From Cyanobium sp. PCC 7001 (GTDB taxonomy: Bacteria; Cyanobacteriota; Cyanobacteriia; PCC-6307; Cyanobiaceae): a DNA stretch of 64,000 nucleotides. The first letter of the stretch is position 1, and each line of letters starts with the position of its first letter. The notes beneath the pieces were generated by a model. That model worked only from the letters and a program-made list of their open reading frames with translations, was not told the origin of the DNA and ran no database searches. A program made the position numbers and the translations under genes. The DNA is taken from assembly GCF_000155635.1 (NCBI RefSeq), contig NZ_DS990556.1, positions 1,471,637 through 1,535,636 on the forward strand, given 5' to 3'. Below are positions 1-64,000 of the stretch, piece by piece.

Positions 1-192
<192 letters not shown>

Positions 193-1010
193 GTAGTCCG
201 GTCCTCTCGAACCAGCAAAATTCCTTCCGCTGGCCCTCAACTCGGCTTGCTCACTCCCAAACTCAGCGCTGCCACACTCCAATAAGCATCGCAACACCGC
301 TTCAGTCGTGGCCCCATTGTCTTCACAATGGTTTCAAAGAGTGCACGACCCACCAGCCGATCAACACGCAACCTGAAAAATTCTCATCCTCAAGTCCCGT
401 CCTCATCCTCTGGCGTCCCGTGACTTTCCCAGATCTCAGATCCGGTTCGCTTCCGGCTCCAACAGACTCTTTCCATGCACAAGCGCTCCGTGATAAAGCT
501 CTCGTCCACTCGCCTGTCAGCGCCAGTCGCTGTGTTCTTTTGACGGGACCTCACACCCCCACTGCTCGTTCGTCATCCATCCCCTCAGATCTCTCCAGCA
601 CCCACACCGCCCTCTCAGGCAGCACGCACGCTCTCCAGACCCTCAAGAACCCATGACGCAGTGGAAGCGTCAGTTCCTAAACGTTTCGGTTGTCCAGGTT
701 CCTCCACCTCCACCCCAGTTCCCCGGAGCTCTCGGTGGACGCCGCCTTCTCAGGCGACCCAGAAAACTTACATCACCGGCAGCTCACAGCCTCGCGGCCT
801 TCGCTCCCTCCGTAAGCCCTGCTAACCCCCTTCAGGGGCGCAGTCCAAAAGCGTAGCACCTGCAGAGGCGCATCCTTCCTGGGTGGTCGCTGTTCCCCTG
901 AAAACCAAGAGGTGGCAGGGCATCCGGCAAGCTGGCCCTGACCACTGACCAATCCCAGCACCCTGCTTAGGGTCGAGAAACCGGCCCCTGCGGCCCTCTC
1001 CCCAACCCGG
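193..1010. other. Long gene-free region upstream of the rRNA operon
   Basis: About 800 bases separate the 16S start from the invertase start. The plus strand is pyrimidine-rich and open reading frames here have no recognisable protein character. It most likely carries the rRNA operon promoter and leader on the minus strand and the short upstream region of the invertase gene on the plus strand. I could not place promoter boxes with confidence. Confidence 0.6.
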
Positions 1011-2483
1011 ATGCCCACTCCATTCAGCCAGGAGCGCCTGCGCGTCCGGCCCAGTTCCCGCGAAGAAGCCGTGGTGGTCAGGGCTCGCGAGCACTTCGAG
1101 CGCACCCTGGTGCGGGTGCGGGGCGAACTCGTGGGCTCCGTGGCGGCGCTGGAGCACCCCCGGAAGCATGACGAGGCCAATTACGGCGAGGTGTTCCTGC
1201 GCGACAACGTGCCGGTGATGCTCTACCTGCTCCTGCAGGGGCGCTACGAGATCGTGCGCAACTTCCTGAGCGTGTGCCTGGATCTGCAGAGCACCAAGTA
1301 CCAGACCCGGGGCGTCTTCCCCACCAGCTTCGTGGAGGAGGAGGGCCAGATCGTGGCCGACTACGGGCAGCGCTCCATCGGCCGCATCACCTCGGTGGAC
1401 GCCAGCCTCTGGTGGCCGGTGCTCTGCTGGCTCTACGTGAAGCGCAGCAAAGACGTGGATTTCGCCACCAGCCAGCGGGTGCAGCGCGGTGTGCAGCTGC
1501 TGCTGGATCTGGTGCTCCACCCCACCTTCGAGGGCACGCCGGTGCTGTTCGTGCCGGATTGCGCCTTCATGATTGACCGCCCCATGGACGTGTGGGGAGC
1601 CCCGCTGGAGGTGGAGGTGCTGTTGTTCGGGTGCCTGCGCAGCTGCTGCAACCTGATGGAGATCGCCAAGACCAGCTCCATGAGCCGGCTGCTGGATCAG
1701 CGGCTGGTGCTGACGCGGCAGTGGCTCCACGACCTGCGTTCCTTTCTGCTGAAGCACTACTGGGTGACCAGCAAGACGATGCAGGTGCTGCGCCGGCGGC
1801 CCACGGAGCAATACGGCGATCACCAGCACGAGAACGAATTCAACGTGCAGCCCCAGGTGATCCCCCCCTGGCTGCAGGACTGGCTCGAGAACCGCGGCGG
1901 CTACCTGATCGGCAACATCCGCACCGGCCGGCCGGATTTCCGCTTTTACAGCCTCGGCAACTCCCTGGCCTGCCTGTTCGGGCTGCTCACCGCGCCGCAG
2001 CAGCGGGCCCTGTTCCGCCTGGTGCTCCACAACCGGGGCGATCTGATGGCCCAGATGCCCATGCGGATCTGCCACCCGCCGATGGAAGCCGATGAGTGGC
2101 GCAACAAGACGGGATCCGACCCCAAGAACTGGCCCTGGAGCTACCACAACGGCGGCCACTGGCCGAGCCTGCTCTGGTTCCTCGGTGGAGCCATTCTGCT
2201 GCACGAACAGTGTCACCCCCAGGCGGACGTGCTGCTGATGGGGCAGATGAAGGCCATGCTGGAGGAGTGCTACTGGAGCCAGCTCAACCAGCTGCCGCGG
2301 CAGCAGTGGGCCGAGTACTTCGATGGTCCCACCGGCACCTGGGTGGGGCAGCAGGCCCGCACCTACCAGACCTGGACCATCGTGGGCTTCCTGCTGCTGC
2401 ACCACCTGCTGCGGATGAAACCGGAGGACGTGAGCCTGCTGGATCTCGATCACGATCCCTCCTCCGGGCTGCTCCACTCCTGA
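1011..2483 (+). CDS. Alkaline/neutral invertase, GH100 family
   Basis: A 490-aa protein matching cyanobacterial and plant alkaline/neutral invertases of glycoside hydrolase family 100, which split sucrose into glucose and fructose in the cytoplasm. The long conserved stretches with FLRDNVPVMLYLL near residue 60, DASLWWP near residue 130, and WPWSYHNGGHWPSLLW near residue 380 are typical, and no signal peptide is seen. Length fits the family (about 460 to 490 aa in cyanobacteria). It stands alone, facing petD across a terminator. In this group sucrose is an osmolyte and carbon store, so the enzyme probably serves sucrose turnover. The ATG at 1011 lies just before the family's conserved core. 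Confidence 0.9.
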   Translation: MPTPFSQERLRVRPSSREEAVVVRAREHFERTLVRVRGELVGSVAALEHPRKHDEANYGEVFLRDNVPVMLYLLLQGRYEIVRNFLSVCLDLQSTKYQTRGVFPTSFVEEEGQIVADYGQRSIGRITSVDASLWWPVLCWLYVKRSKDVDFATSQRVQRGVQLLLDLVLHPTFEGTPVLFVPDCAFMIDRPMDVWGAPLEVEVLLFGCLRSCCNLMEIAKTSSMSRLLDQRLVLTRQWLHDLRSFLLKHYWVTSKTMQVLRRRPTEQYGDHQHENEFNVQPQVIPPWLQDWLENRGGYLIGNIRTGRPDFRFYSLGNSLACLFGLLTAPQQRALFRLVLHNRGDLMAQMPMRICHPPMEADEWRNKTGSDPKNWPWSYHNGGHWPSLLWFLGGAILLHEQCHPQADVLLMGQMKAMLEECYWSQLNQLPRQQWAEYFDGPTGTWVGQQARTYQTWTIVGFLLLHHLLRMKPEDVSLLDLDHDPSSGLLHS

Positions 2484-2521
2484 CGAAGCGGCCCTGGCAA
2501 CGAGGCGAACGGCAAGCCAAC

Positions 2522-2546
2522 AAAAAGCCGCGACCAGGGCCGCGGC
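2522..2546 (-). terminator. Rho-independent terminator of petBD
   Basis: On the minus strand the stem arms GCCGCG (2546-2541) and CGCGGC (2532-2527) are followed by a run of five T (2526-2522). It sits about 37 bases downstream of the petD stop codon, in the convergent gap with the invertase gene. Confidence 0.8.
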
Positions 2547-2582
2547 GTGAAAAGGCAGAGCTGAGTGGCGCTGGAGCCCGGA

Positions 2583-3065
2583 TCAGAACAGGCCCAGGGT
2601 GAGCGACTTGTCGATCGGCAGCGCGGCGCCGATTCCCAGGTAAATGGTGAACACGGTTCCGAACAGGAACACGGCCATGGCCACGGGACGGCGGAAGGGG
2701 TTCTGGAACTTGTTGAAGCTCTCGATGAAGGGAACCAGCATCAGACCCAGAGGAATCATGGTCTGCAGAGCGATGCCCAGCAGCTTGTTGGGAACCACCC
2801 GGAGGATCTGGAACACCGGATAGAGGTACCACTCGGGAAGGATCTCCAGCGGGGTGGCGAAGGGATCCGCCTTGTCACCCAGCATGGCCGGATCCAGAAC
2901 GGCCAGGCCGACGATGCAGCCGATGGTGCCCAGGATTACCACCGGGAACATGTAGAGCAGGTCGTTGGGCCAGGCGGGCTCGCCGTAATAGTTGTGGCCC
3001 ATGCCCTTGGCCAGCTTGGCGCGAAGGGCCGGATCGGTGAGGTCAGGCTTCTTGAGGATGTGCAT
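2583..3065 (-). CDS. petD: Cytochrome b6-f complex subunit IV
   Basis: The 160-aa protein begins MHILKKPDL and carries the conserved [18 protein letters not shown] segment near residue 80 and three hydrophobic helices, which is the full usual length of PetD. Subunit IV pairs with cytochrome b6 in the thylakoid membrane to form the core of the b6f complex, which moves electrons from plastoquinol to plastocyanin or cytochrome c6. It follows petB by 86 bases and ends before a clear terminator, so petB-petD is a two-gene operon, the standard cyanobacterial order. Confidence 0.98.
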
Positions 3066-3151
3066 GGCGATGGCCGGGTGCCGTGAACGCTGATCGTGAG
3101 AGGAAGGCTAGGGAGACCGCCGAGGCGGGCGGGACTGACTGTCTCGAACAG

Positions 3152-3823
3152 TCACAACGGGCCGGAGATGCCCTGCTTCCGGATCATCAGGAAGTGCATG
3201 AGCATGAACACGGCCAGCAGCCAGGGCATCACGAAGGTGTGGAGGCTGTAGAAGCGCGTGAGGGTGGCCTGGCCGACGGACTCGCCGCCGCGCAGCAGTT
3301 CCACCATGAAGTCACCCACCACGGGCACGGCAGCAGGAACACCGCTCACGATCTTCACGGCCCAGTAGCCCACCTGGTCCCAGGGAAGGGAGTAGCCGGT
3401 AACGCCGAAGGACACGGTGATGACGGCCATGGTGACACCGGTGACCCAGGTGAGCTCACGGGGCCGCTTGAAGCCGCCGGTGAGGTACACGCGGAACACG
3501 TGCAGGATCAGCATCAGCACCATCATCGAGGCGCTCCAGCGGTGCACCGAGCGGATCAGCCAGCCGAAACTGACGTCGGTCATCAGGTACTGCACCGAGG
3601 CGTAGGCCTCGGCCACGGTGGGCTTGTAATAGAACGTCATCGCGAAGCCCGTCGCGAACTGGATGAGGAAGCACACCAGGGTGATCCCGCCCAGGCAATA
3701 AAAGATGTTGACGTGGGGAGGGACGTACTTGGCCGAGATGTCGTCGGCAATGGCCTGGATCTCGAGGCGCTCCTGGAACCAGTCGTAGACCGGGGACGAC
3801 TTTCCAGCAGGAGTGTTCGCCAT
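3152..3823 (-). CDS. petB: Cytochrome b6
   Basis: A 223-aa integral membrane protein with the cytochrome b6 signature. Two pairs of haem-binding histidines are visible, in [16 protein letters not shown] and in [16 protein letters not shown]. The cysteine in FYCLGG (near residue 40) is the covalent attachment point of the extra haem (haem cn) in this family. PetB is the redox core of the b6f complex. The N terminus [15 protein letters not shown] is a few residues longer than many homologues. It is divergent from ctpA with only about 50 bases between starts. The CCB2/CCB4-type assembly factor at 43937 probably acts on this protein. Confidence 0.98.
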
Positions 3824-3873
3824 GCAGCTGGGAGGTTTGGTTGCGAGAGTCTACGCACCACCTCGAAGGCACC

Positions 3874-5151
3874 GTGAGCACTGAACGCCCGTGGTTCCGG
3901 CCATCCCCGTTCCCCAGTGCGGCCCCCGGGAGCAGGGTCCCCAGGACCCTGAGGGCTGTCCTGATCCTGGGGCTGGTGCTGCTGCTGGCGGCCGGCCCGG
4001 CTCTGGCCCTGAGCGATGCGCAGCAGCTGGTGGTGGAGGCGTGGCGGCTGGTGAACCAGAGCTATGTGGATCCCCAGCGCTTCGAGGCCGTGCACTGGCG
4101 GCGGCTCCGGCAGAAGGCCCTGGAACGGCCGATCTCCAGCTCCGACGACGCCTACATGGCCATCGAGGCCATGCTCGCGCCGATCGGCGACCCCTACACC
4201 CGGCTGCTGCGGCCCGATGACTACAACAATCTGCGCTCCAGCACCCAGGGCAGCGTCACCGGGGTGGGCCTGCAGATCGGCCTGCGCGACGGGGACCAGC
4301 GCGTGGTGGTGATCGCCCCGCTGGACGACTCCCCTGCCGCGGAAGCCGGGCTGACCAGCGGCACCGAACTGCTGGCGGTGGACGGCCAGCCCACCCCGGC
4401 CCTGGGCCTGGAGGGCACGGCCGCTGCCCTCAGGGGCAGCACCGGCAGCCAGGTGCTGGTGACCGTGGCCCGCTCCGGCCAGCCCGAGGAGGTGGTGCTG
4501 GAGCGCAGGCAGGTGAACCTGCGGCCGGTGCGCAGCCGGCGGCTGCGACTCGAGGGCCACACCGTGGGCTACCTGCGGATCACCCAGTTCGCCGAGCCCG
4601 TGCCGGAGCAGGTGCACCAGGCCCTCACGGATCTGGTGGATCAGGGGATCGAAGGCCTGCTGCTCGATCTGCGCAACAACTCCGGAGGCCTGGTGAGCGC
4701 CGGACTGGCGGTGGCCGACCAGCTGCTCGACCGCCAGCCGATCGTGGAGACCCAGGACCGCGATGGCCTCAGCTCGCCCGTGCAGGCGGGTGCCGGCCAG
4801 CTCTACGACGGTCCGATGCTGACGCTGGTGAATGGCGGCACGGCCAGCGCCAGCGAGATCCTTGCCGGCGCCCTGCAGGACAACGGCCGCAGCGAGCTGG
4901 CGGGCAGCCGCACCTTCGGCAAGGGCCTCATCCAGAGCCTGCTGCCCCTGAGCGACAGCAGCGGTCTGGCCATCACCGTGGCCCGGTATGTGACCCCGAG
5001 CGGGCGGGACATCCAGAACCAGGGCATCGAGCCCGAGCATCCCCTGCCGCCGCCCGAGCCGCTCAACCCCGGCGGCGACAACGATGCCTGGCTGCAGGAG
5101 GCCTCGGATCTGCTGGTGGAGCGGATCGGGCGCAACGCGCCTGAACCATGA
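3874..5151 (+). CDS. ctpA: Carboxyl-terminal processing protease (S41 family)
   Basis: About 425 aa: an N-terminal hydrophobic signal (VLILGLVLLLAAGPALA), a PDZ domain in the middle, and an S41 serine protease domain. The expected Ser-Lys dyad is present, with Ser325 in GGTASASEI and Lys350 in FGKGLIQ, 25 residues apart as in the D1-processing protease. CtpA enzymes in cyanobacteria trim the C terminus of the D1 protein of photosystem II in the lumen. The GTG at 3874 is preferred; a TTG at 3841 would add 11 residues. The stop overlaps the start of the next gene by 4 bases, so translation is probably coupled. A paralogous periplasmic protease role (CtpB/CtpC) cannot be excluded. Confidence 0.9.
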   Translation: MSTERPWFRPSPFPSAAPGSRVPRTLRAVLILGLVLLLAAGPALALSDAQQLVVEAWRLVNQSYVDPQRFEAVHWRRLRQKALERPISSSDDAYMAIEAMLAPIGDPYTRLLRPDDYNNLRSSTQGSVTGVGLQIGLRDGDQRVVVIAPLDDSPAAEAGLTSGTELLAVDGQPTPALGLEGTAAALRGSTGSQVLVTVARSGQPEEVVLERRQVNLRPVRSRRLRLEGHTVGYLRITQFAEPVPEQVHQALTDLVDQGIEGLLLDLRNNSGGLVSAGLAVADQLLDRQPIVETQDRDGLSSPVQAGAGQLYDGPMLTLVNGGTASASEILAGALQDNGRSELAGSRTFGKGLIQSLLPLSDSSGLAITVARYVTPSGRDIQNQGIEPEHPLPPPEPLNPGGDNDAWLQEASDLLVERIGRNAPEP

Positions 5152-6389
5152 GCAGCCGCGTCTACCACGACCCTCTGCATGGGGCGATCGAGCTGAACCG
5201 GGAGGATCCCGCCGAGGCCCTGGCCATCGACCTGATCGACACACCGCCGTTTCAGCGGCTGCGCCGCATCCGGCAGCTCGGGCCGGCCTTTCTCACCTTT
5301 CACGGCGCCGAATTCAGCCGCTTCACCCATTCGCTGGGGGTGCTGCACCTGGCACGGCTGGCCCTGGCCCAGCTGGAAGCTCAGCATCCCCATCTGGCGG
5401 AGCACCGGGGCGTGCTCTACGCCGCCGCCCTGCTGCACGACGTGGGCCATGGCCCCCTGAGCCACTCGGGGGAGGAGATGTACGGCCTGCGCCATGAGGC
5501 CTGGTCAGGCCGCCTGGTGCGGCAGCATCCGGACCTGCGGGACCTGCTCGAACGGCACCTACCAGGCAGCGCCGATGCCGTGGCCGATCTGCTGGAACAC
5601 GGGCACCATCGCTGCGCGGCCATCAAGGCCCTGGTGAGCAGCCAGCTGGACTGCGACCGGCTCGACTACCTGCTGCGCGACAGCTACAGCACCGGCACCA
5701 GCTACGGCCGGCTCGACCTGCAGCGGATCCTGGCGGCCCTGACCCTGGCCCCCGACGGCAGCCTGGCGGTGCACCCCCGCGGCCTGATGGCGGTGGAGCA
5801 CTACCTGGTGGTGCGCCAGCTGATGTACCGCAGCGTGTACAACCACCGGCTCAATGTGGTGTGCAACTGGCTGCTGCGACGGGTGATCGCGGTGGCGCGG
5901 CAACTGGGCCCCGCGGCCGTGTGGACCGATGGGGTGATGGCCCGCTGGCTCTGGGAGCCCGACAGCCTGGACCTGGGCACCTACCTGGCCAACGACGACC
6001 TGCGCACCGGCTATCACCTCGAGCGCTGGCTGGAGGACGGCCCCGCCGAGCTGGCCGAGCCCTGCGGCCGTCTGCTGGAACGGCGGCTGCTCAAGGCCAC
6101 CGATGTGAGCCCCATCGAGCGGAGCCGCCGTCTGGAGCTGCTGGCCCAGGCCCGGCAGCTGGCCGGCGCCGCCGGTTTCGACCCCGATGGCTGCTGCGCC
6201 CTCGAGCAGCGCCAGAGCCGGGGCTACCACCCCTACGCCGGTGGCCTGCGCCTCTGGGATGGCCGGCAGTTGCAGGCCCTGGAGCAGCGTTCCCCGCTGG
6301 TGCGCAGCCTCAGCGAGCCCACGGAGCTGGCCTGGCTGATTCATCCCGGCGAGGTGGCCCCTAGGTTGCGGCGGTTGCTGCAGGCCTGA
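5148..6389 (+). CDS. HD-domain metal-dependent phosphohydrolase (dGTPase-like)
   Basis: A 413-aa HD-superfamily protein. The metal ligands are visible as His in RFTHSLGVLHLA, the His-Asp pair in LLHDVGHGPLSHS, and a later Asp in DCDRLDYLLRDS. This arrangement matches the COG1078 group related to SAMHD1 and bacterial dGTP triphosphohydrolases, which act on nucleotides. The actual substrate is not known from sequence. The ATG overlaps the ctpA stop (ATGA), and the stop overlaps minC by one base, so it sits inside a coupled ctpA-HD-minC run. Confidence 0.85.
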   Translation: MSSRVYHDPLHGAIELNREDPAEALAIDLIDTPPFQRLRRIRQLGPAFLTFHGAEFSRFTHSLGVLHLARLALAQLEAQHPHLAEHRGVLYAAALLHDVGHGPLSHSGEEMYGLRHEAWSGRLVRQHPDLRDLLERHLPGSADAVADLLEHGHHRCAAIKALVSSQLDCDRLDYLLRDSYSTGTSYGRLDLQRILAALTLAPDGSLAVHPRGLMAVEHYLVVRQLMYRSVYNHRLNVVCNWLLRRVIAVARQLGPAAVWTDGVMARWLWEPDSLDLGTYLANDDLRTGYHLERWLEDGPAELAEPCGRLLERRLLKATDVSPIERSRRLELLAQARQLAGAAGFDPDGCCALEQRQSRGYHPYAGGLRLWDGRQLQALEQRSPLVRSLSEPTELAWLIHPGEVAPRLRRLLQA

Positions 6390-7123
6390 TGACCGCGCCG
6401 CCGCTCAGCGCCCTGCTCCTCCCCTCCGATGGCAGCGGCGCCCCCCACCGGCTCGTGCTGCCCAGCCCCGAGGGAACCCTGGGCGCCCCCGAACTGGTGG
6501 CCGCGGCCCTGGCGAGCGCCAGCCTGCTGCAGAGCCTCCCGGCCGCCGGCGCTCTGGATCTGCATGCCGGCGCCTGGTGGCTGCCGGTGGGAGACCTGCA
6601 GGCGATGGCCCTGCAGCTCGCTCAGGCCGGCCTCTGCCTGCAGGGCCTGCTGAGCAGCAACCGGCGCACGCTGGTGGCCGGTGCGGCCCTGGGCCTGGAG
6701 GTCAGGCTTCCGCCGGCGGCATCTCCAGAGCCTGAACCGGCCCCGGCCTGGCCCGCCACCGAGGCGGAGGTCACCGTAGCGCCCCTGACCCTGCATCGCG
6801 GCACCCTGCGGTCGGGCGACCATCTGCAGGTGGAGGGATCCGTGCTGCTGCTGGGGGATGTGAACCCCGGCGCCCGGGTGAGCGCCAGCGGCCACGTGCT
6901 GGTGTGGGGCCGGCTGCGGGGCACGGCCCATGCCGGTTGCCGCGGCGACGGTGGGGCCCGGATCGTGGCCCTGCAGCTGCGGCCCCTGCAGCTGCGGATC
7001 GCCGCTGCCGTGGCCCGTGGGCCCCAGGGATCACCGCCGCCGGGGCTGGCGGAGCAGGCCAGCCTGGTGGATGGAGCCATCCGTCTCGAACCCGCGCCGC
7101 CCCACTGGCCCCTCAGCGACTGA
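6389..7123 (+). CDS. minC: Septum site-determining protein MinC
   Basis: The 244-aa protein carries the MinC C-terminal beta-helix domain in the last 120 residues (HRGTLRSGDHLQVEGSVLLLGDVNPGA, then GRLRGTAHAG). The N-terminal half is less conserved and proline-rich in its linker. MinC inhibits FtsZ ring assembly away from midcell and is recruited by MinD. It starts by TGATG overlap with the HD gene and is followed, 78 bases on, by minD and minE, the usual Min order. Confidence 0.95.
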   Translation: MTAPPLSALLLPSDGSGAPHRLVLPSPEGTLGAPELVAAALASASLLQSLPAAGALDLHAGAWWLPVGDLQAMALQLAQAGLCLQGLLSSNRRTLVAGAALGLEVRLPPAASPEPEPAPAWPATEAEVTVAPLTLHRGTLRSGDHLQVEGSVLLLGDVNPGARVSASGHVLVWGRLRGTAHAGCRGDGGARIVALQLRPLQLRIAAAVARGPQGSPPPGLAEQASLVDGAIRLEPAPPHWPLSD

Positions 7124-7201
7124 TCCTTGCCGCACCCGGGGCGATCGGATCGGGCCCGCAGCGGGATTTGGCCTTAGCCTTCCCCGACCTCAGCCAGTGC
7201 C

Positions 7202-8020
7202 GTGCCAGCCGCGTCCACCCGCTACATCCTGATCTGCTCCGGCAAGGGGGGCGTGGGCAAGACCACGCTCACCGCCAACCTGGGCATCGCCCTGGCCAAG
7301 CAGGGGGCGCGAACCGCGGTGCTGGACGCCGATTTCGGTCTGCGCAACCTCGATCTGCTGCTGGGGCTGGAGAACCGGATCGTCTACACCGCCCAGGACG
7401 TGCTGTCCGAGTCCTGCCGGCTGGAGCAGGCCCTGGTGAAGCACAAACAGGAGCCCAATCTGGCCCTGCTCCCCGCCGGCAATCCCCGCATGCTCGAGTG
7501 GCTCAAGCCCGACGACATGCGCAAGATCGCGGCGATGGTGGGGGACAGCTTCGACTTCGTGCTGATCGACGCGCCGGCCGGCATCGAGGGGGGCTTCCGC
7601 AATGCCATGGCGGCGGCCCGGGAGGCCATCGTGGTCACCACCCCGGAAGTGTCCGCGGTGCGCGATGCCGACCGGGTGATCGGGCTGCTCAACACCGAGG
7701 GGGTGAAACCGATCCAGCTGGTGCTCAACCGGGTGCGGCCCAAGATGATGGCCAACCAGGAGATGCTGGCCGTGGATGACGTGACGGACATCCTGGCCCT
7801 TCCTCTGCTGGGGCTGGTGCTGGAGGACGAACAGGTGATCGTGTCCACCAACCGCGGCGAGCCCCTCACCCTCTCCGACACGCAGTCGCCTGCCAGCCGG
7901 GCCTACACCAACGTGGCCCGCCGACTGCGCGGTGAAGCGGTGCCACTGATCGATCCCTCCAAGGAACGCCAGGGGCTGCGGGCCAAGATCGGCCGCCTGA
8001 TGCACACCAAGATCTTCTGA
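7202..8020 (+). CDS. minD: Septum site-determining ATPase MinD
   Basis: A 272-aa ParA/MinD ATPase. The deviant Walker A motif KGGVGKTT is near residue 15, and conserved [12 protein letters not shown] and LIDAPAGIE segments follow. The C-terminal end ([14 protein letters not shown]) is the amphipathic helix that binds the membrane when ATP is bound. MinD recruits MinC and is released by MinE. The start is GTG at 7202, and minE begins only 4 bases after the stop, so the two are probably co-translated. Confidence 0.97.
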
Positions 8021-8024
8021 GCCG

Positions 8025-8345
8025 ATGACGCTGCGTGATCTGATCAACAAGTTGCTGGGGCGGGAGCCGGCCAGCGCCACCACCGCCAAGCAGCGGCTGC
8101 AGCTGGTGCTGGCCCACGACCGCAGTGACCTCAACCCCGAGCTGCTCCAGCAGATGCGCCGCGAGATCCTGGAGGTGGTGAGCCGCTACGTGGAGATCGA
8201 CCTCGAGGAGGGGGATGTGAGCCTGGAGACGGAGGATCGGGTGACCGCGCTGGTGGCCAACCTGCCGATCAAGGGCACACGCCCCCTGATGTCGGGGATG
8301 TCCGCCTCCGGCGGTGCGACGGTACCCCCCGGCACGCGTCCCTGA
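8025..8345 (+). CDS. minE: Cell division topological specificity factor MinE
   Basis: 106 aa, with the MinD-binding and membrane-targeting N terminus ([13 protein letters not shown]) and the conserved [29 protein letters not shown] region, then the dimerisation domain. It is slightly longer than the typical 85 to 100 aa because of a short Gly/Ser-rich tail. MinE drives MinD release and so places the division site at midcell. It is the last gene of the Min group. Confidence 0.96.
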
Positions 8346-8395
8346 AGCGGCTGTGGCAAGCCTGTGGTGCACCCACCAGGCTCCCCGGGTTCCCC

Positions 8396-8638
8396 ATGGC
8401 CCAGCCCCTCAGCTCCTCACCAGGTTCCACCTCATCCGCCCTGGCCCTACGACCGGTGGCCACCCCGGCCGAAGCCCGGGTGCTTGGTCTGGTGTGCCGG
8501 GGTCACAGCAACCGCGACATCGCCACGGCCCTTGTGGTGAGCGTGCGCACGGTGGAGAGCCACATCTCCAGCCTGCTGGCCAAGACCGGTTGCCGAAACC
8601 GCACCCAGCTGCTGATCTGGGCCCTCACCGCCGAGTAG
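8396..8638 (+). CDS. Solo LuxR/NarL-type HTH regulator (PedR-like)
   Basis: An 80-aa protein made almost only of a LuxR-type helix-turn-helix (TPAEARVLGLVCRGHSNRDIA, then VSVRTVESHISSLLAKTGCRNRTQL). It has no receiver or sensor domain. Small single-domain LuxR proteins of this kind in cyanobacteria include the redox-responsive regulator PedR, which relies on cysteines. Two cysteines are present here (in LVCRGH and TGCRNR). Function as PedR is inference from size and domain; other solo LuxR proteins are possible. It lies 50 bases after minE and before tRNA-Thr. Confidence 0.8.
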   Translation: MAQPLSSSPGSTSSALALRPVATPAEARVLGLVCRGHSNRDIATALVVSVRTVESHISSLLAKTGCRNRTQLLIWALTAE

Positions 8639-8687
8639 TTTGTCGCCGTGGCCCCGTCGACGACGCGATCGCGGTGAGTCACCACCA

Positions 8688-8759
8688 GCCGGCTTAGCTC
8701 AGCGGTAGAGCAGCGCTTTTGTAAAGCGAAGGCCATCGGTTCAAATCCGTTAGCCGGCT
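8688..8759 (+). tRNA. trnT: tRNA-Thr (anticodon TGT)
   Basis: A full cloverleaf of 72 nt: acceptor arms GCCGGCT and AGCCGGC, D-arm TTAGCTCAGCGGTAGAGC, anticodon stem around TTTTGTAA giving anticodon TGT, and T-arm with GGTTCAAATCC. No CCA is encoded. Confidence 0.97.
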
Positions 8760-8803
8760 CTCTCCTGGCCATCGGCAGGGAGCGCTCCCAGTGGCGGCGG
8801 CGC

Positions 8804-9337
8804 TCAGAAAATCCCCATCAGACCCTCCTTCACCTGGATCTGAACGGGTTCGTCGTAGGTGTCCAGCTTCACGTCGGTCTCCACCTTCAGCGGCTCCGGA
8901 GTGTCCACCTTCACGTCACCCTCCACCTGCACGGGCAGGGTGTCTTCGGCCTTGACCGCCACCGAACCCTGCACCGGCAGCGGTGTGCCGGCCTTCACCT
9001 CCACGGGGCTGGTGACCACCACCCGCGGCTGCCCGGTGATGGGAATCGGCTTGGAGGCATCGACCCCCACGGTGCCCTTCACGGTGAGCAGCTCCTTGGC
9101 GGAGATCTCGATGGCGCGGTTGAGCTGTTCCACATGAATCGGCTTGGCCAGCTCGTCCACCTGGGCCTTCACGGCCAGGGGCTGGTCCAATGGCATGGCC
9201 AGGCGGATGGGGATGGGGCGACTCAGTACCCGGAGCAGCACGCCCCCCAGCACGATGGAGGAGAGCACCAGGGCGCAGGGCCAGCGCAGGACCAGCAGCA
9301 CCTTGAACCAGGGCGCGTCATCGATGGCGGCAGACAT
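8804..9337 (-). CDS. Membrane-anchored hypothetical protein
   Basis: A 177-aa protein of unknown function. One hydrophobic segment near residues 13 to 35 (VLLVLRWPCALVLSSIVLGG) suggests an N-terminal anchor. The rest is a regular run of short beta-like stretches with repeated V-x-V patterns rich in Val, Pro, Lys and Asp (such as PVEVKAG, PVQVEGDVKVD, PLKVETDVKLD), which suggests a repeated extracytoplasmic beta structure. I do not recognise a named family. It is convergent with tRNA-Thr and about 170 bases downstream of the GH10-like gene. Confidence 0.7.
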   Translation of the reverse strand: MSAAIDDAPWFKVLLVLRWPCALVLSSIVLGGVLLRVLSRPIPIRLAMPLDQPLAVKAQVDELAKPIHVEQLNRAIEISAKELLTVKGTVGVDASKPIPITGQPRVVVTSPVEVKAGTPLPVQGSVAVKAEDTLPVQVEGDVKVDTPEPLKVETDVKLDTYDEPVQIQVKEGLMGIF

Positions 9338-9507
9338 GGATTCAGGAGATCACGACCACCGCAGGGAGCACGGGCATGCCACCCCTGCGGCCGTCGGCAT
9401 TCAAACGGAGCTGGGTCTCCCTGGCTCGGCACACCCGGAAGGCCACACAAGCTGCTGGCTTCGGCGTGGCTTCGACGGCCCTGCCCTGGCTGCCTGCCAT
9501 GGCAGCC

Positions 9508-10761
9508 TCAGCCCCCGGGGGCCGGGGCGGGCAGCGGCGGTGGCGGCAGGGGAGGGGCCGTGGCGGGTCGTTGAGGCGGGCTGACCTGGGGCGCTGCCGC
9601 AACGCGGCGCGGCGCCGGTGCCGCGAACCAGCGGCCCAGGGCGGCCTTGCGCTGCTCGGGCGGTTCCGGCCCCAGGTTCCACAGACTCTCGAAGTAGAAG
9701 AAGGCCACCCCCAGACCCTGCCCCCGGTTGGCCCTCACCTTCTCCTCCAGCAGGGGCATGGCCGTGGGACGGTTGCGTTGGCCGCTCATGATCGCGATGG
9801 CCGTGGGGATCTTGCGGCGGGCCTCCTGCACTTCGGAGCTGGAGAGGTGGGGCAGATAGCTGGCCAGATCCGGCCGGTAGATCTGCACGAGCAGTTCATC
9901 GGCCACCCCTTTGCGCACCCAGGCCAGCCAGTCCTGCAGTTGCAGCTTGTAGGCGAAGTTGTAGTAGTTCGGCGACACCGAGATCACGGCACGGGGCTGG
10001 ATGGCCCTGACCCGCTTGCTGAGACCGTCCATGAATGCCGTGATCTTGTCCGCCCGCCATTTCACCCAGGCCCCGTCCGCCGGGTTGGCCGGTGGCGGCT
10101 TGCCCGTTTCCCGGCGGTAGAGCGCCACGGTGAACGGGTCGTAACCGAACTCCCTGGGCAGGCTCATGTGGTCATCGAACTGGATGCCATCGGCGCCGTA
10201 GCGGCCCACCACCTCGAGCACGAGATCGGTGATCAGCTGCTGCACCTCCGGCCGGAAGGGGTTGAGCCAGGCCACCTCACCGGCGGCGCTGATCGAGGTG
10301 AGCCCCCCATCCTGTTTGCGGGTGAGCCAGTCGGGATGGCGCCGGGCCAGGGTGGAGTCCTTGGGGGCCATGAAGCCGAACTCGAACCAGGGGATCACCA
10401 GGAGTCCCTGCCGCCGCCCCTCGGCGATCAGTTCCCCGATCACGTCCTGCCCCTGGAGCCCGCGGTAGGTGAAGTGCTGCAGCTGGCGATCCTGCACCAC
10501 CTGGCTGGGGTAGTACGCCATGCCGCCGTTCCACACCACCGGGTAGAGCGTGTTGAACCGCAGGGCGACTAGGTCGGCCACGGCGGCCTGCATCTGCTCC
10601 CGATCCCGCAGCACCGGCATGTCATTGGCGGTGAGCCATACCCCGCGCAGCTCGGGGCTGGACTGCTGGGCTGAAGCCGGGGCGCCCATCTGCCCCAGCA
10701 GGGTGGCCGCCCAGGTGGACACCGCGAGCAGCACAGCCAGCAGGCGAAGACGACGACGCAA
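9508..10761 (-). CDS. Glycosyl hydrolase-like 10 (DUF187/YngK-type) secreted protein
   Basis: 417 aa with a clear signal peptide (MRRRLRLLAVLLAVSTWAA, likely cut after APASA). The body matches the GHL10/YngK family: LRGVWLTANDMPVL near residue 38, FNTLYPVVWNGG, and YGADGIQFDDHMSLP with acidic residues at the expected barrel positions. Family members are predicted TIM-barrel hydrolases of cell-surface glycans. The true substrate is unknown. The C-terminal 50 residues are Pro/Ala-rich and probably disordered. It lies 36 bases downstream of a 51-aa membrane protein gene in the same direction. Confidence 0.85.
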   Translation of the reverse strand: MRRRLRLLAVLLAVSTWAATLLGQMGAPASAQQSSPELRGVWLTANDMPVLRDREQMQAAVADLVALRFNTLYPVVWNGGMAYYPSQVVQDRQLQHFTYRGLQGQDVIGELIAEGRRQGLLVIPWFEFGFMAPKDSTLARRHPDWLTRKQDGGLTSISAAGEVAWLNPFRPEVQQLITDLVLEVVGRYGADGIQFDDHMSLPREFGYDPFTVALYRRETGKPPPANPADGAWVKWRADKITAFMDGLSKRVRAIQPRAVISVSPNYYNFAYKLQLQDWLAWVRKGVADELLVQIYRPDLASYLPHLSSSEVQEARRKIPTAIAIMSGQRNRPTAMPLLEEKVRANRGQGLGVAFFYFESLWNLGPEPPEQRKAALGRWFAAPAPRRVAAAPQVSPPQRPATAPPLPPPPLPAPAPGG

Positions 10762-10797
10762 CTGGGGCCTGGGCAGCGGCGCAAAACCTAAACCGCT

Positions 10798-10953
10798 TCA
10801 ACGCCGGCCTGCCAGCAGCCAGATCAGCACCAGCAGGGGAAGCAGAGGCAGCCAGCCGCCCTGGGACACCTGGGTGAGGGCCCCGATCAGCGGGGTCGCC
10901 ATCCAGTGGTAGAGGGCCATCGTGACGGCCAGCGCCAGAAGCAGTACCGCCAT
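10798..10953 (-). CDS. 51-aa small membrane protein
   Basis: An ATG at 10953 opens a 51-codon frame ending in TGA at 10798. The product has two hydrophobic stretches, residues 1 to 14 (MAVLLLALAVTMALY) and 34 to 48 (WLPLLPLLVLIWLL), joined by a polar loop and ending AGRR, which looks like a two-helix membrane hairpin. It follows sua5 by 9 bases in the same direction, so it is probably translated from the same transcript. Family and function are not recognised. Confidence 0.6.
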   Translation of the reverse strand: MAVLLLALAVTMALYHWMATPLIGALTQVSQGGWLPLLPLLVLIWLLAGRR

Positions 10954-10962
10954 GGTGAAACC

Positions 10963-11571
10963 TCAGGGAGCGATGCCTGGGGGCATCACAGCGCCGGCCC
11001 GCAACACCTGCCAGGTTCCCGATGCCGACCAGGCCAGAACGGTGCTGGCCACTCCGGCGGCCCCTGGCCAAGGCAGAGGGCCCAATAGCGGCAACCGGGG
11101 GAAGTAGGCGCCCGCCTCGGCCGCGGTGGTGGCCGCCGGCCGGCCCGAGGGATTGGCACTGGTGGTGGCCAGGGGGCCGCTGAGGCGGAGCAGGGCCCGG
11201 GCCTGCTCGCAGGCGGGGATCCGCAGCCCCAGGCTGCCGCGTCCGGGATTGAGAGCGGCCGCCACGGGCCCGGAAGCCGGCAGCACCAGGGTGAGCGCCC
11301 CCGGCCAGCCCTGGTGGCCCAGGTGGAGCCACTCCTGCCGCCAGGGGCCGCCCAGCAGCGGCAGGAGCTGCTCGAGGTCCGCACCCATCAGGATCAGGGG
11401 CTTCTCGGCCGGCCGGCTCTTGAGGGTCCAGATCTGGTCGGCATGGTCCGGACAGGCGGCCAGCGCGGGCAAGGTATCGGTGGGGAGCAGGGCAGCCTCA
11501 CCACCGCGCAGCCGCTCCGCCAGCTGGAGCGGGGAGCAGACCAGGGACTCGAAGCGGTGTTCAGTGCTCAC
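10963..11571 (-). CDS. Threonylcarbamoyl-AMP synthase (Sua5/YrdC family)
   Basis: A 202-aa YrdC-domain protein. The motifs GGEAALLPTDTLPALAAC near residue 20, KSRPAEKPL near residue 46, and SGPLATTSANPSG near residue 125 are the family signature for binding nucleotide and threonine. The enzyme makes threonylcarbamoyl-AMP for the t6A modification of tRNAs that read ANN codons. The GTG at 11571 overlaps the prmC stop by 4 bases (GTGA), which supports this start over the much longer open frame upstream. Only the single YrdC domain is present, so the short TsaC form. Confidence 0.9.
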   Translation of the reverse strand: MSTEHRFESLVCSPLQLAERLRGGEAALLPTDTLPALAACPDHADQIWTLKSRPAEKPLILMGADLEQLLPLLGGPWRQEWLHLGHQGWPGALTLVLPASGPVAAALNPGRGSLGLRIPACEQARALLRLSGPLATTSANPSGRPAATTAAEAGAYFPRLPLLGPLPWPGAAGVASTVLAWSASGTWQVLRAGAVMPPGIAP

Positions 11572-12437
11572 GGCGTGCTGGAGGGAGGCCTGCGGGCCGA
11601 GGCGAAGCGATTGACATTCTCGAGGTCGCGGTGGGCCTGCACCTCGATCAGACCCGCCGCCGCCAGGAGGCAGGACACCCGCTCGCTCTGGTCGTGGTGG
11701 TGCTCCAGCAGCAGCAGACCGCCCGGGGCCAGTCCTGTCGCCGCACCAGCGACGACGGCACGGATGGCGTCCAGGCCGTCGCTCCCGGCCTCGAGTGCCA
11801 GGCGAGGTTCGTGGTCCCGCACCACGGGCTCCAGGTCGGTCCAGACGGCGGTGGGGATGTAGGGCGGGTTGGCCAGCGCCAGCTGCACCGAACCCCTCCA
11901 GGGCTTGAGGGGCTCCCACCAGCTGCCCTGCAGCAAGCGCACCTGGCCAGCCCGCTCGAACGCCTGCAGATTGGTGCCGGCCTGGTTGAGCGCCTCCGCA
12001 CTCAGGTCCACTGCCAGTCCCTGGGCCTCGGGCCACAGGCGCGCCAGGGCCACCGCCAGACAGCCGGAACCGGTGCCCAGGTCGGCCCAGAGTGCCGGAG
12101 GACGGGAGCAAAGCTCCAGAGCCAGATCCACCAGCAGCTCCGTCTCCTGGCGGGGGATCAGCACACCCGGGCCCACCTGCAGGTCCACATCACGCCAGGG
12201 GCACAGACCCACCAGATACTGCAGGGGTTCGGCGGTCTGGAGGTGCCGGTGCCAGAGCTGCTCGATCTGGGCGGGCGCCCGGTTCAGCCGCACGGGCGCA
12301 GAGGGATCGAGGCGCAGGCGCTGCAGCTGGGTCCAGGGCAGACCGGAGCCGACGTCCAGCAGCCAGTCGAAGTCGGCGGGCCGGCCGCCCTCCGCCAGGC
12401 AGCGGCGCCGCCATGTGAGCAGGGCCTCGGCGCTCAT
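11568..12437 (-). CDS. prmC: Peptide chain release factor N5-glutamine methyltransferase
   Basis: 289 aa from the ATG at 12437 (MSAEALLTWRR). It has the N-terminal helical domain of PrmC and a Rossmann methyltransferase domain with VLIPRQETELLVDLAL, ADLGTGSGCLAVALA (AdoMet binding) and the catalytic NPPY motif in LANPPYIP. PrmC methylates the Gln of the GGQ motif in release factors 1 and 2. An upstream in-frame ATG at 12557 would add 40 unconserved residues. It is the second gene of a dprA-prmC-sua5 run, 101 bases after dprA. Confidence 0.93.
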   Translation of the reverse strand: MSAEALLTWRRRCLAEGGRPADFDWLLDVGSGLPWTQLQRLRLDPSAPVRLNRAPAQIEQLWHRHLQTAEPLQYLVGLCPWRDVDLQVGPGVLIPRQETELLVDLALELCSRPPALWADLGTGSGCLAVALARLWPEAQGLAVDLSAEALNQAGTNLQAFERAGQVRLLQGSWWEPLKPWRGSVQLALANPPYIPTAVWTDLEPVVRDHEPRLALEAGSDGLDAIRAVVAGAATGLAPGGLLLLEHHHDQSERVSCLLAAAGLIEVQAHRDLENVNRFASARRPPSSTP

Positions 12438-12538
12438 GCTGTGCGCGGCGGTCTCGCCCCGGTCGGGGCTGACAGCTCCTGCCGCCGGATTGGCTGGCCC
12501 CTGCATCCGCCCAGGCCCCCCTGCCATCAGATTTGACC

Positions 12539-13768
12539 TTAAAGCCGGCGCCAGCACAGGCCTGGTTCCGCCTGCACCAGGCCAGCCAGCTCCAGGGCCA
12601 GCAGGCGTGTGGCCACCTGGGCGGCGGGTTGCTCCAGGGCCAGGCAGAGCTGCTCCAGGGAGGCACCTCCCTCCAGGCTTTGGAGCAGGGCGGCATCGGC
12701 CTCGCTGGCGGCCCCCCGGGAGCGACCAGCTGCGGAGGCCACGGGCCGGGGGCCGGGGCCGAGCTGCCGGATCAGATCATCGGCGTCCAGCAGGGCCGAG
12801 GCCCCCTGGGTCAGCAACCGGTTGCTGCCGCGGGCCGAGAGCCGGCCGGCGTCGGCCGGAACCACCCAGAGCGGCAGCTGGCTGTGCCAGGCCAGCCGGG
12901 CCGAATGCAGCGCTCCGCTCGACTCCGGGCATTCCACCACCACCACGGCGCGGGCCAGGGCCACCTGCAGGCGGTTGCGGGCGGCGAAATGGCCAGGACG
13001 CACCGCCGCGCCGGCCGGCTGCTCGCTCACCAGCAACCCCCGCTCACCCACCTGGCGCTGCAGGCTGCCGTGATGGCGGGGATAGACCCGCTCCAGGGGC
13101 GTACCCAGCACAGCCACCGGCACGCCGCCCGCCGCCAGACAGCCGCGATGGGCCGCCGCGTCGATCCCCTCCGCCAGGCCGCTCACCACCGGCCAACCCG
13201 CCCGGGCCAGGGCGGCACCCAGGGCCTCGGCCGCGGCCACGCCGTGGCGCGAAGGCCGGCGTGTGCCCACGATCGCCACCCCCCGGCGGCGGGCCAGCAG
13301 CGGCCAGAGGGCCCCATGGCCCTGCCAGCGGAGCGCCAGCGGCGGCCGCTCCAGGCCGGCCATCGCCGCTGGATAGCAGGGATCGCCCGGCAGCAGCACG
13401 CGGCGCTCCGAGGCCAGCAGCCGCCGCAGCAGCGCCGGCGGAGCCGATCCGCCGAAGGGTTCGGGGCCCCACTGCCGGCGGAAGCCGGCCAGGCGCTGCA
13501 GCCAGGCACCTCCCAGCCCCTGCCGGGCCTCGAAGGCCTCCAGCGGGGCCTGCCAGGCCTCGGCCAGATCTCCGAAGCCCGCCTCGATGGCCTGAAGCCG
13601 CACCCATCCCACCCCTGGACATGCCGCCCACAGCAACCACCAGCGCCGCCGAACCCGCGACCAGCCATGGGCACCCCCTGCGCCATGCCCTGCCTGCCGA
13701 GCGGCCAGCGGCGTTGGCAGCGGCGTTGGCAGCGGCGTTGGCAGCGGCAAGCGCAGCACCCGTCCCAT
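12539..13768 (-). CDS. dprA: DNA-processing protein DprA (DNA uptake/recombination mediator)
   Basis: 409 aa from ATG 13768. It has the N-terminal SAM-like part, then the Rossmann-like DprA core with GVAIVGTRRPSRHGVAAAEAL, VVSGLAEGIDAAAHRG, and PRHHGSLQRQV, plus a C-terminal winged-helix region. DprA protects incoming single-stranded DNA and loads RecA during natural transformation. The first 22 residues are an unusual Pro/Leu/Thr repeat encoded by a 12-bp tandem repeat. A perfect LexA-box-like palindrome lies 7 bases upstream of the ATG, so SOS control is likely. No other start codon fits between the repeat and the conserved core. Confidence 0.92.
   Translation of the reverse strand: MGRVLRLPLPTPLPTPLPTPLAARQAGHGAGGAHGWSRVRRRWWLLWAACPGVGWVRLQAIEAGFGDLAEAWQAPLEAFEARQGLGGAWLQRLAGFRRQWGPEPFGGSAPPALLRRLLASERRVLLPGDPCYPAAMAGLERPPLALRWQGHGALWPLLARRRGVAIVGTRRPSRHGVAAAEALGAALARAGWPVVSGLAEGIDAAAHRGCLAAGGVPVAVLGTPLERVYPRHHGSLQRQVGERGLLVSEQPAGAAVRPGHFAARNRLQVALARAVVVVECPESSGALHSARLAWHSQLPLWVVPADAGRLSARGSNRLLTQGASALLDADDLIRQLGPGPRPVASAAGRSRGAASEADAALLQSLEGGASLEQLCLALEQPAAQVATRLLALELAGLVQAEPGLCWRRL
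13711..13746. repeat. 12-bp tandem repeat in the dprA N terminus
   Basis: Three head-to-tail copies of the unit GCGTTGGCAGCG (plus strand), with a partial copy just before. In the dprA frame it encodes repeated Pro-Leu-Pro-Thr. The period is a multiple of 3, so copy-number change would keep frame. Confidence 0.9.
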
Positions 13769-13775
13769 GGTGATC

Positions 13776-13789
13776 AGTACATTTGTACT
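13776..13789. promoter_or_regulatory. Putative LexA (SOS) operator at dprA
   Basis: AGTACATTTGTACT fits the reported cyanobacterial LexA box RGTACNNNDGTWCB at every position on both strands. It is the centre of a longer perfect palindrome (GATCAGTACA, 2-base spacer, TGTACTGATC, 13772-13793). It fills the 25-base gap between the thioesterase stop (13794) and the dprA start (13768). On the minus strand TACAAA within it could itself be the -10 element, which would place the transcript start near the ATG. Confidence 0.65.
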
Positions 13790-13793
13790 GATC

Positions 13794-14246
13794 CTAAGGC
13801 GGTCCGTGGCGCAGGGCCTCCACCGCCGCCGCGAGATCCGGGGGCAACCGCCGCAGCACCCGCCGCCGGTCAGGCCCGGCCGAGCCGTCGAGCAGCACCA
13901 GATCGACCTGGGCCTCGGCCGCCACGGCCCCATCCGGCGCCACGAAACGGCTGTGCCAGGGCAGCTTGAGCCCCCGGCGGGGCAGCACCACGCTGCGCAC
14001 CTGCACCACATCGCCGTGGAAGAGCGCCTGGCGGTAGCTGATGGACAGCCCCACCACCGGCAACTCCAGGCCCCGGGCGGAGAGGTCGCTGTAGGCCAGC
14101 CCTGCGGCTTCCAGGGCCTGCACCCGGGCTTCCTCCATCCATGCCACGTAGGCCCCATGCCACATCACCCCCGCGTGGTCGGTGTGCTGCGGCAGGACAC
14201 GACGTTCCAGCAGCCAGCTGCGGGGCTCCTCCATCACGGTCTGCAT
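13794..14246 (-). CDS. Acyl-CoA thioesterase, 4HBT hotdog fold
   Basis: About 150 aa. The segment HTDHAGVMWHGAYVAWMEEAR near residue 20 is the 4HBT hotdog signature, with the catalytic Asp in TDHAG and a following Glu. Family members hydrolyse acyl-CoA or 4-hydroxybenzoyl-CoA-type thioesters; in cyanobacteria one relative releases 1,4-dihydroxy-2-naphthoate for phylloquinone synthesis. Which substrate applies here is not clear. ATG at 14246 is preferred over GTG at 14267 and a later ATG at 14234. It is directly upstream of dprA in the same direction, but the palindrome between them suggests separate control. Confidence 0.82.
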   Translation of the reverse strand: MQTVMEEPRSWLLERRVLPQHTDHAGVMWHGAYVAWMEEARVQALEAAGLAYSDLSARGLELPVVGLSISYRQALFHGDVVQVRSVVLPRRGLKLPWHSRFVAPDGAVAAEAQVDLVLLDGSAGPDRRRVLRRLPPDLAAAVEALRHGPP

Positions 14247-14305
14247 GCCAGGAGCCTCAGGCCTCACAAACCGCCATAGGCTGCCGGATAGCCCGCTGCC
14301 GTTCC

Positions 14306-15154
14306 GTGTTTCGCAACGTTCTGATCGCCGACTCAGGCAAAGGCCACGTGGAGGAGATGGTGCGGATGCTCCGCGAGATCTCCGTGGTGCGTGAGGCCCG
14401 CCTGAACCTGTTGCACGTGGTGCCCGAGCAGGCCGGCGAGGACTTTCAGGAGCACTGGCAGGAAGCGGCCGGCATCGTGGCTGCCGCCGTCGGGCGCCTC
14501 AGGCTCGATCCGAGCGAGATCAACACCATCATCCGCCAGGGCGACACCAAGCAGACGGTGCTCAAGGTGGCGGAGGAACTCAACGCCGATCTGATCGTGA
14601 TGGGGTCCAGGGGCCTGAGCCGCCTGCAGTCCATCCTCAGCAACAGCGCCAGTCAGTACGTGTTCCAGCTCTCCACCCGGCCGATGCTGCTGGTGCGGGA
14701 CGACCTCTACGTGCGCCACATCAACAAGCTGATGGTGGCGGTGGATGGCACCGGCGTGGGCGACGACGCCCTGCGGCTGGCCTGTGAACTGGTGCGGGAG
14801 ATTCCGGGCGGCACCCTCACGGGCATCCACGTGACCCGCCAGGACATCACCCCCTCCCGAGGCGGCAAGTCACCGGCGGATGAGGTGCTGGAGCGGGCCG
14901 TGCAGAGGGCGCGCAGCCTGGGGGTGACCCTGCAACCGGTGCACCGCACCGGCGATGTGGGTCGCACCGTGTGCGCGGCAGCCGAGGAACTCAAGAGTGA
15001 TCTGGTGGTGATTGCCTCGCAGGACCGCCGCCCCGTGGTGGCCAAGGCCCTCGTGGATCTCGACCGGCTGCTGGGAAGTTCCGTAAGCGATTACATCCGC
15101 GTCCACGCTCCGGCACCGGTGCTTCTGGTGCGGGAACCGGAAGGCCGGAGGTGA
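14306..15154 (+). CDS. Universal stress protein with two USP domains
   Basis: 282 aa from GTG 14306 (the frame upstream lacks conserved sequence). Two UspA domains are seen: residues 1 to 135, ending in the nucleotide-binding GSRGLSRLQSILSNSASQYV region, and residues 140 to 280, with VVIASQDRRP and LLGSSVSDYIRVHAPAPVLLV. Tandem USP proteins bind ATP or AMP and are linked to stress survival in cyanobacteria. The specific stress is unknown. It is divergent from the thioesterase gene and convergent with psbM. Confidence 0.88.
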   Translation: MFRNVLIADSGKGHVEEMVRMLREISVVREARLNLLHVVPEQAGEDFQEHWQEAAGIVAAAVGRLRLDPSEINTIIRQGDTKQTVLKVAEELNADLIVMGSRGLSRLQSILSNSASQYVFQLSTRPMLLVRDDLYVRHINKLMVAVDGTGVGDDALRLACELVREIPGGTLTGIHVTRQDITPSRGGKSPADEVLERAVQRARSLGVTLQPVHRTGDVGRTVCAAAEELKSDLVVIASQDRRPVVAKALVDLDRLLGSSVSDYIRVHAPAPVLLVREPEGRR

Positions 15155-15270
15155 GGCCGAACAGCCGCAGGTGCACTCCCTAGCTGGCTGGGAAGCTGGC
15201 TGGGCCTCCTGTGGAGTGCCCCTCAGCCAAGCTGCCGGGAGCACGTGGGGGCCGGACGCTGAGAGCTGAT

Positions 15271-15378
15271 TCAGCCCCTCTGGCGGCTGCTGGTCTGGAT
15301 GTACAGCACCAGCAGAAACACGGTTGGAACCAGAACGAACATCAGGCTGGCCACGAAGCCGAGGTCGTTGGTTTCCAT
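15271..15378 (-). CDS. psbM: Photosystem II reaction centre protein M
   Basis: A 35-aa single-helix protein beginning METNDLGFVASLMFVLVPT and ending SSRQRG, the clear PsbM sequence. PsbM sits at the photosystem II dimer interface in the thylakoid membrane. ATG at 15378, TGA ending at 15271. It lies 74 bases downstream of the ferredoxin gene on the same strand and close to divergent psbB, so several photosystem II genes cluster here. Confidence 0.97.
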   Translation of the reverse strand: METNDLGFVASLMFVLVPTVFLLVLYIQTSSRQRG

Positions 15379-15452
15379 AGCGAAACTGAAGGTGTCCGGA
15401 GGGTATCACCGGGGTTCCGGCAGCTTTTCCGCCCCTTCACCGCTCGTAGCGC

Positions 15453-15977
15453 TCAGCCGGCATCCGGCGACTCGGTCACGGGCGCCACGCCACCGGGAGC
15501 CCTGTCAACCTCCTCGGCGCCCTCTGACGCGCCCTCCGACGCACCGTCTGCGTCTGCCTCGTCCTCCGACCCGTCCGCGGCAGGCACAGGCGGGGCCGGC
15601 CATTGCGTGGGCCCGGGCGGCAGGGGGGAGGCCATCGCGGCCACCAGGCGCGTGTCCTTGTCGGCCAGCCCCACCTGCGGCCGGGTGAGCACCACCAACG
15701 ACTGCTGCACCAGGGCCTGACAGGCCAGGCGCCAGTGGCCCGGCCTTCGCTTCAGCTTCTGATCCTCCACGGGCGTGCGGCCGCTGAGGGCCTGGCCGGG
15801 CGTGCCCTCCGGGATCTCCACGAAGCAGGTGATGCACTGGCCGCACCCGCCGCAGTTGCCGAGGGTTCCCTTGAGGCCATAGAGCTGCACGCCTTCCCGC
15901 AGGGCCACCTCCCGCAGGTTCTCACCCGGGTAGCACTCCACGTCGCGGTCCTCCCGCACGAATCGGATCACCGGCAT
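15453..15977 (-). CDS. 2Fe-2S ferredoxin with long acidic tail
   Basis: 174 aa. The first 100 residues are a plant-type 2Fe-2S ferredoxin fold. Its ligands are the cysteines of [12 protein letters not shown] (near residues 42 to 51) and a later Cys in RLACQ (near residue 86). It probably carries electrons, but the partner is unknown. The last 70 residues are low-complexity, rich in Asp, Glu, Ala, Ser and Pro, and probably disordered. It is upstream of psbM on the same strand and divergent from psbB. It is not the main photosynthetic ferredoxin PetF, which is shorter and has a different cysteine spacing. Confidence 0.85.
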
Positions 15978-16059
15978 GGATGCAGACGCAGCGCCTCACC
16001 ATTCTGAGGCGCGCCGTTGCGGTCCGTAACCTGCACCGCCACGATGCCAGTCACGCCCT

Positions 16060-16065
16060 TACGAT
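16060..16065 (+). promoter_or_regulatory. Candidate -10 element of psbB
   Basis: TACGAT lies 28 bases before the psbB ATG, in the context CCTTACGATCG. An identical TTACGAT occurs before rpsA. No convincing -35 hexamer was found at the normal distance, so this is a tentative call. Confidence 0.3.
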
Positions 16066-16093
16066 CGCCCAACCCACCCCAGAACTACCCCCC

Positions 16094-17653
16094 ATGGGAT
16101 TGCCCTGGTATCGGGTGCACACGGTCGTGATCAACGACCCGGGCCGATTGCTCGCCGTGCACCTCATGCACACTGCGCTGGTGGCCGGCTGGGCCGGCTC
16201 CATGGCGCTCTACGAGCTCGCGATTTTCGATCCGTCCGACCCGGTGCTCAACCCGATGTGGCGCCAGGGCATGTTCGTGATGCCCTTCATGGCCCGTCTG
16301 GGGGTCACGGGCAGCTGGGGCGGCTGGAGCATCACCGGTGAAACCGGCGTGGACCCCGGCTTCTGGAGCTTCGAAGGGGTCGCCGCCGCCCACATCATCC
16401 TCAGCGGGCTGCTGTTCCTGGCCGCCATCTGGCACTGGACCTACTGGGATCTGGAGATCTGGCAGGACCCCCGCACCGGCGAGCCGGCCCTCGACCTGCC
16501 CAAGATCTTCGGCATCCACCTGCTTCTCGCGGGCCTGGCCTGCTTCGGATTCGGCGCCTTCCACCTCACCGGCGTGTTCGGCCCCGGCATGTGGGTGAGC
16601 GACCCCTACGGCCTCACCGGCCATCTCGAGCCGGTGCAGCCGTCCTGGGGGCCTGAGGGCTTCAACCCCTTCAATCCGGGCGGCATCGTGGCCCACCACA
16701 TCGCCGCCGGCATCGTGGGCATCATCGCCGGCATCTTCCACATCACCACCCGTCCTCCCGAGCGCCTCTACAAGGCCCTGCGGATGGGCAACATCGAAAC
16801 CGTGCTGGCCTCGGCGATCGCCGCCGTGTTCTTCGCCGCCTTCGTTGTGGCCGGCACCATGTGGTACGGCGCCGCCGCCACTCCGGTGGAACTCTTCGGC
16901 CCCACCCGCTACCAGTGGGATCAGGGCTACTTCAAGGCTGAGATCAACCGCCGGGTGCAGACCGCTCTTGACAACGGAGCCACCAAGGAGCAGGCCTACA
17001 GCTCCATCCCCGAAAAGCTCGCCTTCTTCGACTACGTGGGCAACAGCCCGGCCAAGGGCGGTCTCTTCCGGGTCGGCCCGATGGTGAACGGCGACGGCCT
17101 CCCCACCGGCTGGATCGGCCACATCGCCTTCACTGACAAGGAGGGTCGCGACCTCGAGGTGCGCCGTCTCCCCAACTTCTTCGAGAATTTCCCGGTGGTC
17201 CTCGAGGATCAGAACGGCATCGTCCGCGCTGACATTCCCTTCCGTCGGGCCGAGGCCAAGTACTCCTTCGAGCAGACCGGCATCACGGCCACCGTCTACG
17301 GCGGTGCCCTGAACGGCCAGACCTTCACCGATCCGGCTGACGTCAAGCGTCTCGCCCGTAAGGCCCAGCTGGGTGAGGCCTTCGAATTCGACCGCGAGAC
17401 TTACCACTCCGACGGCACCTTCCGCAGCTCCCCGCGTGGCTGGTTCACCTTCGGCCACGCCACCTTTGCCCTGCTCTTCTTCTTCGGGCACATCTGGCAC
17501 GGCGCCCGCACCCTGTACCGGGATGTGTTCGCCGGCATCGACCCCGATCTGGGCGAGCAGGTGGAGTTCGGTCTGTTCCAGAAGCTCGGCGACAAGTCCA
17601 CCCGCCGTCTGCCGGAGGGATACGTCCCCCCAGCCGGCTCCACCCTCAGCTGA
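16094..17653 (+). CDS. psbB: Photosystem II CP47 chlorophyll-binding protein
   Basis: 519 aa from ATG 16094 ([18 protein letters not shown]). It has six transmembrane helices with the chlorophyll-binding histidines and the large lumenal loop typical of CP47. CP47 is the inner antenna on the D2 side of photosystem II. Length matches the family (508 to 520 aa). The start chosen is the conserved one; an open frame extends 38 codons further upstream without similarity. psbT follows 15 bases after the stop, giving the standard psbB-psbT operon, which ends in a strong terminator. Confidence 0.99.
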
Positions 17654-17668
17654 CCCGGGAGATTCCCC

Positions 17669-17764
17669 ATGGAGAGCTTCGCCTACATCCTGATCCTCAC
17701 GCTGGCCCTGGCCACCCTGTTCTTCGCCATCGCCTTCCGCGATCCTCCGAAGATCGGCAAATAA
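17669..17764 (+). CDS. psbT: Photosystem II reaction centre protein T
   Basis: A 31-aa single-helix protein beginning [19 protein letters not shown] and ending DPPKIGK, which is the PsbT sequence. It sits near the Qb site and dimer interface of photosystem II. ATG at 17669 follows psbB by 15 bases. Confidence 0.97.
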
Positions 17765-17803
17765 GGCCCCACTGAAGGCCGGATCATCCGCCTCGTTGTT
17801 CCT

Positions 17804-17832
17804 GCCCCCGGTTGCTCCGGGGGCTTTTTTTT
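17804..17832 (+). terminator. Rho-independent terminator of psbBT
   Basis: Stem arms GCCCCCGG (17804-17811) and CCGGGGGC (17817-17824) with a 5-base loop, followed by eight T. It is 40 bases past the psbT stop codon. Confidence 0.95.
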
Positions 17833-17946
17833 GCCTGCAACGCCGAAAGGCACGGCTGAGTGGAGCAGCACGGTCCAACTTCTCAGCCACTTCTCAATTG
17901 GAGATGGGCTGCTTAAACTTCCATAACTCCACCCGGATCGACGGGG

Positions 17947-18432
17947 ATGCAATGCCCCTCCTGCCAACACACCGACAGCCGGGTTCTGGAGTCCCGTGCG
18001 GCGGATGCCGGGCGCAGTGTGCGGCGGCGGCGGGAATGCCTCAACTGCGAGTTCCGCTTCACCACCTACGAGCGGGTGGAAACGGTGCCGATCACGGTGA
18101 TCAAGCGCAGCGGAGCCCGTGAGGCCTTCAACCGCGGCAAGCTCCTCCACGGCCTGCTGCGCGCCTGCGAGAAGACCGGGCTCGAACCGGCCCGCCTCGA
18201 GGTGGTGGTGGACGAGATCGAACTGGCGCTGCAGCAACGCACGGGCCGGGAGGTGAGCAGCGCCGAGATCGGTGAGCTCGTGCTGCAACAACTGGCCGAG
18301 ATGAGTGAGGTGGCCTACGTGCGTTTCGCCTCGGTGTACCGCCAGTTCCAGGGCATCAGCGACTTCATCGCCACCCTGGAGGGGCTGCACCGCCGCACCA
18401 CCAAGCCTTCGGCCCTGGCGGCCGTGGGCTGA
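17947..18432 (+). CDS. nrdR: Transcriptional repressor NrdR
   Basis: 161 aa. The N-terminal zinc ribbon is visible as the paired cysteines CPSC and CLNC, with the basic segment [20 protein letters not shown] between. An ATP-cone domain follows ([20 protein letters not shown]). NrdR represses ribonucleotide reductase genes according to the ATP/dATP balance. Length is normal for the family (150 to 165 aa). It precedes rpsA by 124 bases; rpsA appears to have its own promoter. Confidence 0.96.
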
Positions 18433-18473
18433 CACAGCCTGGCGCAGCCCCGGATCAGGGCGGGGTGCGTTGT

Positions 18474-18479
18474 TACGAT
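18474..18479 (+). promoter_or_regulatory. Candidate -10 element of rpsA
   Basis: TACGAT in GTTGTTACGATGG, 77 bases before the rpsA ATG. The same heptamer TTACGAT occurs before psbB. No clear -35 was seen, so it is tentative. Confidence 0.3.
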
Positions 18480-18556
18480 GGCGGATCGCGATAAAGCCGC
18501 TGGCGGGCGGTTTGGTCGTTCCCCTTCGCACTGCCCCGGGCAGGCCGCCATCCACC

Positions 18557-19612
18557 ATGACCGTGACCCCTTCCGACATCAGCAGCACCGAGGCCGATCT
18601 CGACCTGGCCGCTGAAGCGGCAGCCGATCTCGACCTCGCCATTCCGGAAGAGGTACCGACGGCCGATGACCCCAGCAGCCGGGCCGCGACGCGCGACCTC
18701 GACGGCGTCGGCTTCACCCTGGATGAGTTCGCCGCTCTGCTGAGCAAGTACGACTACAACTTCAAGCCCGGCGACGTCGTCAACGGCACCGTGTTCGCCC
18801 TGGAATCCAAGGGCGCCATGATCGACATCGGCGCCAAGACAGCGGCCTTCATGCCGCTCCAGGAGGTGTCGATCAACCGCGTGGAAGGGCTCAGCGACGT
18901 GCTGGAGCCCGGCGAGATCCGCGAATTCTTCATCCTCAGCGAGGAGAACGAGGACGGCCAGCTCACCCTCTCGATCCGCCGGATCGAATACCAGCGCGCC
19001 TGGGAGCGCGTGCGTCAGCTGCAGAAGGAGGACGCCACCATCTACTCCGAGGTGTTCGCCACCAACCGCGGTGGTGCCCTGGTGCGGGTCGAGGGGCTTC
19101 GGGGCTTCATCCCCGGCAGCCACATCAGCACCCGCAAGGCCAAGGAGGAGCTGGTGGCCGACTTCCTGCCCCTCAAGTTCCTGGAGGTGGACGAGGAGCG
19201 CAACCGGCTGGTGCTCAGCCACCGCCGCGCCCTGGTGGAGCGCAAGATGAACCGCCTCGAGGTGGGCGAAGTGGTGCTCGGCACCGTGCGCGGCATCAAG
19301 CCCTACGGCGCCTTCATCGACATCGGTGGGGTCAGCGGCCTGCTGCACATCTCCGAGATCAGCCACGAGCACATCGAGACCCCCCACACGGTGCTCAATG
19401 TGAATGATCAGATGAAGGTGATGATCATCGATCTCGATGCGGAGCGCGGCCGGATCTCCCTCTCCACCAAGGCCCTGGAACCGGAACCCGGCGACATGCT
19501 CACCGATCCCCAGAAGGTGTTCGACAAGGCCGAGGAGATGGCCGCCCGCTACAAGCAGATGCTGCTCGAGCAGGCCGAGGACAACGAACCGATGGGTGTC
19601 ACCCTCGACTGA
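18557..19612 (+). CDS. rpsA: 30S ribosomal protein S1
   Basis: 351 aa from ATG 18557. After an acidic N-terminal tail (about 45 residues) come three S1 RNA-binding domains, around residues 70 to 140, 155 to 225 and 240 to 310, the last with GTVRGIKPYGAFIDIGGVSGLLH. Three S1 domains is the usual cyanobacterial form, shorter than the six of E. coli. It acts in mRNA binding on the small subunit. The open frame begins upstream within nrdR, but that part has no S1 similarity. A HAD hydrolase gene follows 8 bases after the stop. Confidence 0.95.
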   Translation: MTVTPSDISSTEADLDLAAEAAADLDLAIPEEVPTADDPSSRAATRDLDGVGFTLDEFAALLSKYDYNFKPGDVVNGTVFALESKGAMIDIGAKTAAFMPLQEVSINRVEGLSDVLEPGEIREFFILSEENEDGQLTLSIRRIEYQRAWERVRQLQKEDATIYSEVFATNRGGALVRVEGLRGFIPGSHISTRKAKEELVADFLPLKFLEVDEERNRLVLSHRRALVERKMNRLEVGEVVLGTVRGIKPYGAFIDIGGVSGLLHISEISHEHIETPHTVLNVNDQMKVMIIDLDAERGRISLSTKALEPEPGDMLTDPQKVFDKAEEMAARYKQMLLEQAEDNEPMGVTLD

Positions 19613-19620
19613 CCTCCCCT

Positions 19621-20403
19621 GTGGCCCAGCTCCTGCTTCGGGGTGAGCCGCTCGCGGATGTGGACGCCGTCCTGTTCGACAAGGACGGCACCCTCTCCAT
19701 CAGCGAGCCCAGCCTCCTCGCCCTGGCCAACGCCAGGGTTTTTCATTGCGATCAGCTGTTGCGGCAGCAGCAGGCGGACCTGCACGGCCGGCTGGGGTCC
19801 GAGCTGCGTGATCTGCTGACGCGGGCCTACGGGCTGCGCGGCGACGGACTTGATCCCGCCGGCACCACGGCCGTGGCCAGCCGTGCCCACAACCTGATCT
19901 CAACGGCCACCGCCCTGGCCCAGCTGGGGCTGGGCTGGCCGGAAGCCCTGGAGCTGGCGGAGGCCACCTTCCTGGCGACGGACCATCTGCAGGGCGAGGG
20001 CAGCGCCCACCGCGCCGAAGCCACCGAAGGCCTCCATGCCCTGGTGGAGCGGCTGGCGAACGCCACGGTGCGCTGCGCCGTGATCAGCAACGATGACGTG
20101 TCCGGCATCGAGACGTTCCTTGCCAGCCAGGGAATCCGCCGGCATTTCCAGGCGATCTGGAGCGCGGAGCACAGTCCCCGCAAGCCGGATCCCGCCGCGG
20201 TGCTGGCCCTCTGCCGTGAGCTGGGGGTCGAGCCCGGGCGCTGCCTGCTGATCGGCGATGCGAACAGCGACCTGCTCATGGCCCGCCGGGCCGGGCTTGC
20301 CCAGGCCCTGGGGTACCTGGCGGGATGGCGCAGCGAGCCCCCGCTCGATGCCTCCTTTCCCCGGATGCGGCACTGGGAGGACCTGGAGGTGCAGCTGCCC
20401 TGA
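19621..20403 (+). CDS. HAD-family hydrolase (phosphoglycolate phosphatase-like)
   Basis: 260 aa from GTG 19621. It has the HAD motifs in order: DAVLFDKDGTLS (motif I, nucleophile Asp near residue 20), VISNDD (motif II), the Lys in HSPRKPDP (motif III), and CLLIGDANSDLLMAR (motif IV). A helical cap domain lies between motifs I and II. The fold and motifs resemble phosphoglycolate phosphatases, which detoxify the product of RuBisCO oxygenation, but substrate cannot be fixed from sequence. It is 8 bases downstream of rpsA. Confidence 0.85.
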   Translation: MAQLLLRGEPLADVDAVLFDKDGTLSISEPSLLALANARVFHCDQLLRQQQADLHGRLGSELRDLLTRAYGLRGDGLDPAGTTAVASRAHNLISTATALAQLGLGWPEALELAEATFLATDHLQGEGSAHRAEATEGLHALVERLANATVRCAVISNDDVSGIETFLASQGIRRHFQAIWSAEHSPRKPDPAAVLALCRELGVEPGRCLLIGDANSDLLMARRAGLAQALGYLAGWRSEPPLDASFPRMRHWEDLEVQLP

Positions 20404-20406
20404 GTG

Positions 20407-20435
20407 GATGCCGCGGCCCCTTCGGGCGCGGCATC
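20407..20435. other. GC-rich hairpin between the HAD gene and metK
   Basis: The arms GATGCCGCG (20407-20415) and CGCGGCATC (20427-20435) pair perfectly, with a short inner CCC/GGG stem. No T-run follows, so it is not a standard terminator. It lies 4 bases past the HAD stop and 36 bases before the metK ATG and could act in transcript stability or in the metK leader. It does not match a SAM riboswitch I can recognise. Confidence 0.6.
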
Positions 20436-20471
20436 ACGCCATAAGCTGTGGGCCCCGTCAGGCCGCACGCC

Positions 20472-21722
20472 ATGAGCAGGTACGTGTTCACCTCCGAGTC
20501 CGTGACGGAGGGGCACCCCGACAAGATCTGCGACCAGGTGAGCGATGCGGTGCTCGATGCCCTGCTCGCCGAGGATCCCGCCTCCCGGGTGGCCTGCGAA
20601 ACCGTGGTGAACACCGGGCTCTGCCTGATCACCGGCGAGGTGACCACCACGGCGCGGGTGGACTTCAACACGCTCGTGCGCAGCGTGATCGAGCAGATCG
20701 GCTACACCGGAGCCAGGGCCGGCGGCTTTGACGCCCATGGCTGCGCCGTGCTGGTGGCCCTGGATCAGCAGTCTCCCGACATCGCCCAGGGCGTGGACGA
20801 AGCCGACGACCACGACGGGGATCCCCTCGACAAGGTGGGAGCAGGGGACCAGGGGATCATGTTCGGCTTCGCCTGCGACGAAACCCCAGAGCTGATGCCG
20901 CTTCCCATCAGCCTGGCCCACCGTCTGGCCCGCCGCCTGGCGGAGGTGCGCCACGACGGCACCCTCGGCTACCTGCTCCCCGATGGCAAGACCCAGGTGA
21001 GCGTGGTCTACGAGGACAACCGGCCCGTGGCCATCGACACGATCCTGATCTCGACCCAGCACACTGCCGAGATCGATGGGGTGAGCGAGGAAAAGGCGCT
21101 GCGGGAGCGGATCGCGGCCGACCTCTGGGCCCACGTGGTGCTGCCAGCCACGGCGGATCTGAGCCTCAGGCCCAGTGCCGACACCACCCGCTTCCTGGTG
21201 AATCCCACCGGCAAGTTCGTGGTGGGCGGCCCCCAGGGGGATGCGGGCCTCACGGGCCGCAAGATCATCGTGGACACCTACGGAGGCTATGCCCGCCACG
21301 GCGGTGGCGCCTTCTCCGGCAAGGACCCCACCAAGGTGGACCGCTCGGCCGCCTACGCCGCCCGCTACGTGGCCAAGGCCCTGGTGGCCGCCGGCCTGGC
21401 CCGCAAGGCCGAGGTGCAACTCAGCTATGCCATCGGTGTGGCCAAACCGGTGAGTGTCCTGGTGGAGAGCTTCGGCACCGGCACCCTCAGCGATGCCGAG
21501 CTCACCACCCTGGTGCAACGGCACTTCGACCTGCGGCCAGGGGCCATCATCGAAACCTTCGGGCTGCGTGAGCTGCCGCAACAGCGCGGTGGCCGCTTCT
21601 ACCAGGACGTGGCGGCCTACGGCCACTTCGGACGGAGTGACCTGCGGCTGCCATGGGAAGACGTGCAGTCCATCGCTGCCGTGCTCAGGGACGCCAGCCG
21701 TTCCCTGGCTGCAGCCGCCTGA
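20472..21722 (+). CDS. metK: S-adenosylmethionine synthase
   Basis: 416 aa from ATG 20472 ([18 protein letters not shown]). It has the diagnostic GHPDKICDQ (methionine and ATP site), [10 protein letters not shown] and the P-loop-like [15 protein letters not shown], all full length. The enzyme makes AdoMet from methionine and ATP. AdoMet feeds PrmC, SpeD and other enzymes in this window. The preceding hairpin may be part of its leader. Confidence 0.98.
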
Positions 21723-21757
21723 GCCCGGGCCGGCTGGCCCCCCGCTGATCCCAGCCC

Positions 21758-23050
21758 ATGCCCCCAAGCCTCCCCTGTGCCCTCGGCCTCGACCTCGGCA
21801 CGAGCGGGCTCCGACTGGTGGTGGTTGATGGGGCCGGCAACCCGGTGCTCGAGCAGGCCTCGGCCTACCCCGCCCCCTTCGAGGACCCTCGGGGATGGCG
21901 CCAGGGCTTTCAGCAGCTGTGCGGCCGGATCCCCCTCGAATGGCGCCGCAGCATCGGCGCGATCGCTGTGGATGGCACCTCCGGCACCCTGCTGCTCTGC
22001 CGTCACGACGGCAGCCTGCTGGAGGGCACTCTGGCGCGGGCTCTCCCCTACGCCCAGGTCTGCCCTGAGCAGGCGGCCGCGGCCGCGGCGATCGCCGGCG
22101 CCCCGCCCGGCCAGGCAGGTCCTGCGGCCAGTGCCAGCGGCAGCCTGGCCCGCGCTCTTCGCCTGCTGGAGCATGCCGCCGGTGCCGCCGAGCCCCTGCT
22201 CCTGCGCCACCAGGCCGACTGGCTGATGGGTTGGCTGCTGGGGGACTGGCAGTGGGGGGAGGCCGGCAACAACGTGCGGCTCGGCTGGAACCTGGAAACA
22301 GGGCAGTGGGGCGGCCGGATCGCCGAGCAGCCCTGGAGCGCGGCCCTGCCGCGGATCTGCGACTCCGGCACGGTGCTGGGAACCCTGGCCCCAGCGGCAG
22401 CCCGCGCACTGGGACTGCCCCGGGAGTGCCGGGTCGTGGCCGGCAGCACCGATGCCAACGCCGGTGTGCTGGCCGCCGACCCAGGCCCCGAGGACGGCGT
22501 CACCGTGCTGGGCACCACCCTGGTGCTGAAGCAGTTCGTGGAGCGGCCCCTGCATGGCTCCGGCATCAGTTGCCACCGGGTGGCGGGCCGCTGGCTGGTG
22601 GGTGGGGCCTCCAACAGTGGGGCAGGGGTGCTGGCCCGGTTCTTCAGCCCCGGGCAGCTGGAGGAACTGAGCCGCCAGATCGACCCGGCCCGGCCCACGG
22701 GCCTGGAGCTCCGCCCCCTGCCCGGCCGGGGAGAGCGCTTCCCGGTGGATGACCCCGCCCTGGAGCCGGTGCTGGACCCCAGGCCGGTGAGTGACGCGCT
22801 CTACCTGCAGGCGCTGCTGGAAGGCCTGGCCACCATCGAGCAGGCGGGCTGGCAGACACTTGCCGCCCTCGGTGCGCCTCCCATCCGTCGCGTCATCACC
22901 CTGGGGGGGGGCGCCCGCAACCCCCAGTGGCGCCGCCTGCGCGAGCAGCGCCTGGGGGTGCCCGTGCTCAACCGCGCCGGCCTCTCCGCCGCCCTCGGCA
23001 TGGCCAGACTGGCCGCATCCAAGCTCGGGACTTCCCTCGGCCCACCATGA
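21758..23050 (+). CDS. FGGY-family carbohydrate kinase (D-ribulose kinase-like)
   Basis: 430 aa. N-terminal ALGLDLGTSGLRLVVVD is the FGGY phosphate-1 motif, AVDGTSGTLLLC follows, and the C-terminal VITLGGGARNPQWRRLREQ is the adenosine motif. The cyanobacterial member of this group has been described as a D-ribulose kinase; xylulokinase is the older annotation. It is shorter than classical FGGY kinases (about 500 aa), which is usual for this cyanobacterial subgroup. It follows metK by 35 bases, and its stop overlaps the next small gene by 4 bases. Confidence 0.88.
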   Translation: MPPSLPCALGLDLGTSGLRLVVVDGAGNPVLEQASAYPAPFEDPRGWRQGFQQLCGRIPLEWRRSIGAIAVDGTSGTLLLCRHDGSLLEGTLARALPYAQVCPEQAAAAAAIAGAPPGQAGPAASASGSLARALRLLEHAAGAAEPLLLRHQADWLMGWLLGDWQWGEAGNNVRLGWNLETGQWGGRIAEQPWSAALPRICDSGTVLGTLAPAAARALGLPRECRVVAGSTDANAGVLAADPGPEDGVTVLGTTLVLKQFVERPLHGSGISCHRVAGRWLVGGASNSGAGVLARFFSPGQLEELSRQIDPARPTGLELRPLPGRGERFPVDDPALEPVLDPRPVSDALYLQALLEGLATIEQAGWQTLAALGAPPIRRVITLGGGARNPQWRRLREQRLGVPVLNRAGLSAALGMARLAASKLGTSLGPP

Positions 23051-23166
23051 ACGAACGTCTGCGCACCTGGATCTCGATGACCCTGTTCGTGGTGCTGGCG
23101 GGCTATGTCGGCTTCAGTGCCATCCGACTCGCCCTGCTGCTCTGGCAGCGATTCGCCATGGCCTGA
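23047..23166 (+). CDS. 39-aa single-helix membrane protein
   Basis: ATG at 23047 overlaps the kinase stop (ATGA). The 39-aa product begins MNERLRTWISM and has one hydrophobic helix (LFVVLAGYVGFSAIRLALLL), ending QRFAMA. The overlap and clean membrane profile suggest a real gene. Family and function are not recognised. Confidence 0.65.
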   Translation: MNERLRTWISMTLFVVLAGYVGFSAIRLALLLWQRFAMA

Positions 23167-23258
23167 GCCAGGCTCCGGTTCACCACGCCGCGTCCGAACG
23201 CCGTGCATTGCGCCACGGTCGGGCCAGACCCCTTCCCTTCTCCACTCCACCACCAGCC

Positions 23259-23531
23259 ATGTCCGCCGACCCCCTCACCGCCGCCGTGAGCGAGCGCATC
23301 TGCAAGCACATGAACGACGACCACGCCGATGCGGTGCTCAGCTACGCACGCCACTACGGGGGCATTCAGCAGGCCGACCAGGCGCGCATGCTGGCGATCC
23401 ACCCGGACGCCATGGAACTGGAGGTGGATGGTGCCACCATCCGCGTGCCCTTCGACCACACCCTCGGCGACAGCGAAGACGCCCACCGCACGCTGGTGGC
23501 GATGCTGCGCGCCCTGCCCGGACCCGCCTGA
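23259..23531 (+). CDS. DUF2470 domain protein
   Basis: 90 aa, entirely a DUF2470 domain: ICKHMNDDHADAVLSYARHYGG near residue 15, then MLAIHPDAMELEV and a C-terminal LVAMLRALPG. The same domain forms the C-terminal part of HugZ-like haem-utilisation proteins and occurs in plant chloroplast proteins. A role in haem handling is possible but unproven for stand-alone copies. ATG 23259 is chosen because the upstream open frame lacks similarity. Confidence 0.85.
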   Translation: MSADPLTAAVSERICKHMNDDHADAVLSYARHYGGIQQADQARMLAIHPDAMELEVDGATIRVPFDHTLGDSEDAHRTLVAMLRALPGPA

Positions 23532-23587
23532 GCAGCCCGCCCTGGCCAGGGGCCTGTGGCAACGCTGCCATCAGTGGCTGTGCTGCG

Positions 23588-24232
23588 ATGCTTTCCACCC
23601 TGCGGCAGAGCCTGGCCAGCCTGCTGCCACTGGAGTGGCTGATCCGGGGGTTGGATGGCGTCCACGCGCCTGGATCCGCGCCGCTGCTGCAGCCCTCCAT
23701 CCAGGGGGAACAACCGTTGCCCTGGTGGGCCGCGGGGCTCTACGAAGCCGGCCTGCGGCGCCAGCTCCTGGGGCTGCGGCGTGACCTCCAACCCCGGCGC
23801 CTGCTGCCGCTGGTGCGGCGGCTGGCGGCCACCCTCCAGGACGATCCGGGCCTGTCCACGCTGGGGGCCACGCCCCTGCTGGTGCCCATACCCAGCTGGA
23901 AGAGCCGGGCCAACCCCCTGCCACCCCTCCTCGCCCGCCAGCTCTCCTGCCAGCTGCACTGGCCCCTGGCCCCCCTGCTGGCCAGGAGCAGGCCGGTGCT
24001 CGGGCAGCACCGTCTCAACCGGGAGCTGCGCTGGGCCAACCAGCAAGGGGCCTTTCACTGTCTGGTGTCGGCACGGGCGGATTCGCGCGGCCGCCGGCCC
24101 GTGCTGCTGCTCGATGACATCCTCACCACCGGGGCCACCGCCTGCAACGCGGCGGCCAGCCTGGAGGAGGCCGGCTGGCGGACACTGGGCATGGCCTGTC
24201 TGGCGCGAACCCCGGAGCAGCGCAGGCCGTGA
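23588..24232 (+). CDS. comF: ComF family phosphoribosyltransferase-like protein
   Basis: 214 aa. The C-terminal half has the phosphoribosyltransferase motif VLLLDDILTTGATACNAAA and the ComF-type segments LVPIPSWKSR and LGQHRLNRELRWANQQGAF. ComF is needed for DNA uptake in naturally transformable bacteria, probably with the inner-membrane DNA translocation machinery. The N-terminal zinc-finger cysteines found in some ComF proteins are not visible here. With dprA in the same window it suggests competence. ATG at 23588; an alternative start further up in frame is possible. Confidence 0.85.
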   Translation: MLSTLRQSLASLLPLEWLIRGLDGVHAPGSAPLLQPSIQGEQPLPWWAAGLYEAGLRRQLLGLRRDLQPRRLLPLVRRLAATLQDDPGLSTLGATPLLVPIPSWKSRANPLPPLLARQLSCQLHWPLAPLLARSRPVLGQHRLNRELRWANQQGAFHCLVSARADSRGRRPVLLLDDILTTGATACNAAASLEEAGWRTLGMACLARTPEQRRP

Positions 24233-24262
24233 TCTAAGATCCCCGTGCCGCCGAGGCGGCGG

Positions 24263-24335
24263 GCCGGGATAGCTCAGTTGGTAGAGCAGGCGACTGAAAA
24301 TCGCCGTGTCCCCAGTTCAAATCTGGGTCCTGGCA
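24263..24335 (+). tRNA. trnF: tRNA-Phe (anticodon GAA)
   Basis: A 73-nt cloverleaf with acceptor arms GCCGGGA and TCCTGGC (one G-U pair), D-arm TAGCTCAGTTGGTAGAGC, anticodon loop CTGAAAA giving GAA, and T-arm GTTCAAATC. No CCA is encoded. Confidence 0.97.
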
Positions 24336-24515
24336 TCATCAACCAAGGGAACCAGCCCGGCGGGGTTGAATCGTGGGCTGGACCCATCCAGCAGCACCGC
24401 AGTGAGCCGTGGAGCACGCCTGCCCCGATGCCGATGCCGCCGGTCCTGGGTGCTGTGAAGGACACCGAGAGTGCTAGGACTCGCCTGTTCCAGGACCCAA
24501 CCGGACGCTCCAGCC

Positions 24516-24758
24516 ATGGCCCCGATCCGTGAGCCTGCCGGCAGCTCTTCCCAGGTGTTCAACAACGCCGACAGCTTTGCCCAGGCCTTCGATGAGGCCT
24601 GGAAGCAGCTGAGCCGCACTGGCCGCAGCCCGGAGCTGGACCGGGAGGCCAGCCTTGCCGCCGTGCTGGAGCAGCTCGCCGACCACCCCTTCCGCCGCAG
24701 CTCCCCCGAACTGGCGGAACAAGTGGCGCAATTCCGGCTGAGACTGCTCGGGCTCTGA
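24516..24758 (+). CDS. 80-aa hypothetical protein
   Basis: A small soluble, mostly helical protein starting at ATG 24516 (MAPIREPAG). The middle (ADSFAQAFDEAWKQLSRTG) and end (SPELAEQVAQFRLRLLGL) look amphipathic. No known family is recognised. Its coding pattern fits the neighbourhood, and it lies 52 bases upstream of the lyase gene in the same direction. Confidence 0.55.
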   Translation: MAPIREPAGSSSQVFNNADSFAQAFDEAWKQLSRTGRSPELDREASLAAVLEQLADHPFRRSSPELAEQVAQFRLRLLGL

Positions 24759-24810
24759 GGCTCCAGCCAAGGCCAGGGTCCTAACTTGACCGCAGCGCAG
24801 TTGAACCCCG

Positions 24811-25425
24811 GTGGTGATCGGCACAGCCTCCTCCTTGAGTCGACTGGTGCAGCTGCTGTGCGCAGGCTTCAGCAACCAGCAGCAGGCCTTCGACAACCCT
24901 CCTCTCTACGCCCACATCCTGGTGAAGATGCGGCCGCTTCCCCAGCTCGCCCCGGGATCGCTGCTGCTGGAGCAGAGCTACGCGATCAATCCGGCGGCGC
25001 CCTACCGGATCCGGGTGCTGCGGGCGGAGCGGCAGGGCGATGGCCTGGTGATCCACAACCAGGCCCTGGCCGATGACCAGCGCTTCTGGGGGGCGGTGGA
25101 GAACGACGAACTGCGCAGCCGCATCAGCGCCGCTGACCTGCGCCCCCTGGAGGGATGTGCCTACGTGGTGCGCGAGCACGCGGATGGATTCATCGGCGAA
25201 GTGGAGCCCGGCTGCCGCTGCCTGGTGGAACGCAAGGGACAGTCCACCTACCTGGTGAGCCGGCTGGAGCTCGATGCCCTGGGCATGCGCACCATCGACA
25301 CCGGCCATGACCCCCAATCCCACGCTCAGGTGTGGGGGTCCCTGGCGGGACCATTCGAGTTCAGCCGCACAAACGACTACAGCCACGAAATCCCCGCTGC
25401 CTGGCACGACGCCTTCCAGCAGTGA
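24811..25425 (+). CDS. cpcT: Phycobiliprotein lyase of the CpeT/CpcT family
   Basis: 204 aa. The conserved family pattern is clear: CAGFSNQQQAFDNPPLYAHI near residue 18, LEQSYAINPAAPYRIRVLR near residue 50, LEGCAYVVRE, and FEFSRTNDYSHEIPAAW at the end. CpcT attaches phycocyanobilin to Cys153 of the phycocyanin beta subunit, fitting the cpcB genes nearby. Start is GTG 24811. CpeT, which acts on phycoerythrin, is the alternative, but no phycoerythrin genes are visible. It marks the left end of the rod island. Confidence 0.88.
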   Translation: MVIGTASSLSRLVQLLCAGFSNQQQAFDNPPLYAHILVKMRPLPQLAPGSLLLEQSYAINPAAPYRIRVLRAERQGDGLVIHNQALADDQRFWGAVENDELRSRISAADLRPLEGCAYVVREHADGFIGEVEPGCRCLVERKGQSTYLVSRLELDALGMRTIDTGHDPQSHAQVWGSLAGPFEFSRTNDYSHEIPAAWHDAFQQ

Positions 25426-25467
25426 TCAGCTCCCGCACCTCATGGTGCGTGGGATCCGGGCTCGCGC

Positions 25468-25923
25468 TCAGGCCGTGAGCTGATCGGCCAGGTCATCCAT
25501 GAAGGGCTGCTCGCCGTCCTCGGGGAAGGGGTCGTCGATCGGCCCCTGTTCTGGCTGCATGTCCGGCCCGGCATGACAGGGATGCACGGGGGACAGACCC
25601 CGCCTGCCGGGTTCGTCGAGTCCCTGCAGCAGGGCCTCCACCCGGCTCAAGCGCTCTTCCGTGTCATCGAGACGCAGATCGGTACCGTCCGCCGGGTGGG
25701 GTGAAGCAGCCAGCTCGCGCCAGCTCTGGACCTCCTGGTGATGCGTCTCCAGGCGCTCCTCCAGCTCCAGGAGGCGTACCGTGAGTGTCTCCAGCACTTC
25801 AGAGAGGGTGTTGAGCTGGGAGGCCACCCGATCCACGAGGGGTTGCTGGAGGTGTTGCTCGCCCGGGCTCGGGGGGCCGGAACCTTGAGGCCCGGAGGGA
25901 TGATCCGCCGCGTCCACACCCAT
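25468..25923 (-). CDS. Hypothetical coiled-coil protein
   Basis: 151 aa from ATG 25923 (MGVDAADHPSG). It has a heptad-like stretch at residues 30 to 65 (VASQLNTLSEVLETLTVRLLELEERLETHH) and a second short one near residue 90 (TEERLSRVEALLQGL), so a coiled coil is likely. The C terminus is acidic. No family is recognised. It lies inside the phycobilisome island but on the opposite strand, convergent with the lyase gene. Confidence 0.55.
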   Translation of the reverse strand: MGVDAADHPSGPQGSGPPSPGEQHLQQPLVDRVASQLNTLSEVLETLTVRLLELEERLETHHQEVQSWRELAASPHPADGTDLRLDDTEERLSRVEALLQGLDEPGRRGLSPVHPCHAGPDMQPEQGPIDDPFPEDGEQPFMDDLADQLTA

Positions 25924-26052
25924 GGCTCCACACCGCTGGTGCCGTGATGGTATCGATCCCCGAAGCAGGCGCCAGACCCCAAGGCCGCCGCCGCCACGGG
26001 CTGCCACGGATGTAACGATTCTGAAAACCTGGCCATGGGGCCGCGACCGGCC

Positions 26053-26060
26053 CATAGGAT
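26053..26060 (+). promoter_or_regulatory. Candidate -10 region of the first rod-linker gene
   Basis: CATAGGAT in GGCCCATAGGATC. The nonamer GCCCATAGG (26050-26058) recurs at 28940-28948, upstream of the second rod-linker gene, in otherwise different sequence. That conservation suggests a shared promoter element, but the -35 and start site are not seen. Confidence 0.35.
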
Positions 26061-26176
26061 CTGCTGATGCAGCCGTTGGCACCGTCGTTTATCGCTGTCC
26101 ATCGCTGCACCGTGCGGTTGGCCAGCCCTGGCGGCCAACGGCCCCGACGCGTTTTCTCCCCAACGGCCTCACGCCC

Positions 26177-27022
26177 ATGACTCTCGCCAACGCTGCCTAC
26201 CTGGGCATCGAGCGTTTCGCCAACGATCGCACCAAAGAGAACTGGACCAATGCCTCGGAAAACGACAAGGCACTCCTGATTCGGGCGGTCTACAAGCAGG
26301 TGCTTGGCAACCAGTACGTGATGAAGAGCGAGCGGCTGGAAGGCCCTGAGTCGCTGTTCAAGCGGGGTTACCTCAGTGTCCGCGAGTTCGTGCGTCAGGT
26401 GGCCAAGAGTGGGCTCTACAAGCAGAAGTTCTTCGAAAACTGCAATCCCTATCGCTTCATCGAGCTGAACTTCAAGCATCTGCTGGGCCGTGCGCCTCAG
26501 AACAAGGCGGAGATGCTCCATCACTTCACCATCCTGCAGGAGCAGGGCTTCGACGCCGAAATCGACTCCTACATCGACAGCGCCGAATACCAGGAGCGCT
26601 TTGGCGAAGAGGTCGTTCCCTACCTGCACGGGTTCAACTACAACTCCGGCCAGCAGGGCCTGCAGTTCTCCTACATGCTCCAGCTCACCCGGGGAGTCGG
26701 AGCCTCTGTGCGGGGTGATCTGCTCAAGACCCAGTCCCGTCTGAATCCGGCCGTGCATGCCGAGCAGCCGCTGCCCGTCGTCAGCCCCAATGCCAAAGGC
26801 GCGGTGTTCCGCAAAGTGGCCACCGATGGTGTCACCCGGCAGGGCGTGGGTGCCGGCGAAGAGGGCCGCACCTTCCGGGTGGAAATTTCAGGCTTCAACA
26901 ACTATCGCCTGCACAAGCGCAGCAACCGGGTTCGCTTCATTCCCTTCAGCAAGCTGCTGCAGTACCAGCAGCAGATCCACCGCGAAGGTGGCCGGATCGC
27001 CAGCATCACCCCTGTGAACTGA
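26177..27022 (+). CDS. cpcC: Phycocyanin-associated rod linker polypeptide (copy 1)
   Basis: 281 aa from ATG 26177 (MTLANAAYLGIERFA). The N-terminal PBS linker-polypeptide domain covers about residues 15 to 150 (ALLIRAVYKQVLGNQYV, NPYRFIELNFKHLLGR). The C-terminal CpcD-like domain covers residues 230 to 281 (FRVEISGFNNYRLHKR and GGRIASITPVN). Such linkers thread phycocyanin hexamers into rods. It has a paralogue at 29003 with clear similarity along its length. cpcD follows 57 bases later. Confidence 0.97.
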   Translation: MTLANAAYLGIERFANDRTKENWTNASENDKALLIRAVYKQVLGNQYVMKSERLEGPESLFKRGYLSVREFVRQVAKSGLYKQKFFENCNPYRFIELNFKHLLGRAPQNKAEMLHHFTILQEQGFDAEIDSYIDSAEYQERFGEEVVPYLHGFNYNSGQQGLQFSYMLQLTRGVGASVRGDLLKTQSRLNPAVHAEQPLPVVSPNAKGAVFRKVATDGVTRQGVGAGEEGRTFRVEISGFNNYRLHKRSNRVRFIPFSKLLQYQQQIHREGGRIASITPVN

Positions 27023-27079
27023 CGTCCAGGCGAAACCCGTCCCGCCCAACCCCCACGTTCCCTCGCTCCCCATTCAGCC

Positions 27080-27349
27080 ATGAAAGTCTCTGCAGGAACT
27101 CGCGGCACCAGTTTCACCAGCGGCCGGCAGGTCACCTTCACGGTCACCGGCCTGGCCAACAACGACTATTCCCGCACGGCGGACATGGTGATGAATGTGC
27201 CCTACACCCGCATGAACGAAACCATGCGGCTGGTTCAGCGGATGGGCGGCAAGATCACCGGCGTCACCGTCAACGGTGGCGATCTGGTGGGACCAGGCAC
27301 CAAGGTGGCTCCTGCCCGCAAAAAGAGCCAGTCGAAGAGTGAAGGCTGA
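27080..27349 (+). CDS. cpcD: Small rod-capping linker CpcD
   Basis: 89 aa, consisting of a CpcD domain (RQVTFTVTGLANNDYSRTADMVMNVPYTRMNETMRLVQRMGGKITGV region). CpcD caps the outer end of phycocyanin rods and so limits rod length. A basic C-terminal tail (ARKKSQSKSEG) is present. It shares the operon with the first cpcC and is followed by a strong terminator. Confidence 0.95.
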   Translation: MKVSAGTRGTSFTSGRQVTFTVTGLANNDYSRTADMVMNVPYTRMNETMRLVQRMGGKITGVTVNGGDLVGPGTKVAPARKKSQSKSEG

Positions 27350-27377
27350 CCAACCACCGTTCAGGCCCTGCGGCTCG

Positions 27378-27401
27378 GCCCCCGGGATCCGGGGGCTTTT
27401 T
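27378..27401 (+). terminator. Rho-independent terminator of cpcC-cpcD
   Basis: Stem GCCCCCGG (27378-27385) with CCGGGGGC (27389-27396), a 3-base loop, then five T. It separates the linker operon from the cpcBA copy 1 promoter region. Confidence 0.92.
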
Positions 27402-27482
27402 CGTGGCCGGCGCCCCTTTAACCCTGGCTCGCATCACGGCCGGACGCGAGGGCCCGAGCGGACGCCTCAGGCCGCCGTGAAG

Positions 27483-27543
27483 GGGTGACCGTTTGTAAAC
27501 ACAGCCCTCAGCGAGCAGCAGACCTGTCAACAATGGACAGGTC
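27483..27543 (+). promoter_or_regulatory. Upstream region of cpcBA copy 1 with conserved motif and inverted repeat
   Basis: GGGTGACCGTTTGTAAAC (27483-27500) matches 16 of 18 bases of a motif upstream of copy 3 (31488-31505), lying 132 and 121 bases before the respective start codons. Just after it, GACCTGTC (27521-27528) and GACAGGTC (27536-27543) form a perfect 8-bp inverted repeat with a 7-base spacer. A TTGACA (27547-27552) follows and may be a -35 box. Binding proteins are unknown. Confidence 0.5.
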
Positions 27544-27632
27544 AAGTTGACAAGCGCCTGACATCCGCAGAGCTTGCACGACCTGGCACCTTTCACCCTC
27601 CCCGACTCTTCGTCGAGACCAGGAGTTCCTCA

Positions 27633-28151
27633 ATGTTCGACGCCTTCACCAAGGTTGTAGCCCAGGCTGATGCCCGCGGCGAATTCATCAATGCCGGTCA
27701 GATTGACGCCCTCTCGGCGATGGTCGGCGACAGCTTCAAGCGCATGGACACGGTGAACCGCATCACCTCCAATGCCTCCAAAATCGTCACCAACGCCGCT
27801 CGCGATCTCTTCGATTCGCAGCCCGCTCTGATCGCCCCCGGCGGTAACGCCTACACCCATCGCCGCATGGCCGCCTGCCTGCGCGACATGGAGATCGTTC
27901 TCCGCTACGTCACCTACGCCATCTTCACCGGCGACGCCTCCGTCCTGGAAGACCGCTGCCTCAATGGCCTGCGTGAAACCTATCTCGCCCTCGGCGTCCC
28001 CGGCGCTTCCGTGGCAGAAGGCATCCGCAAGATGAAGGACGCCGCCATCGCCATCGCCAACGACCGCAACGGCATCACCCCCGGCGACTGCTCCGCTCTC
28101 ATGAGCGAAGTCGGCACCTACTTCGACCGCGCCGCCGCCGCTGTCGGCTGA
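27633..28151 (+). CDS. cpcB: C-phycocyanin beta subunit (copy 1)
   Basis: 172 aa, with the bilin-binding Cys82 in [15 protein letters not shown] and Cys153 in [10 protein letters not shown], both present. It forms the phycocyanin heterodimer with CpcA in phycobilisome rods. The protein is identical to the two further cpcB copies. Copy 1 differs from copies 2 and 3 at C27938 (T in the others) and G27971 (C in the others), both silent. cpcA follows after 70 bases, the standard cpcB-cpcA order. Confidence 0.99.
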
Positions 28152-28221
28152 TCGGCTCCGATCCCAAGGTCTTCCCTGACCTCTCCTTGATCAACGGTTC
28201 CACCTTCTTCCTTTCTCTCCC

Positions 28222-28710
28222 ATGAAGACCCCCCTCACCGAGGCCGTCGCCGCCGCCGATTCCCAGGGACGCTTTCTCTCCAACACCGAGCTGAACGCCG
28301 CCTTCGGTCGCTTCGAGCGCGCCGCCAACGCCCTGAGCGCCGCCAAGGCCCTCACCGCCAAGGCCGACGAACTCGTCAACGGCGCTGCCCAGGCCGTTTA
28401 CAACAAGTTCCCCTACACCACCCAGATGCAGGGCAGCAACTACGCCTCCGACTCCCGCGGCAAAGCCAAGTGCGCCCGCGACATCGGCTACTACCTCCGC
28501 ATGGTCACCTACTGCCTGGTGGCCGGCGGCACCGGCCCCATGGATGAGTACCTGATCGCCGGTCTCGATGAGATCAACCGCGCTTTCGAACTCTCCCCCT
28601 CCTGGTACGTCGAGGCCCTCAACTACATCAAGGCCAACCACGGCATCTCCGGCGACCCCGGTGTCATCGCCAACAACTACATCGACTACGCCATCGCCGC
28701 CCTCGTCTGA
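28222..28710 (+). CDS. cpcA: C-phycocyanin alpha subunit (copy 1)
   Basis: 162 aa with the bilin-binding Cys84 in [14 protein letters not shown]. It pairs with CpcB, and its bilin is attached by the CpcE/CpcF lyase encoded downstream. The three cpcA copies encode the same protein; copy 1 differs silently at A28464 (G in copies 2 and 3). The gene ends before a perfect hairpin and a terminator. Confidence 0.99.
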
Positions 28711-28796
28711 GGCCAGCCCTGGGGTTCCCCCAGTCCAACCCTCACGACGCCAGGAACAGCAGAATCAACTCCTGTTCCTGCCGCGATCTTCTTCCA

Positions 28797-28819
28797 GCCC
28801 CCTCTCAGGGGGCTTTTTT
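28797..28819 (+). terminator. Rho-independent terminator of cpcBA copy 1
   Basis: GCCCCC (28797-28802), loop TCTCA, GGGGGC (28808-28813), then six T. Upstream, CAGGAACAG (28751-28759) and CTGTTCCTG (28772-28780) form a perfect extra hairpin; in copies 2 and 3 a T-to-C change breaks one pair of it. Confidence 0.95.
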
Positions 28820-28942
28820 CTTGCCGGCCCGATGGCACACCCATCCAGCACAAGCAGAGACCAGGCTGCCGTCTCCCTTCAAAACGCTCCAACCTGTGCT
28901 GTGAAGCTTGCTGTCGGCCCCGCGATGGTGCAGGGAAATGCC

Positions 28943-28950
28943 CATAGGCT
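28943..28950 (+). promoter_or_regulatory. Candidate -10 region of the second rod-linker gene
   Basis: CATAGGCT, 52 bases before the second cpcC ATG. It lies in the same GCCCATAGG nonamer found before the first linker gene. Tentative. Confidence 0.35.
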
Positions 28951-29002
28951 TTCATTACATGCGCCCATGTCTCGGCGCAGTCTCCCTTTCCTTCACCCCG
29001 CC

Positions 29003-29854
29003 ATGCCCCTTCTCAATGCCTCGCACCTTGGAATTGAGCGTTTCAGTGGTGATCGCAACAAAGAAAATTGGAGCGTCAGTTCCCAGGAAGACAAAGCCAG
29101 CCTGATTCGCGCCGTTTACAAGCAGGTGCTTGGCAATCAATACATCATGCAGAGCGAAAGACTCACACAGACAGAGTCGCTGTTCAAACATAATCTCCTC
29201 AGCGTTCGGGAATTCGTGAGGCAGATCGCAAAGAGCGGCCTCTACCGCAGCAAGTTCTTTGAAAACTGCAACCCGTATCACTTCATTGAGCTGAACCACA
29301 AGCATCTGCTGGGCCGTGCTCCGAACAACAAGGCCGAGATGCTGCATCACTTCACCATTCTCCAGGAGCAGGGCTACGACGCCGAGATCGATTCCTACAT
29401 CGACAGCAGCGAGTACCAGCAACGTTTCGGAGAAGAAACGGTGCCTTACGTGCACGGGTGGGATTACTCCAGCGGCCAGGAGGGCCGGCAGTTCTCCTGG
29501 CTGATGCAACTGGCCCGGGGTGTCGCCGCCTCCGTGAAAGGGGATACCGCAGGCACCAACTTCCGGCTCGGCAAAGCCCTCCACCAGGATCGGGCGGTGC
29601 CCGTGGTGAGCCCGAACGCCAAAGGGGCCGGCTACCAACCCACCCAGGTGGCCAATGAGTCCATCACCACCATGGCCCGCGGCATCGGCCAGAAGGCCAG
29701 GGTCTACCGGGTCGAAGTGACCGGTCTGAACAACTACCGGCTGCACAAGCGCGCCAGCACAGCCCGTTTCGTGACCTTCGACAAACTGCTGGAAACCCAG
29801 CAGATGATCCACCGGCAGGGCGGTCGCGTGGCCAGTGTGACTCCGGTGAACTGA
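29003..29854 (+). CDS. cpcC: Phycocyanin-associated rod linker polypeptide (copy 2)
   Basis: 283 aa, from ATG 29003 (MPLLNASHLGIERFS). Same domain order as the linker at 26177: PBS linker domain (residues 15 to 150, SLIRAVYKQVLGNQYI and NPYHFIELNHKHLLGR) and C-terminal CpcD-like domain (YRVEVTGLNNYRLHKR, GGRVASVTPVN). The two linkers probably sit at different rod positions. Unlike the cpcBA copies it has clearly diverged from its paralogue. The first part of the gene uses more A/T at codon third positions than its neighbours, which is mild. Confidence 0.97.
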   Translation: MPLLNASHLGIERFSGDRNKENWSVSSQEDKASLIRAVYKQVLGNQYIMQSERLTQTESLFKHNLLSVREFVRQIAKSGLYRSKFFENCNPYHFIELNHKHLLGRAPNNKAEMLHHFTILQEQGYDAEIDSYIDSSEYQQRFGEETVPYVHGWDYSSGQEGRQFSWLMQLARGVAASVKGDTAGTNFRLGKALHQDRAVPVVSPNAKGAGYQPTQVANESITTMARGIGQKARVYRVEVTGLNNYRLHKRASTARFVTFDKLLETQQMIHRQGGRVASVTPVN

Positions 29855-30247
29855 GCACCATACCGGGCACAGTCTGAGCACCGTCGGGCTCAGACCTGTC
29901 CTGACCCCAGCCTCGCCTCCTCGGGCGACACCCTGGCGATGACCCTTCGTAACGCTGGCCCCCGCCAGCCGGGGTGCTTCCTCAACAATGGTCGGGTGCT
30001 TTGCGCGTCATGTCCGATCGTGCCCCCTCACGCACCGGACATGGCACCAGGCCTGGAAGCACCTGTTCCGCAGGGGCTTTCGCAGCAGCGGCTTCATCGC
30101 CGGCCGAGGTCCACCCGGTCGGGTCTCGCCCCGGGTCAGGGCCCAGGGTCAGGGCCATCAGCCAGTGATCCGCCCCCGGCGGCCCACGCCATCAGGCCTG
30201 AAACTCTTTAGCCACACGCTTCCTCCCTCTCAACCAGGAGTTCTTCC
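29855..30247. promoter_or_regulatory. Upstream region of cpcBA copy 2
   Basis: A 393-base gap with no convincing gene. It must hold the copy 2 promoter unless the linker transcript reads through; no terminator with a T-run was seen after the linker stop. It lacks the GGGTGACC motif shared by copies 1 and 3, and only about 11 bases next to the start (ACCAGGAGTTC) match the other copies. Confidence 0.45.
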
Positions 30248-30766
30248 ATGTTCGACGCCTTCACCAAGGTTGTAGCCCAGGCTGATGCCCGCGGCGAATT
30301 CATCAATGCCGGTCAGATTGACGCCCTCTCGGCGATGGTCGGCGACAGCTTCAAGCGCATGGACACGGTGAACCGCATCACCTCCAATGCCTCCAAAATC
30401 GTCACCAACGCCGCTCGCGATCTCTTCGATTCGCAGCCCGCTCTGATCGCCCCCGGCGGTAACGCCTACACCCATCGCCGCATGGCCGCCTGCCTGCGCG
30501 ACATGGAGATCGTTCTCCGCTACGTCACCTACGCCATCTTCACCGGCGACGCTTCCGTCCTGGAAGACCGCTGCCTCAATGGCCTCCGTGAAACCTATCT
30601 CGCCCTCGGCGTCCCCGGCGCTTCCGTGGCAGAAGGCATCCGCAAGATGAAGGACGCCGCCATCGCCATCGCCAACGACCGCAACGGCATCACCCCCGGC
30701 GACTGCTCCGCTCTCATGAGCGAAGTCGGCACCTACTTCGACCGCGCCGCCGCCGCTGTCGGCTGA
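30248..30766 (+). CDS. cpcB: C-phycocyanin beta subunit (copy 2)
   Basis: 172 aa, identical in protein sequence to copies 1 and 3, with both bilin cysteines (82 and 153). By eye its nucleotide sequence is identical to copy 3 and differs from copy 1 at two silent positions (T30553, C30586). Its upstream region is unlike the other two, so it may be expressed under different conditions. Confidence 0.99.
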
Positions 30767-30836
30767 TCGGCTCCGATCCCAAGGTCTTCCCTGACCTCTC
30801 CTTGATCAACGGTTCCACCTTCTTCCTTTCTCTCCC

Positions 30837-31325
30837 ATGAAGACCCCCCTCACCGAGGCCGTCGCCGCCGCCGATTCCCAGGGACGCTTTCTCTCCAACA
30901 CCGAGCTGAACGCCGCCTTCGGTCGCTTCGAGCGCGCCGCCAACGCCCTGAGCGCCGCCAAGGCCCTCACCGCCAAGGCCGACGAACTCGTCAACGGCGC
31001 TGCCCAGGCCGTTTACAACAAGTTCCCCTACACCACCCAGATGCAGGGCAGCAACTACGCCTCCGACTCCCGCGGCAAGGCCAAGTGCGCCCGCGACATC
31101 GGCTACTACCTCCGCATGGTCACCTACTGCCTGGTGGCCGGCGGCACCGGCCCCATGGATGAGTACCTGATCGCCGGTCTCGATGAGATCAACCGCGCTT
31201 TCGAACTCTCCCCCTCCTGGTACGTCGAGGCCCTCAACTACATCAAGGCCAACCACGGCATCTCCGGCGACCCCGGTGTCATCGCCAACAACTACATCGA
31301 CTACGCCATCGCCGCCCTCGTCTGA
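30837..31325 (+). CDS. cpcA: C-phycocyanin alpha subunit (copy 2)
   Basis: 162 aa, identical in protein to the other two copies, with bilin Cys84. One silent difference from copy 1 (G31079), none seen against copy 3. The 70-base cpcB-cpcA spacer is also the same in all three copies. Confidence 0.99.
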
Positions 31326-31411
31326 GGCCAGCCCTGGGGTTCCCCCAGTCCAACCCTCACGACGCCAGGAACAGCAGAATCAACTCCTGCTCCTGCCGCG
31401 ATCTTCTTCCA

Positions 31412-31434
31412 GCCCCCTCTCAGGGGGCTTTTTT
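31412..31434 (+). terminator. Rho-independent terminator of cpcBA copy 2
   Basis: Same GCCCCC/GGGGGC stem, TCTCA loop and six T as copy 1. The matching sequence between copies 1 and 2 continues about 29 bases past the T-run. Confidence 0.95.
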
Positions 31435-31453
31435 CTTGCCGGCCCGATGGCAC

Positions 31454-31505
31454 ACCCATCCAGCTCCAGAGGAGGGAAGGCTGGATGGGTGACCCTTTGT
31501 GAACT
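31454..31505 (+). promoter_or_regulatory. Inverted repeat and conserved motif upstream of cpcBA copy 3
   Basis: ACCCATCCAGC (31454-31464) and GCTGGATGGGT (31480-31490) are perfect 11-bp inverted arms with a 15-base spacer. The right arm runs directly into GGGTGACCCTTTGTGAAC (31488-31505), the motif shared with copy 1. No T-run follows, so it looks like an operator or RNA structure rather than a terminator. The function is unknown. Confidence 0.5.
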
Positions 31506-31626
31506 GACGCGATTCGCGGCCAGGAGTTGATCACAATGGCCCAGTGCACCGCACGACGGGCGGCATCACGCCATCCGCCACGTTCCTTTCCCTTCCCGAC
31601 CCTTCGTCGAGACCAGGAGTTCCTCA

Positions 31627-32145
31627 ATGTTCGACGCCTTCACCAAGGTTGTAGCCCAGGCTGATGCCCGCGGCGAATTCATCAATGCCGGTCAGATTGA
31701 CGCCCTCTCGGCGATGGTCGGCGACAGCTTCAAGCGCATGGACACGGTGAACCGCATCACCTCCAATGCCTCCAAAATCGTCACCAACGCCGCTCGCGAT
31801 CTCTTCGATTCGCAGCCCGCTCTGATCGCCCCCGGCGGTAACGCCTACACCCATCGCCGCATGGCCGCCTGCCTGCGCGACATGGAGATCGTTCTCCGCT
31901 ACGTCACCTACGCCATCTTCACCGGCGACGCTTCCGTCCTGGAAGACCGCTGCCTCAATGGCCTCCGTGAAACCTATCTCGCCCTCGGCGTCCCCGGCGC
32001 TTCCGTGGCAGAAGGCATCCGCAAGATGAAGGACGCCGCCATCGCCATCGCCAACGACCGCAACGGCATCACCCCCGGCGACTGCTCCGCTCTCATGAGC
32101 GAAGTCGGCACCTACTTCGACCGCGCCGCCGCCGCTGTCGGCTGA
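31627..32145 (+). CDS. cpcB: C-phycocyanin beta subunit (copy 3)
   Basis: 172 aa, same protein as copies 1 and 2. The coding sequence looks identical to copy 2, but the 32 bases before the ATG match copy 1 (31 of 32) and not copy 2. This mix of flanks points to recombination between copies. Confidence 0.99.
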
Positions 32146-32215
32146 TCGGCTCCGATCCCAAGGTCTTCCCTGACCTCTCCTTGATCAACGGTTCCACCTT
32201 CTTCCTTTCTCTCCC

Positions 32216-32704
32216 ATGAAGACCCCCCTCACCGAGGCCGTCGCCGCCGCCGATTCCCAGGGACGCTTTCTCTCCAACACCGAGCTGAACGCCGCCTTCG
32301 GTCGCTTCGAGCGCGCCGCCAACGCCCTGAGCGCCGCCAAGGCCCTCACCGCCAAGGCCGACGAACTCGTCAACGGCGCTGCCCAGGCCGTTTACAACAA
32401 GTTCCCCTACACCACCCAGATGCAGGGCAGCAACTACGCCTCCGACTCCCGCGGCAAGGCCAAGTGCGCCCGCGACATCGGCTACTACCTCCGCATGGTC
32501 ACCTACTGCCTGGTGGCCGGCGGCACCGGCCCCATGGATGAGTACCTGATCGCCGGTCTCGATGAGATCAACCGCGCTTTCGAACTCTCCCCCTCCTGGT
32601 ACGTCGAGGCCCTCAACTACATCAAGGCCAACCACGGCATCTCCGGCGACCCCGGTGTCATCGCCAACAACTACATCGACTACGCCATCGCCGCCCTCGT
32701 CTGA
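32216..32704 (+). CDS. cpcA: C-phycocyanin alpha subunit (copy 3)
   Basis: 162 aa, same protein as copies 1 and 2, with bilin Cys84. It is the last of the three cpcBA units and is followed by a terminator and then cpcE, 181 bases after the stop. Confidence 0.99.
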
Positions 32705-32790
32705 GGCCAGCCCTGGGGTTCCCCCAGTCCAACCCTCACGACGCCAGGAACAGCAGAATCAACTCCTGCTCCTGCCGCGATCTTCTTCCA

Positions 32791-32813
32791 GCCCCCTCTC
32801 AGGGGGCTTTTTT
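32791..32813 (+). terminator. Rho-independent terminator of cpcBA copy 3
   Basis: Same stem, loop and T-run as copies 1 and 2. Similarity to the other copies stops just after the T-run. Since cpcE begins 72 bases later with no obvious promoter, some read-through into cpcEF is possible. Confidence 0.93.
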
Positions 32814-32885
32814 CTTGCCTGGCGTCACACACCCGCCAGACGGACTGCGATCATCGACAGCAGCTGTCCGCAGCCGACATCATCC

Positions 32886-33710
32886 ATGGCCAGCACCGAG
32901 AGTGCCCCGAGGGCCGGCGAACCCATCAGCGAGGCCGAAGCCCTGGCCCGGTTGCGCCAGTCGGAGGATCCCTCCCAGCAGTACTACGCCGCCTGGTGGG
33001 TGGGTCGGATGCGCAGCCGACATCCGGACACCGTGCCCCTGCTGCAGGCGTGCCTGCGCCAGCGCCGTCCACGCGATCCGGGCGCCGGCGTGGAGGAGAA
33101 CGCCGTGGCCCGCAATGCGGCCCGCTCCCTCGGCAAGCTCGGGCCCTCGGCCCGGGTGGCGATCCCGGATCTGCTGGACACGCTGGACGACGCAGACCAT
33201 GGCTTGCGCGAAGCGGCGGCGCGTTCGCTCGGACAACTGGGCGCCGTGGAGGCGGTGGCTCCGCTCTGCCGTCGCCTGGCCAGCGGCCCCGAAGGTGCGG
33301 GCGCCCAGGAACCCGGCAGCCCCAGGCTTGTGGAACCCTGCGAGGCCCTGCTGGAGGCCCTGGGGGAAATCGGTGTGGCGCTGCCGGAGGTGATGGCCGT
33401 GGTGGAGCCGTTCGTGGACCATCCCCGCCCACTGATCCGCAGCGCCGCCGCCCGCACCCTGCTGCAACTCAGCGGAGAGGGGCGCTGGGGGGCGCTGCTG
33501 CTGGAGCTGCTCGACCATCCCCAGCTGCAGGTGCGACGAGCGGCCCTGATGGACCTGGGTGCAGCGGGCTGGCGGCCTGCCCACCAGGCCATCAGCAGCA
33601 CGCTGGCGGAGAACAGTCTGAAGCTGATCGCCCTGCGTGGCCTGGTGGAGCGCGGGCAGGGAGAGCCGGGCGAGGAGCAGCTGCTGGCCTGCATGGATGC
33701 CCTGCTGTGA
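32886..33710 (+). CDS. cpcE: Phycocyanobilin lyase subunit CpcE
   Basis: 274 aa of HEAT-like repeats (AVARNAARSLGKLGPSARVAIPDLL, LREAAARSLGQLGAVEAVAPL, PLIRSAAARTLLQL), the CpcE/F architecture. CpcE and CpcF form a heterodimer that attaches phycocyanobilin to Cys84 of CpcA. ATG 32886 begins MASTESAPRAGEPIS. The stop overlaps the GTG start of cpcF by 4 bases, so the two subunits are translationally coupled. Confidence 0.95.
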   Translation: MASTESAPRAGEPISEAEALARLRQSEDPSQQYYAAWWVGRMRSRHPDTVPLLQACLRQRRPRDPGAGVEENAVARNAARSLGKLGPSARVAIPDLLDTLDDADHGLREAAARSLGQLGAVEAVAPLCRRLASGPEGAGAQEPGSPRLVEPCEALLEALGEIGVALPEVMAVVEPFVDHPRPLIRSAAARTLLQLSGEGRWGALLLELLDHPQLQVRRAALMDLGAAGWRPAHQAISSTLAENSLKLIALRGLVERGQGEPGEEQLLACMDALL

Positions 33711-34378
33711 GCGGCCTGAGCTCCGTACCCCTCTCCGGTTCCGATGGCACGGTGGCGGCCCTGATCGCCGCCGTTGAACAGGCCGGCAGCAGCGATGCCC
33801 TGGTGGTGGCCACCCGGGCCCTGGCCGGTTGCGGCGACCAGCGGGCAGCCCCCACCCTGGTGGAGGTGCTCGGCTTCAACAACCCCGGTGCCGCCGTGGC
33901 GGCGGTGGAGGGGCTGATCACCCTGGGGGGAGCCGCCGTGGAGGCCCTGCTGCGCCTGGACGCCGAGAACTACGGCGCCAGGGCCTGGGCCGTGAGGGCC
34001 CTGGCCGGCATCGGCGACGTGCGGGGGCTGGAGCTCCTGGTGGACGCGCTCGGAACCGATGTGGCGGCCAGTGTGCGGCGCGCTGCGGCGCGGGGCCTCG
34101 GCCAGTTGGATCTCGGAGCGCTGGAGCCGCTGGAGCGCCGCTCGGTGCGGGAGCAATGCCTCGAGGCCCTCCTGGCCGCGACCGCCGATGGGGAGTGGGT
34201 TGTGCGCTACGCCGTGGCGGTGGGACTGGAATCGCTGGCCGCGGAATTGCCGGAGCCGGATGCCCAGAGGCAGCGGAGCGTGGCTGGCCTGCTCCGCCTG
34301 GCCGAGGCCAGCGACGAGAACCCCCGGGTGGTGCAACTGCGGGCAGAGTTGGCGCTGCAACGCCTCGAGACACCGTGA
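33707..34378 (+). CDS. cpcF: Phycocyanobilin lyase subunit CpcF
   Basis: 223 aa, again built from HEAT-like repeats (AAPTLVEVLGFNNPGAAVAAVEGL, YGARAWAVRALAGIGDVRGLELL). It is the partner of CpcE in the alpha-84 lyase. Start is GTG 33707 inside the cpcE stop (GTGA), and its stop overlaps the GTG of the next gene the same way, so cpcE-cpcF-phosphatase form a coupled operon. Confidence 0.95.
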   Translation: MSGLSSVPLSGSDGTVAALIAAVEQAGSSDALVVATRALAGCGDQRAAPTLVEVLGFNNPGAAVAAVEGLITLGGAAVEALLRLDAENYGARAWAVRALAGIGDVRGLELLVDALGTDVAASVRRAAARGLGQLDLGALEPLERRSVREQCLEALLAATADGEWVVRYAVAVGLESLAAELPEPDAQRQRSVAGLLRLAEASDENPRVVQLRAELALQRLETP

Positions 34379-34863
34379 GCGAGCCCACGCGCGTGCTGTT
34401 CGTCTGCCTGGGGAACATCTGCCGGTCCCCCGCCGCTGAGGGCGTGTTCCTTCACCTGGTGGCCCAGCAGCGGCTGGAGGATCAGTTCCTGGTCGACTCC
34501 GCCGGCACCGGCGGCTGGCACGCCGGCAAACCGGCGGATCGCCGCATGCGGGCCGCCGCCGCCGGCCGCGGCCTCACCCTCACCAGCAGGGCGCGCCAGC
34601 TGGAGCTGGCGGATCTCACCAGCTTCGATCACATCCTCACGATGGACGCCGACAACCTGGCCGAGGTGCGCGGGCTGAGCATGGAGCTGGGCTCCCGCCA
34701 GGACCTGGCCAGGATCGAACCCCTCACCCGCTACTGCCGGGAGCACCGCGCCGAGGCCGTGCCCGATCCCTACTACGGCGGGCCCGAAGGCTTCGAGCGG
34801 GTGCTCGATCTGTTGTTCGACGCCTGCCAGGGCCTGCTGGAGCATCTGCGGCCCAGGCCCTGA
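34375..34863 (+). CDS. Low-molecular-weight protein tyrosine phosphatase
   Basis: 162 aa. The N-terminal P-loop CLGNICRS fits CX5R(S/T), and the general acid is in DPYYGG near residue 128. This is the full LMW-PTP fold. Its substrates are unknown. GTG 34375 overlaps the cpcF stop by 4 bases, which ties it to the cpcEF transcript; whether this means a role in phycobilisome regulation is open. It is convergent with panC-cmk, 10 bases away. Confidence 0.93.
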   Translation: MSEPTRVLFVCLGNICRSPAAEGVFLHLVAQQRLEDQFLVDSAGTGGWHAGKPADRRMRAAAAGRGLTLTSRARQLELADLTSFDHILTMDADNLAEVRGLSMELGSRQDLARIEPLTRYCREHRAEAVPDPYYGGPEGFERVLDLLFDACQGLLEHLRPRP

Positions 34864-34873
34864 CCGTTGCACC

Positions 34874-36433
34874 TCAGGCGCTGCCTTCTGGCGGTTCCGG
34901 CCAGGCGTCATGGGGCACCTGCGCGCGGAACAGGTCCAGCAGGGCCTCGATCACCGCGTCGATGCCCATGCCGTCCGTGACCAGTTCCACCGCATCGTGC
35001 GCCATCCGGAGGGGGGCCACGGCGCGCGTGGAATCCCGGTGATCCCGCTCGGCGATCTGGGCCTCCAGCTCGGCCATGGCCGGCACGGCGAAACCCCGCT
35101 CCCGGAGGTCGTGGGCACGGCGTCTGGCCCGCTCGGCCACGGTGGCGGTAAGGAACACCTTGAGGTCGGCTTCAGGGAACACCGCGGTGCCGATGTCCCG
35201 TCCCTCCGCCACCAGGCCGCCGCGGGTGCCCATGGCCTGCTGCTGGGCCGTGAGGGCGTCCCGCACGCAGCCATGGGCCGCCACGAGGGACACCTCGGCG
35301 GTGACCTCGGGGCTGCGGATGGCCTCGGTGATGTCGTGGCCCTGCAGCAGCACCCGCTGCTCGCTCCCCGTGCCTTGGAAGCCCAGTTGCAGATCCGCCA
35401 GCTGGGGGGCCACCGCCGCGGCATCGGAGCGGTCAACCCCCTGACGCTGCAGCCACCAGGTGACGGCCCGGTACATGGCGCCGGTGTCGAGATACACGAG
35501 GCCGAGCCTGCGGGCGAAGGCACGGGTCACCGTGCTCTTGCCGGCTCCGGCGGGGCCGTCGATGGCAACGATCGGGGCGCGACTCATCAGGAAGGTGTGA
35601 TCGATCAGCCGCGCCGATCCACAGTGGACCGCCGCCGCCAGGACAGACAACCCTGACAGCCGGTGGACCGGCTGCAGGGTGTGGGCTTCGACCCACTGGG
35701 TGTAGTCCACCCGCAGGCCCTGCTCCTCCAGCAGGTTGCGCAGCAGGGTGGCCGGGGGATCGCAACGCTGGGGATCCTGCCGGGCCAGCCGGGCCACCGC
35801 CTCCAGGGCCCTGGGCAGAACCGCCGCCTGCCGCCGCTCCGACGCGCAGAGATAGCGGTTGCGGGAGCTGCAGGGCAACCCATCCGGCTCCCGCACGGTG
35901 CCCACGCCCTCCACCTGAACGGGCAGGCCCAGGTCGGCGATCACCCGGCGCAGGATCACCAGCTGCTGCCAGTCCTTCTCCCCCAGCCAGAGGCGGGAGG
36001 GGCGCACCAGGGCCAGGAGCCGGGCCACCACGGTGGCCACCCCCTCGAAATGACCCGGACGGCACGGCCCGCAGAGGGTCTGGGTGAGGCTGTCCGGCGG
36101 CAGGATCCGGGTGATCGCCGTCACCCCGCCCGCAAACAGAGCCCCAGCCTCAGGAGCGAACAGGGCGGCTGCCCCTGCGGCAGCGGCGCGCTCCACGTCG
36201 GCACCGAGATCCCGCGGGTAGTGCTCGAAATCCTCCCCCGGCCCGAACTGGAGCGGATTGACGAACACGCTCACGAGCACCGGCGGCATTTCACCGGCCC
36301 TGGCCCTGGCGGCGGCCCGGATCAGCGCCCCGTGGCCCCGATGCAGCGCCCCCATCGTGGGCACGAAGTGCAGCGGGGAAGACTGCTGCCGGCGCCAAGC
36401 CCGCAGGGCTTCTGGGGTTTGGAGCAGTTGCAC
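34874..36433 (-). CDS. panC/cmk: Bifunctional pantoate-beta-alanine ligase / cytidylate kinase
   Basis: 519 aa fusion. Residues 1 to about 275 are PanC (VPTMGALHRGHGALI nucleotide site, LGEKDWQQL, and KSRN-like SSRNRYL), which makes pantothenate. Residues about 285 to 519 are Cmk, with P-loop AIDGPAGAGKSTVTRAF and YLDTGAMYRAVTW, which phosphorylates CMP. This fusion is characteristic of cyanobacteria. GTG 36433 is preferred; the TTG at 36448 lies against the rlpA terminator. Confidence 0.95.
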   Translation of the reverse strand: MQLLQTPEALRAWRRQQSSPLHFVPTMGALHRGHGALIRAAARARAGEMPPVLVSVFVNPLQFGPGEDFEHYPRDLGADVERAAAAGAAALFAPEAGALFAGGVTAITRILPPDSLTQTLCGPCRPGHFEGVATVVARLLALVRPSRLWLGEKDWQQLVILRRVIADLGLPVQVEGVGTVREPDGLPCSSRNRYLCASERRQAAVLPRALEAVARLARQDPQRCDPPATLLRNLLEEQGLRVDYTQWVEAHTLQPVHRLSGLSVLAAAVHCGSARLIDHTFLMSRAPIVAIDGPAGAGKSTVTRAFARRLGLVYLDTGAMYRAVTWWLQRQGVDRSDAAAVAPQLADLQLGFQGTGSEQRVLLQGHDITEAIRSPEVTAEVSLVAAHGCVRDALTAQQQAMGTRGGLVAEGRDIGTAVFPEADLKVFLTATVAERARRRAHDLRERGFAVPAMAELEAQIAERDHRDSTRAVAPLRMAHDAVELVTDGMGIDAVIEALLDLFRAQVPHDAWPEPPEGSA

Positions 36434-36446
36434 GGGAGCCCAGGCC

Positions 36447-36476
36447 AAAAAAAACCACCCGCAAGCAGGCGGGTGG
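36447..36476 (-). terminator. Rho-independent terminator of rlpA
   Basis: On the minus strand CCACCCGC (36476-36469) pairs with GCGGGTGG (36462-36455), and eight T follow (36454-36447). It is 45 bases past the rlpA stop and directly before panC-cmk. Confidence 0.93.
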
Positions 36477-36521
36477 CGGAATCATGCCGGTCCGATGGGC
36501 TTGCCCTGACCGGCGCGGCGA

Positions 36522-37040
36522 TCAGCGCAGCACTTCCAGCTTCACCGGAGCCAGACCACTGGCGGTGAGACCCACCTCGGAGGCGGCACCGTGGGCCAGA
36601 TCGATCACGCGGTTGCCGTGGAACGGACCACGGTCGTTGATGCGCACGACGGTGGAGCGGCCGTTGCGGAGGTTGGTCACCCGCACCTTCGTGCCGAAAG
36701 GAAGGGTGCGGTGGGCAGCGGTGAGGGTGCCGCGGCGGAAGCGTTCGCCACTGGCGGTGCGGCGGCCGTAGAAGCCGGGGCCATACCAGCTGGCCTGACC
36801 ACGGATCACCTTGACGACGGCCGGGGTGCTGGTGGCGATGCGCACCGGGGGAGCAATCTGTTGCAGCCCTTCAACCGGTGCGGGAGTGGAGTCGGCGTCA
36901 CGAATGGCCAGAGGGGTGGCTGGGGCAGCCGACGCCACTGACGGGGACTCGGCAGCCCGGGCAGGTTCCGCGATGCCTGGAACCAGGGCGCTGCTGGCGA
37001 GAGTGAGGGCGATGGCCCCGAGCGAGAAGGTTCGGTGCAT
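36522..37040 (-). CDS. rlpA: RlpA-type septal/wall protein
   Basis: 172 aa. The N terminus is a signal peptide (MHRTFSLGAIALTLASSALV, likely cut after EPARA), followed by a variable linker. The C-terminal double-psi beta-barrel has QASWYGPGFYGRRTASGERF and LPFGTKVRVTNLRNGRSTVVRINDRGPF with the catalytic-type Asp in NDRGP. Related RlpA proteins are lytic transglycosylases acting on peptidoglycan at the septum. It lacks a SPOR domain and a lipobox. A structured leader may lie upstream. Confidence 0.9.
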   Translation of the reverse strand: MHRTFSLGAIALTLASSALVPGIAEPARAAESPSVASAAPATPLAIRDADSTPAPVEGLQQIAPPVRIATSTPAVVKVIRGQASWYGPGFYGRRTASGERFRRGTLTAAHRTLPFGTKVRVTNLRNGRSTVVRINDRGPFHGNRVIDLAHGAASEVGLTASGLAPVKLEVLR

Positions 37041-37490
37041 AACAAGCGGAACCCGCTGCAGAACAGCAACCTCGAGAAAGGTTCGAAGGCGTTGGATTCG
37101 CTTGGCCCTGGTTCAGTCTCCGAGAGCGGTGACAGAAACCACCGCGGCCGGATATGGACGTGATTAGCGGCCGAATGGGTAGCGAATTCGCCTGCGGAGT
37201 TCCTGACCAGAAAACAACTGCGCAAAGGTAGTGGCATTTCCACCGGTTTTCTGCCATCGGGATGGAGGCGAAGACTGATCAGTTTTTGTCATCAAACACG
37301 ACTCCCGAGCCCAGGCCTGGGGTTACCCATCCCAGACCCATTCACACTGATCAGCCAGTCCGATCAATGAAATAAGCCACACTGATTCAAGCTTGTGCCA
37401 ATCCAGCGGCTGTCCGGCAGCGGTGGTCACGCCGCAGCCGCCTCCCCCCGGCATCGGAGGATTCCCCCATCACAGACCGGGGTTCGAGGC
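37041..37490. other. Divergent intergenic region between rlpA and purM
   Basis: 450 bases with visibly lower GC than the surroundings and no convincing gene. It contains the nested-stem structure above and two copies of ACTGATCAG (37274-37282 and 37347-37355). Promoters for both rlpA and purM must lie here, but I could not place them. Confidence 0.5.
37187..37272 (-). ncRNA. Candidate structured RNA upstream of rlpA
   Basis: Read on the minus strand, three nested stems occur: TTCGCC (37272-37267) with GGCGAA (37192-37187); CAGAAAAC (37253-37246) with GTTTTCTG (37215-37208); and GTGG with CCAC inside (37243-37240 and 37234-37231). The 3' part, GTCAGGAACTCCGCAGGCGA, recalls the 3' motif of ydaO-type (c-di-AMP) riboswitches, but the 5' half does not match well. 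It could be an rlpA leader element or an independent small RNA. Confidence 0.3.
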
Positions 37491-38528
37491 ATGGATTACC
37501 GCACGGCCGGGGTGGACGTGGCAGCAGGCCGGGCCTTCGTGGATCGGATCCGCTCCAGCGTGGAGGCCACCCACCGCCCAGAGGTGCTGGGCGGCCTGGG
37601 CGGATTCGGCGGGCTCTGCCGCCTGCCGAGCGGCCTCAGCCAACCCTTGCTGGTGGCCGGCACCGATGGTGTCGGCACCAAGCTGGAGCTCGCCCAGGCC
37701 CATGGCCGCCACCATGACGTGGGCATCGACCTGGTGGCGATGTGCGTCAACGACGTGATCACCAGCGGCGCCGAGCCCCTCTTCTTTCTGGATTACATCG
37801 CCACCGGCAGGCTCAGTCCAGAGGCGATGGCCGCGGTGGTGGAGGGCATTGCCGAGGGATGCCGCCAAAGCGGCTGCGCCCTGCTGGGAGGGGAAACGGC
37901 CGAGATGCCCGGTTTCTACGGCCCTGGCCGCTATGACCTGGCCGGGTTCTGCGTGGCCGTGGTGGAGGAGGCCGCGTTGATCGACGGCAGCCGCATCCAG
38001 GCCGGCGATGCGATCCTTGCGGTGGCCAGCAGCGGCGTGCACAGCAACGGCTTCAGCCTCGTGCGCCGGATCCTGGAAGCCAGTGGTGCCACGGCCTCGA
38101 CCCCGCTGCCCGGCAGCGACCGGGGGCTCCTCGACGCGCTGCTGACCCCGACCCGTCTGTATGGCGATCTCGTGAAGGCCCTGCTGAAGGCGCCGGTGCC
38201 CGTGCGGGGCATGGCCCACATCACCGGCGGCGGGCTGCCGGAGAACCTGCCCCGCTGCCTTCCTTCCGGCGTGGAGGCGCGGGTGGATCCGAGCAGCTGG
38301 GAGCGGCCGCCGGTGTTCCGCTGGCTGCAGGCGGCGGGGGAGGTGCCGGAGAGCGACCTCTGGAACACCTTCAATCTGGGGGTGGGCTATTGCCTGGTGG
38401 TGCCTCCGGAGGCCGAGGAGGCTGCGCTCGCCTGCTGCGCGGCGGCCGGCCACGCCGCCTGGCGGCTGGGCGAGGTGCTGGCGGGCGGAGCCGAGGACAG
38501 CTCCGGGATCAGCGGGCTGCCGCTCTGA
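37491..38528 (+). CDS. purM: Phosphoribosylformylglycinamidine cyclo-ligase
   Basis: 345 aa from ATG 37491 ([17 protein letters not shown]). The AIR synthetase motifs are present: [51 protein letters not shown], and [13 protein letters not shown]. It catalyses the fifth step of purine synthesis. Full length for the family. It is not in an operon with other pur genes here. Confidence 0.97.
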
Positions 38529-38760
38529 TCGACGCAGGCAGCGCCTGCCTGCAGGCCCCGACGGATTGCCGAACAGCGCCTGGCTGGATCCCTGCCAGCT
38601 TCGCTGGCAGATTGGCCCTGCTGCTGCCCAGGATTTCCATCCACCCGGGCCGGGCCCACCCCGACGACCCAAACCCTCCCAAACCCTCCCGGAAAGCGCG
38701 TGTCCGGAACATCTCCAGCGACAGGGTGTGCCCGCGTCACGCCGTTCCACGCCATACCGC

Positions 38761-39417
38761 ATGAATAAGCCGCAAACCTCCTTCACCACCGGGCAACGCA
38801 TCACCCGGCGCCGCAGCTCGGCCGGCCCCCTGCCCCCGACCCGGCCGGTCCGCCCCAGGGATGGCCATCCCCATGGCGTTCGGGGCGGCCTGCGGCCCAC
38901 GTTTCTGACCCTGCGGGACCACGGCAAGGTCTACGTGGCTGACCTGCCCCGGCTCTCCGACGGGCAACTGGCCCACATCGCCAAGGAGGCCAGGGAGGTG
39001 CTGGAGAGCCTGCTGCGGCGCCTCGCTGAACTGGAGGCCCGTGTCGGCCTCACCCAGGCGGAGCAGGACACGCGCATCCGTGCCTGCACCAAGCGGGATG
39101 TGACCGAGCGATTCATCCGCGCCATCGACGAGGAACAGGATCTGCGCCGCAACAACCCGGCCCTGCGCGCGGCCGCCGGTGAATCCCTGGCCCGTGCCTT
39201 CATGGAGCTGGCCCGGCACCGCCTGCCCGGCGCCACCTTCGATTCCCTGCTGCAGGAGGCCCTGACGGCCTGCGAGCCGAAGGACCAGCTCCAGACCAAG
39301 CTGGCCGATGGCGACGGCCCGGAGGCGGGCGACTCCGGCCGCAGCTTCCCGGTGATGCCGGTGGTGCGCCCCGCAGCCATGCCGGTGGTGCTCACTCCGG
39401 CGCCTGCCGGCTCCTGA
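38761..39417 (+). CDS. Hypothetical protein, 218 aa
   Basis: ATG 38761 (MNKPQTSFTTGQRITRR). The N-terminal 45 residues are basic and Pro/Arg-rich. The middle (SDGQLAHIAKEAREVLESLLRRLAELEARVGL, near residue 65) is strongly helical and may form a coiled coil. The tail is Pro/Val-rich. No recognised domain. Codon use and length look genuine. Confidence 0.6.
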   Translation: MNKPQTSFTTGQRITRRRSSAGPLPPTRPVRPRDGHPHGVRGGLRPTFLTLRDHGKVYVADLPRLSDGQLAHIAKEAREVLESLLRRLAELEARVGLTQAEQDTRIRACTKRDVTERFIRAIDEEQDLRRNNPALRAAAGESLARAFMELARHRLPGATFDSLLQEALTACEPKDQLQTKLADGDGPEAGDSGRSFPVMPVVRPAAMPVVLTPAPAGS

Positions 39418-39444
39418 TTCAGCAGCCCCAAGGCCCCTCGCCCG

Positions 39445-40425
39445 TCAGGCGCTGGCAAAGGGGTTGGCGGGCATCCGGCGCGGCAAGGCCCGGGCCAGGC
39501 GATCGAGCTCCTCCCGCTCAGCGGGCTCGAGCTGCCAGTTGAGGGCCTGGGCGGCCAGCTCGGCCTGGCTCGGGCGGCGCAGTCCAGGGATCGGCATCGC
39601 CCCATGGGCGCGGCACCAGTTCAGGGCCACGGCCGCCAGGGGAGTCGATCGCGGGCGCGCCATCGCCTCCATCGCGGCGAGCAGCGGCGCCAACTGGGGG
39701 GTCAGCCGCCGGAACAGGGCCCCACGGGGACCCGCGGGTGGTTCCTGGCCCCCACCCCTGGCCAGGAGTCCGAGGGCCAGGGGGCTGTAGGCGATCAGCT
39801 CGATCCCGAGCTCCCTGCACACCTCGGCCACACCACCGGCCTCCAGCGGCTCCGGGCACAGCAGGGACAGCTGCACCTGGAGGCTGCGGAGCTGCACCCC
39901 GCGCCGGGCCATCTTGGCGTGCATCTGGCGCAGACGGCGGGGCCCCACATTCGAAACGCCGAGCTCGGGCACCTGCCCCTCCGTCACCAGGTCGGCCAGG
40001 CCCTCCAGCAGGGGCCCTTCCTGCCAGGGGGCGTAGCGGGCGGTGCTCCAGTGCAGCTGCACGCGATCGAGCTTCCCCTGCAGCCGCTCTCGCGACGCGG
40101 CAAAGGCACGCTTCAGGCCGTTTCGCCCCAGGCGCCAGGGGAACGGAGCCAGCTTGGTGGCGACCAGCAGGTTCTGGCGCTTCCCGGGGGAGAGGCCCGC
40201 GCAGAACCGCCCCAGCAACAACTCGCTGCGACCATTGAAGCGGCCCGTGCCGTAGGAATCGGCCGTGTCGAACCAGCCAAGCCCCAGGTCCACGGCCCTG
40301 GTGAAGGTGGCCAGCAGCTGGTCGTCCTGCGCGGGGTCATAGCCCCAGAGCAGCTGGTTGCCCCAGGCCCAGGTGCCCACGCCGATGCCGGGCGGCGCGG
40401 ACGGCGGCGGAGTGGAATGCGCCAT
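39445..40425 (-). CDS. Aldo/keto reductase
   Basis: 326 aa from ATG 40425. The AKR fold is clear: GLGWFDTADSYGTGRFNGRSE with catalytic Asp and Tyr near residue 50, then the Lys in VATKLAPFPWR. LDRVQLHWS follows, where the usual catalytic His sits, and SNVGPRRLRQ and LIAYSPLALGLL complete the barrel. NADPH-dependent reduction of aldehydes or ketones is expected; the substrate is unknown. The upstream open frame (to 40584) has no similarity and overlaps the divergent gene. Confidence 0.92.
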   Translation of the reverse strand: MAHSTPPPSAPPGIGVGTWAWGNQLLWGYDPAQDDQLLATFTRAVDLGLGWFDTADSYGTGRFNGRSELLLGRFCAGLSPGKRQNLLVATKLAPFPWRLGRNGLKRAFAASRERLQGKLDRVQLHWSTARYAPWQEGPLLEGLADLVTEGQVPELGVSNVGPRRLRQMHAKMARRGVQLRSLQVQLSLLCPEPLEAGGVAEVCRELGIELIAYSPLALGLLARGGGQEPPAGPRGALFRRLTPQLAPLLAAMEAMARPRSTPLAAVALNWCRAHGAMPIPGLRRPSQAELAAQALNWQLEPAEREELDRLARALPRRMPANPFASA

Positions 40426-40459
40426 GGTGAGCTGGATCCCCTGCGGTGAACCATCCAAG

Positions 40460-40630
40460 ATGAGCGCGTTGTCGACGCCCCAGTCCTCCACCCTGCCTGC
40501 CCGCGAGCCGTGCCCATCTCCGTCCGCCCCTGCGCCAGACGACGAGCCGGTGCTCTGCCACCACTGCGGCCGCACCGCCAGCAACGGGATCAGCTGCCAG
40601 GGCTTCTGCGTGGCGGATTCGGGCTACTGA
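40460..40630 (+). CDS. Small zinc-ribbon-like protein, 56 aa
   Basis: ATG 40460 (MSALSTPQSSTLPAREP). The C-terminal 24 residues carry four cysteines (CHHCGRTASNGISCQGFC), a pattern suited to binding one zinc ion, and end VADSGY. The N-terminal half is Pro/Ser-rich. I recall similar small proteins in picocyanobacteria but cannot name a family. It is divergent from the aldo/keto reductase with 34 bases between starts. Confidence 0.6.
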   Translation: MSALSTPQSSTLPAREPCPSPSAPAPDDEPVLCHHCGRTASNGISCQGFCVADSGY

Positions 40631-41121
40631 GAGTCGCGCTGCTGATCGCTCTGCAGGCGGGCGGGCTGGCGCTGGAGGCCAGCTCCGCACCAGCCCGCGG
40701 CCAGGGCTACGGGCGCTGGGAGAGCCAGACCCACCACTGCGACCTGCGCATCAATCAGGAGGCGCGCGGCTGCCACGCTGTGCGGCTGGAGCAGAATCTG
40801 GCCGGGGTTCTCTCCGTGCGCTTCATGGCAGACGGTCAGGGACCGGCAGTCGCCGCCGAAGAGCTCCTGTTCGTGGGACAGCTGAAGGACGGCCAGCCGG
40901 CCATGGACTGCTCCGATGACGGACGCTGCGACCCGAGGCTGCCCACCGCCCTCATCGTGAGCACGGTGGCGGGGAGCCGCTACGACGATCGCGGACTGAT
41001 CCTGGAACTTCCCCGCACCCATCTGGCCCGAGGCACGTGCACCCTCCAGGAGGCGAGGCTGCACTGTGAAGCGCACAATCCCACGGGTGGGAGCTGGGTG
41101 GCCGAAGCCCGGATGCCCTGA
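40627..41121 (+). CDS. Secreted hypothetical protein, possible CTG start
   Basis: About 164 aa. The frame opens with a signal-peptide-like stretch (VALLIALQAGGLALEASSAPA) and continues as a soluble domain with six cysteines (including HHCDLR, GCHAV, DCSDDGRCD, TCTLQ, LHCEA), so disulfides in an exported protein are likely. There is no ATG, GTG or TTG near the signal; a CTG at 40627 overlaps the upstream stop as CTGA, the spacing common among coupled genes here. A GTG at 40510 would put the signal internally. Family not recognised. Confidence 0.6.
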   Translation: MRVALLIALQAGGLALEASSAPARGQGYGRWESQTHHCDLRINQEARGCHAVRLEQNLAGVLSVRFMADGQGPAVAAEELLFVGQLKDGQPAMDCSDDGRCDPRLPTALIVSTVAGSRYDDRGLILELPRTHLARGTCTLQEARLHCEAHNPTGGSWVAEARMP

Positions 41122-41140
41122 GCCCAGCGGCGCTTGATCC

Positions 41141-41347
41141 TCAGCGTCCCATGGTCTCGTGGGCGGTGTCGGAACCGTTGTGATGGCCATCGAGATGGCG
41201 CTCGCAGGCCCCGGCCGGCTGCGACAGGAAGCTGCCGAGCAGAATTCCCAGCGTCACGAGCAGAGCCGCTGCCCGGTTCCGGGACGTGGCGGCGGCCAGG
41301 GGACCATGGAGCAGAGGACCTTGGACGAGGGGACCTTGGAATCGCAT
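41141..41347 (-). CDS. Small hypothetical protein with one hydrophobic segment
   Basis: 68 aa from ATG 41347 (MRFQGPLVQGPLLHGPL). One hydrophobic segment (AAALLVTLGILLGSFLS) looks like a signal or single anchor, followed by a short His/Asp-rich tail (CERHLDGHHNGSDTAHE) that might bind metal. The reading frame continues upstream into the tRNA-Cys, so this ATG is the plausible start. It may be spurious. Confidence 0.4.
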   Translation of the reverse strand: MRFQGPLVQGPLLHGPLAAATSRNRAAALLVTLGILLGSFLSQPAGACERHLDGHHNGSDTAHETMGR

Positions 41348-41456
41348 CGTGCCTCGGCTCGTGCTTCGGGGGGATCTCGCACACGCTATGCACGGCCCCC
41401 GATCCGGGCAGCAGGGTGTCACGAATCGGGGGCAGGAATCGGGATCAGCAAGAAAG

Positions 41457-41527
41457 AGGCGGCACCCAGATTCGAACTGGGGGTAAAGGATTTGCAATCC
41501 TCTGCCTTACCACTTGGCCATGCCGCC
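41457..41527 (-). tRNA. trnC: tRNA-Cys (anticodon GCA)
   Basis: A 71-nt cloverleaf on the minus strand: acceptor GGCGGCA with TGCCGCC, D-arm GGCCAAGTGGTAAGGC, anticodon loop ATTGCAAAT giving GCA, T-arm GTTCGAATC, and the U discriminator typical of tRNA-Cys. CCA is not encoded. Confidence 0.97.
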
Positions 41528-41571
41528 GACCGGGGAGCAAACTCCCGTGAGCGGATCGTATCAGCCATGGC

Positions 41572-42843
41572 ATGCCTGCCCCGCTGCTGGTTCTGAGCAA
41601 CGGCCATGGTGAAGACCTGATCGCCCTGCGCGTGATCGAGGCACTGCTGGAGCGCCAACCCGGCCTGGTGCCCGCCGTTCTGCCGCTGGTGGGCGAGGGC
41701 GGAAGCTTCGAGCGCAGCGGCGCCCAAGGCCGGCTTCGGTTGCTGGGGCCTCGGCTCCCCCTGCCCAGCGGGGGATTCAGCAACCAGAGCCTGGCGGGTC
41801 TGGGCCAGGACCTGCGGGCGGGCCTGGCCCGGCTCAGCTGGCAGCAGTGGCGCGTGCTGCAGGCCTGGCGCCGGGGCAACCCCGGCGGGGCGGTGCTGGC
41901 GATCGGCGATCTGGTGCCCCTGGCGCTGGCCTGGGCATCGGGTGCGTCCTATGGGTTCATCGGCACGCCCAAGAGCGATTTCACCTGGGCCTCCCCGGTG
42001 CCCCGGGGCTGGCGCCCCACCCCCCTGGCCGACGCCTACCACCGCTGCAAGGGCAGTGAATGGGACCCCTGGGAATGGGCCCTGATGCGGCAGCCGCGCT
42101 GTCAGCTGGTGGCCGTGCGCGACCGGTTCACGGCCCGGGGCCTGCGCCGGCGGGGCGTGCCGGCAGTAGCCCCGGGCAATCCGATGCTCGATCGCCTCGA
42201 CCCCGTAGAGCTCCCTCCCGTGTGGTTGCGGCAGCGACGCCGGCTGCTGCTTCTGCCCGGCAGCCGGATGCCGGAGTGCCTGCGCAACGCCACCCGCCTG
42301 CTGGCGCTGCTGGAGGCCTGGCAACCCACCGCCCCCACCACGCTGCTGATCGCCAGCACCGCCCGGCCCGAACGGCAGGACTGGGCCCAACGGCTGCACC
42401 AGCACGGACTCGAGCCCATGGATCCGGATGCGGACGCCGCGGCCATCGGGGTCGCGGCCGCCTGGCGCCGCGGACTGCTGCAGGTGCTGCTTGGCTATGG
42501 CTGCTTCGAGCGGTGGGCGCCCTGGAGCGAGGTGGGGCTGGCCAATGCCGGCACGGCCACTGAGCAACTGACCGGCATGGGGGTGCCCGTGCTCTCCCTT
42601 CCAGGCGCTGGCCCCCAGTTCACCACCAACTTCGCCCGGCGGCAGAGCCGCCTGCTGGGAGGCGCGGTTCAGCCCTGCGCCGGACCGCAGGAGCTGGCCG
42701 AGCGGCTCGGCCGGCTCCTGGAGGATGGAGCCCTGCGGGAGCACCTGGGCCGGCAGGGCCGGCGGCGCATGGGCGATGCCGGCGGCGGTGCCCGCCTCGC
42801 TGCCCTGGTGGAGGAGCGGCTGCTCTCCGACCGCTTGGGATGA
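41572..42843 (+). CDS. LpxB-related glycosyltransferase-like protein (TIGR03492 type)
   Basis: 423 aa. The N terminus LLVLSNGHGEDLIALRVIEAL and the C-terminal WSEVGLANAGTATEQLTGMGVPVLSLPG resemble lipid-A-disaccharide synthase and other GT-B enzymes. The cyanobacterial/plant TIGR03492 group has this length and layout. Sequence similarity suggests sugar transfer to a lipid or related acceptor, but the reaction is unknown. Start ATG 41572, 44 bases after the divergent tRNA-Cys. Confidence 0.82.
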   Translation: MPAPLLVLSNGHGEDLIALRVIEALLERQPGLVPAVLPLVGEGGSFERSGAQGRLRLLGPRLPLPSGGFSNQSLAGLGQDLRAGLARLSWQQWRVLQAWRRGNPGGAVLAIGDLVPLALAWASGASYGFIGTPKSDFTWASPVPRGWRPTPLADAYHRCKGSEWDPWEWALMRQPRCQLVAVRDRFTARGLRRRGVPAVAPGNPMLDRLDPVELPPVWLRQRRRLLLLPGSRMPECLRNATRLLALLEAWQPTAPTTLLIASTARPERQDWAQRLHQHGLEPMDPDADAAAIGVAAAWRRGLLQVLLGYGCFERWAPWSEVGLANAGTATEQLTGMGVPVLSLPGAGPQFTTNFARRQSRLLGGAVQPCAGPQELAERLGRLLEDGALREHLGRQGRRRMGDAGGGARLAALVEERLLSDRLG

Positions 42844-42870
42844 TGCAGGGGTTCTGACACGGCAGCACCC

Positions 42871-43128
42871 ATGGCGGGCATCCCCGATCGGGCCTACAAC
42901 GCGGCCTGCGCCAGGCTGGCCAGCGCCATGGGGGTGAGCCTGGCGGCGGCCCGGCGGAAGGTGGAGGTGAAGGCGACGGCGGCCGGCATCCGGGACACCG
43001 CCGGGCGGCAGGCCCTGGCCGAGGAACTGCTGGCCGAGGCCACCTCCAGCAGCGATGCCAACCACGCCATGCTCTCGTCCCTGCTGGAAGCCGTGGGCAG
43101 CGACGAGCACTTCATGCTCGAGGACTGA
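42871..43128 (+). CDS. Small hypothetical protein, 85 aa
   Basis: ATG 42871 (MAGIPDRAYNAACARLASAMG). Mainly helical and Ala-rich, with basic residues in the first half (AAARRKVEVKATAAG) and an acidic C terminus (SDEHFMLED). No family is recognised. It follows the LpxB-like gene by 27 bases and is convergent with the RNase D-like gene. Confidence 0.6.
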   Translation: MAGIPDRAYNAACARLASAMGVSLAAARRKVEVKATAAGIRDTAGRQALAEELLAEATSSSDANHAMLSSLLEAVGSDEHFMLED

Positions 43129-43167
43129 AGGGCCGAGCAGCGAAGGCTCCAGGACTGACGCCCAGCC

Positions 43168-43842
43168 TCAGCGGTTGCCGCCGCTGGAGTGCTCGAACAG
43201 CAGGTGGAAACGCTGGCGATCCAGATCGGCGAACACCGGCAGACAGGTGAAGCAGCGCTGGGCCAGCTCCCAGCGTTCCTCGCGCCGCAGCATCCGCTCG
43301 AGCCGGTCGCGGGCCTGCAGCAGGTAGCGCACATCGCCGGCGGCATAGGCCAACTGGGCCTCGCTGAGGTCATCCACCTCGCCCCAGTCCGAGCTCTGGG
43401 CGCGTTTGTCCAGCTCCACCCCCACCAGTTCCTGCACCACATCCTTGAGACCGTGCCGGGGGCTGTAGGTGCGGGCCAGACGGCTGCCGATCTTGGTGCA
43501 GAAGATCGGATGCACCGCAATGCCGAGGTTCTCGGCCAGGGCGGCCACATCGAAGCGGGCGAAGTGGAACACCTTTTCGATGGCGGCGTTCTCCATCAGG
43601 GCCTGCAGGTGCGGGGCGGAGCTCTGACCCCGGCGGAGCCGGATGCAGCACACGTTGTCGGCGTCGTCGCAGATCTGCACCAGACACAGTCGGTCGCGGC
43701 CGTGGATCAGACCCATGGCCTCGGTGTCCACCGCCAGGGCCCGGGCACCGGCGTAGAGCTCCGCCCAACCGGCGTCGAGGTCGCCGTCGAACACGGCGAA
43801 GCGGGACGGAGCCGGCAGGTTGCTGGTGGGGGTGGCGGTCAT
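43168..43842 (-). CDS. Ribonuclease D-like 3'-5' exonuclease
   Basis: 224 aa from ATG 43842. The DEDDy exonuclease residues are visible: Asp and Glu in ALAVDTEAMGL, Asp in FHFARFDVAAL, and Tyr and Asp in LAYAAGDVRYLL. The HRDC domains of full RNase D are absent, so this is the short single-domain form. It probably trims RNA 3' ends; the target is unknown. An ATG at 43860 would add six residues. Confidence 0.9.
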   Translation of the reverse strand: MTATPTSNLPAPSRFAVFDGDLDAGWAELYAGARALAVDTEAMGLIHGRDRLCLVQICDDADNVCCIRLRRGQSSAPHLQALMENAAIEKVFHFARFDVAALAENLGIAVHPIFCTKIGSRLARTYSPRHGLKDVVQELVGVELDKRAQSSDWGEVDDLSEAQLAYAAGDVRYLLQARDRLERMLRREERWELAQRCFTCLPVFADLDRQRFHLLFEHSSGGNR

Positions 43843-43936
43843 GGCTTGCGGAGGCGGCACGGCAGGGGGATGGCGGGTCCATGTTGGACGCCGCTCGCCT
43901 GGCTCCCCTCCAGAATGGGGTCACCACGGACGGGCC

Positions 43937-44488
43937 ATGACCTCCACCAGCTCCACCCTTGTGCTCACGCTGCTGCTGGCGGTGGGGCTGGTGTTCTTTC
44001 TGCGGGCCGCCAGCAAGGACCGCACAACCACCGTGGAGGTGCGGTCGTCGAAGCCTCCCCTGGAGGTGCTCGATTGCCTCAGCACCTGGCTGCAGCAACG
44101 GGGCTGGATGGCGGAGGCCAGCGATCCCGACCAGCGCAGCCTCCGCTTCCGCGGTCAGGTTCGCTCCAGCGCCGTGCTGGCAGGCCTGCTCTCGCTGCTG
44201 GGAGCGGTGGGAGCGGGTTGCCTCGGCCTGGTGATCCGGCAGGTGCAGCCGGCCCTTGGCTGGTGGCCCCTGCTGCTGATGCTGCTGGGCCCGCTGGCCG
44301 GCCTGATCTACAGCCGCCGGGCCGCCCGGGCCGAAACGGTGGAGCTGCGGCTGATCAGCCACGACCTGGCCACGGGCAGCGCCCTGCGGCTGCGCGCCCA
44401 CCGCGACGAGCTGATCGCGATCGAGCTGGAGCTCGGTCCCCGGCTGGGGCTGTTCAGCGATGCCAATCTGTTGAGCTCCCCCATCTGA
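43937..44488 (+). CDS. Cofactor assembly of complex C subunit B (CCB2/CCB4 family)
   Basis: 183 aa. An N-terminal helix (LVLTLLLAVGLVFFL) and a hairpin of two helices near residues 75 to 120 (LAGLLSLLGAVGAGCLGLVI and WPLLLMLLGPLAGLIY) flank soluble segments, including SKDRTTTVEVRS and LRAHRDELIAIELELG. This fits the CCB2/CCB4 family, which helps attach haem cn to cytochrome b6. Its target would be PetB, encoded at 3152. Family assignment is from recalled sequence character. Confidence 0.75.
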   Translation: MTSTSSTLVLTLLLAVGLVFFLRAASKDRTTTVEVRSSKPPLEVLDCLSTWLQQRGWMAEASDPDQRSLRFRGQVRSSAVLAGLLSLLGAVGAGCLGLVIRQVQPALGWWPLLLMLLGPLAGLIYSRRAARAETVELRLISHDLATGSALRLRAHRDELIAIELELGPRLGLFSDANLLSSPI

Positions 44489-44558
44489 ATCTCCCCGAGG
44501 ATGGGCGCCGACGGAATGGGCCCTGCATCCCTGCCCGCCTGCCCGCTGGTGTCCTTCC

Positions 44559-45449
44559 ATGCCGTTGCACCTCACCAACCTGCGCCGGCCGGCCCTGCTG
44601 CTCGGGCTCGCGGCCCTGCTGCTGGCACCGGCCGCCATCGCCCGGGCACCGGAGATCCCCGGGCCCGATCCCCTCACCGGCCCCCGCAGCCGCCTCAGCA
44701 GCCAGAAGGACTGGATCGGCCTGCGCACGTTGCCGGGCGACACCGAGATTCTGGTGATGGCCGGCCACGCCGATTCCCAGGGCATCGCCGGCGCCGGCAC
44801 CGCCGGTGAAGCGGTGGATCGCCTCGGAGCCCGGCCGATGCAGACCGGCATCCGCGACGAGCTCTACTGGAACCTGCTCACGGCCCGGGCCGTGGTGGCC
44901 CTGGGCCGCCAGCGGGGCCTGGCGATCCGGCTCTACGACCCCCCCGCGCGCACCATCGTCGATGGCGACGATCCGCGCACCAACTGGAGCGTCGGCAAGA
45001 CTCACGCGGCGCGCGGGGGCTACGCGCTGGAGATCCACTACGACGCCTACGGACCGGATGGGGTGGGCTCGGGGTTGATCCCGCCCCTGCACCGCCACCC
45101 CAGCCGGCTGGACGAGAGCCTGGCCCAGGCCTTCGGCGCCTACCCCCTGCTCTACCGCGAAGGGCTTGGCGCCCCTCGCCGCGGCATCGCCATCCTCGAG
45201 ATCGGCAAGCTGGAGGGGACGCTGGAGCGGGCCCTGCGCGATCCGCGCCGCCGCAACGCCACCATCGGCGCCATCGCCGAACGGGTGGTGGCGGCCCTGG
45301 AGCAGGGGCTGGCTGAGCCCGGCCTGGCCAGGCCGGCCATCGCCGCGCCTGGCCCCAGCGGCAGCGGCAGTGGCCTCAGTTCACGGCCTGGTGAGGGGCG
45401 CAGCGGGCCTCCAGCGAGCCGTCCTCCAACCAGTCCTGGGGGCGGGTGA
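44559..45449 (+). CDS. Exported amidase_3-like zinc hydrolase
   Basis: 296 aa with an N-terminal signal ([16 protein letters not shown]). The zinc and catalytic residues of N-acetylmuramoyl-L-alanine amidases (His-Glu-His-Glu) can be matched: His in [10 protein letters not shown], Glu in RDELYWNLL, His in LEIHYDAYG and Glu in [11 protein letters not shown] peptidoglycan amidase is therefore a reasonable guess, though overall similarity to classical AmiC is low. The C-terminal 50 residues are Pro/Gly/Ser-rich, and the last 74 bases overlap the 3' end of hemF on the other strand. Confidence 0.72.
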
Positions 45450-46491
45450 ACAGCTCCGTCAGCAGGGCTTCGCGGCTGCCCTCACCGGCGCTGTAGCCGT
45501 ATTCCCACCGCACCAACGGCGGCAGGGACATCAGGATCGATTCGGTGCGGCCATTGGTCTGCAGCCCGAAGATCGTGCCCCGGTCGAACACCAGGTTGAA
45601 TTCCACGTAGCGGCCGCGCCGGTAGAGCTGGAACTGCCGCTCCCGATCCCCGTAGGTCGTGTGCTGGCGCTTCTCGGCGATCGGCACGTAGCTCGGCAGG
45701 AAGGCATGGCCGCAGGCGCTGGCCAGCTGGAACAGCTGCTCCCAGCTCTGGGGGAGCGGACCCTGCCGCAGGCTGGCGGCGGCGGCGGGTCCTTCGGGGT
45801 TCTGCCCCTTGTAGAGCACGCCGCGCGGGTCCTGGTAGTCGTAGAAGATGCCGCCCACGCCGCGGGTTTCCTGGCGGTGGCGCAGAAAGAAGTATTCGTC
45901 GCACCAGGGTTTGAACACCGGGTAGTAGGCCGGGTTCACGCTGTCGCAGGCCCCCTTGAGGGTGCGATGGAAATGGCGGGCGTCCTCCAGAAAGGGGTAG
46001 TAGGGGGTGAGGTCGGCGCCGCCGCCGAACCACCACACCGGCCCCGCCTCGAAGTAGCGGTAGTTGAGGTGGACGGTGGGGATGTAGGGGTTGCGGGGAT
46101 GCAGCACCATCGAGGTGCCGGTGGCGAACCAGGGGTGGCCCTTGGCTTCCGGTCGCTGGCTGAGGATCGAGGGGGGCAGCTCCGAACCCTGCACCTCCGA
46201 GAAGTTCACGCCCCCCTGCTCGAACACCCGGCCCTCCTTCATCACCCGTGAGCGCCCACCGCCGCCCTCCGGGCGCTCCCAGCTCTCCTCGGCGAAGCGG
46301 CCCTCGCCATCGAGTTGTTCCAGACCGGCACAGATCGAGTCCTGCAGGCCGAGCAACAGAGCGCGGGCCCGCTGCCGCGACCCCGCCGGCGGGGCCTCCA
46401 ACCCGAGTTCCGCACTCCCAGTGGACCCCAGCGTCGACTCGGCCTTGGCCATCACATCGCGCCCCACGGGCGCCTGAAACGGTTTCACCAT
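45376..46491 (-). CDS. hemF: Oxygen-dependent coproporphyrinogen III oxidase
   Basis: 371 aa. The family signature is clear: [60 protein letters not shown], and the C-terminal [17 protein letters not shown]. The enzyme makes protoporphyrinogen IX for chlorophyll, haem and bilins. ATG 46491 is the longest start; ATG 46452 is possible. It is divergent from mrp. Confidence 0.97.
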
Positions 46492-46591
46492 TTCAGCCCG
46501 GCCGCCCGGCCATCAAGTGTTCGAGAGGCTCTGTCATGCCAGCCATCCGGCTGATGCCTTCTAGGATCGACCCTCCCTGCATGCTCCCCGG

Positions 46592-47695
46592 ATGGCCACT
46601 GTCGAGCAGGCCCGCGCCGCCCTGAGCGGTCTCAAGGACGCGGGCAGCGGCCGTGGCGTGCTGGAGCTGGGCTGGATTCAGGATCCGCGCCTGCAGGGGG
46701 AGCGGGCGGTGATCCGCCTGGCCCTGCCGGGCTTTGCCCAGAGCCAGAGAGATCGGATCGCCGCCGAGGCGCGCCAGGCTCTGCTCGGCCTTGACGGCGT
46801 GCAGGACGTGCAGATCGAACTGGCCCAGCCCGAGGGCTCAGGCCACAGCGGTGCTGCGATCGGCGCGGCGGGGCACGGGCCCGGCGGCCAGGGCCAGCTG
46901 CCCCAGCAGCAGCCCATCCCCGGCGTGAAACAGGTGATCGCCGTGAGCAGCGGCAAGGGGGGCGTGGGCAAGAGCACGGTGGCCGTGAACCTGGCCTGTG
47001 CCCTGGCCCGCAGCGGCCTGCGGGTGGGCCTGCTCGATGCCGACATCTACGGACCCAATGCCCCCACCATGCTCGGGGTGGCCGACCGGACCCCGGAAGT
47101 GAGTGGGGAGGGAGCCAGCCAGGAGCTGCAACCGATCGAGACCTGCGGCATCGCCATGGTGTCGATGGGGCTGCTGATCGCGGAGAACCAGCCGGTGATC
47201 TGGAGAGGTCCGATGCTGAACGGGATCATCCGCCAGTTCCTCTACCAGGTGGCCTGGGGGCAACGCGATGTGGTGGTGGTGGACCTTCCCCCCGGCACCG
47301 GCGATGCCCAGCTCACCCTGGCCCAGGCGGTGCCGATGGCCGGTGTGATCGTGGTCACCACGCCCCAGGAGGTGTCCCTGGCCGACGCCCGCCGCGGCCT
47401 GGCGATGTTCCTGCAGATGGGCGTGCCGGTGCTGGGGGTGGTGGAGAACATGAGCGGCTTCATCCCGCCCGATGCCCCCGACAAGCTCTACCCGATCTTC
47501 GGGCAGGGTGGCGGTGAGCGGCTGGCCCGGGAGGCAGGCGTTCCCCTGCTGGCTGAGCTGCCCCTGGAGATGCCGGTGCGCGAGGCCGGCGACGGCGGCC
47601 GCCCCGTGGTGCTGACGGCACCCGAATCGGCGACAGCGCGTGGCTTCATGGCCCTGGCCGGCAAGGTGGCCTCGCTCGCGGCGGTGCCGGCCTGA
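46592..47695 (+). CDS. mrp: Mrp/ApbC-type Fe-S cluster carrier ATPase
   Basis: 367 aa. An N-terminal MIP18/DUF59-like domain (residues 1 to 80) is followed by a ParA-like ATPase with [33 protein letters not shown] and VDLPPGTGDAQLTLAQ. Mrp proteins bind and hand over iron-sulfur clusters. The CxxC pair usual in many Mrp proteins is not seen in the C-terminal region. Its product would support the many Fe-S proteins of photosynthesis. rodA follows after 4 bases. Confidence 0.92.
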   Translation: MATVEQARAALSGLKDAGSGRGVLELGWIQDPRLQGERAVIRLALPGFAQSQRDRIAAEARQALLGLDGVQDVQIELAQPEGSGHSGAAIGAAGHGPGGQGQLPQQQPIPGVKQVIAVSSGKGGVGKSTVAVNLACALARSGLRVGLLDADIYGPNAPTMLGVADRTPEVSGEGASQELQPIETCGIAMVSMGLLIAENQPVIWRGPMLNGIIRQFLYQVAWGQRDVVVVDLPPGTGDAQLTLAQAVPMAGVIVVTTPQEVSLADARRGLAMFLQMGVPVLGVVENMSGFIPPDAPDKLYPIFGQGGGERLAREAGVPLLAELPLEMPVREAGDGGRPVVLTAPESATARGFMALAGKVASLAAVPA

Positions 47696-47699
47696 ACGG

Positions 47700-48980
47700 A
47701 TGGTGACCCTGCCACGGCGGCGGAACCGGGGCCTGTTCTCGGGGAGCGGAGTGGCGCGACGGCGCCCCCTGGCCAACGTGGACTGGTTCCTCTGGGGTAT
47801 CCCCCTGGCGATGGTGCTGGTGGCCGGCGTGCTGATCGCCAGCACCCAGCGGCAGGCCAACTATGCCGACTGGTACCAGCACTGGATCACCGGCGCGGTG
47901 GGAATGGTGTTGGCTCTGCTGCTGGCCAGGCTTCCTCTGGAGCGGCTGCTGCCATGGAAGTGGCCGATCTTCGCGGCGATGGTGATCAGCCTCATCGCCG
48001 TGCGGGTGGTGGGGGTGAGCGCTCTCGGCGCCCAGAGCTGGATCAACATCGGCGGCTTCTACGTGCAGCCCTCCGAGTTCGCCAAGCTTGGCGGCATCCT
48101 GCTGCTGGCGGACGTGCTGGCCCGGCACCCGGTGGAGCGACCGGTGGATCTGGTGCGCCCCGTGGCCGTGATCGCCGCCCCATGGCTGCTGGTGTTCATC
48201 CAGCCCGACCTCGGCAGTTCGCTGGTGTTCGGCGCGGTGCTGCTGGTGATGCTGTTCTGGGCCGGCATGCCGGCCGCCTGGGTGGTGCTGCTGCTCTCGC
48301 CGCTGGTCAGCGCCATCGCCTCGGGGACCGTGCCGTGGCTGCTGATCGGCTGGATTCCGCTGATGGGCTGGCTGGCCTGGACCTCCCTGCCCTGGAAGCG
48401 TGTGATGCTGGCGGTGGCCGTGGGAATCCAGGCCCTGTTCGCCGTGCTCACCCCCTGGCTCTGGGAGCACGGCCTGCGGCCTCACCAGCGCGATCGGCTC
48501 ACCCTGTTCCTCGACCCCGGGCAGGACCCCCTCGGTGGGGGGTACCACCTGCTGCAGAGCACCGTGGGCATCGGCAGCGGCCAGCTCTGGGGCACCGGCC
48601 TGATGCAGGGGTCCCTCACCAAGCTGCGGTTCATACCCGAGCAACACACCGATTTCATCTTCAGCGCCCTCGGCGAGGAGACGGGCTTCATCGGCTCGGT
48701 GCTGGTGGTGACCGGGTTCGTGCTGCTGATGTGGCGCTTGCTGCAGATCGCCGGCCGGGCACGAACCGATTACGAATCACTGGTGGTGGTGGGAATCGGC
48801 GCGATGCTGATGTTCCAGGTGGTGGTGAACATCAACATGACGATCGGACTCGGCCCCATCACCGGAATCCCCCTGCCGTTTCTGAGCTACGGCCGTTCGG
48901 CCATGCTGATGAACTTCATGGCGCTGGGGCTGTGCGCCTCCGTGGCCCGCCGGGGCCGTCCCTCCCCGAACCGCTGGTAA
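47700..48980 (+). CDS. rodA: Rod shape-determining protein RodA (SEDS family)
   Basis: 426 aa with about ten membrane helices. The SEDS signatures are present: GAQSWINIGGFYVQPSEFAKL, FIQPDLGSSLVFGAVL, and the C-terminal MTIGLGPITGIPLPFLSYG. RodA polymerises peptidoglycan for lateral wall growth with a class B penicillin-binding protein. ATG 47700 is 4 bases after the mrp stop. The next gene follows 13 bases later. Confidence 0.95.
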   Translation: MVTLPRRRNRGLFSGSGVARRRPLANVDWFLWGIPLAMVLVAGVLIASTQRQANYADWYQHWITGAVGMVLALLLARLPLERLLPWKWPIFAAMVISLIAVRVVGVSALGAQSWINIGGFYVQPSEFAKLGGILLLADVLARHPVERPVDLVRPVAVIAAPWLLVFIQPDLGSSLVFGAVLLVMLFWAGMPAAWVVLLLSPLVSAIASGTVPWLLIGWIPLMGWLAWTSLPWKRVMLAVAVGIQALFAVLTPWLWEHGLRPHQRDRLTLFLDPGQDPLGGGYHLLQSTVGIGSGQLWGTGLMQGSLTKLRFIPEQHTDFIFSALGEETGFIGSVLVVTGFVLLMWRLLQIAGRARTDYESLVVVGIGAMLMFQVVVNINMTIGLGPITGIPLPFLSYGRSAMLMNFMALGLCASVARRGRPSPNRW

Positions 48981-48993
48981 GGGGAGGGGCGGA

Positions 48994-50373
48994 TTGGCCA
49001 GCCTGCGCGCGCTGCGGCACTGCCTCTGCGAGGGGGTGCCCCCCGGATCCAGCCGTGACGACGGCGTGCGGCGGCAGTGGTGGGCGGCCCTGGCCACCCT
49101 TCAGGAGGATTTCCTGCTGGAGCGCGGCAGTCTCTCCGGGCTCTGGCTGGCAGCGCCGCTGCCGGCGCTCTACGAGCCGGACCTGCTGCAGCAGCTTCAG
49201 GGATGGGTGTGGACGCCGGCTCCCCTGGATGGGCTGCTGCCGGCAGGGGCCCCGCTGCTCCCCGGCGCCACGGCATCGCGCCAGGCCGGCGCTGATCCGG
49301 GCCGGGGATTCCGGCGCCTGCCCCTCGAGCCCGACGACGGCAACGACCCGCTGCTGGTGCTCATCACCCCCCATCTGCAGGTGGCCCTCTGCCTGGATGG
49401 GGCGGTCGAGGCCCGGCGCCTGGTGGTGCGGTTCGACGCCGAGGTGCTCTCGCGGGCCCTGACGCTGATCCACGAACGCCTGGAGCGCACCGATCAACCC
49501 GCCGCGGCCGAACTGCGGGCAGCCGTGCAGCGCCTGGGCCCCCTGCACAGCGATCCCTCCCTGGGGGAACGGTTCTGGCCGCGGCTGGCGGACCGCCTGG
49601 CGACCATCGCTCCCAGCCTCACCCTCCAGCCCATGGTGGCGGAGGCGCGGGCCGATCCCTCCCCAGCCGAGAGCCGGGCCGTGAAGACCGAGCTGGCGCT
49701 GCTGGAGGCCCTCACCCACGAGGTGCGCACGCCGCTGGCCACCATCCGCACCCTGATCCGCTCCCTGCTGCGCCGCACCGACCTGCCGGCCGTGGTGCGG
49801 CAGCGGCTGGAACACATCGATGGGGAATGCAGCGAACAGATCGACCGATTCGGCCTGATCTTTCTGGCGGCCGAGCTGCAGCGCCAGGCCGACCCGGCCC
49901 AGCCTCCCGCCGATCGCCCCCTGGCCCGCACCGACCTCAGCCAGCTGCTGGGCCAGCTCGAGGCGCTCTGGCAACGCCAGCTGGCCCGCCGTGATCTCAC
50001 CCTGCGGCTCACCCTCGCCGATGGCCTGCCCGCGGTGCTCAGCGATCCAGCCCGGCTGGAAACGATGCTGGGCGGGCTGATCGACCGCTTCAGCCGCAGC
50101 CTGCCGGCGGGCAGCACCGTGGTGGTTTCGCTGCAGCCCGCCGGAGCACGGCTGAAACTGCAGCTGAGCAGCGAGGGCACGGCCGTTCAGCCCCTCGCCC
50201 CGCCCAGCCAGGCGACGGCCCGGGAGCTGGTGGGGCCGGTGCTCAGCTGGAACCCCAGCACCGGCAGCCTGCAGCTGAGCCATCAGGCCACCCAGCAGTT
50301 GTTCGAGCGCATGGGAGGCCGCCTCACCGAACGGAGCGGCAACGGCCTCACGGTGTTCTTCCCGGCCTGCTGA
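48994..50373 (+). CDS. Sensor histidine kinase with degenerate ATP-binding domain
   Basis: 459 aa. The phosphoacceptor H-box is intact (His242 in ALTHEVRTPLATIRTLI), preceded by an unrecognised 200-residue N-terminal region with no membrane helix. In the HATPase region the N-box Asn is absent (RLETMLGGLIDRFSRS) and no DxGxG or GxGxG motifs are seen, though the final FERMGGRLTERSGNGLTVFF resembles the domain end. It may be a pseudokinase or a very divergent kinase. Start TTG 48994 has a good GGGGAGG site upstream. It lies between rodA and psaD. Confidence 0.82.
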   Translation: MASLRALRHCLCEGVPPGSSRDDGVRRQWWAALATLQEDFLLERGSLSGLWLAAPLPALYEPDLLQQLQGWVWTPAPLDGLLPAGAPLLPGATASRQAGADPGRGFRRLPLEPDDGNDPLLVLITPHLQVALCLDGAVEARRLVVRFDAEVLSRALTLIHERLERTDQPAAAELRAAVQRLGPLHSDPSLGERFWPRLADRLATIAPSLTLQPMVAEARADPSPAESRAVKTELALLEALTHEVRTPLATIRTLIRSLLRRTDLPAVVRQRLEHIDGECSEQIDRFGLIFLAAELQRQADPAQPPADRPLARTDLSQLLGQLEALWQRQLARRDLTLRLTLADGLPAVLSDPARLETMLGGLIDRFSRSLPAGSTVVVSLQPAGARLKLQLSSEGTAVQPLAPPSQATARELVGPVLSWNPSTGSLQLSHQATQQLFERMGGRLTERSGNGLTVFFPAC

Positions 50374-50502
50374 TCCGCGGGGAACCGCTCCCACGCCCCG
50401 GGTTTGTTGACGGGTGTGAAGAGTGGCGCGGCGGCGCGGAAAGGGGCAAAAACACGGTGCTAGCTTCCCGCTGAAACAGTCTGCCGACACCTGAACCTCG
50501 TC

Positions 50503-50934
50503 ATGACAGCAACGGCACTGAGCGGTCAACTTCCCAAGTACATCGGCAGCACCGGCGGCCTGCTCAACGCCGCTGAAACCGAAGAGAAGTACGCCATCAC
50601 CTGGACCAGTTCCAAGGCCCAGGCCTTCGAACTCCCCACCGGCGGGGCGGCCGAAATGAACGAAGGCGAAAACCTGATGTATTTCGCCCGCAAGGAACAG
50701 TGCCTGGCCCTCGGCACCCAGCTCCGCACCAAGTTCAAGCCCCGCATCGAGGACTACAAGATCTACCGGATCTTCCCCGGTGGTGACACTGAATATCTCC
50801 ATCCAAAAGATGGTGTGTTCCCGGAAAAGGTCAACGAAGGTCGTCCCATCGTCGGCCACAACCCCCGCACCATTGGGGCCAACACCAATCCCGCCAATCT
50901 CAAGTTCACCGGGAAGAACACCTTCGACGCCTGA
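50503..50934 (+). CDS. psaD: Photosystem I reaction centre subunit II
   Basis: 143 aa. The PsaD sequence is unmistakable ([46 protein letters not shown]). PsaD is on the stromal face of photosystem I and forms the ferredoxin docking site. ATG 50503. It is a single-gene unit with a strong terminator; TAGCTT at 50461 could be its -10 element, with no clear -35. Confidence 0.99.
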
Positions 50935-50973
50935 GTCCCCGAGGCGCTCGCGTCCACTCAACTCCTATAAAGG

Positions 50974-50998
50974 CGGGGCCCGGTGCCCCGTTTTTTTT
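50974..50998 (+). terminator. Rho-independent terminator of psaD
   Basis: CGGGGC (50974-50979), a 5-base loop, GCCCCG (50985-50990), then eight T. It lies 39 bases past the psaD stop and 17 bases before the trpE start. Confidence 0.93.
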
Positions 50999-51014
50999 GC
51001 CTGCCGGTTCCCCC

Positions 51015-52574
51015 ATGTCACCGTCCGATCGCTCTGGCACCGGCGAATCCGGCTTCCCGGACGAGTCCGTCCTTGGCCAGGCCTTCCTTGACCAGGTGGC
51101 GGCGGGCCACAGCTTCATCCCGCTCTGGAAGCGCTGGCCGGCCGACCTGGAGACGCCGCTCACCACCTGGCTGAAGGTGGGGGCCTCCGGCAGCCACGGG
51201 GTGTTGCTGGAGTCGGTGGAAGGGGGCGAAAGGATCGGACGCTGGAGCTTCGTGGTGACCGAGCCGCTCTGGATCCTCACCGCCCGGGGATCCCAGGCCT
51301 CACGCCAGTGGCGCGATGGGCGTTGCGAGGCGCTCGAAGGCAACCCCTTCGCGCTGCTGCGCACCTGTCTGGAAGGCCTGAGCGCTCCGCCGGTCCCCGG
51401 CCTGCCTCCGGTGGGACAGCTGTTCGGTTTCTGGGGCTACGAACTGATCCAGTGGATCGAGCCGAGCGTGCCCGTCCATGCCGTGAACCCGCTCGATCCG
51501 CCGGACGGCTGCTGGATGCTGGCCGACAGCCTGCTGGTGTTCGACCAGGTCAAGCGCCAGATCACGGCGATCGCCTACGCCGACCTCAGCAGCGGGGCGG
51601 ATCCGGCCGCGGCCCACGCGGCGGCGGCCGCCAGGATCGCGGCGCTGGAGGAGCAGATGCACGCGCCGCTGCCGGCGGGCGTGGCTCCCCTGCAGTGGCA
51701 CGAGAGCAGCGGCAGCGACCTGACCACCACGAGCAACCGCAGCCAGGCGGACTTCGAAGCCGCCGTGGTGCAGGCCCGGGAGCACATCGCCGCAGGGGAC
51801 GTGTTCCAGCTGGTGATCAGCCAGCGGCTCGAGACCTCGATCCGCCGGGATCCCTTCGAGCTCTACCGCAGCCTGAGGATGGTGAACCCATCGCCCTACA
51901 TGGCGTTCTTCAATTTCGGCGGCTGGTACCTGATCGGCTCGAGTCCGGAGGTGATGGTCAAGGCCGACCCCCTCCCGGGGGGGGGGATCAGGGCCTCCCT
52001 CCGGCCGATCGCCGGCACCCGCCCCCGGGGGAGCGATGAGGCCGAGGACCTGGCCCTGGAGGCCGACCTGCTGGCCGACCCGAAGGAACGGGCCGAGCAC
52101 GTGATGCTGGTGGATCTGGGGCGCAACGATCTGGGGCGTGTCTGTCAGCCGGGCAGCGTGACGGTCACCGACCTGATGGTCATCGAGCGCTACTCCCACG
52201 TGATGCACATCGTGAGCCAGGTGGAGGGGCTCCTGTCCGAGGACCGCAGCGTGTGGGATCTGCTGATGGCGGCCTTCCCGGCAGGTACGGTCAGCGGCGC
52301 TCCCAAGATCCGGGCCATGCAGCTGATCCACGCCCTGGAACCCGATGCCAGGGGGCCCTACTCCGGGGTCTACGGCGCCGTGGACCTGTGCGGGGCCCTG
52401 AACACGGCCATCACCATCCGCACGATGGTGGTGCAGCCCGGCGAGGAGGGCAGCTGGCGCGTGCAGGTGCAGGCAGGCGCCGGACTGGTGGCCGATTCCA
52501 GACCCACGGCCGAGTACCAGGAAACGCTCAACAAGGCGCGCGGCATGCTGAAGGCCCTGGCGTGTCTGGCGTGA
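51015..52574 (+). CDS. trpE: Anthranilate synthase component I
   Basis: 519 aa. The N-terminal LLESVEGGERIGRWSF contains the LLES tryptophan feedback motif. The C-terminal chorismate-binding core has SPEVMVK, RPIAGTRPRG, VDLGRNDLGRV, FPAGTVSGAPKIRAM and a GAGLVADS end. It makes anthranilate from chorismate with TrpG glutamine amidotransferase (not in view). The gene starts right after the psaD terminator; its stop overlaps the GTG of gshA. ATG 51015 is preferred over 50997, which lies in the T-run. Confidence 0.95.
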   Translation: MSPSDRSGTGESGFPDESVLGQAFLDQVAAGHSFIPLWKRWPADLETPLTTWLKVGASGSHGVLLESVEGGERIGRWSFVVTEPLWILTARGSQASRQWRDGRCEALEGNPFALLRTCLEGLSAPPVPGLPPVGQLFGFWGYELIQWIEPSVPVHAVNPLDPPDGCWMLADSLLVFDQVKRQITAIAYADLSSGADPAAAHAAAAARIAALEEQMHAPLPAGVAPLQWHESSGSDLTTTSNRSQADFEAAVVQAREHIAAGDVFQLVISQRLETSIRRDPFELYRSLRMVNPSPYMAFFNFGGWYLIGSSPEVMVKADPLPGGGIRASLRPIAGTRPRGSDEAEDLALEADLLADPKERAEHVMLVDLGRNDLGRVCQPGSVTVTDLMVIERYSHVMHIVSQVEGLLSEDRSVWDLLMAAFPAGTVSGAPKIRAMQLIHALEPDARGPYSGVYGAVDLCGALNTAITIRTMVVQPGEEGSWRVQVQAGAGLVADSRPTAEYQETLNKARGMLKALACLA

Positions 52575-53761
52575 ACTCCTCCGAGGCCGCATCCATGCCC
52601 CCCGGATCGCCGCTGCTGCTCAAGGGTTTCGAAGTGGAGCTCTACACCGGCCGGGCGGACGGCACGGTGGTGGGCTGTTCGGCGGAGGTGGCCGCCGCCC
52701 TTGAGGGGTTCGTGACCGAGCCCGACCACCGCAACCTGGAATACATCACGGCCCCGGAAGCGGACTACGGCCGTCTGCTGGCCCTGCTGCTGGAACCACG
52801 CCAACGGCTGCGCCAGTGGCTGGCCCAGCGCGGCCTCACCCTGCTGCCCGGCAGCACCCTCAGCCTGGGGGACAGCGGTCACTTCGAGCGGTCCGACCCC
52901 GGGAACCCTTACCACGACTACATCGAGCACACCTACGGCACCCGCGTGGTGACGGCAAGTGTGCACATCAACCTCGGCCTGGAAGGGATGGAGGCCCTGT
53001 TCGCCGGGCTGCGGTTGCTGCGCTGCGAGGCCTCCCTGCTGCTGGCCCTCAGTGCCAGCTCGCCATTCCTGGACGGAGCCCCCACCGGCGCCCACTCCCA
53101 GCGCTGGCTCCAGTTCCCCCTCACGCCGGAGCTGGTGCCGATCTTTCTCGATCACGCCCATTACATCCGCTGGATGGAGCAGCAGCTGGAGGCCGGCACC
53201 ATGCAGAACGTGCGCCATCTCTGGACCTCGGTGCGCCCCAACGGCGACGACCGCCCCTACGGACTGAACCGGCTGGAGATCCGCATCTGCGATCTGGTGA
53301 GTGATCCCCTGGTGCTGCTGGCGATCACGGCCCTGGCGGAACTGCGGCTCTGGCAGGTCCAGCGGGATCCCCAGCGCTGGGATCCCCTGCTGGCCAGCAG
53401 CCTGGATCCGGCCGAGCTGGCGCGTTTGGCGGATGGCAACGAGAGGGCCGCGGCCCGCGCCAGCCTGGAAGCCGAGCTGCGCGACTGGCGGGACGGCACC
53501 CCGGTTCAGGCCCGTGCCTGGCTGGAGCGGCTGCTCGCCGAGGTGGCTCCGCTGGCGGCGGAGCTGGGTCTCTCCACCGTGCTGTCACCCCTCCACGCGG
53601 TGCTCCGCCAGGGCAATCAGGCGATGGTGTGGCTGCGGCGGCATCGGGAGGGCAGCACAATCCGTGCGATCCTGACGTCAGACGTGGCCTCCATGGCAGC
53701 CCAGGAGCTGCGCCTCTCCGCCATGACGGGCACAGACCCGGCTCTGGGTCTTTTGGGATGA
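52571..53761 (+). CDS. gshA: Glutamate-cysteine ligase, cyanobacterial type
   Basis: About 396 aa. [13 protein letters not shown] opens the fold, and [41 protein letters not shown] and [16 protein letters not shown] are typical of the cyanobacterial ligase family. It makes gamma-glutamylcysteine, the first step in glutathione synthesis. GTG 52571 overlaps the trpE stop (GTGA); an ATG at 52595 is possible. Its stop overlaps the ppc ATG, so trpE-gshA-ppc form a coupled run with no common pathway. Confidence 0.93.
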
Positions 53762-56760
53762 TCACCACCACAAGCGACGACCGTCCAGCCTCCATGCGGC
53801 AGTTGGTGCCCTCCGTCGTCGAGCCATCCCCGCGCGCCACCCGCCTCCTGGGCGAGCGGCTGGAGCTGGTCGAAGACCTGTGGCAGACCGTGCTGCGCAG
53901 TGAGTGCCCGCCCCACCACGCCGAGCGGCTGCTGCGCCTCAAGCGCCTCAGCGACCCCAGCGAGGGCGACACCGCCAGCATCGACACTGGCGCCGCCATC
54001 GTGCAGCTGATCCGGGAGATGGATCTGGCCGAGGCGATCGCCGCCGCCCGCGCCTTCTCGCTCTACTTCCAGCTGGTCAACATCCTCGAGCAGCACATCG
54101 AGGAGGACAGCTACCTCGACAGCCTCAAGACTCTGCCGGAACCGGTGGCGAGCGATCCCTTCCTGCCGCCCCTGGCCAGCCAGACGGAACCGGCCACGTT
54201 CCGCCAGCTGTTCGAGCGGCTCCGCAACCTCAACGTGCCGCCCGCCCAGATCGAGAACCTGCTGCGGGATCTGGATCTGCGGCTGGTGTTCACGGCCCAT
54301 CCCACCGAGATCGTGCGTCACACGGTGCGTCACAAGCAGCGCCGGGTGGCCACCCTGATCCAGAAGCTCGAACAGGGATCGGGCCTGAACCGGGTGGAAC
54401 GGCAGAGCCTCCGCCTGCAGCTGGAGGAGGAGATCAGGCTCTGGTGGCGCACCGATGAGCTGCACCAGTTCAAGCCCACCGTGCTCGACGAGGTGGATTA
54501 CGCCCTCCACTTCTTCCAGGAGGTGCTGTTCGAGGCCATGCCCCTGCTGCGGCAGCGGGTGAGCGCGGCTCTCACGGAGAGCTACCCGGATGTGGAGCCC
54601 CCCAGCGACGCCTTCTGCACCTTCGGCTCCTGGGTGGGGGCCGACCGTGACGGCAATCCATCGGTGACTCCGGACATCACCTGGCGCACGGCCTGTTTCC
54701 AGCGCCAGCTGATGCTCGAGCGCTACATCAGGGCCGTGGGGGAGCTGCGGGACCAGCTCAGCATCTCGATGCAGTGGAGCCAGGTGAGTCCTGCCCTGCT
54801 GGAATCCCTTGAGATGGACCGGCTCCGCTTCCCTGAGATCTACGAGGAACGGGCCGCCCGCTACCGCCTGGAGCCCTATCGGCTCAAGCTGAGCTATGTG
54901 CTCGAGCGGTTGCGCCTCACCCAGGAGCGCAACCAGCTCCTCGCCGACGCCGGCTGGGAATCCCCCTGCGACGGCCTTGCTTCCACCGCCCCCCCGCTGG
55001 GGAGCCTGGGGGGGGGCGCCGGTCTGCAGGACCTCCACTACGCCGCGGTGGATGAATTCCGCAACGACCTGGAACTGGTGCTCCAGAGCCTGGAGGGCAC
55101 TGGGCTGAGCTGCGAATCACTGCAGCACCTGATCAGCCAGGTGCAGATCTTCGCCTTCTGCCTCGCCAGCCTGGACATCCGCCAGGAGAGCACCCGCCAC
55201 AGCGACGCGCTCGATGAACTGAGCCGCTACCTGCAGCTGCCCGTCCCCTACGGCGAGATGGAGGAGGAACAGCGGGTGGCCTGGCTGCTGGGCGAGCTGC
55301 AGACCCGACGTCCCCTGTTCCCTCCCACCGCCAGCTGGAGCCCCGCCACCACCGAGACCTTCGCCGTGCTGCGCATGGTGCAGCGCCTGCAGCAGGAATT
55401 CGGCACCCGCATCTGCAGCACCTACGTGATCTCCATGAGTCACACGGTGTCTGACCTGCTCGAGGTGCTGCTGCTGGCCAAGGAGGCGGGTCTGGTGGAT
55501 CCGGTGGCCCAGAGCTCCAGCCTGCTCGTGGTGCCCCTGTTCGAAACCGTTGAAGACCTGCAGGGGGCCCCGGCCGTGATGGGCCACCTGTTCAGCCAGC
55601 CGTTCTACCGCCGCCTGCTCACCGGCAGTGACGCCAGCCCGCCGCTGCAGGAGGTGATGCTGGGGTATTCGGACAGCAACAAGGATTCCGGCTTCCTCTC
55701 CAGCAACTGGGAGATCCACAAGGCCCAGATCGCGTTGCAGCAGCTCGCCACCCAGCACGATGTGGCGCTGCGGATCTTCCATGGCCGCGGCGGCTCGGTG
55801 AGCCGAGGGGGCGGCCCGGCCTACCAGGCCGTGCTGGCCCAGCCCAGCGGCACCCTGAGCGGTCGCATCAAGATCACCGAACAGGGGGAAGTGCTGGCCT
55901 CCAAGTACTCCCTCCCGGAGCTGGCCCTCTACAACCTCGAGACCCTCACCACCGCCGTGCTGCAGAACAGCCTGGTGAGCACCCCGGTGGACAACACCCC
56001 CGTCTGGAACGAGCTGATGGGGCGGCTGGCGGCCCGTTCCCGCGACTTCTACCGCGCCCTGGTGCACGACAACCCCGATCTGGTGGCCTTCTTCCAGCAG
56101 TGCACGCCGATCGAGGAGATCAGCAAGCTGCAGATCTCCAGCAGGCCGGCCCGCCGCAAGAGCGGAGCCAAGGATCTCTCCAGCCTGCGGGCCATCCCCT
56201 GGGTGTTCGGCTGGACCCAGAGCCGCTTCCTGCTGCCCAGCTGGTTCGGGGTGGGGGCCGCCCTGCGGGAGGAACTGGACCACGACCCGGAACAGCTGGA
56301 GCTGCTGCGGCTGCTCTACCAGCGCTGGCCGTTCTTCCGCATGCTGATCTCCAAGGTGGAGATGACCCTGTCCAAGGTGGACATCGATCTGGCCCACCAC
56401 TATGTGCAGGCCCTGGGCCGGCCGGAGCGGCGCGAGGCCTTCGAGCAGATCTTCCAGACCATCGCCGCCGAGTTCGATCTCACCCGCGATCTGGTGCTGG
56501 CGATCACCGGGCATCAGCGGTTGCTGGATGGAGATCCGGCCCTGCAGCTCTCGGTGGACCTCCGCAACCGCACGATCGTCCCCCTCGGCTTTCTGCAGGT
56601 GGCTCTGCTGCGCCGCCTGCGCGACCAGAACCGTCAGCCGCCCATGCGCGAAGCTACGGGTGCCGGCTCCGATGGCCGCACGTACAGCCGCAGCGAACTG
56701 CTGCGCGGTGCTCTGCTCACCATCAACGGCATTGCCGCCGGCATGCGCAACACCGGCTGA
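53758..56760 (+). CDS. ppc: Phosphoenolpyruvate carboxylase
   Basis: 1000 aa from ATG 53758 ([17 protein letters not shown]). Catalytic motifs are intact: [15 protein letters not shown] with the active His, [48 protein letters not shown] and the C-terminal MRNTG. The enzyme carboxylates PEP to oxaloacetate, refilling the TCA cycle; it is essential in cyanobacteria. It overlaps gshA by 4 bases. An upstream open frame (to 53629) is not conserved. Confidence 0.98.
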
Positions 56761-56796
56761 CCCCATCCTCCGCTCGCGATCACCCTGGGCTCCCTG

Positions 56797-57249
56797 TTGA
56801 TCCCCTTCCGTCCGCAGACACCGCCCCCCCGGCTGCAGGAGGGCTACAGCCTGCTGGTCAACCCCTGGCCGACAGCGGAGGTGCTCAACGGGCTGCTGGT
56901 GGCATCGGGCGAGGCCCCACGCCCGCCCGAGCGCTGGCAACGGGCCCTGGAGAAAAGTCTCTGGCATCTCGGCGTGGCGGGGCCCGCAGGCAGCGTGGTG
57001 GGATTCGTGCGTGCCACGAGCGATCTGGCCCTCAACGCCAACCTCTGGGATCTGTGCAGCGATCCGAACGACGCCAACCGGGATCAGGTGCTGCGGGCCC
57101 TCGTGCAGGCCTCCCTGGGACGGCTGCGCCGGGATCTCTCCGGCTGCAGCGTGTCGCTCTCGGCTCCGCCGGAAGCCCTCAGGGCCCTGGAACGCCAGGG
57201 CTTCATCGTCGACCCCGGCGGCATCCGCGCCATGGGCCTGAAACTCTGA
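56797..57249 (+). CDS. GNAT-family N-acetyltransferase
   Basis: 150 aa from TTG 56797. The GNAT pattern is visible in VVGFVRATSDLALNANLWDLCSDP and VLRALVQASLGRLRRDLSG, with the last strands SVSLSAPPEALRALERQGF. The acetyl-CoA-binding Q/RxxGxG/A loop is not canonical. Substrate unknown. It lies 36 bases after ppc. Confidence 0.75.
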   Translation: MIPFRPQTPPPRLQEGYSLLVNPWPTAEVLNGLLVASGEAPRPPERWQRALEKSLWHLGVAGPAGSVVGFVRATSDLALNANLWDLCSDPNDANRDQVLRALVQASLGRLRRDLSGCSVSLSAPPEALRALERQGFIVDPGGIRAMGLKL

Positions 57250-57327
57250 TCTGACCAGCCTCCGAGCCCTCAGGGCGCTGCCGCGCCTTGACGGTTGCGA
57301 AGAGGCCCTTGAAAACAGCCCGTGGCG

Positions 57328-57360
57328 AAAAAAATCCCCCCCGACCACAGGGCGGGAGGG
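57328..57360 (-). terminator. Terminator downstream of tRNA-Arg
   Basis: On the minus strand CCCTCCCG (57360-57353) pairs with CGGGGGGA (57342-57335), allowing G-U pairs, and seven T follow (57334-57328). It ends the tRNA-Arg transcript and lies between it and the acetyltransferase gene. Confidence 0.75.
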
Positions 57361-57385
57361 AGCAGACCATGGAACCGGCGACCGA

Positions 57386-57459
57386 CGAGCATGGAGGGAC
57401 TCGAACCCCCGACATTCAGAACCGGAATCTGACGCTCTATCCAACTGAGCTACATGCCC
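57386..57459 (-). tRNA. trnR: tRNA-Arg (anticodon CCG)
   Basis: A 74-nt cloverleaf on the minus strand: acceptor GGGCATG with CATGCTC (one G-U pair), D-arm TAGCTCAGTTGGATAGAGC, anticodon loop around TTCCGGTT giving CCG, and T-arm GGTTCGAGTCC. CCA not encoded. Confidence 0.96.
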
Positions 57460-57514
57460 AGATTCCCATGGACCGGCAGCTGATGTCCGGCGTCTCCCAC
57501 GGCCTGGCAAGCCG

Positions 57515-58690
57515 GTGGAGTGGGCGCCTGCAGGCGGTGCCTGCAGCGGTCTTACCTTAGCCGCTCACCGCTTCAGACCCATCCGGCTGGAACGCCTCGA
57601 GCTGCTGCAGTTCCGCAACATCACGCGGCTGGAGCTGAACCTGGAGGCCTCCCGGCTGCTGGTGCTGGGACCCAATGGCGAGGGGAAATCCAACCTGCTC
57701 GAAGGGGTGGAGCTGCTCGGCTCCCTGCGCACCCATCGCACCGGCTCCGACCGGGACCTGATCCAGCAGGGGTGCAGCCACGCCCGGATCCGGGGCCTCA
57801 CCGCCCGGGGGGAGCTGCTGCAGCTGGAGCTGCGCCACCGGGGTGGCCGTGAGGCCCGGCGCAACGGCAAGCCCCTGGAACGGCAGCTCGATCTGCTCGG
57901 CGATCTGCGCTGTGTGAGCTTCAGTGCCCTGGATCTGGAGCTCGTGCGCGGGGAGCCCGCGGGGCGGCGTCAGTGGCTCGACCGGGTGGTGCTGCAGCTG
58001 GAGCCGCTCTACGGCGAGCTGCTCAGCCGTTACGGCCGGCTGCTGCGGCAGCGGAGCCAGCTGCTGCGGCGGGGGCTGGGGGGAGGGGAGCAGGCCGGGC
58101 TGCTGGATGCCTTCGATCAGCAGATGGCCGTGGTGGGAACCCGGCTGCATCGCCGCCGCCACCGGGCCCTGCAACGCCTCGAGCCCCTGGCGGCCCACTG
58201 GCAGCAACGCCTCAGCGGCGGGCGTGATGCGCTGGCCATCGCCTACCGCAGCGGCACCCATCTGGAGGGCGACGAGGCGGAGGAGCCCTGGCGGGCCGCC
58301 CTCCACAGCCAGCTGGCGGCCCAGCGCGACACCGAGCTGCGCCTGGGCCAGTGCAGCGTGGGGCCGCACCGGGATGAGGTGGCGCTCAGCCTGGGGGGCC
58401 AGCCGGCCCGGCGCTACGGCTCAGCCGGCCAGCAGCGCACCCTGGTGCTCGCCCTGAAACTTGCGGAACTCGAACTGGTGCGCAGCGTGGTGGGAGACCC
58501 CCCGCTGCTGCTGCTCGACGACGTGCTGGCCGAGCTCGACCCGACCCGCCAGCAGCTGCTGCTGGAGGCCGTGGGCGAGGGGCACCAGTGCCTGGTGAGC
58601 GCCACCCACCTGGGGGCCTTCAGCGCTGGCTGGCAGCAGCGCAGCCAGATCGTGCACCTGCGCGCCGGTGCCCTGAAGCCACCGGACTGA
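57515..58690 (+). CDS. recF: DNA replication and repair protein RecF
   Basis: About 391 aa. It has the RecF Walker A motif [17 protein letters not shown], the signature [19 protein letters not shown] near residue 305, and the Walker [21 protein letters not shown]. RecF helps load RecA at gaps with RecO and RecR. The conserved part begins at about [17 protein letters not shown]; the only usual start upstream in frame is GTG 57515, close to the tRNA-Arg 5' end, so the true start is uncertain. Confidence 0.9.
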
Positions 58691-58761
58691 GCGCCATCGC
58701 CGGCCTGAAGCGTCCTGGCGGGAAGTTCGCGTAAGGTGGGCGGCTTGTGCGGTCGTATTCG

Positions 58762-59241
58762 ATGACCCAGGTCCTGCCGTGCCTCCACCCCCACCCCGGA
58801 TGGAGTGCAGCCCAGTCCGCCACCGACGCGGAACCCCTCCCTCACCAGATCTCCGACACGGTCGGAAAACACTGCATTCTTGAGCTCTACGGCTGCGACA
58901 CCGCCAAGCTCAACGACGAAGCTTTTCTCAGGGACACCATCACCGCCGCTGCGAAACGTGCTGGTGCCACCCTTCTCAACCTGATCACGCACCGATTCGA
59001 ACCCCAGGGCGTCACCGGACTGGCCCTGCTGGCTGAATCCCATATCTCCATTCACACCTGGCCGGAATCCGGCTATGCCGCGGTGGACGTGTTCACCTGT
59101 GGCGACCACACCATGCCGGAGCAGGCCTGTGCCGTTCTCGCCGGCGAGCTGGCCGCCAGCCACCACAAACTCACCAGCTTCCGGCGGGAAACCCCGGGAG
59201 CCATCGCGGCCGAGGAACGGCAGCCGGCCCTGGCGGCCTGA
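58762..59241 (+). CDS. speD: S-adenosylmethionine decarboxylase proenzyme
   Basis: 159 aa from ATG 58762 ([14 protein letters not shown]); a GTG at 58747 would add five residues. The family motif [26 protein letters not shown] contains the Glu-Ser site where the chain cleaves to make the pyruvoyl cofactor. The enzyme makes decarboxylated AdoMet for spermidine synthesis. A candidate -10 (GTAAGGT) lies about 30 bases upstream. Terminator follows. Confidence 0.95.
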
Positions 59242-59303
59242 GCCCGAGCCTCCTTTTCGAGACCCTCAGCGCGCTCCTGTGCGAGACCCTCTGCCGTGAT
59301 CCT

Positions 59304-59325
59304 GCCCCCACACGGGGGCTTGTTT
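59304..59325 (+). terminator. Rho-independent terminator of speD
   Basis: GCCCCC (59304-59309), 4-base loop, GGGGGC (59314-59319), then TTGTTTT. It lies 63 bases past the speD stop. Confidence 0.85.
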
Positions 59326-59370
59326 TATGGCGGCCGGGGGCTCGAGGCAGCCTGAGGCCCGGGACCAAGC

Positions 59371-60246
59371 TCAGGGCCAAGGGGTCTGGATGGCTCCAAC
59401 CGCCAGAGCGCGGTTGAGCTTGCCGCTCACCAGACCCTCGAGGTCCAGGCCCACGGCCGTGAAGCCCAGCTCCAGAAAGGCCTGGACCAGGGCCTGCCGC
59501 TCCGGCGCCTCGCTCCAGAGCCGCAGTGCTCCATCCAGCTGGGCGGCCGGCAGCTCGATGCGGGCCGTATCCCCCTGGCAGCGCACCCGCACCTCCGGCC
59601 AGCCCCGCTCCAGCAGCCAGGCTTCGGCGGCCGCGACCCGCTCCAGGCGCGCCGCACTGATGGCCTCTCCGTAAGGGAAGCGGGAAGCCAGGCAGGGCTG
59701 GGCCGGCTTGTCCCACCAGGGCAGCCCCAGGGCGCGGGAGAGACGCCGCACCGCTGCCTTGTCGAGGCCCACCTCCGCCAGGGGGGATTGAACCCCATGC
59801 TCACGGGCGGCCCGGATGCCGGGGCGGTGGTCGCCGAGGTCGTCGTGGTTCACGCCATCCACCACGGTGGCGGCGCCGGCCGCTGCGGCGATCGGGGCCA
59901 GGACCCGATGCAGCTCACGCTTGCAGGCGTAGCAGCGATCCTCGGGATTGGCGGCATAGGCGGGATCCGCCAGCTCCGCCGTGGGGATCTCCCGATGGGC
60001 GATGCGCAGCCAACTCGCCTGCATCGCCGCCTCCCGCCGCAGATGGGGGGCGAGAGCCGGCGACACCCCGGTGATCGCCAGGGCCCCGGAGCCCCGCTGC
60101 TCGACGGCGATCGCGGCCACCAGCGTGCTGTCCACACCGCCGGAGTAGGCCACTACGATCCGGGGCATCGCCGCCAGACGGGCCCGCAGGTCGGCCAGAC
60201 CCCGATCCAGGGCGGCTGGGAGGCTCTCGAGCAGGGAGAACGGCAC
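59371..60246 (-). CDS. larE: ATP-dependent sacrificial sulfur transferase LarE
   Basis: 291 aa from GTG 60246. The PP-loop motif is in IVVAYSGGVDSTLVAAIA, and EDRCYACKRELHRVL and KPAQPCLASRFPYGE follow. The cysteine in PCLASR matches the sacrificial-sulfur Cys of LarE, which makes a nickel-pincer nucleotide cofactor in lactate racemase bacteria. LarB and LarC are not in view, so its role here is unproven. It is divergent from the adenosyltransferase gene by 129 bases. Confidence 0.85.
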   Translation of the reverse strand: MPFSLLESLPAALDRGLADLRARLAAMPRIVVAYSGGVDSTLVAAIAVEQRGSGALAITGVSPALAPHLRREAAMQASWLRIAHREIPTAELADPAYAANPEDRCYACKRELHRVLAPIAAAAGAATVVDGVNHDDLGDHRPGIRAAREHGVQSPLAEVGLDKAAVRRLSRALGLPWWDKPAQPCLASRFPYGEAISAARLERVAAAEAWLLERGWPEVRVRCQGDTARIELPAAQLDGALRLWSEAPERQALVQAFLELGFTAVGLDLEGLVSGKLNRALAVGAIQTPWP

Positions 60247-60375
60247 GGCTTCGGGGCTGCGGGAGCGTTGGAGCGTGGGGCGATCCTGGCAAGGCCATGG
60301 CGGTGCTGTGCAACAGCTGCGCGATGTGGAGGCCCCGGCCATGGCGGGTAGCATCGCCGCCAACGCACGGCAGCG

Positions 60376-61560
60376 ATGAGCCCGAGCACCACGCCTTCGC
60401 CGCAACGGAGCAGCGGACGCGGCAGCAGTGCCGGCATCGGCATCCGCACGGCCTCGGACCGCGATGAGCGCACCCACGGGCAGCTGCACGTGTACGACGG
60501 CGACGGCAAGGGCAAGAGCCAGGCCGCTCTGGGGGTGGTGCTGCGCACGATCGGGCTCGGCATCTGCGAGCAGAAGCGCACCCGGGTGCTGCTGCTGCGC
60601 TTTCTCAAGGGGCCGGGCCGGGCCTACGACGAGGATGCGGCCATCGAAGCGCTGCAGCAGGGTTTCCCCCATCTGATCGACCAGGTGCGCACCGGCCGGG
60701 GGGAGTTCTTCAGCGCCGAGCAGGTGACCCGCTTCGACCGGCAGGAGGCCGAGCGGGGCTGGGACATCGCCAAGGGAGCGATCGCCAGCAATCTCTACTC
60801 GGTGGTGGTGCTCGATGAGCTCAACCCCGTGCTCGATCTCGGTCTGCTGGACACCGAGCAGATCTGCCGCACCCTCGCAGCCAAACCCGAAGGCATGGAG
60901 GTGATCTGCACCGGGCGGGGGGCGCCGCGCCAGCTGGTGCAGCTGGCCGATCTGCACTCGGAGATGCGGGCGCACCGCCGCCAGGACGCCACGGCCGAAC
61001 CCCTGGGGCTCGACGGGATCGAGATCTACACCGGCGAGGGCAAGGGCAAGTCCACCAGTGCCCTGGGCAAGGCCCTGCAGGCCATCGGCCGCGGCATCAG
61101 CCAGGACAAGAGCCACCGCGTGCTGATCCTGCAGTGGCTGAAGGGCGGCGCCGGCTACACCGAGGATGCGGCCATCGCCGCTCTGCGCGAGAGCTATCCC
61201 CACCTGGTGGACCATCTGCGTTCGGGCCGCGATGCCATCGTGTGGCGGGGCCAGCAGCAGCCGATCGACTACGTGGAGGCCGAGCGGGCCTGGGAAATCG
61301 CCCGGGCAGCGATCTCGAGCGGGCTCTACAAGACCGTGATCCTCGATGAGATCAACCCCACGGTGGACCTGGAACTGCTGCCCCAGGAGCCGATCGTGCA
61401 GACGCTGCTGCGCAAACCGGCGGAAACGGAAGTGATCCTCACCGGACGCTGCCGCAATCGCCCCCTCTATTTCGACCTGGCTTCGGTGCACTCCGAAATG
61501 GTGTGCCACAAGCACTACGCCGAGCGCGGCGTGGACCTCAAGCGAGGGGTGGATTACTGA
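60376..61560 (+). CDS. Tandem-domain cob(I)yrinic acid adenosyltransferase-like protein
   Basis: 394 aa with two CobA/CobO-type P-loop domains: residues 35 to 205 (GDGKGKSQAALGVVLRTIG, VVVLDELNPVLDLGLL) and 210 to 394 (GEGKGKSTSALGKALQAIG, VILDEINPTVDLELL). Both P-loops look intact, so both could bind ATP, though the first domain has Gln where the usual Thr or Ser sits. CobO adds the adenosyl group to cobalamin precursors. The duplication and different second halves suggest a diverged partner or regulatory domain. Confidence 0.85.
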   Translation: MSPSTTPSPQRSSGRGSSAGIGIRTASDRDERTHGQLHVYDGDGKGKSQAALGVVLRTIGLGICEQKRTRVLLLRFLKGPGRAYDEDAAIEALQQGFPHLIDQVRTGRGEFFSAEQVTRFDRQEAERGWDIAKGAIASNLYSVVVLDELNPVLDLGLLDTEQICRTLAAKPEGMEVICTGRGAPRQLVQLADLHSEMRAHRRQDATAEPLGLDGIEIYTGEGKGKSTSALGKALQAIGRGISQDKSHRVLILQWLKGGAGYTEDAAIAALRESYPHLVDHLRSGRDAIVWRGQQQPIDYVEAERAWEIARAAISSGLYKTVILDEINPTVDLELLPQEPIVQTLLRKPAETEVILTGRCRNRPLYFDLASVHSEMVCHKHYAERGVDLKRGVDY

Positions 61561-61569
61561 TCGCGCAGC

Positions 61570-62742
61570 TCAGTAGCGCTGCACCGAGGGATCCACCTCT
61601 TGGCTCCAGGCGTCGATGCCGCCGCTCACGTTGATGCCCTCGATGCCATGGCGCCCGAGGGCCAGCAGGGCCTTGGCGCTGCGGCCACCCAGCTTGCAGT
61701 GCACATAGAGCTTCTTGCCCTCGGCCAGGCGGCGCACGTCCTCGATGGCCTCACCGCTCTCGATGCGATCGAGCGGCACCAGCACCGACCCCGGGATCAC
61801 GGCAATGTCGGCCTCCTGGGGGTTGCGCACATCCAGCAGCAGGATCTCTTCGAGCTGCCCGTCGATCACGGTCTTCAGTTCGGCCACGGTGATGGTGGGC
61901 ACGCTGCCGGCCTCCTCCTGGCCCGGAGCGCTGCCACCCACGCCGCAGAACTCCTGGTAATCGATCAGCCCGTCGATCACGGGGCGCTCCGGGTTGGGCC
62001 GCAGCTTGAGCTCCCGGAACTTCATGCCCAGGGCATCGAACAGCAGCAGCCGGCCACTGAGGGTGGTGCCGATGCCGGTGATGATCTTCACGGCCTCGGT
62101 GGCCTGGATCACGCCGATGATGCCGGGCAGCACACCCACCACCCCGCCTTCGGCGCAGGAGGGCACCATCCCCGGCGGCGGCGGCTCCGGGAAGAGATCG
62201 CGGTAATTGGGGCTGTGCTCATCCAGGTTGAACACCGTGGCCTGGCCCTCGAAGCGGAAGATCGAGCCGTACACGTTCGGTTTGCCCAGCAGCACACAGG
62301 CGTCGTTCACCAGGTAGCGGGTGGGGAAGTTGTCGGTGCCGTCGCAGACCAGGTCGTAAGGCCCGATGATCTGGAGAGCGTTCTCGCTGGTGAGAGCGGT
62401 TTCGTAGAGATCCACCTGGCAGTGGGGGTTGATCTCATGGATGCGGGCCTTCGCCGATTCGATCTTGGGCTTGCCCACCCAGCTAGTGCCATGGATGACC
62501 TGGCGCTGCAGGTTGGAGTGGTCCACCACGTCGAAATCGACGATGCCGATTCGCCCCACGCCCGCTGCCGCTAGGTAGAGCAGCAGGGGGGAGCCAAGCC
62601 CGCCGGTTCCCACGCAGAGCACGGAGGCCGCCTTGAGTCGCTTCTGCCCCTCCATGCCCACCTCCGGCAGGATCAGATGGCGCGAAAAGCGGGCCACCTC
62701 ATCGGAACTGAGCTGGACGCCAGTGGTGTCGGGGGGAAGCAT
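61570..62742 (-). CDS. moeB: MoeB/ThiF-type E1-like adenylyltransferase with rhodanese domain
   Basis: 390 aa from ATG 62742 (62754 and 62787 possible). The N-terminal 270 residues are an E1-like domain with VGTGGLGSPLLLYLAAAGVGRIGIVDFDVVD and CDGTDNFPTRYLVNDACV. The C-terminal rhodanese has the active Cys in HCKLGGRSAKALL. Such fusions activate small sulfur carriers (MoaD or ThiS) and give them a thiocarboxylate, in molybdopterin, thiamine or tRNA-thiolation pathways. The JAMM gene upstream is on the same strand. Confidence 0.92.
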   Translation of the reverse strand: MLPPDTTGVQLSSDEVARFSRHLILPEVGMEGQKRLKAASVLCVGTGGLGSPLLLYLAAAGVGRIGIVDFDVVDHSNLQRQVIHGTSWVGKPKIESAKARIHEINPHCQVDLYETALTSENALQIIGPYDLVCDGTDNFPTRYLVNDACVLLGKPNVYGSIFRFEGQATVFNLDEHSPNYRDLFPEPPPPGMVPSCAEGGVVGVLPGIIGVIQATEAVKIITGIGTTLSGRLLLFDALGMKFRELKLRPNPERPVIDGLIDYQEFCGVGGSAPGQEEAGSVPTITVAELKTVIDGQLEEILLLDVRNPQEADIAVIPGSVLVPLDRIESGEAIEDVRRLAEGKKLYVHCKLGGRSAKALLALGRHGIEGINVSGGIDAWSQEVDPSVQRY

Positions 62743-62783
62743 CGGCAGGAGCATGGCCGCGGCGGCTCGGGCCGCGGACCGGA

Positions 62784-63242
62784 TCAATCACCCATTCTCC
62801 ACGGCAGGGGCCGGGGATGGGCCCCGTTCTCCGGGAGCCACCAGGCCAGGGGGGCAGCATCGGCACCCAGGATCACCATCAGCGCCGGGGCCAGGGTGAG
62901 GGATCGATCGGTAGCCGAAGGCCGGGCCGGCCCGACTGGATGGCTGTGGGCGGCCCCGAGCACCGCCAGCCCGCGCGGCCGACACCAGCGCTGGGCCACG
63001 AGTTGCTCCCTTGGATCGATGGCGAAGCGCCGGCTCCTCGCGCCTGACTCCGGCCACACGTTCAGGCAGGGCCAGATCCGCTCCAGCTGCCAGAGTGGCC
63101 CTTCGTCCTCCGCCGCAGGCGGGAGCTGGCGGCCCAGCAGCAGAGCGCAGCCTTCCTCAGGAGCGGCACAGGCCAGCAGCCGCACCAGCACGGTGTGCAG
63201 GCCGCGATCAATGCCCAGGGCGATTGGCGCGGTGGAAGGCAC
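62784..63242 (-). CDS. JAMM/MPN+ metalloprotease-like protein
   Basis: 152 aa. It has the JAMM motif: an early Glu in EEGCALLLG, then HSHPVGPARPSATD, which fits H-S-H-x7-S-x2-D exactly, so the zinc site is complete. Bacterial JAMM proteins cut the tails of ubiquitin-like sulfur carriers or process their conjugates. It lies 41 bases upstream of moeB, in the same direction, so a joint role with the E1-like protein is plausible. No MoaD/ThiS-like gene is visible in the window. Confidence 0.88.
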   Translation of the reverse strand: MPSTAPIALGIDRGLHTVLVRLLACAAPEEGCALLLGRQLPPAAEDEGPLWQLERIWPCLNVWPESGARSRRFAIDPREQLVAQRWCRPRGLAVLGAAHSHPVGPARPSATDRSLTLAPALMVILGADAAPLAWWLPENGAHPRPLPWRMGD

Positions 63243-63287
63243 CCCGATACTTTATGGAGCATTGTGAGCCGGAGCCCTGCGCAGGTC

Positions 63288-63719
63288 ATGAACGACACCA
63301 CCACGCCCACAGTCGACTCCGACGACACGGCCCAGCAGGCGAGCGACGCCGGCGCTGCTCCATTCGGTGCCACTGCCACGGACACCGACAGCGGCAGCGG
63401 CTCCCAGACCGCGGCGGAGATCAAGGAGCGCTACAGCGAGATCCTGGGCCAGATCAACCAGACCCTGGGCCAGGTGGACTGGAACCAGATGGGGCGGATC
63501 GGCAAGGCGGTCGGCATCCTGGTGGTGGTGATCGTGGTGCAGATCCTGATCAAGGGCGTGCTGGACACCATCAACCTGCTGCCCATCGTTCCCGGCCTGC
63601 TCGAGCTGCTCGGCCTCGTGGTGGTGGGCCAGTGGAGCTGGCAGAACCTCACCACCAGCGAGAAGCGCTCAGCCGTGGTGGCCAGGCTCCAGAACCTGCG
63701 CAACGAGTACCTGGGCTGA
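63288..63719 (+). CDS. CAAD-domain membrane protein
   Basis: 143 aa from ATG 63288 (MNDTTTPTVDSDD). After a Ser/Thr/Asp-rich tail come two membrane helices (VGILVVVIVVQILIKGVL and LPGLLELLGLVVVGQW-like, residues 80 to 120) and an amphipathic end (TSEKRSAVVARLQNLRNEYLG). This is the CAAD domain, first found appended to cyanobacterial aminoacyl-tRNA synthetases and linked to thylakoid anchoring (relatives of CURT1). It is divergent from the JAMM gene. Confidence 0.85.
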   Translation: MNDTTTPTVDSDDTAQQASDAGAAPFGATATDTDSGSGSQTAAEIKERYSEILGQINQTLGQVDWNQMGRIGKAVGILVVVIVVQILIKGVLDTINLLPIVPGLLELLGLVVVGQWSWQNLTTSEKRSAVVARLQNLRNEYLG

Positions 63720-63735
63720 AGCTGAGCTCGTACCC

Positions 63736-64000
63736 TCAGCCGACCACGGCCAGGAGTCTGTCGATGGAGACCTGGGCCTGGTGCCTGTAACTTCCGCCGA
63801 ACAGGTTGGCGTGGTTGAGCAGGTGGTAGAGGTTGTAGAGAGGCACGCGCTGGTCGGCACCTTCCGGCAGGGGCCAAGCCGCCTCGTAGGCCGAGAAGAA
63901 GGTGGTCGGGAACCCGCCGAACAGCCTGGCCATGGCCAGGTCCACCTCCCGATCACCCCAGTAGGCGGCCGGATCGAAGATGGCGCCGCCGTTCTCCAGC
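63736..64000 (-). CDS. Fructosamine kinase family protein, C-terminal part (partial)
   Basis: About 88 C-terminal residues are present; the gene continues past the right edge on the minus strand. The visible part (DPAAYWGDREVDLAMARLF, then PLYNLYHLLNHANLFGGSY) is the conserved end of the fructosamine/ketosamine-3-kinase family, with the WGDREVD motif. These kinases phosphorylate glycated amines as a repair step. It is convergent with the CAAD gene, 16 bases apart. Confidence 0.92.
   Translation of the reverse strand, partial: LENGGAIFDPAAYWGDREVDLAMARLFGGFPTTFFSAYEAAWPLPEGADQRVPLYNLYHLLNHANLFGGSYRHQAQVSIDRLLAVVG

Follow-up and report, generated by a model that had tools for sequence, protein, structure and literature searches.

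The divergent genes rlpA and purM of Cyanobium sp. PCC 7001 are separated by a gap of 450 nt, and the question raised by this locus is what that gap encodes. It lies within the window, the 64,000-nt stretch of DNA analysed here, with rlpA on the minus strand (36522-37040, start codon 37040-37038) and purM, a name carried over from the original prediction, on the plus strand (37491-38528). The rlpA product has 172 aa and a DPBB_1 domain (PF03330, E 1.5e-24), and the nearest named records by RlpA protein are from Cyanobium, Vulcanococcus and uncultured cyanobacteria. Downstream of rlpA on the same strand is an ORF of 524 aa (34874-36448) that looks, by eye, like a fusion of pantothenate synthetase with cytidylate kinase. 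DNA comparison with phage records gave no match. The best reading of the evidence presented below is that the rlpA leader is a new cis-acting structured element with no match in Rfam 15. That the gap forms a structured 5' leader on the minus strand that acts in cis, controlling translation of rlpA through its closing helix (P1), is a more specific proposal, for and against which we consider the chances to be evenly balanced.

The original prediction had placed a riboswitch-like leader in a set of nested stems at 37187-37272. Perfect inverted repeats do exist there, of 7 bp (37187-37193 with 37266-37272, the claimed 6 bp plus one further pair) and of 8 bp (37208-37215 with 37246-37253), and they lie 147 to 232 bases before rlpA on the minus strand, as described. 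As a plus-strand RNA, this stretch folds well (z -2.82, with 1 of 200 shuffles as good), and as a minus-strand RNA it folds no better than shuffles (z -0.56, 49 of 200 as good). Since a leader of rlpA must be read from the minus strand, a good fold found solely on the plus strand weakens the case for these stems as its basis. In the nearest relative, whose gap is 77% identical, the outer 3' arm GGCGAA is lost and the 8-bp stem carries one mismatch (rows L011 and L012). The choice of gap was nonetheless a good one, as there is a structured rlpA leader in it. The minus-strand segment singled out in the prediction, AGGAACTCCGCAGGCGA, is the 5' strand of that leader, and belongs both to a conserved block and to a larger conserved structure that reaches the rlpA start codon, most of it outside 37187-37272.

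The singled-out segment had attracted attention because AACTCCG.AGGCGA resembles the end motif of ydaO-type (ydaO-yuaA, RF00379) c-di-AMP riboswitches. Like the rlpA element these are leader RNAs, and they are known to precede wall-hydrolase genes. A diadenylate cyclase domain, whose presence had been proposed as a check, was found in all 13 genomes searched, that of Cyanobium sp. PCC 7001 included, and this too would suit a divergent member of the class. The covariance models gave a different answer. The whole window, scanned with the 4227 models of Rfam 15 at their gathering scores, matched only rRNA and tRNA; the gap at E<=10 matched one miRNA and one lncRNA model, and the upstream regions of 13 relatives at E<=5 matched only miRNA and snoRNA models, all of these far below gathering scores. 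RF00379 itself occurs in none of 25 genomes of the family, own genome included, as against 6 of 15 other cyanobacteria. Moreover, the resembling segment forms the 5' strand of helices P1 and P2 here, not a 3' end, and the topology as a whole is unlike that of ydaO. A variant of the ydaO class, one of the options offered originally, was therefore rejected as the least credible of all the readings considered. In L220 and L221, from other cyanobacteria, the gene that follows a true RF00379 riboswitch looks by eye like an ion transporter, not rlpA.

Relatives' gaps were collected using purM as the anchor, with the upstream DNA drawn from genus and family genomes and from named records to give 113 regions. 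A block around AGTTCCT is conspicuous in these regions, mostly 277-355 nt before purM. A profile of this block, started from 41 rows and then rebuilt iteratively from what it matched, finds a match at E<=0.001 in 63 of the 113, and on the minus strand the block reads TAnnTTT.C...GTYGT.A.TT...G..AGGAACTCC. Its first part suggests a promoter: the window has a putative -10 element, TACCTT, at 37225-37230 on the minus strand (TAnnTT in relatives, columns 36-41 of the block alignment). If TAnnTT does serve as a -10 element, the transcript would start at an invariant G at 37218, which follows the hexamer after a gap of 6 bases and appears as C on the plus strand in 63/63 rows. A sigma-70 scan detected no complete promoter in the region. 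Between the presumed start and the AGGA described below, GTYGT.A.TT (37209-37218, minus) is also conserved, without a predicted partner. An upstream ORF begun by way of the AGGA was considered and rejected, the rows inspected by eye having no start codon close on its 3' side.

The leader extends on the minus strand from about 37218 to 37041, or some 178 nt in the window, and its consensus fold is a perfect four-way junction, in which P1 closes a domain containing P2, P3 and P4. Near the 5' end a GGAAC is complementary to a GUUYC just before the rlpA start, and the two sides of P1 are formed from these elements (all coordinates on the minus strand). The 5' strand, GGAACUC (37197-37203), overlaps a Shine-Dalgarno-like block, AGGAA (37200-37204), whose GGAA makes up its basal part; the 3' strand, GGGUUCC (37048-37054), stops 7 nt short of the rlpA AUG. 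P2 pairs 37189-37196 with 37084-37091, with a mismatch in the window at 37194/37086, and is followed by P2b (37184-37187 with 37096-37099). P3 is a hairpin of the form AACCU...AGGUU (37068-37083), and P4 another, GCUGU...GCAGC (37055-37067). The spacer between P1 and the AUG (37041-37047) is constant, the first ATG lying at 7 nt in 69 of the 71 rows of alignment A4, and the other two having an earlier ATG at 2 nt in addition to the one at 7. The length of the domain closed by P1 ranges from 97 to 156 nt over the same rows. An A before P1 and a GG(A/G)A start to its 5' strand are present in 71/71 rows, which, as for the 7-nt spacer, were gathered with models containing these features; the weakest members (L017, L018 and L021) have AGGAC or AGGAG in place of AGGAA. 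In 57 of the 71, the second pair of P1 is the weak combination G-U.

Support for this fold from single sequences is mixed. Several of the 19 leaders folded individually share the plan, among them the window, L012, L026, L027, L028, L107, L146 and L150, and those of L113, L136, L015 and L142 differ from it. When 37041-37215 of the window is folded alone on the minus strand, the result is a different fold (z -2.34), and the same stretch folds better on the plus strand (z -3.13). RNAalifold proposes P1, P3 and P4 both for 26 aligned leaders (A1) and for the 71 of A4; P2 and P2b were added to the A1 consensus by hand. The history of these alignments bears on what they can show. The initial 62 leaders were picked by patterns that required a start resembling AGGA, an end resembling TTYCG, and GT(T/C)ATG, and A1 comprises 26 of the 62, chosen after inspection of their folds. 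The covariance model R1 was derived from A1, and so, indirectly, was every later set collected by means of R1. The larger alignments, A3 (46 rows) and A4 (71 rows, 66 of them distinct in the tree-based test), come from selected sources with weaker rows left out, and three leaders that passed E<=1e-6 (L031, L105 and L124) are not in A4.

Compensatory change across the whole fold supports a structured RNA. In the A1 leaders aligned with MAFFT only, 84.6% of cells are paired, compared to 30-47% with slid partners, and two-sided change is seen in 15 of the 30 pairs. In 66 rows fitted to the model the latter figure is 27 of 30, with 83.5% of cells paired against 29-46%, in an alignment that is biased toward its own structure. 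An alignment of 66 distinct leaders by sequence only, in stretches delimited by the model, contains 28-31 double compensatory events where about 4 are expected from a tree-based, rate-matched null, and 83% of its cells are paired against roughly 63% in the null; under the same null, the fitted alignment has 38 events against 4.6. No null out of 200 was as high as observed. Pair by pair the covariation is modest: 4-5 of the 30 pairs are significant at an FDR of 5% with the tree allowed for (66 leaders), 3/30 with 46 rows and 0/30 with 26, and when all column pairs of the 66 leaders are tested no pair is significant. The signal is strongest in P3. The alignment of relatives, suggested originally as a test, bears out the prediction's option of a new leader element through conserved, covarying pairs across the whole rlpA leader, and comparison of these sequences leaves the predicted four-way junction well supported.

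The strand can be judged from the same alignment. Cells of A4 contain 291 G-U combinations and 104 A-C, an excess that favours the minus strand. A plus-strand reading, as a small RNA or a purM leader, was considered as the gap folds well in that direction, but was rejected on the G-U excess and on the position of the fold at the rlpA AUG.

Given the patterns by which they were selected, which demand the features of P1, the initial 62 leaders do not test this helix; a comparison that starts from the 5' block alone does. Of the 113 upstream regions, 85 have a usable rlpA match. YYYC-N7-ATG, in frame, is found at the rlpA start in 58 of the 59 loci with the 5' block and in 7 of the 26 without it, counts in which some species appear twice (L022 and L030). 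In the single miss, L024, the leader does contain the motif, out of frame with the rlpA match used, and five of the seven positives lacking the block (L021, L126, L127, L130 and L176) look by eye like diverged members. The features retained are the AGG block, the strand that pairs with it and the spacing to the AUG.

At E<=0.1, R1 has a match in 49 of the 151 family genomes scanned, once in each, and by-eye comparison puts all 49 on the same contig as purM, just upstream of it and on the opposite strand. A wider scan at E<=0.01 matched 97 of 400 family genomes, from 12 of 59 genera, again at one place each save for one assembly with two contigs. Among 291 genomes across the class there were seven matches; one of them, at E 0.005, is outside the family and the other six are within it. 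R1 matched nothing in many family members with small genomes, nor in one named Synechococcus (L032); since large model searches with strict filters lose weak matches, absence elsewhere is no proof.

A second group of rlpA leaders was noted in the genus g6 (L105, L124, L137-L139, L142 and, in part, L251-L273). These appear to keep the base of P1 around a different interior. Nineteen of the 25 rows in their alignment (A5) were picked by a pattern demanding AGG(A/G)A and YYYC-N7-ATG, which leaves only the other six as evidence that P1 is kept; six of 25 new loci tried with the pattern did not match.

Other sequences in the gap lie beyond the leader. Two copies of ACTGATCAG (37274-37282 and 37346-37354), 72 bp apart, stand between it and purM, and GATCAG with a following ATCA recurs in relatives; the pair is possibly a regulator or purM promoter element. 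A GGAGGAT at 37456-37462, similar in relatives, is about 28 nt 5' of the purM ATG and so beyond the usual Shine-Dalgarno distance.

How might such a leader act? The finding itself is that many species share a conserved, covarying structure ahead of the same orthologous gene, with single pairs that are weak. We infer that it is transcribed with rlpA, that it controls initiation and that the AGGA has a Shine-Dalgarno role. P1 sits where the Shine-Dalgarno duplex normally lies, with a 5' strand that is itself Shine-Dalgarno-like (AGGA or AGGG). The junction could thereby clamp the AGGA next to the AUG, though the two are about 100-160 nt apart in sequence, to make a split ribosome-binding site. 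Opening of the basal pairs of P1 by the 16S tail, or by another factor, would then set the rate of RlpA synthesis, and repression would correspond to P1 being closed along its full length. The full version of this scheme, a chromosomal split site in which a junction of 97-156 nt brings a conserved Shine-Dalgarno-like block from close to the mRNA's 5' end to within 7 nt of the AUG, and in which synthesis is gated as P1 exchanges strands with the 16S tail, is put forward tentatively and is on balance unlikely. The AGG block and the 7-nt rule hold; the AGGA is, however, inside P1, and the energies in the window are unfavourable. There, 7.7 kcal/mol is needed to open the four basal pairs, pairing of the AGGA segment with the 16S tail gains 4.9, and the last 14 nt before the AUG gain 6.7, so that the clamp is not favoured. 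Over the 71 rows the mean opening cost is 3.7 kcal/mol, with a gain of 4.1 for the AGGA and 3.8 for the local site (last 14 nt), in a calculation that cuts the domain at P1, which favours P1, and requires only the first and last bases to be paired (69/71). The genome of Cyanobium sp. PCC 7001 contains two occurrences of a 16S-tail word to which AGGA could pair, and none of a longer word for that tail. The rlpA genes without the block have no obvious site before the ATG by eye either. The junction may deliver the AGGA to the AUG, or it may merely hide the region.

Leader structures at the initiation region also set translation elsewhere, as in E. coli rpsA, where fold and gene differ from those of the rlpA leader. 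The same is described for T4 genes e, soc and 49 (PMC3014915), again with other folds and genes. Closer to the present proposal are T4 genes 25 and 38, where spacings of 22 and 27 nt are reduced by structure to 5 and 11 (PMC3014915), a distant Shine-Dalgarno being brought to working distance by intervening structure. The rlpA leader differs in being encoded by bacterial chromosomes, in using a four-way junction to span 97-156 nt, and in having the AGGA within the outer pairs of P1; moreover, the split-site role was tested in the T4 genes (PMC3014915), whereas for the rlpA leader we infer it. Cyanobacterial structured RNAs have likewise been found by comparative genomics, and those named in PMC2864571 (Cyano-1, Cyano-2, psaA, PhotoRC-I, glnA and Downstream-peptide motifs) are associated with other genes, and those in Rfam have no match here; the words "lipoprotein" and "purM" do not occur in its main text. 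A search of the open-licence PMC literature on rlpA or Cyanobium together with riboswitches, structured RNA or start sites found no description of this element.

Control through P1 has to be weighed against several other readings of the same structure. A leader of a new class that senses a ligand or protein, with a factor stabilising the junction so that P1 blocks access of the ribosome to rlpA, would account for a conserved multi-branched fold whose closing point lies immediately ahead of the AUG in a gene for a wall enzyme, and c-di-AMP itself may be the signal, given that the cyclase domain is present. Known aptamer cores, however, have conserved unpaired positions, and inside P1 no unpaired column with at least 50% occupancy reaches 95% conservation over the 71 rows, which makes a metabolite aptamer unlikely; the variable length of the closed domain and the lack of any matching Rfam class also speak against sensing, which we regard as doubtful, though a possibility of some weight. 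Rather less probable is that the structure is maintained because it stabilises the rlpA mRNA or serves RNase processing of its 5' end, and does not control initiation directly. In favour of this are a 5' region held in P1 close to the presumed start and a fold maintained while most of its interior letters change, but by itself this reading leaves the 7-nt distance to the AUG and the kept AGG block unexplained.

The remaining readings do without a leader altogether. A free-standing small RNA, one of the options originally left open, is consistent with a compact fold behind its own promoter-like block, yet the spacing between the end of the fold and the rlpA start codon is fixed, the block and the start-codon motif occur together, and every one of the places checked adjoins purM. 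The sole terminator-like match is weak, since the T tract that goes with P3 is poor and shuffled sequences average 0.5 such matches. All told, a small RNA is quite improbable. More improbable still is the absence of any RNA element, with DNA sites for a regulator and a promoter showing pairing by chance. The conserved -10-like hexamer and GTYGT of the 5' block are compatible with such sites, as is the weakness of single pairs in the strictest test, but, with the structure taken as a whole, compensatory changes are far more numerous than in the tree-based nulls, and the G-U excess fixes a strand.

Returning to the rlpA leader as a new cis-acting structured element, the finding adds a well-supported structured RNA tied to one wall-enzyme gene in a picocyanobacterial group. 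If the proposed clamp is false, this is still a new leader and a handle on RlpA regulation in these organisms. If it is true, a ribosome-binding site would be assembled by the fold of a junction from pieces more than 100 nt apart, and exchange between P1 and the 16S tail would gate the synthesis of a peptidoglycan enzyme.
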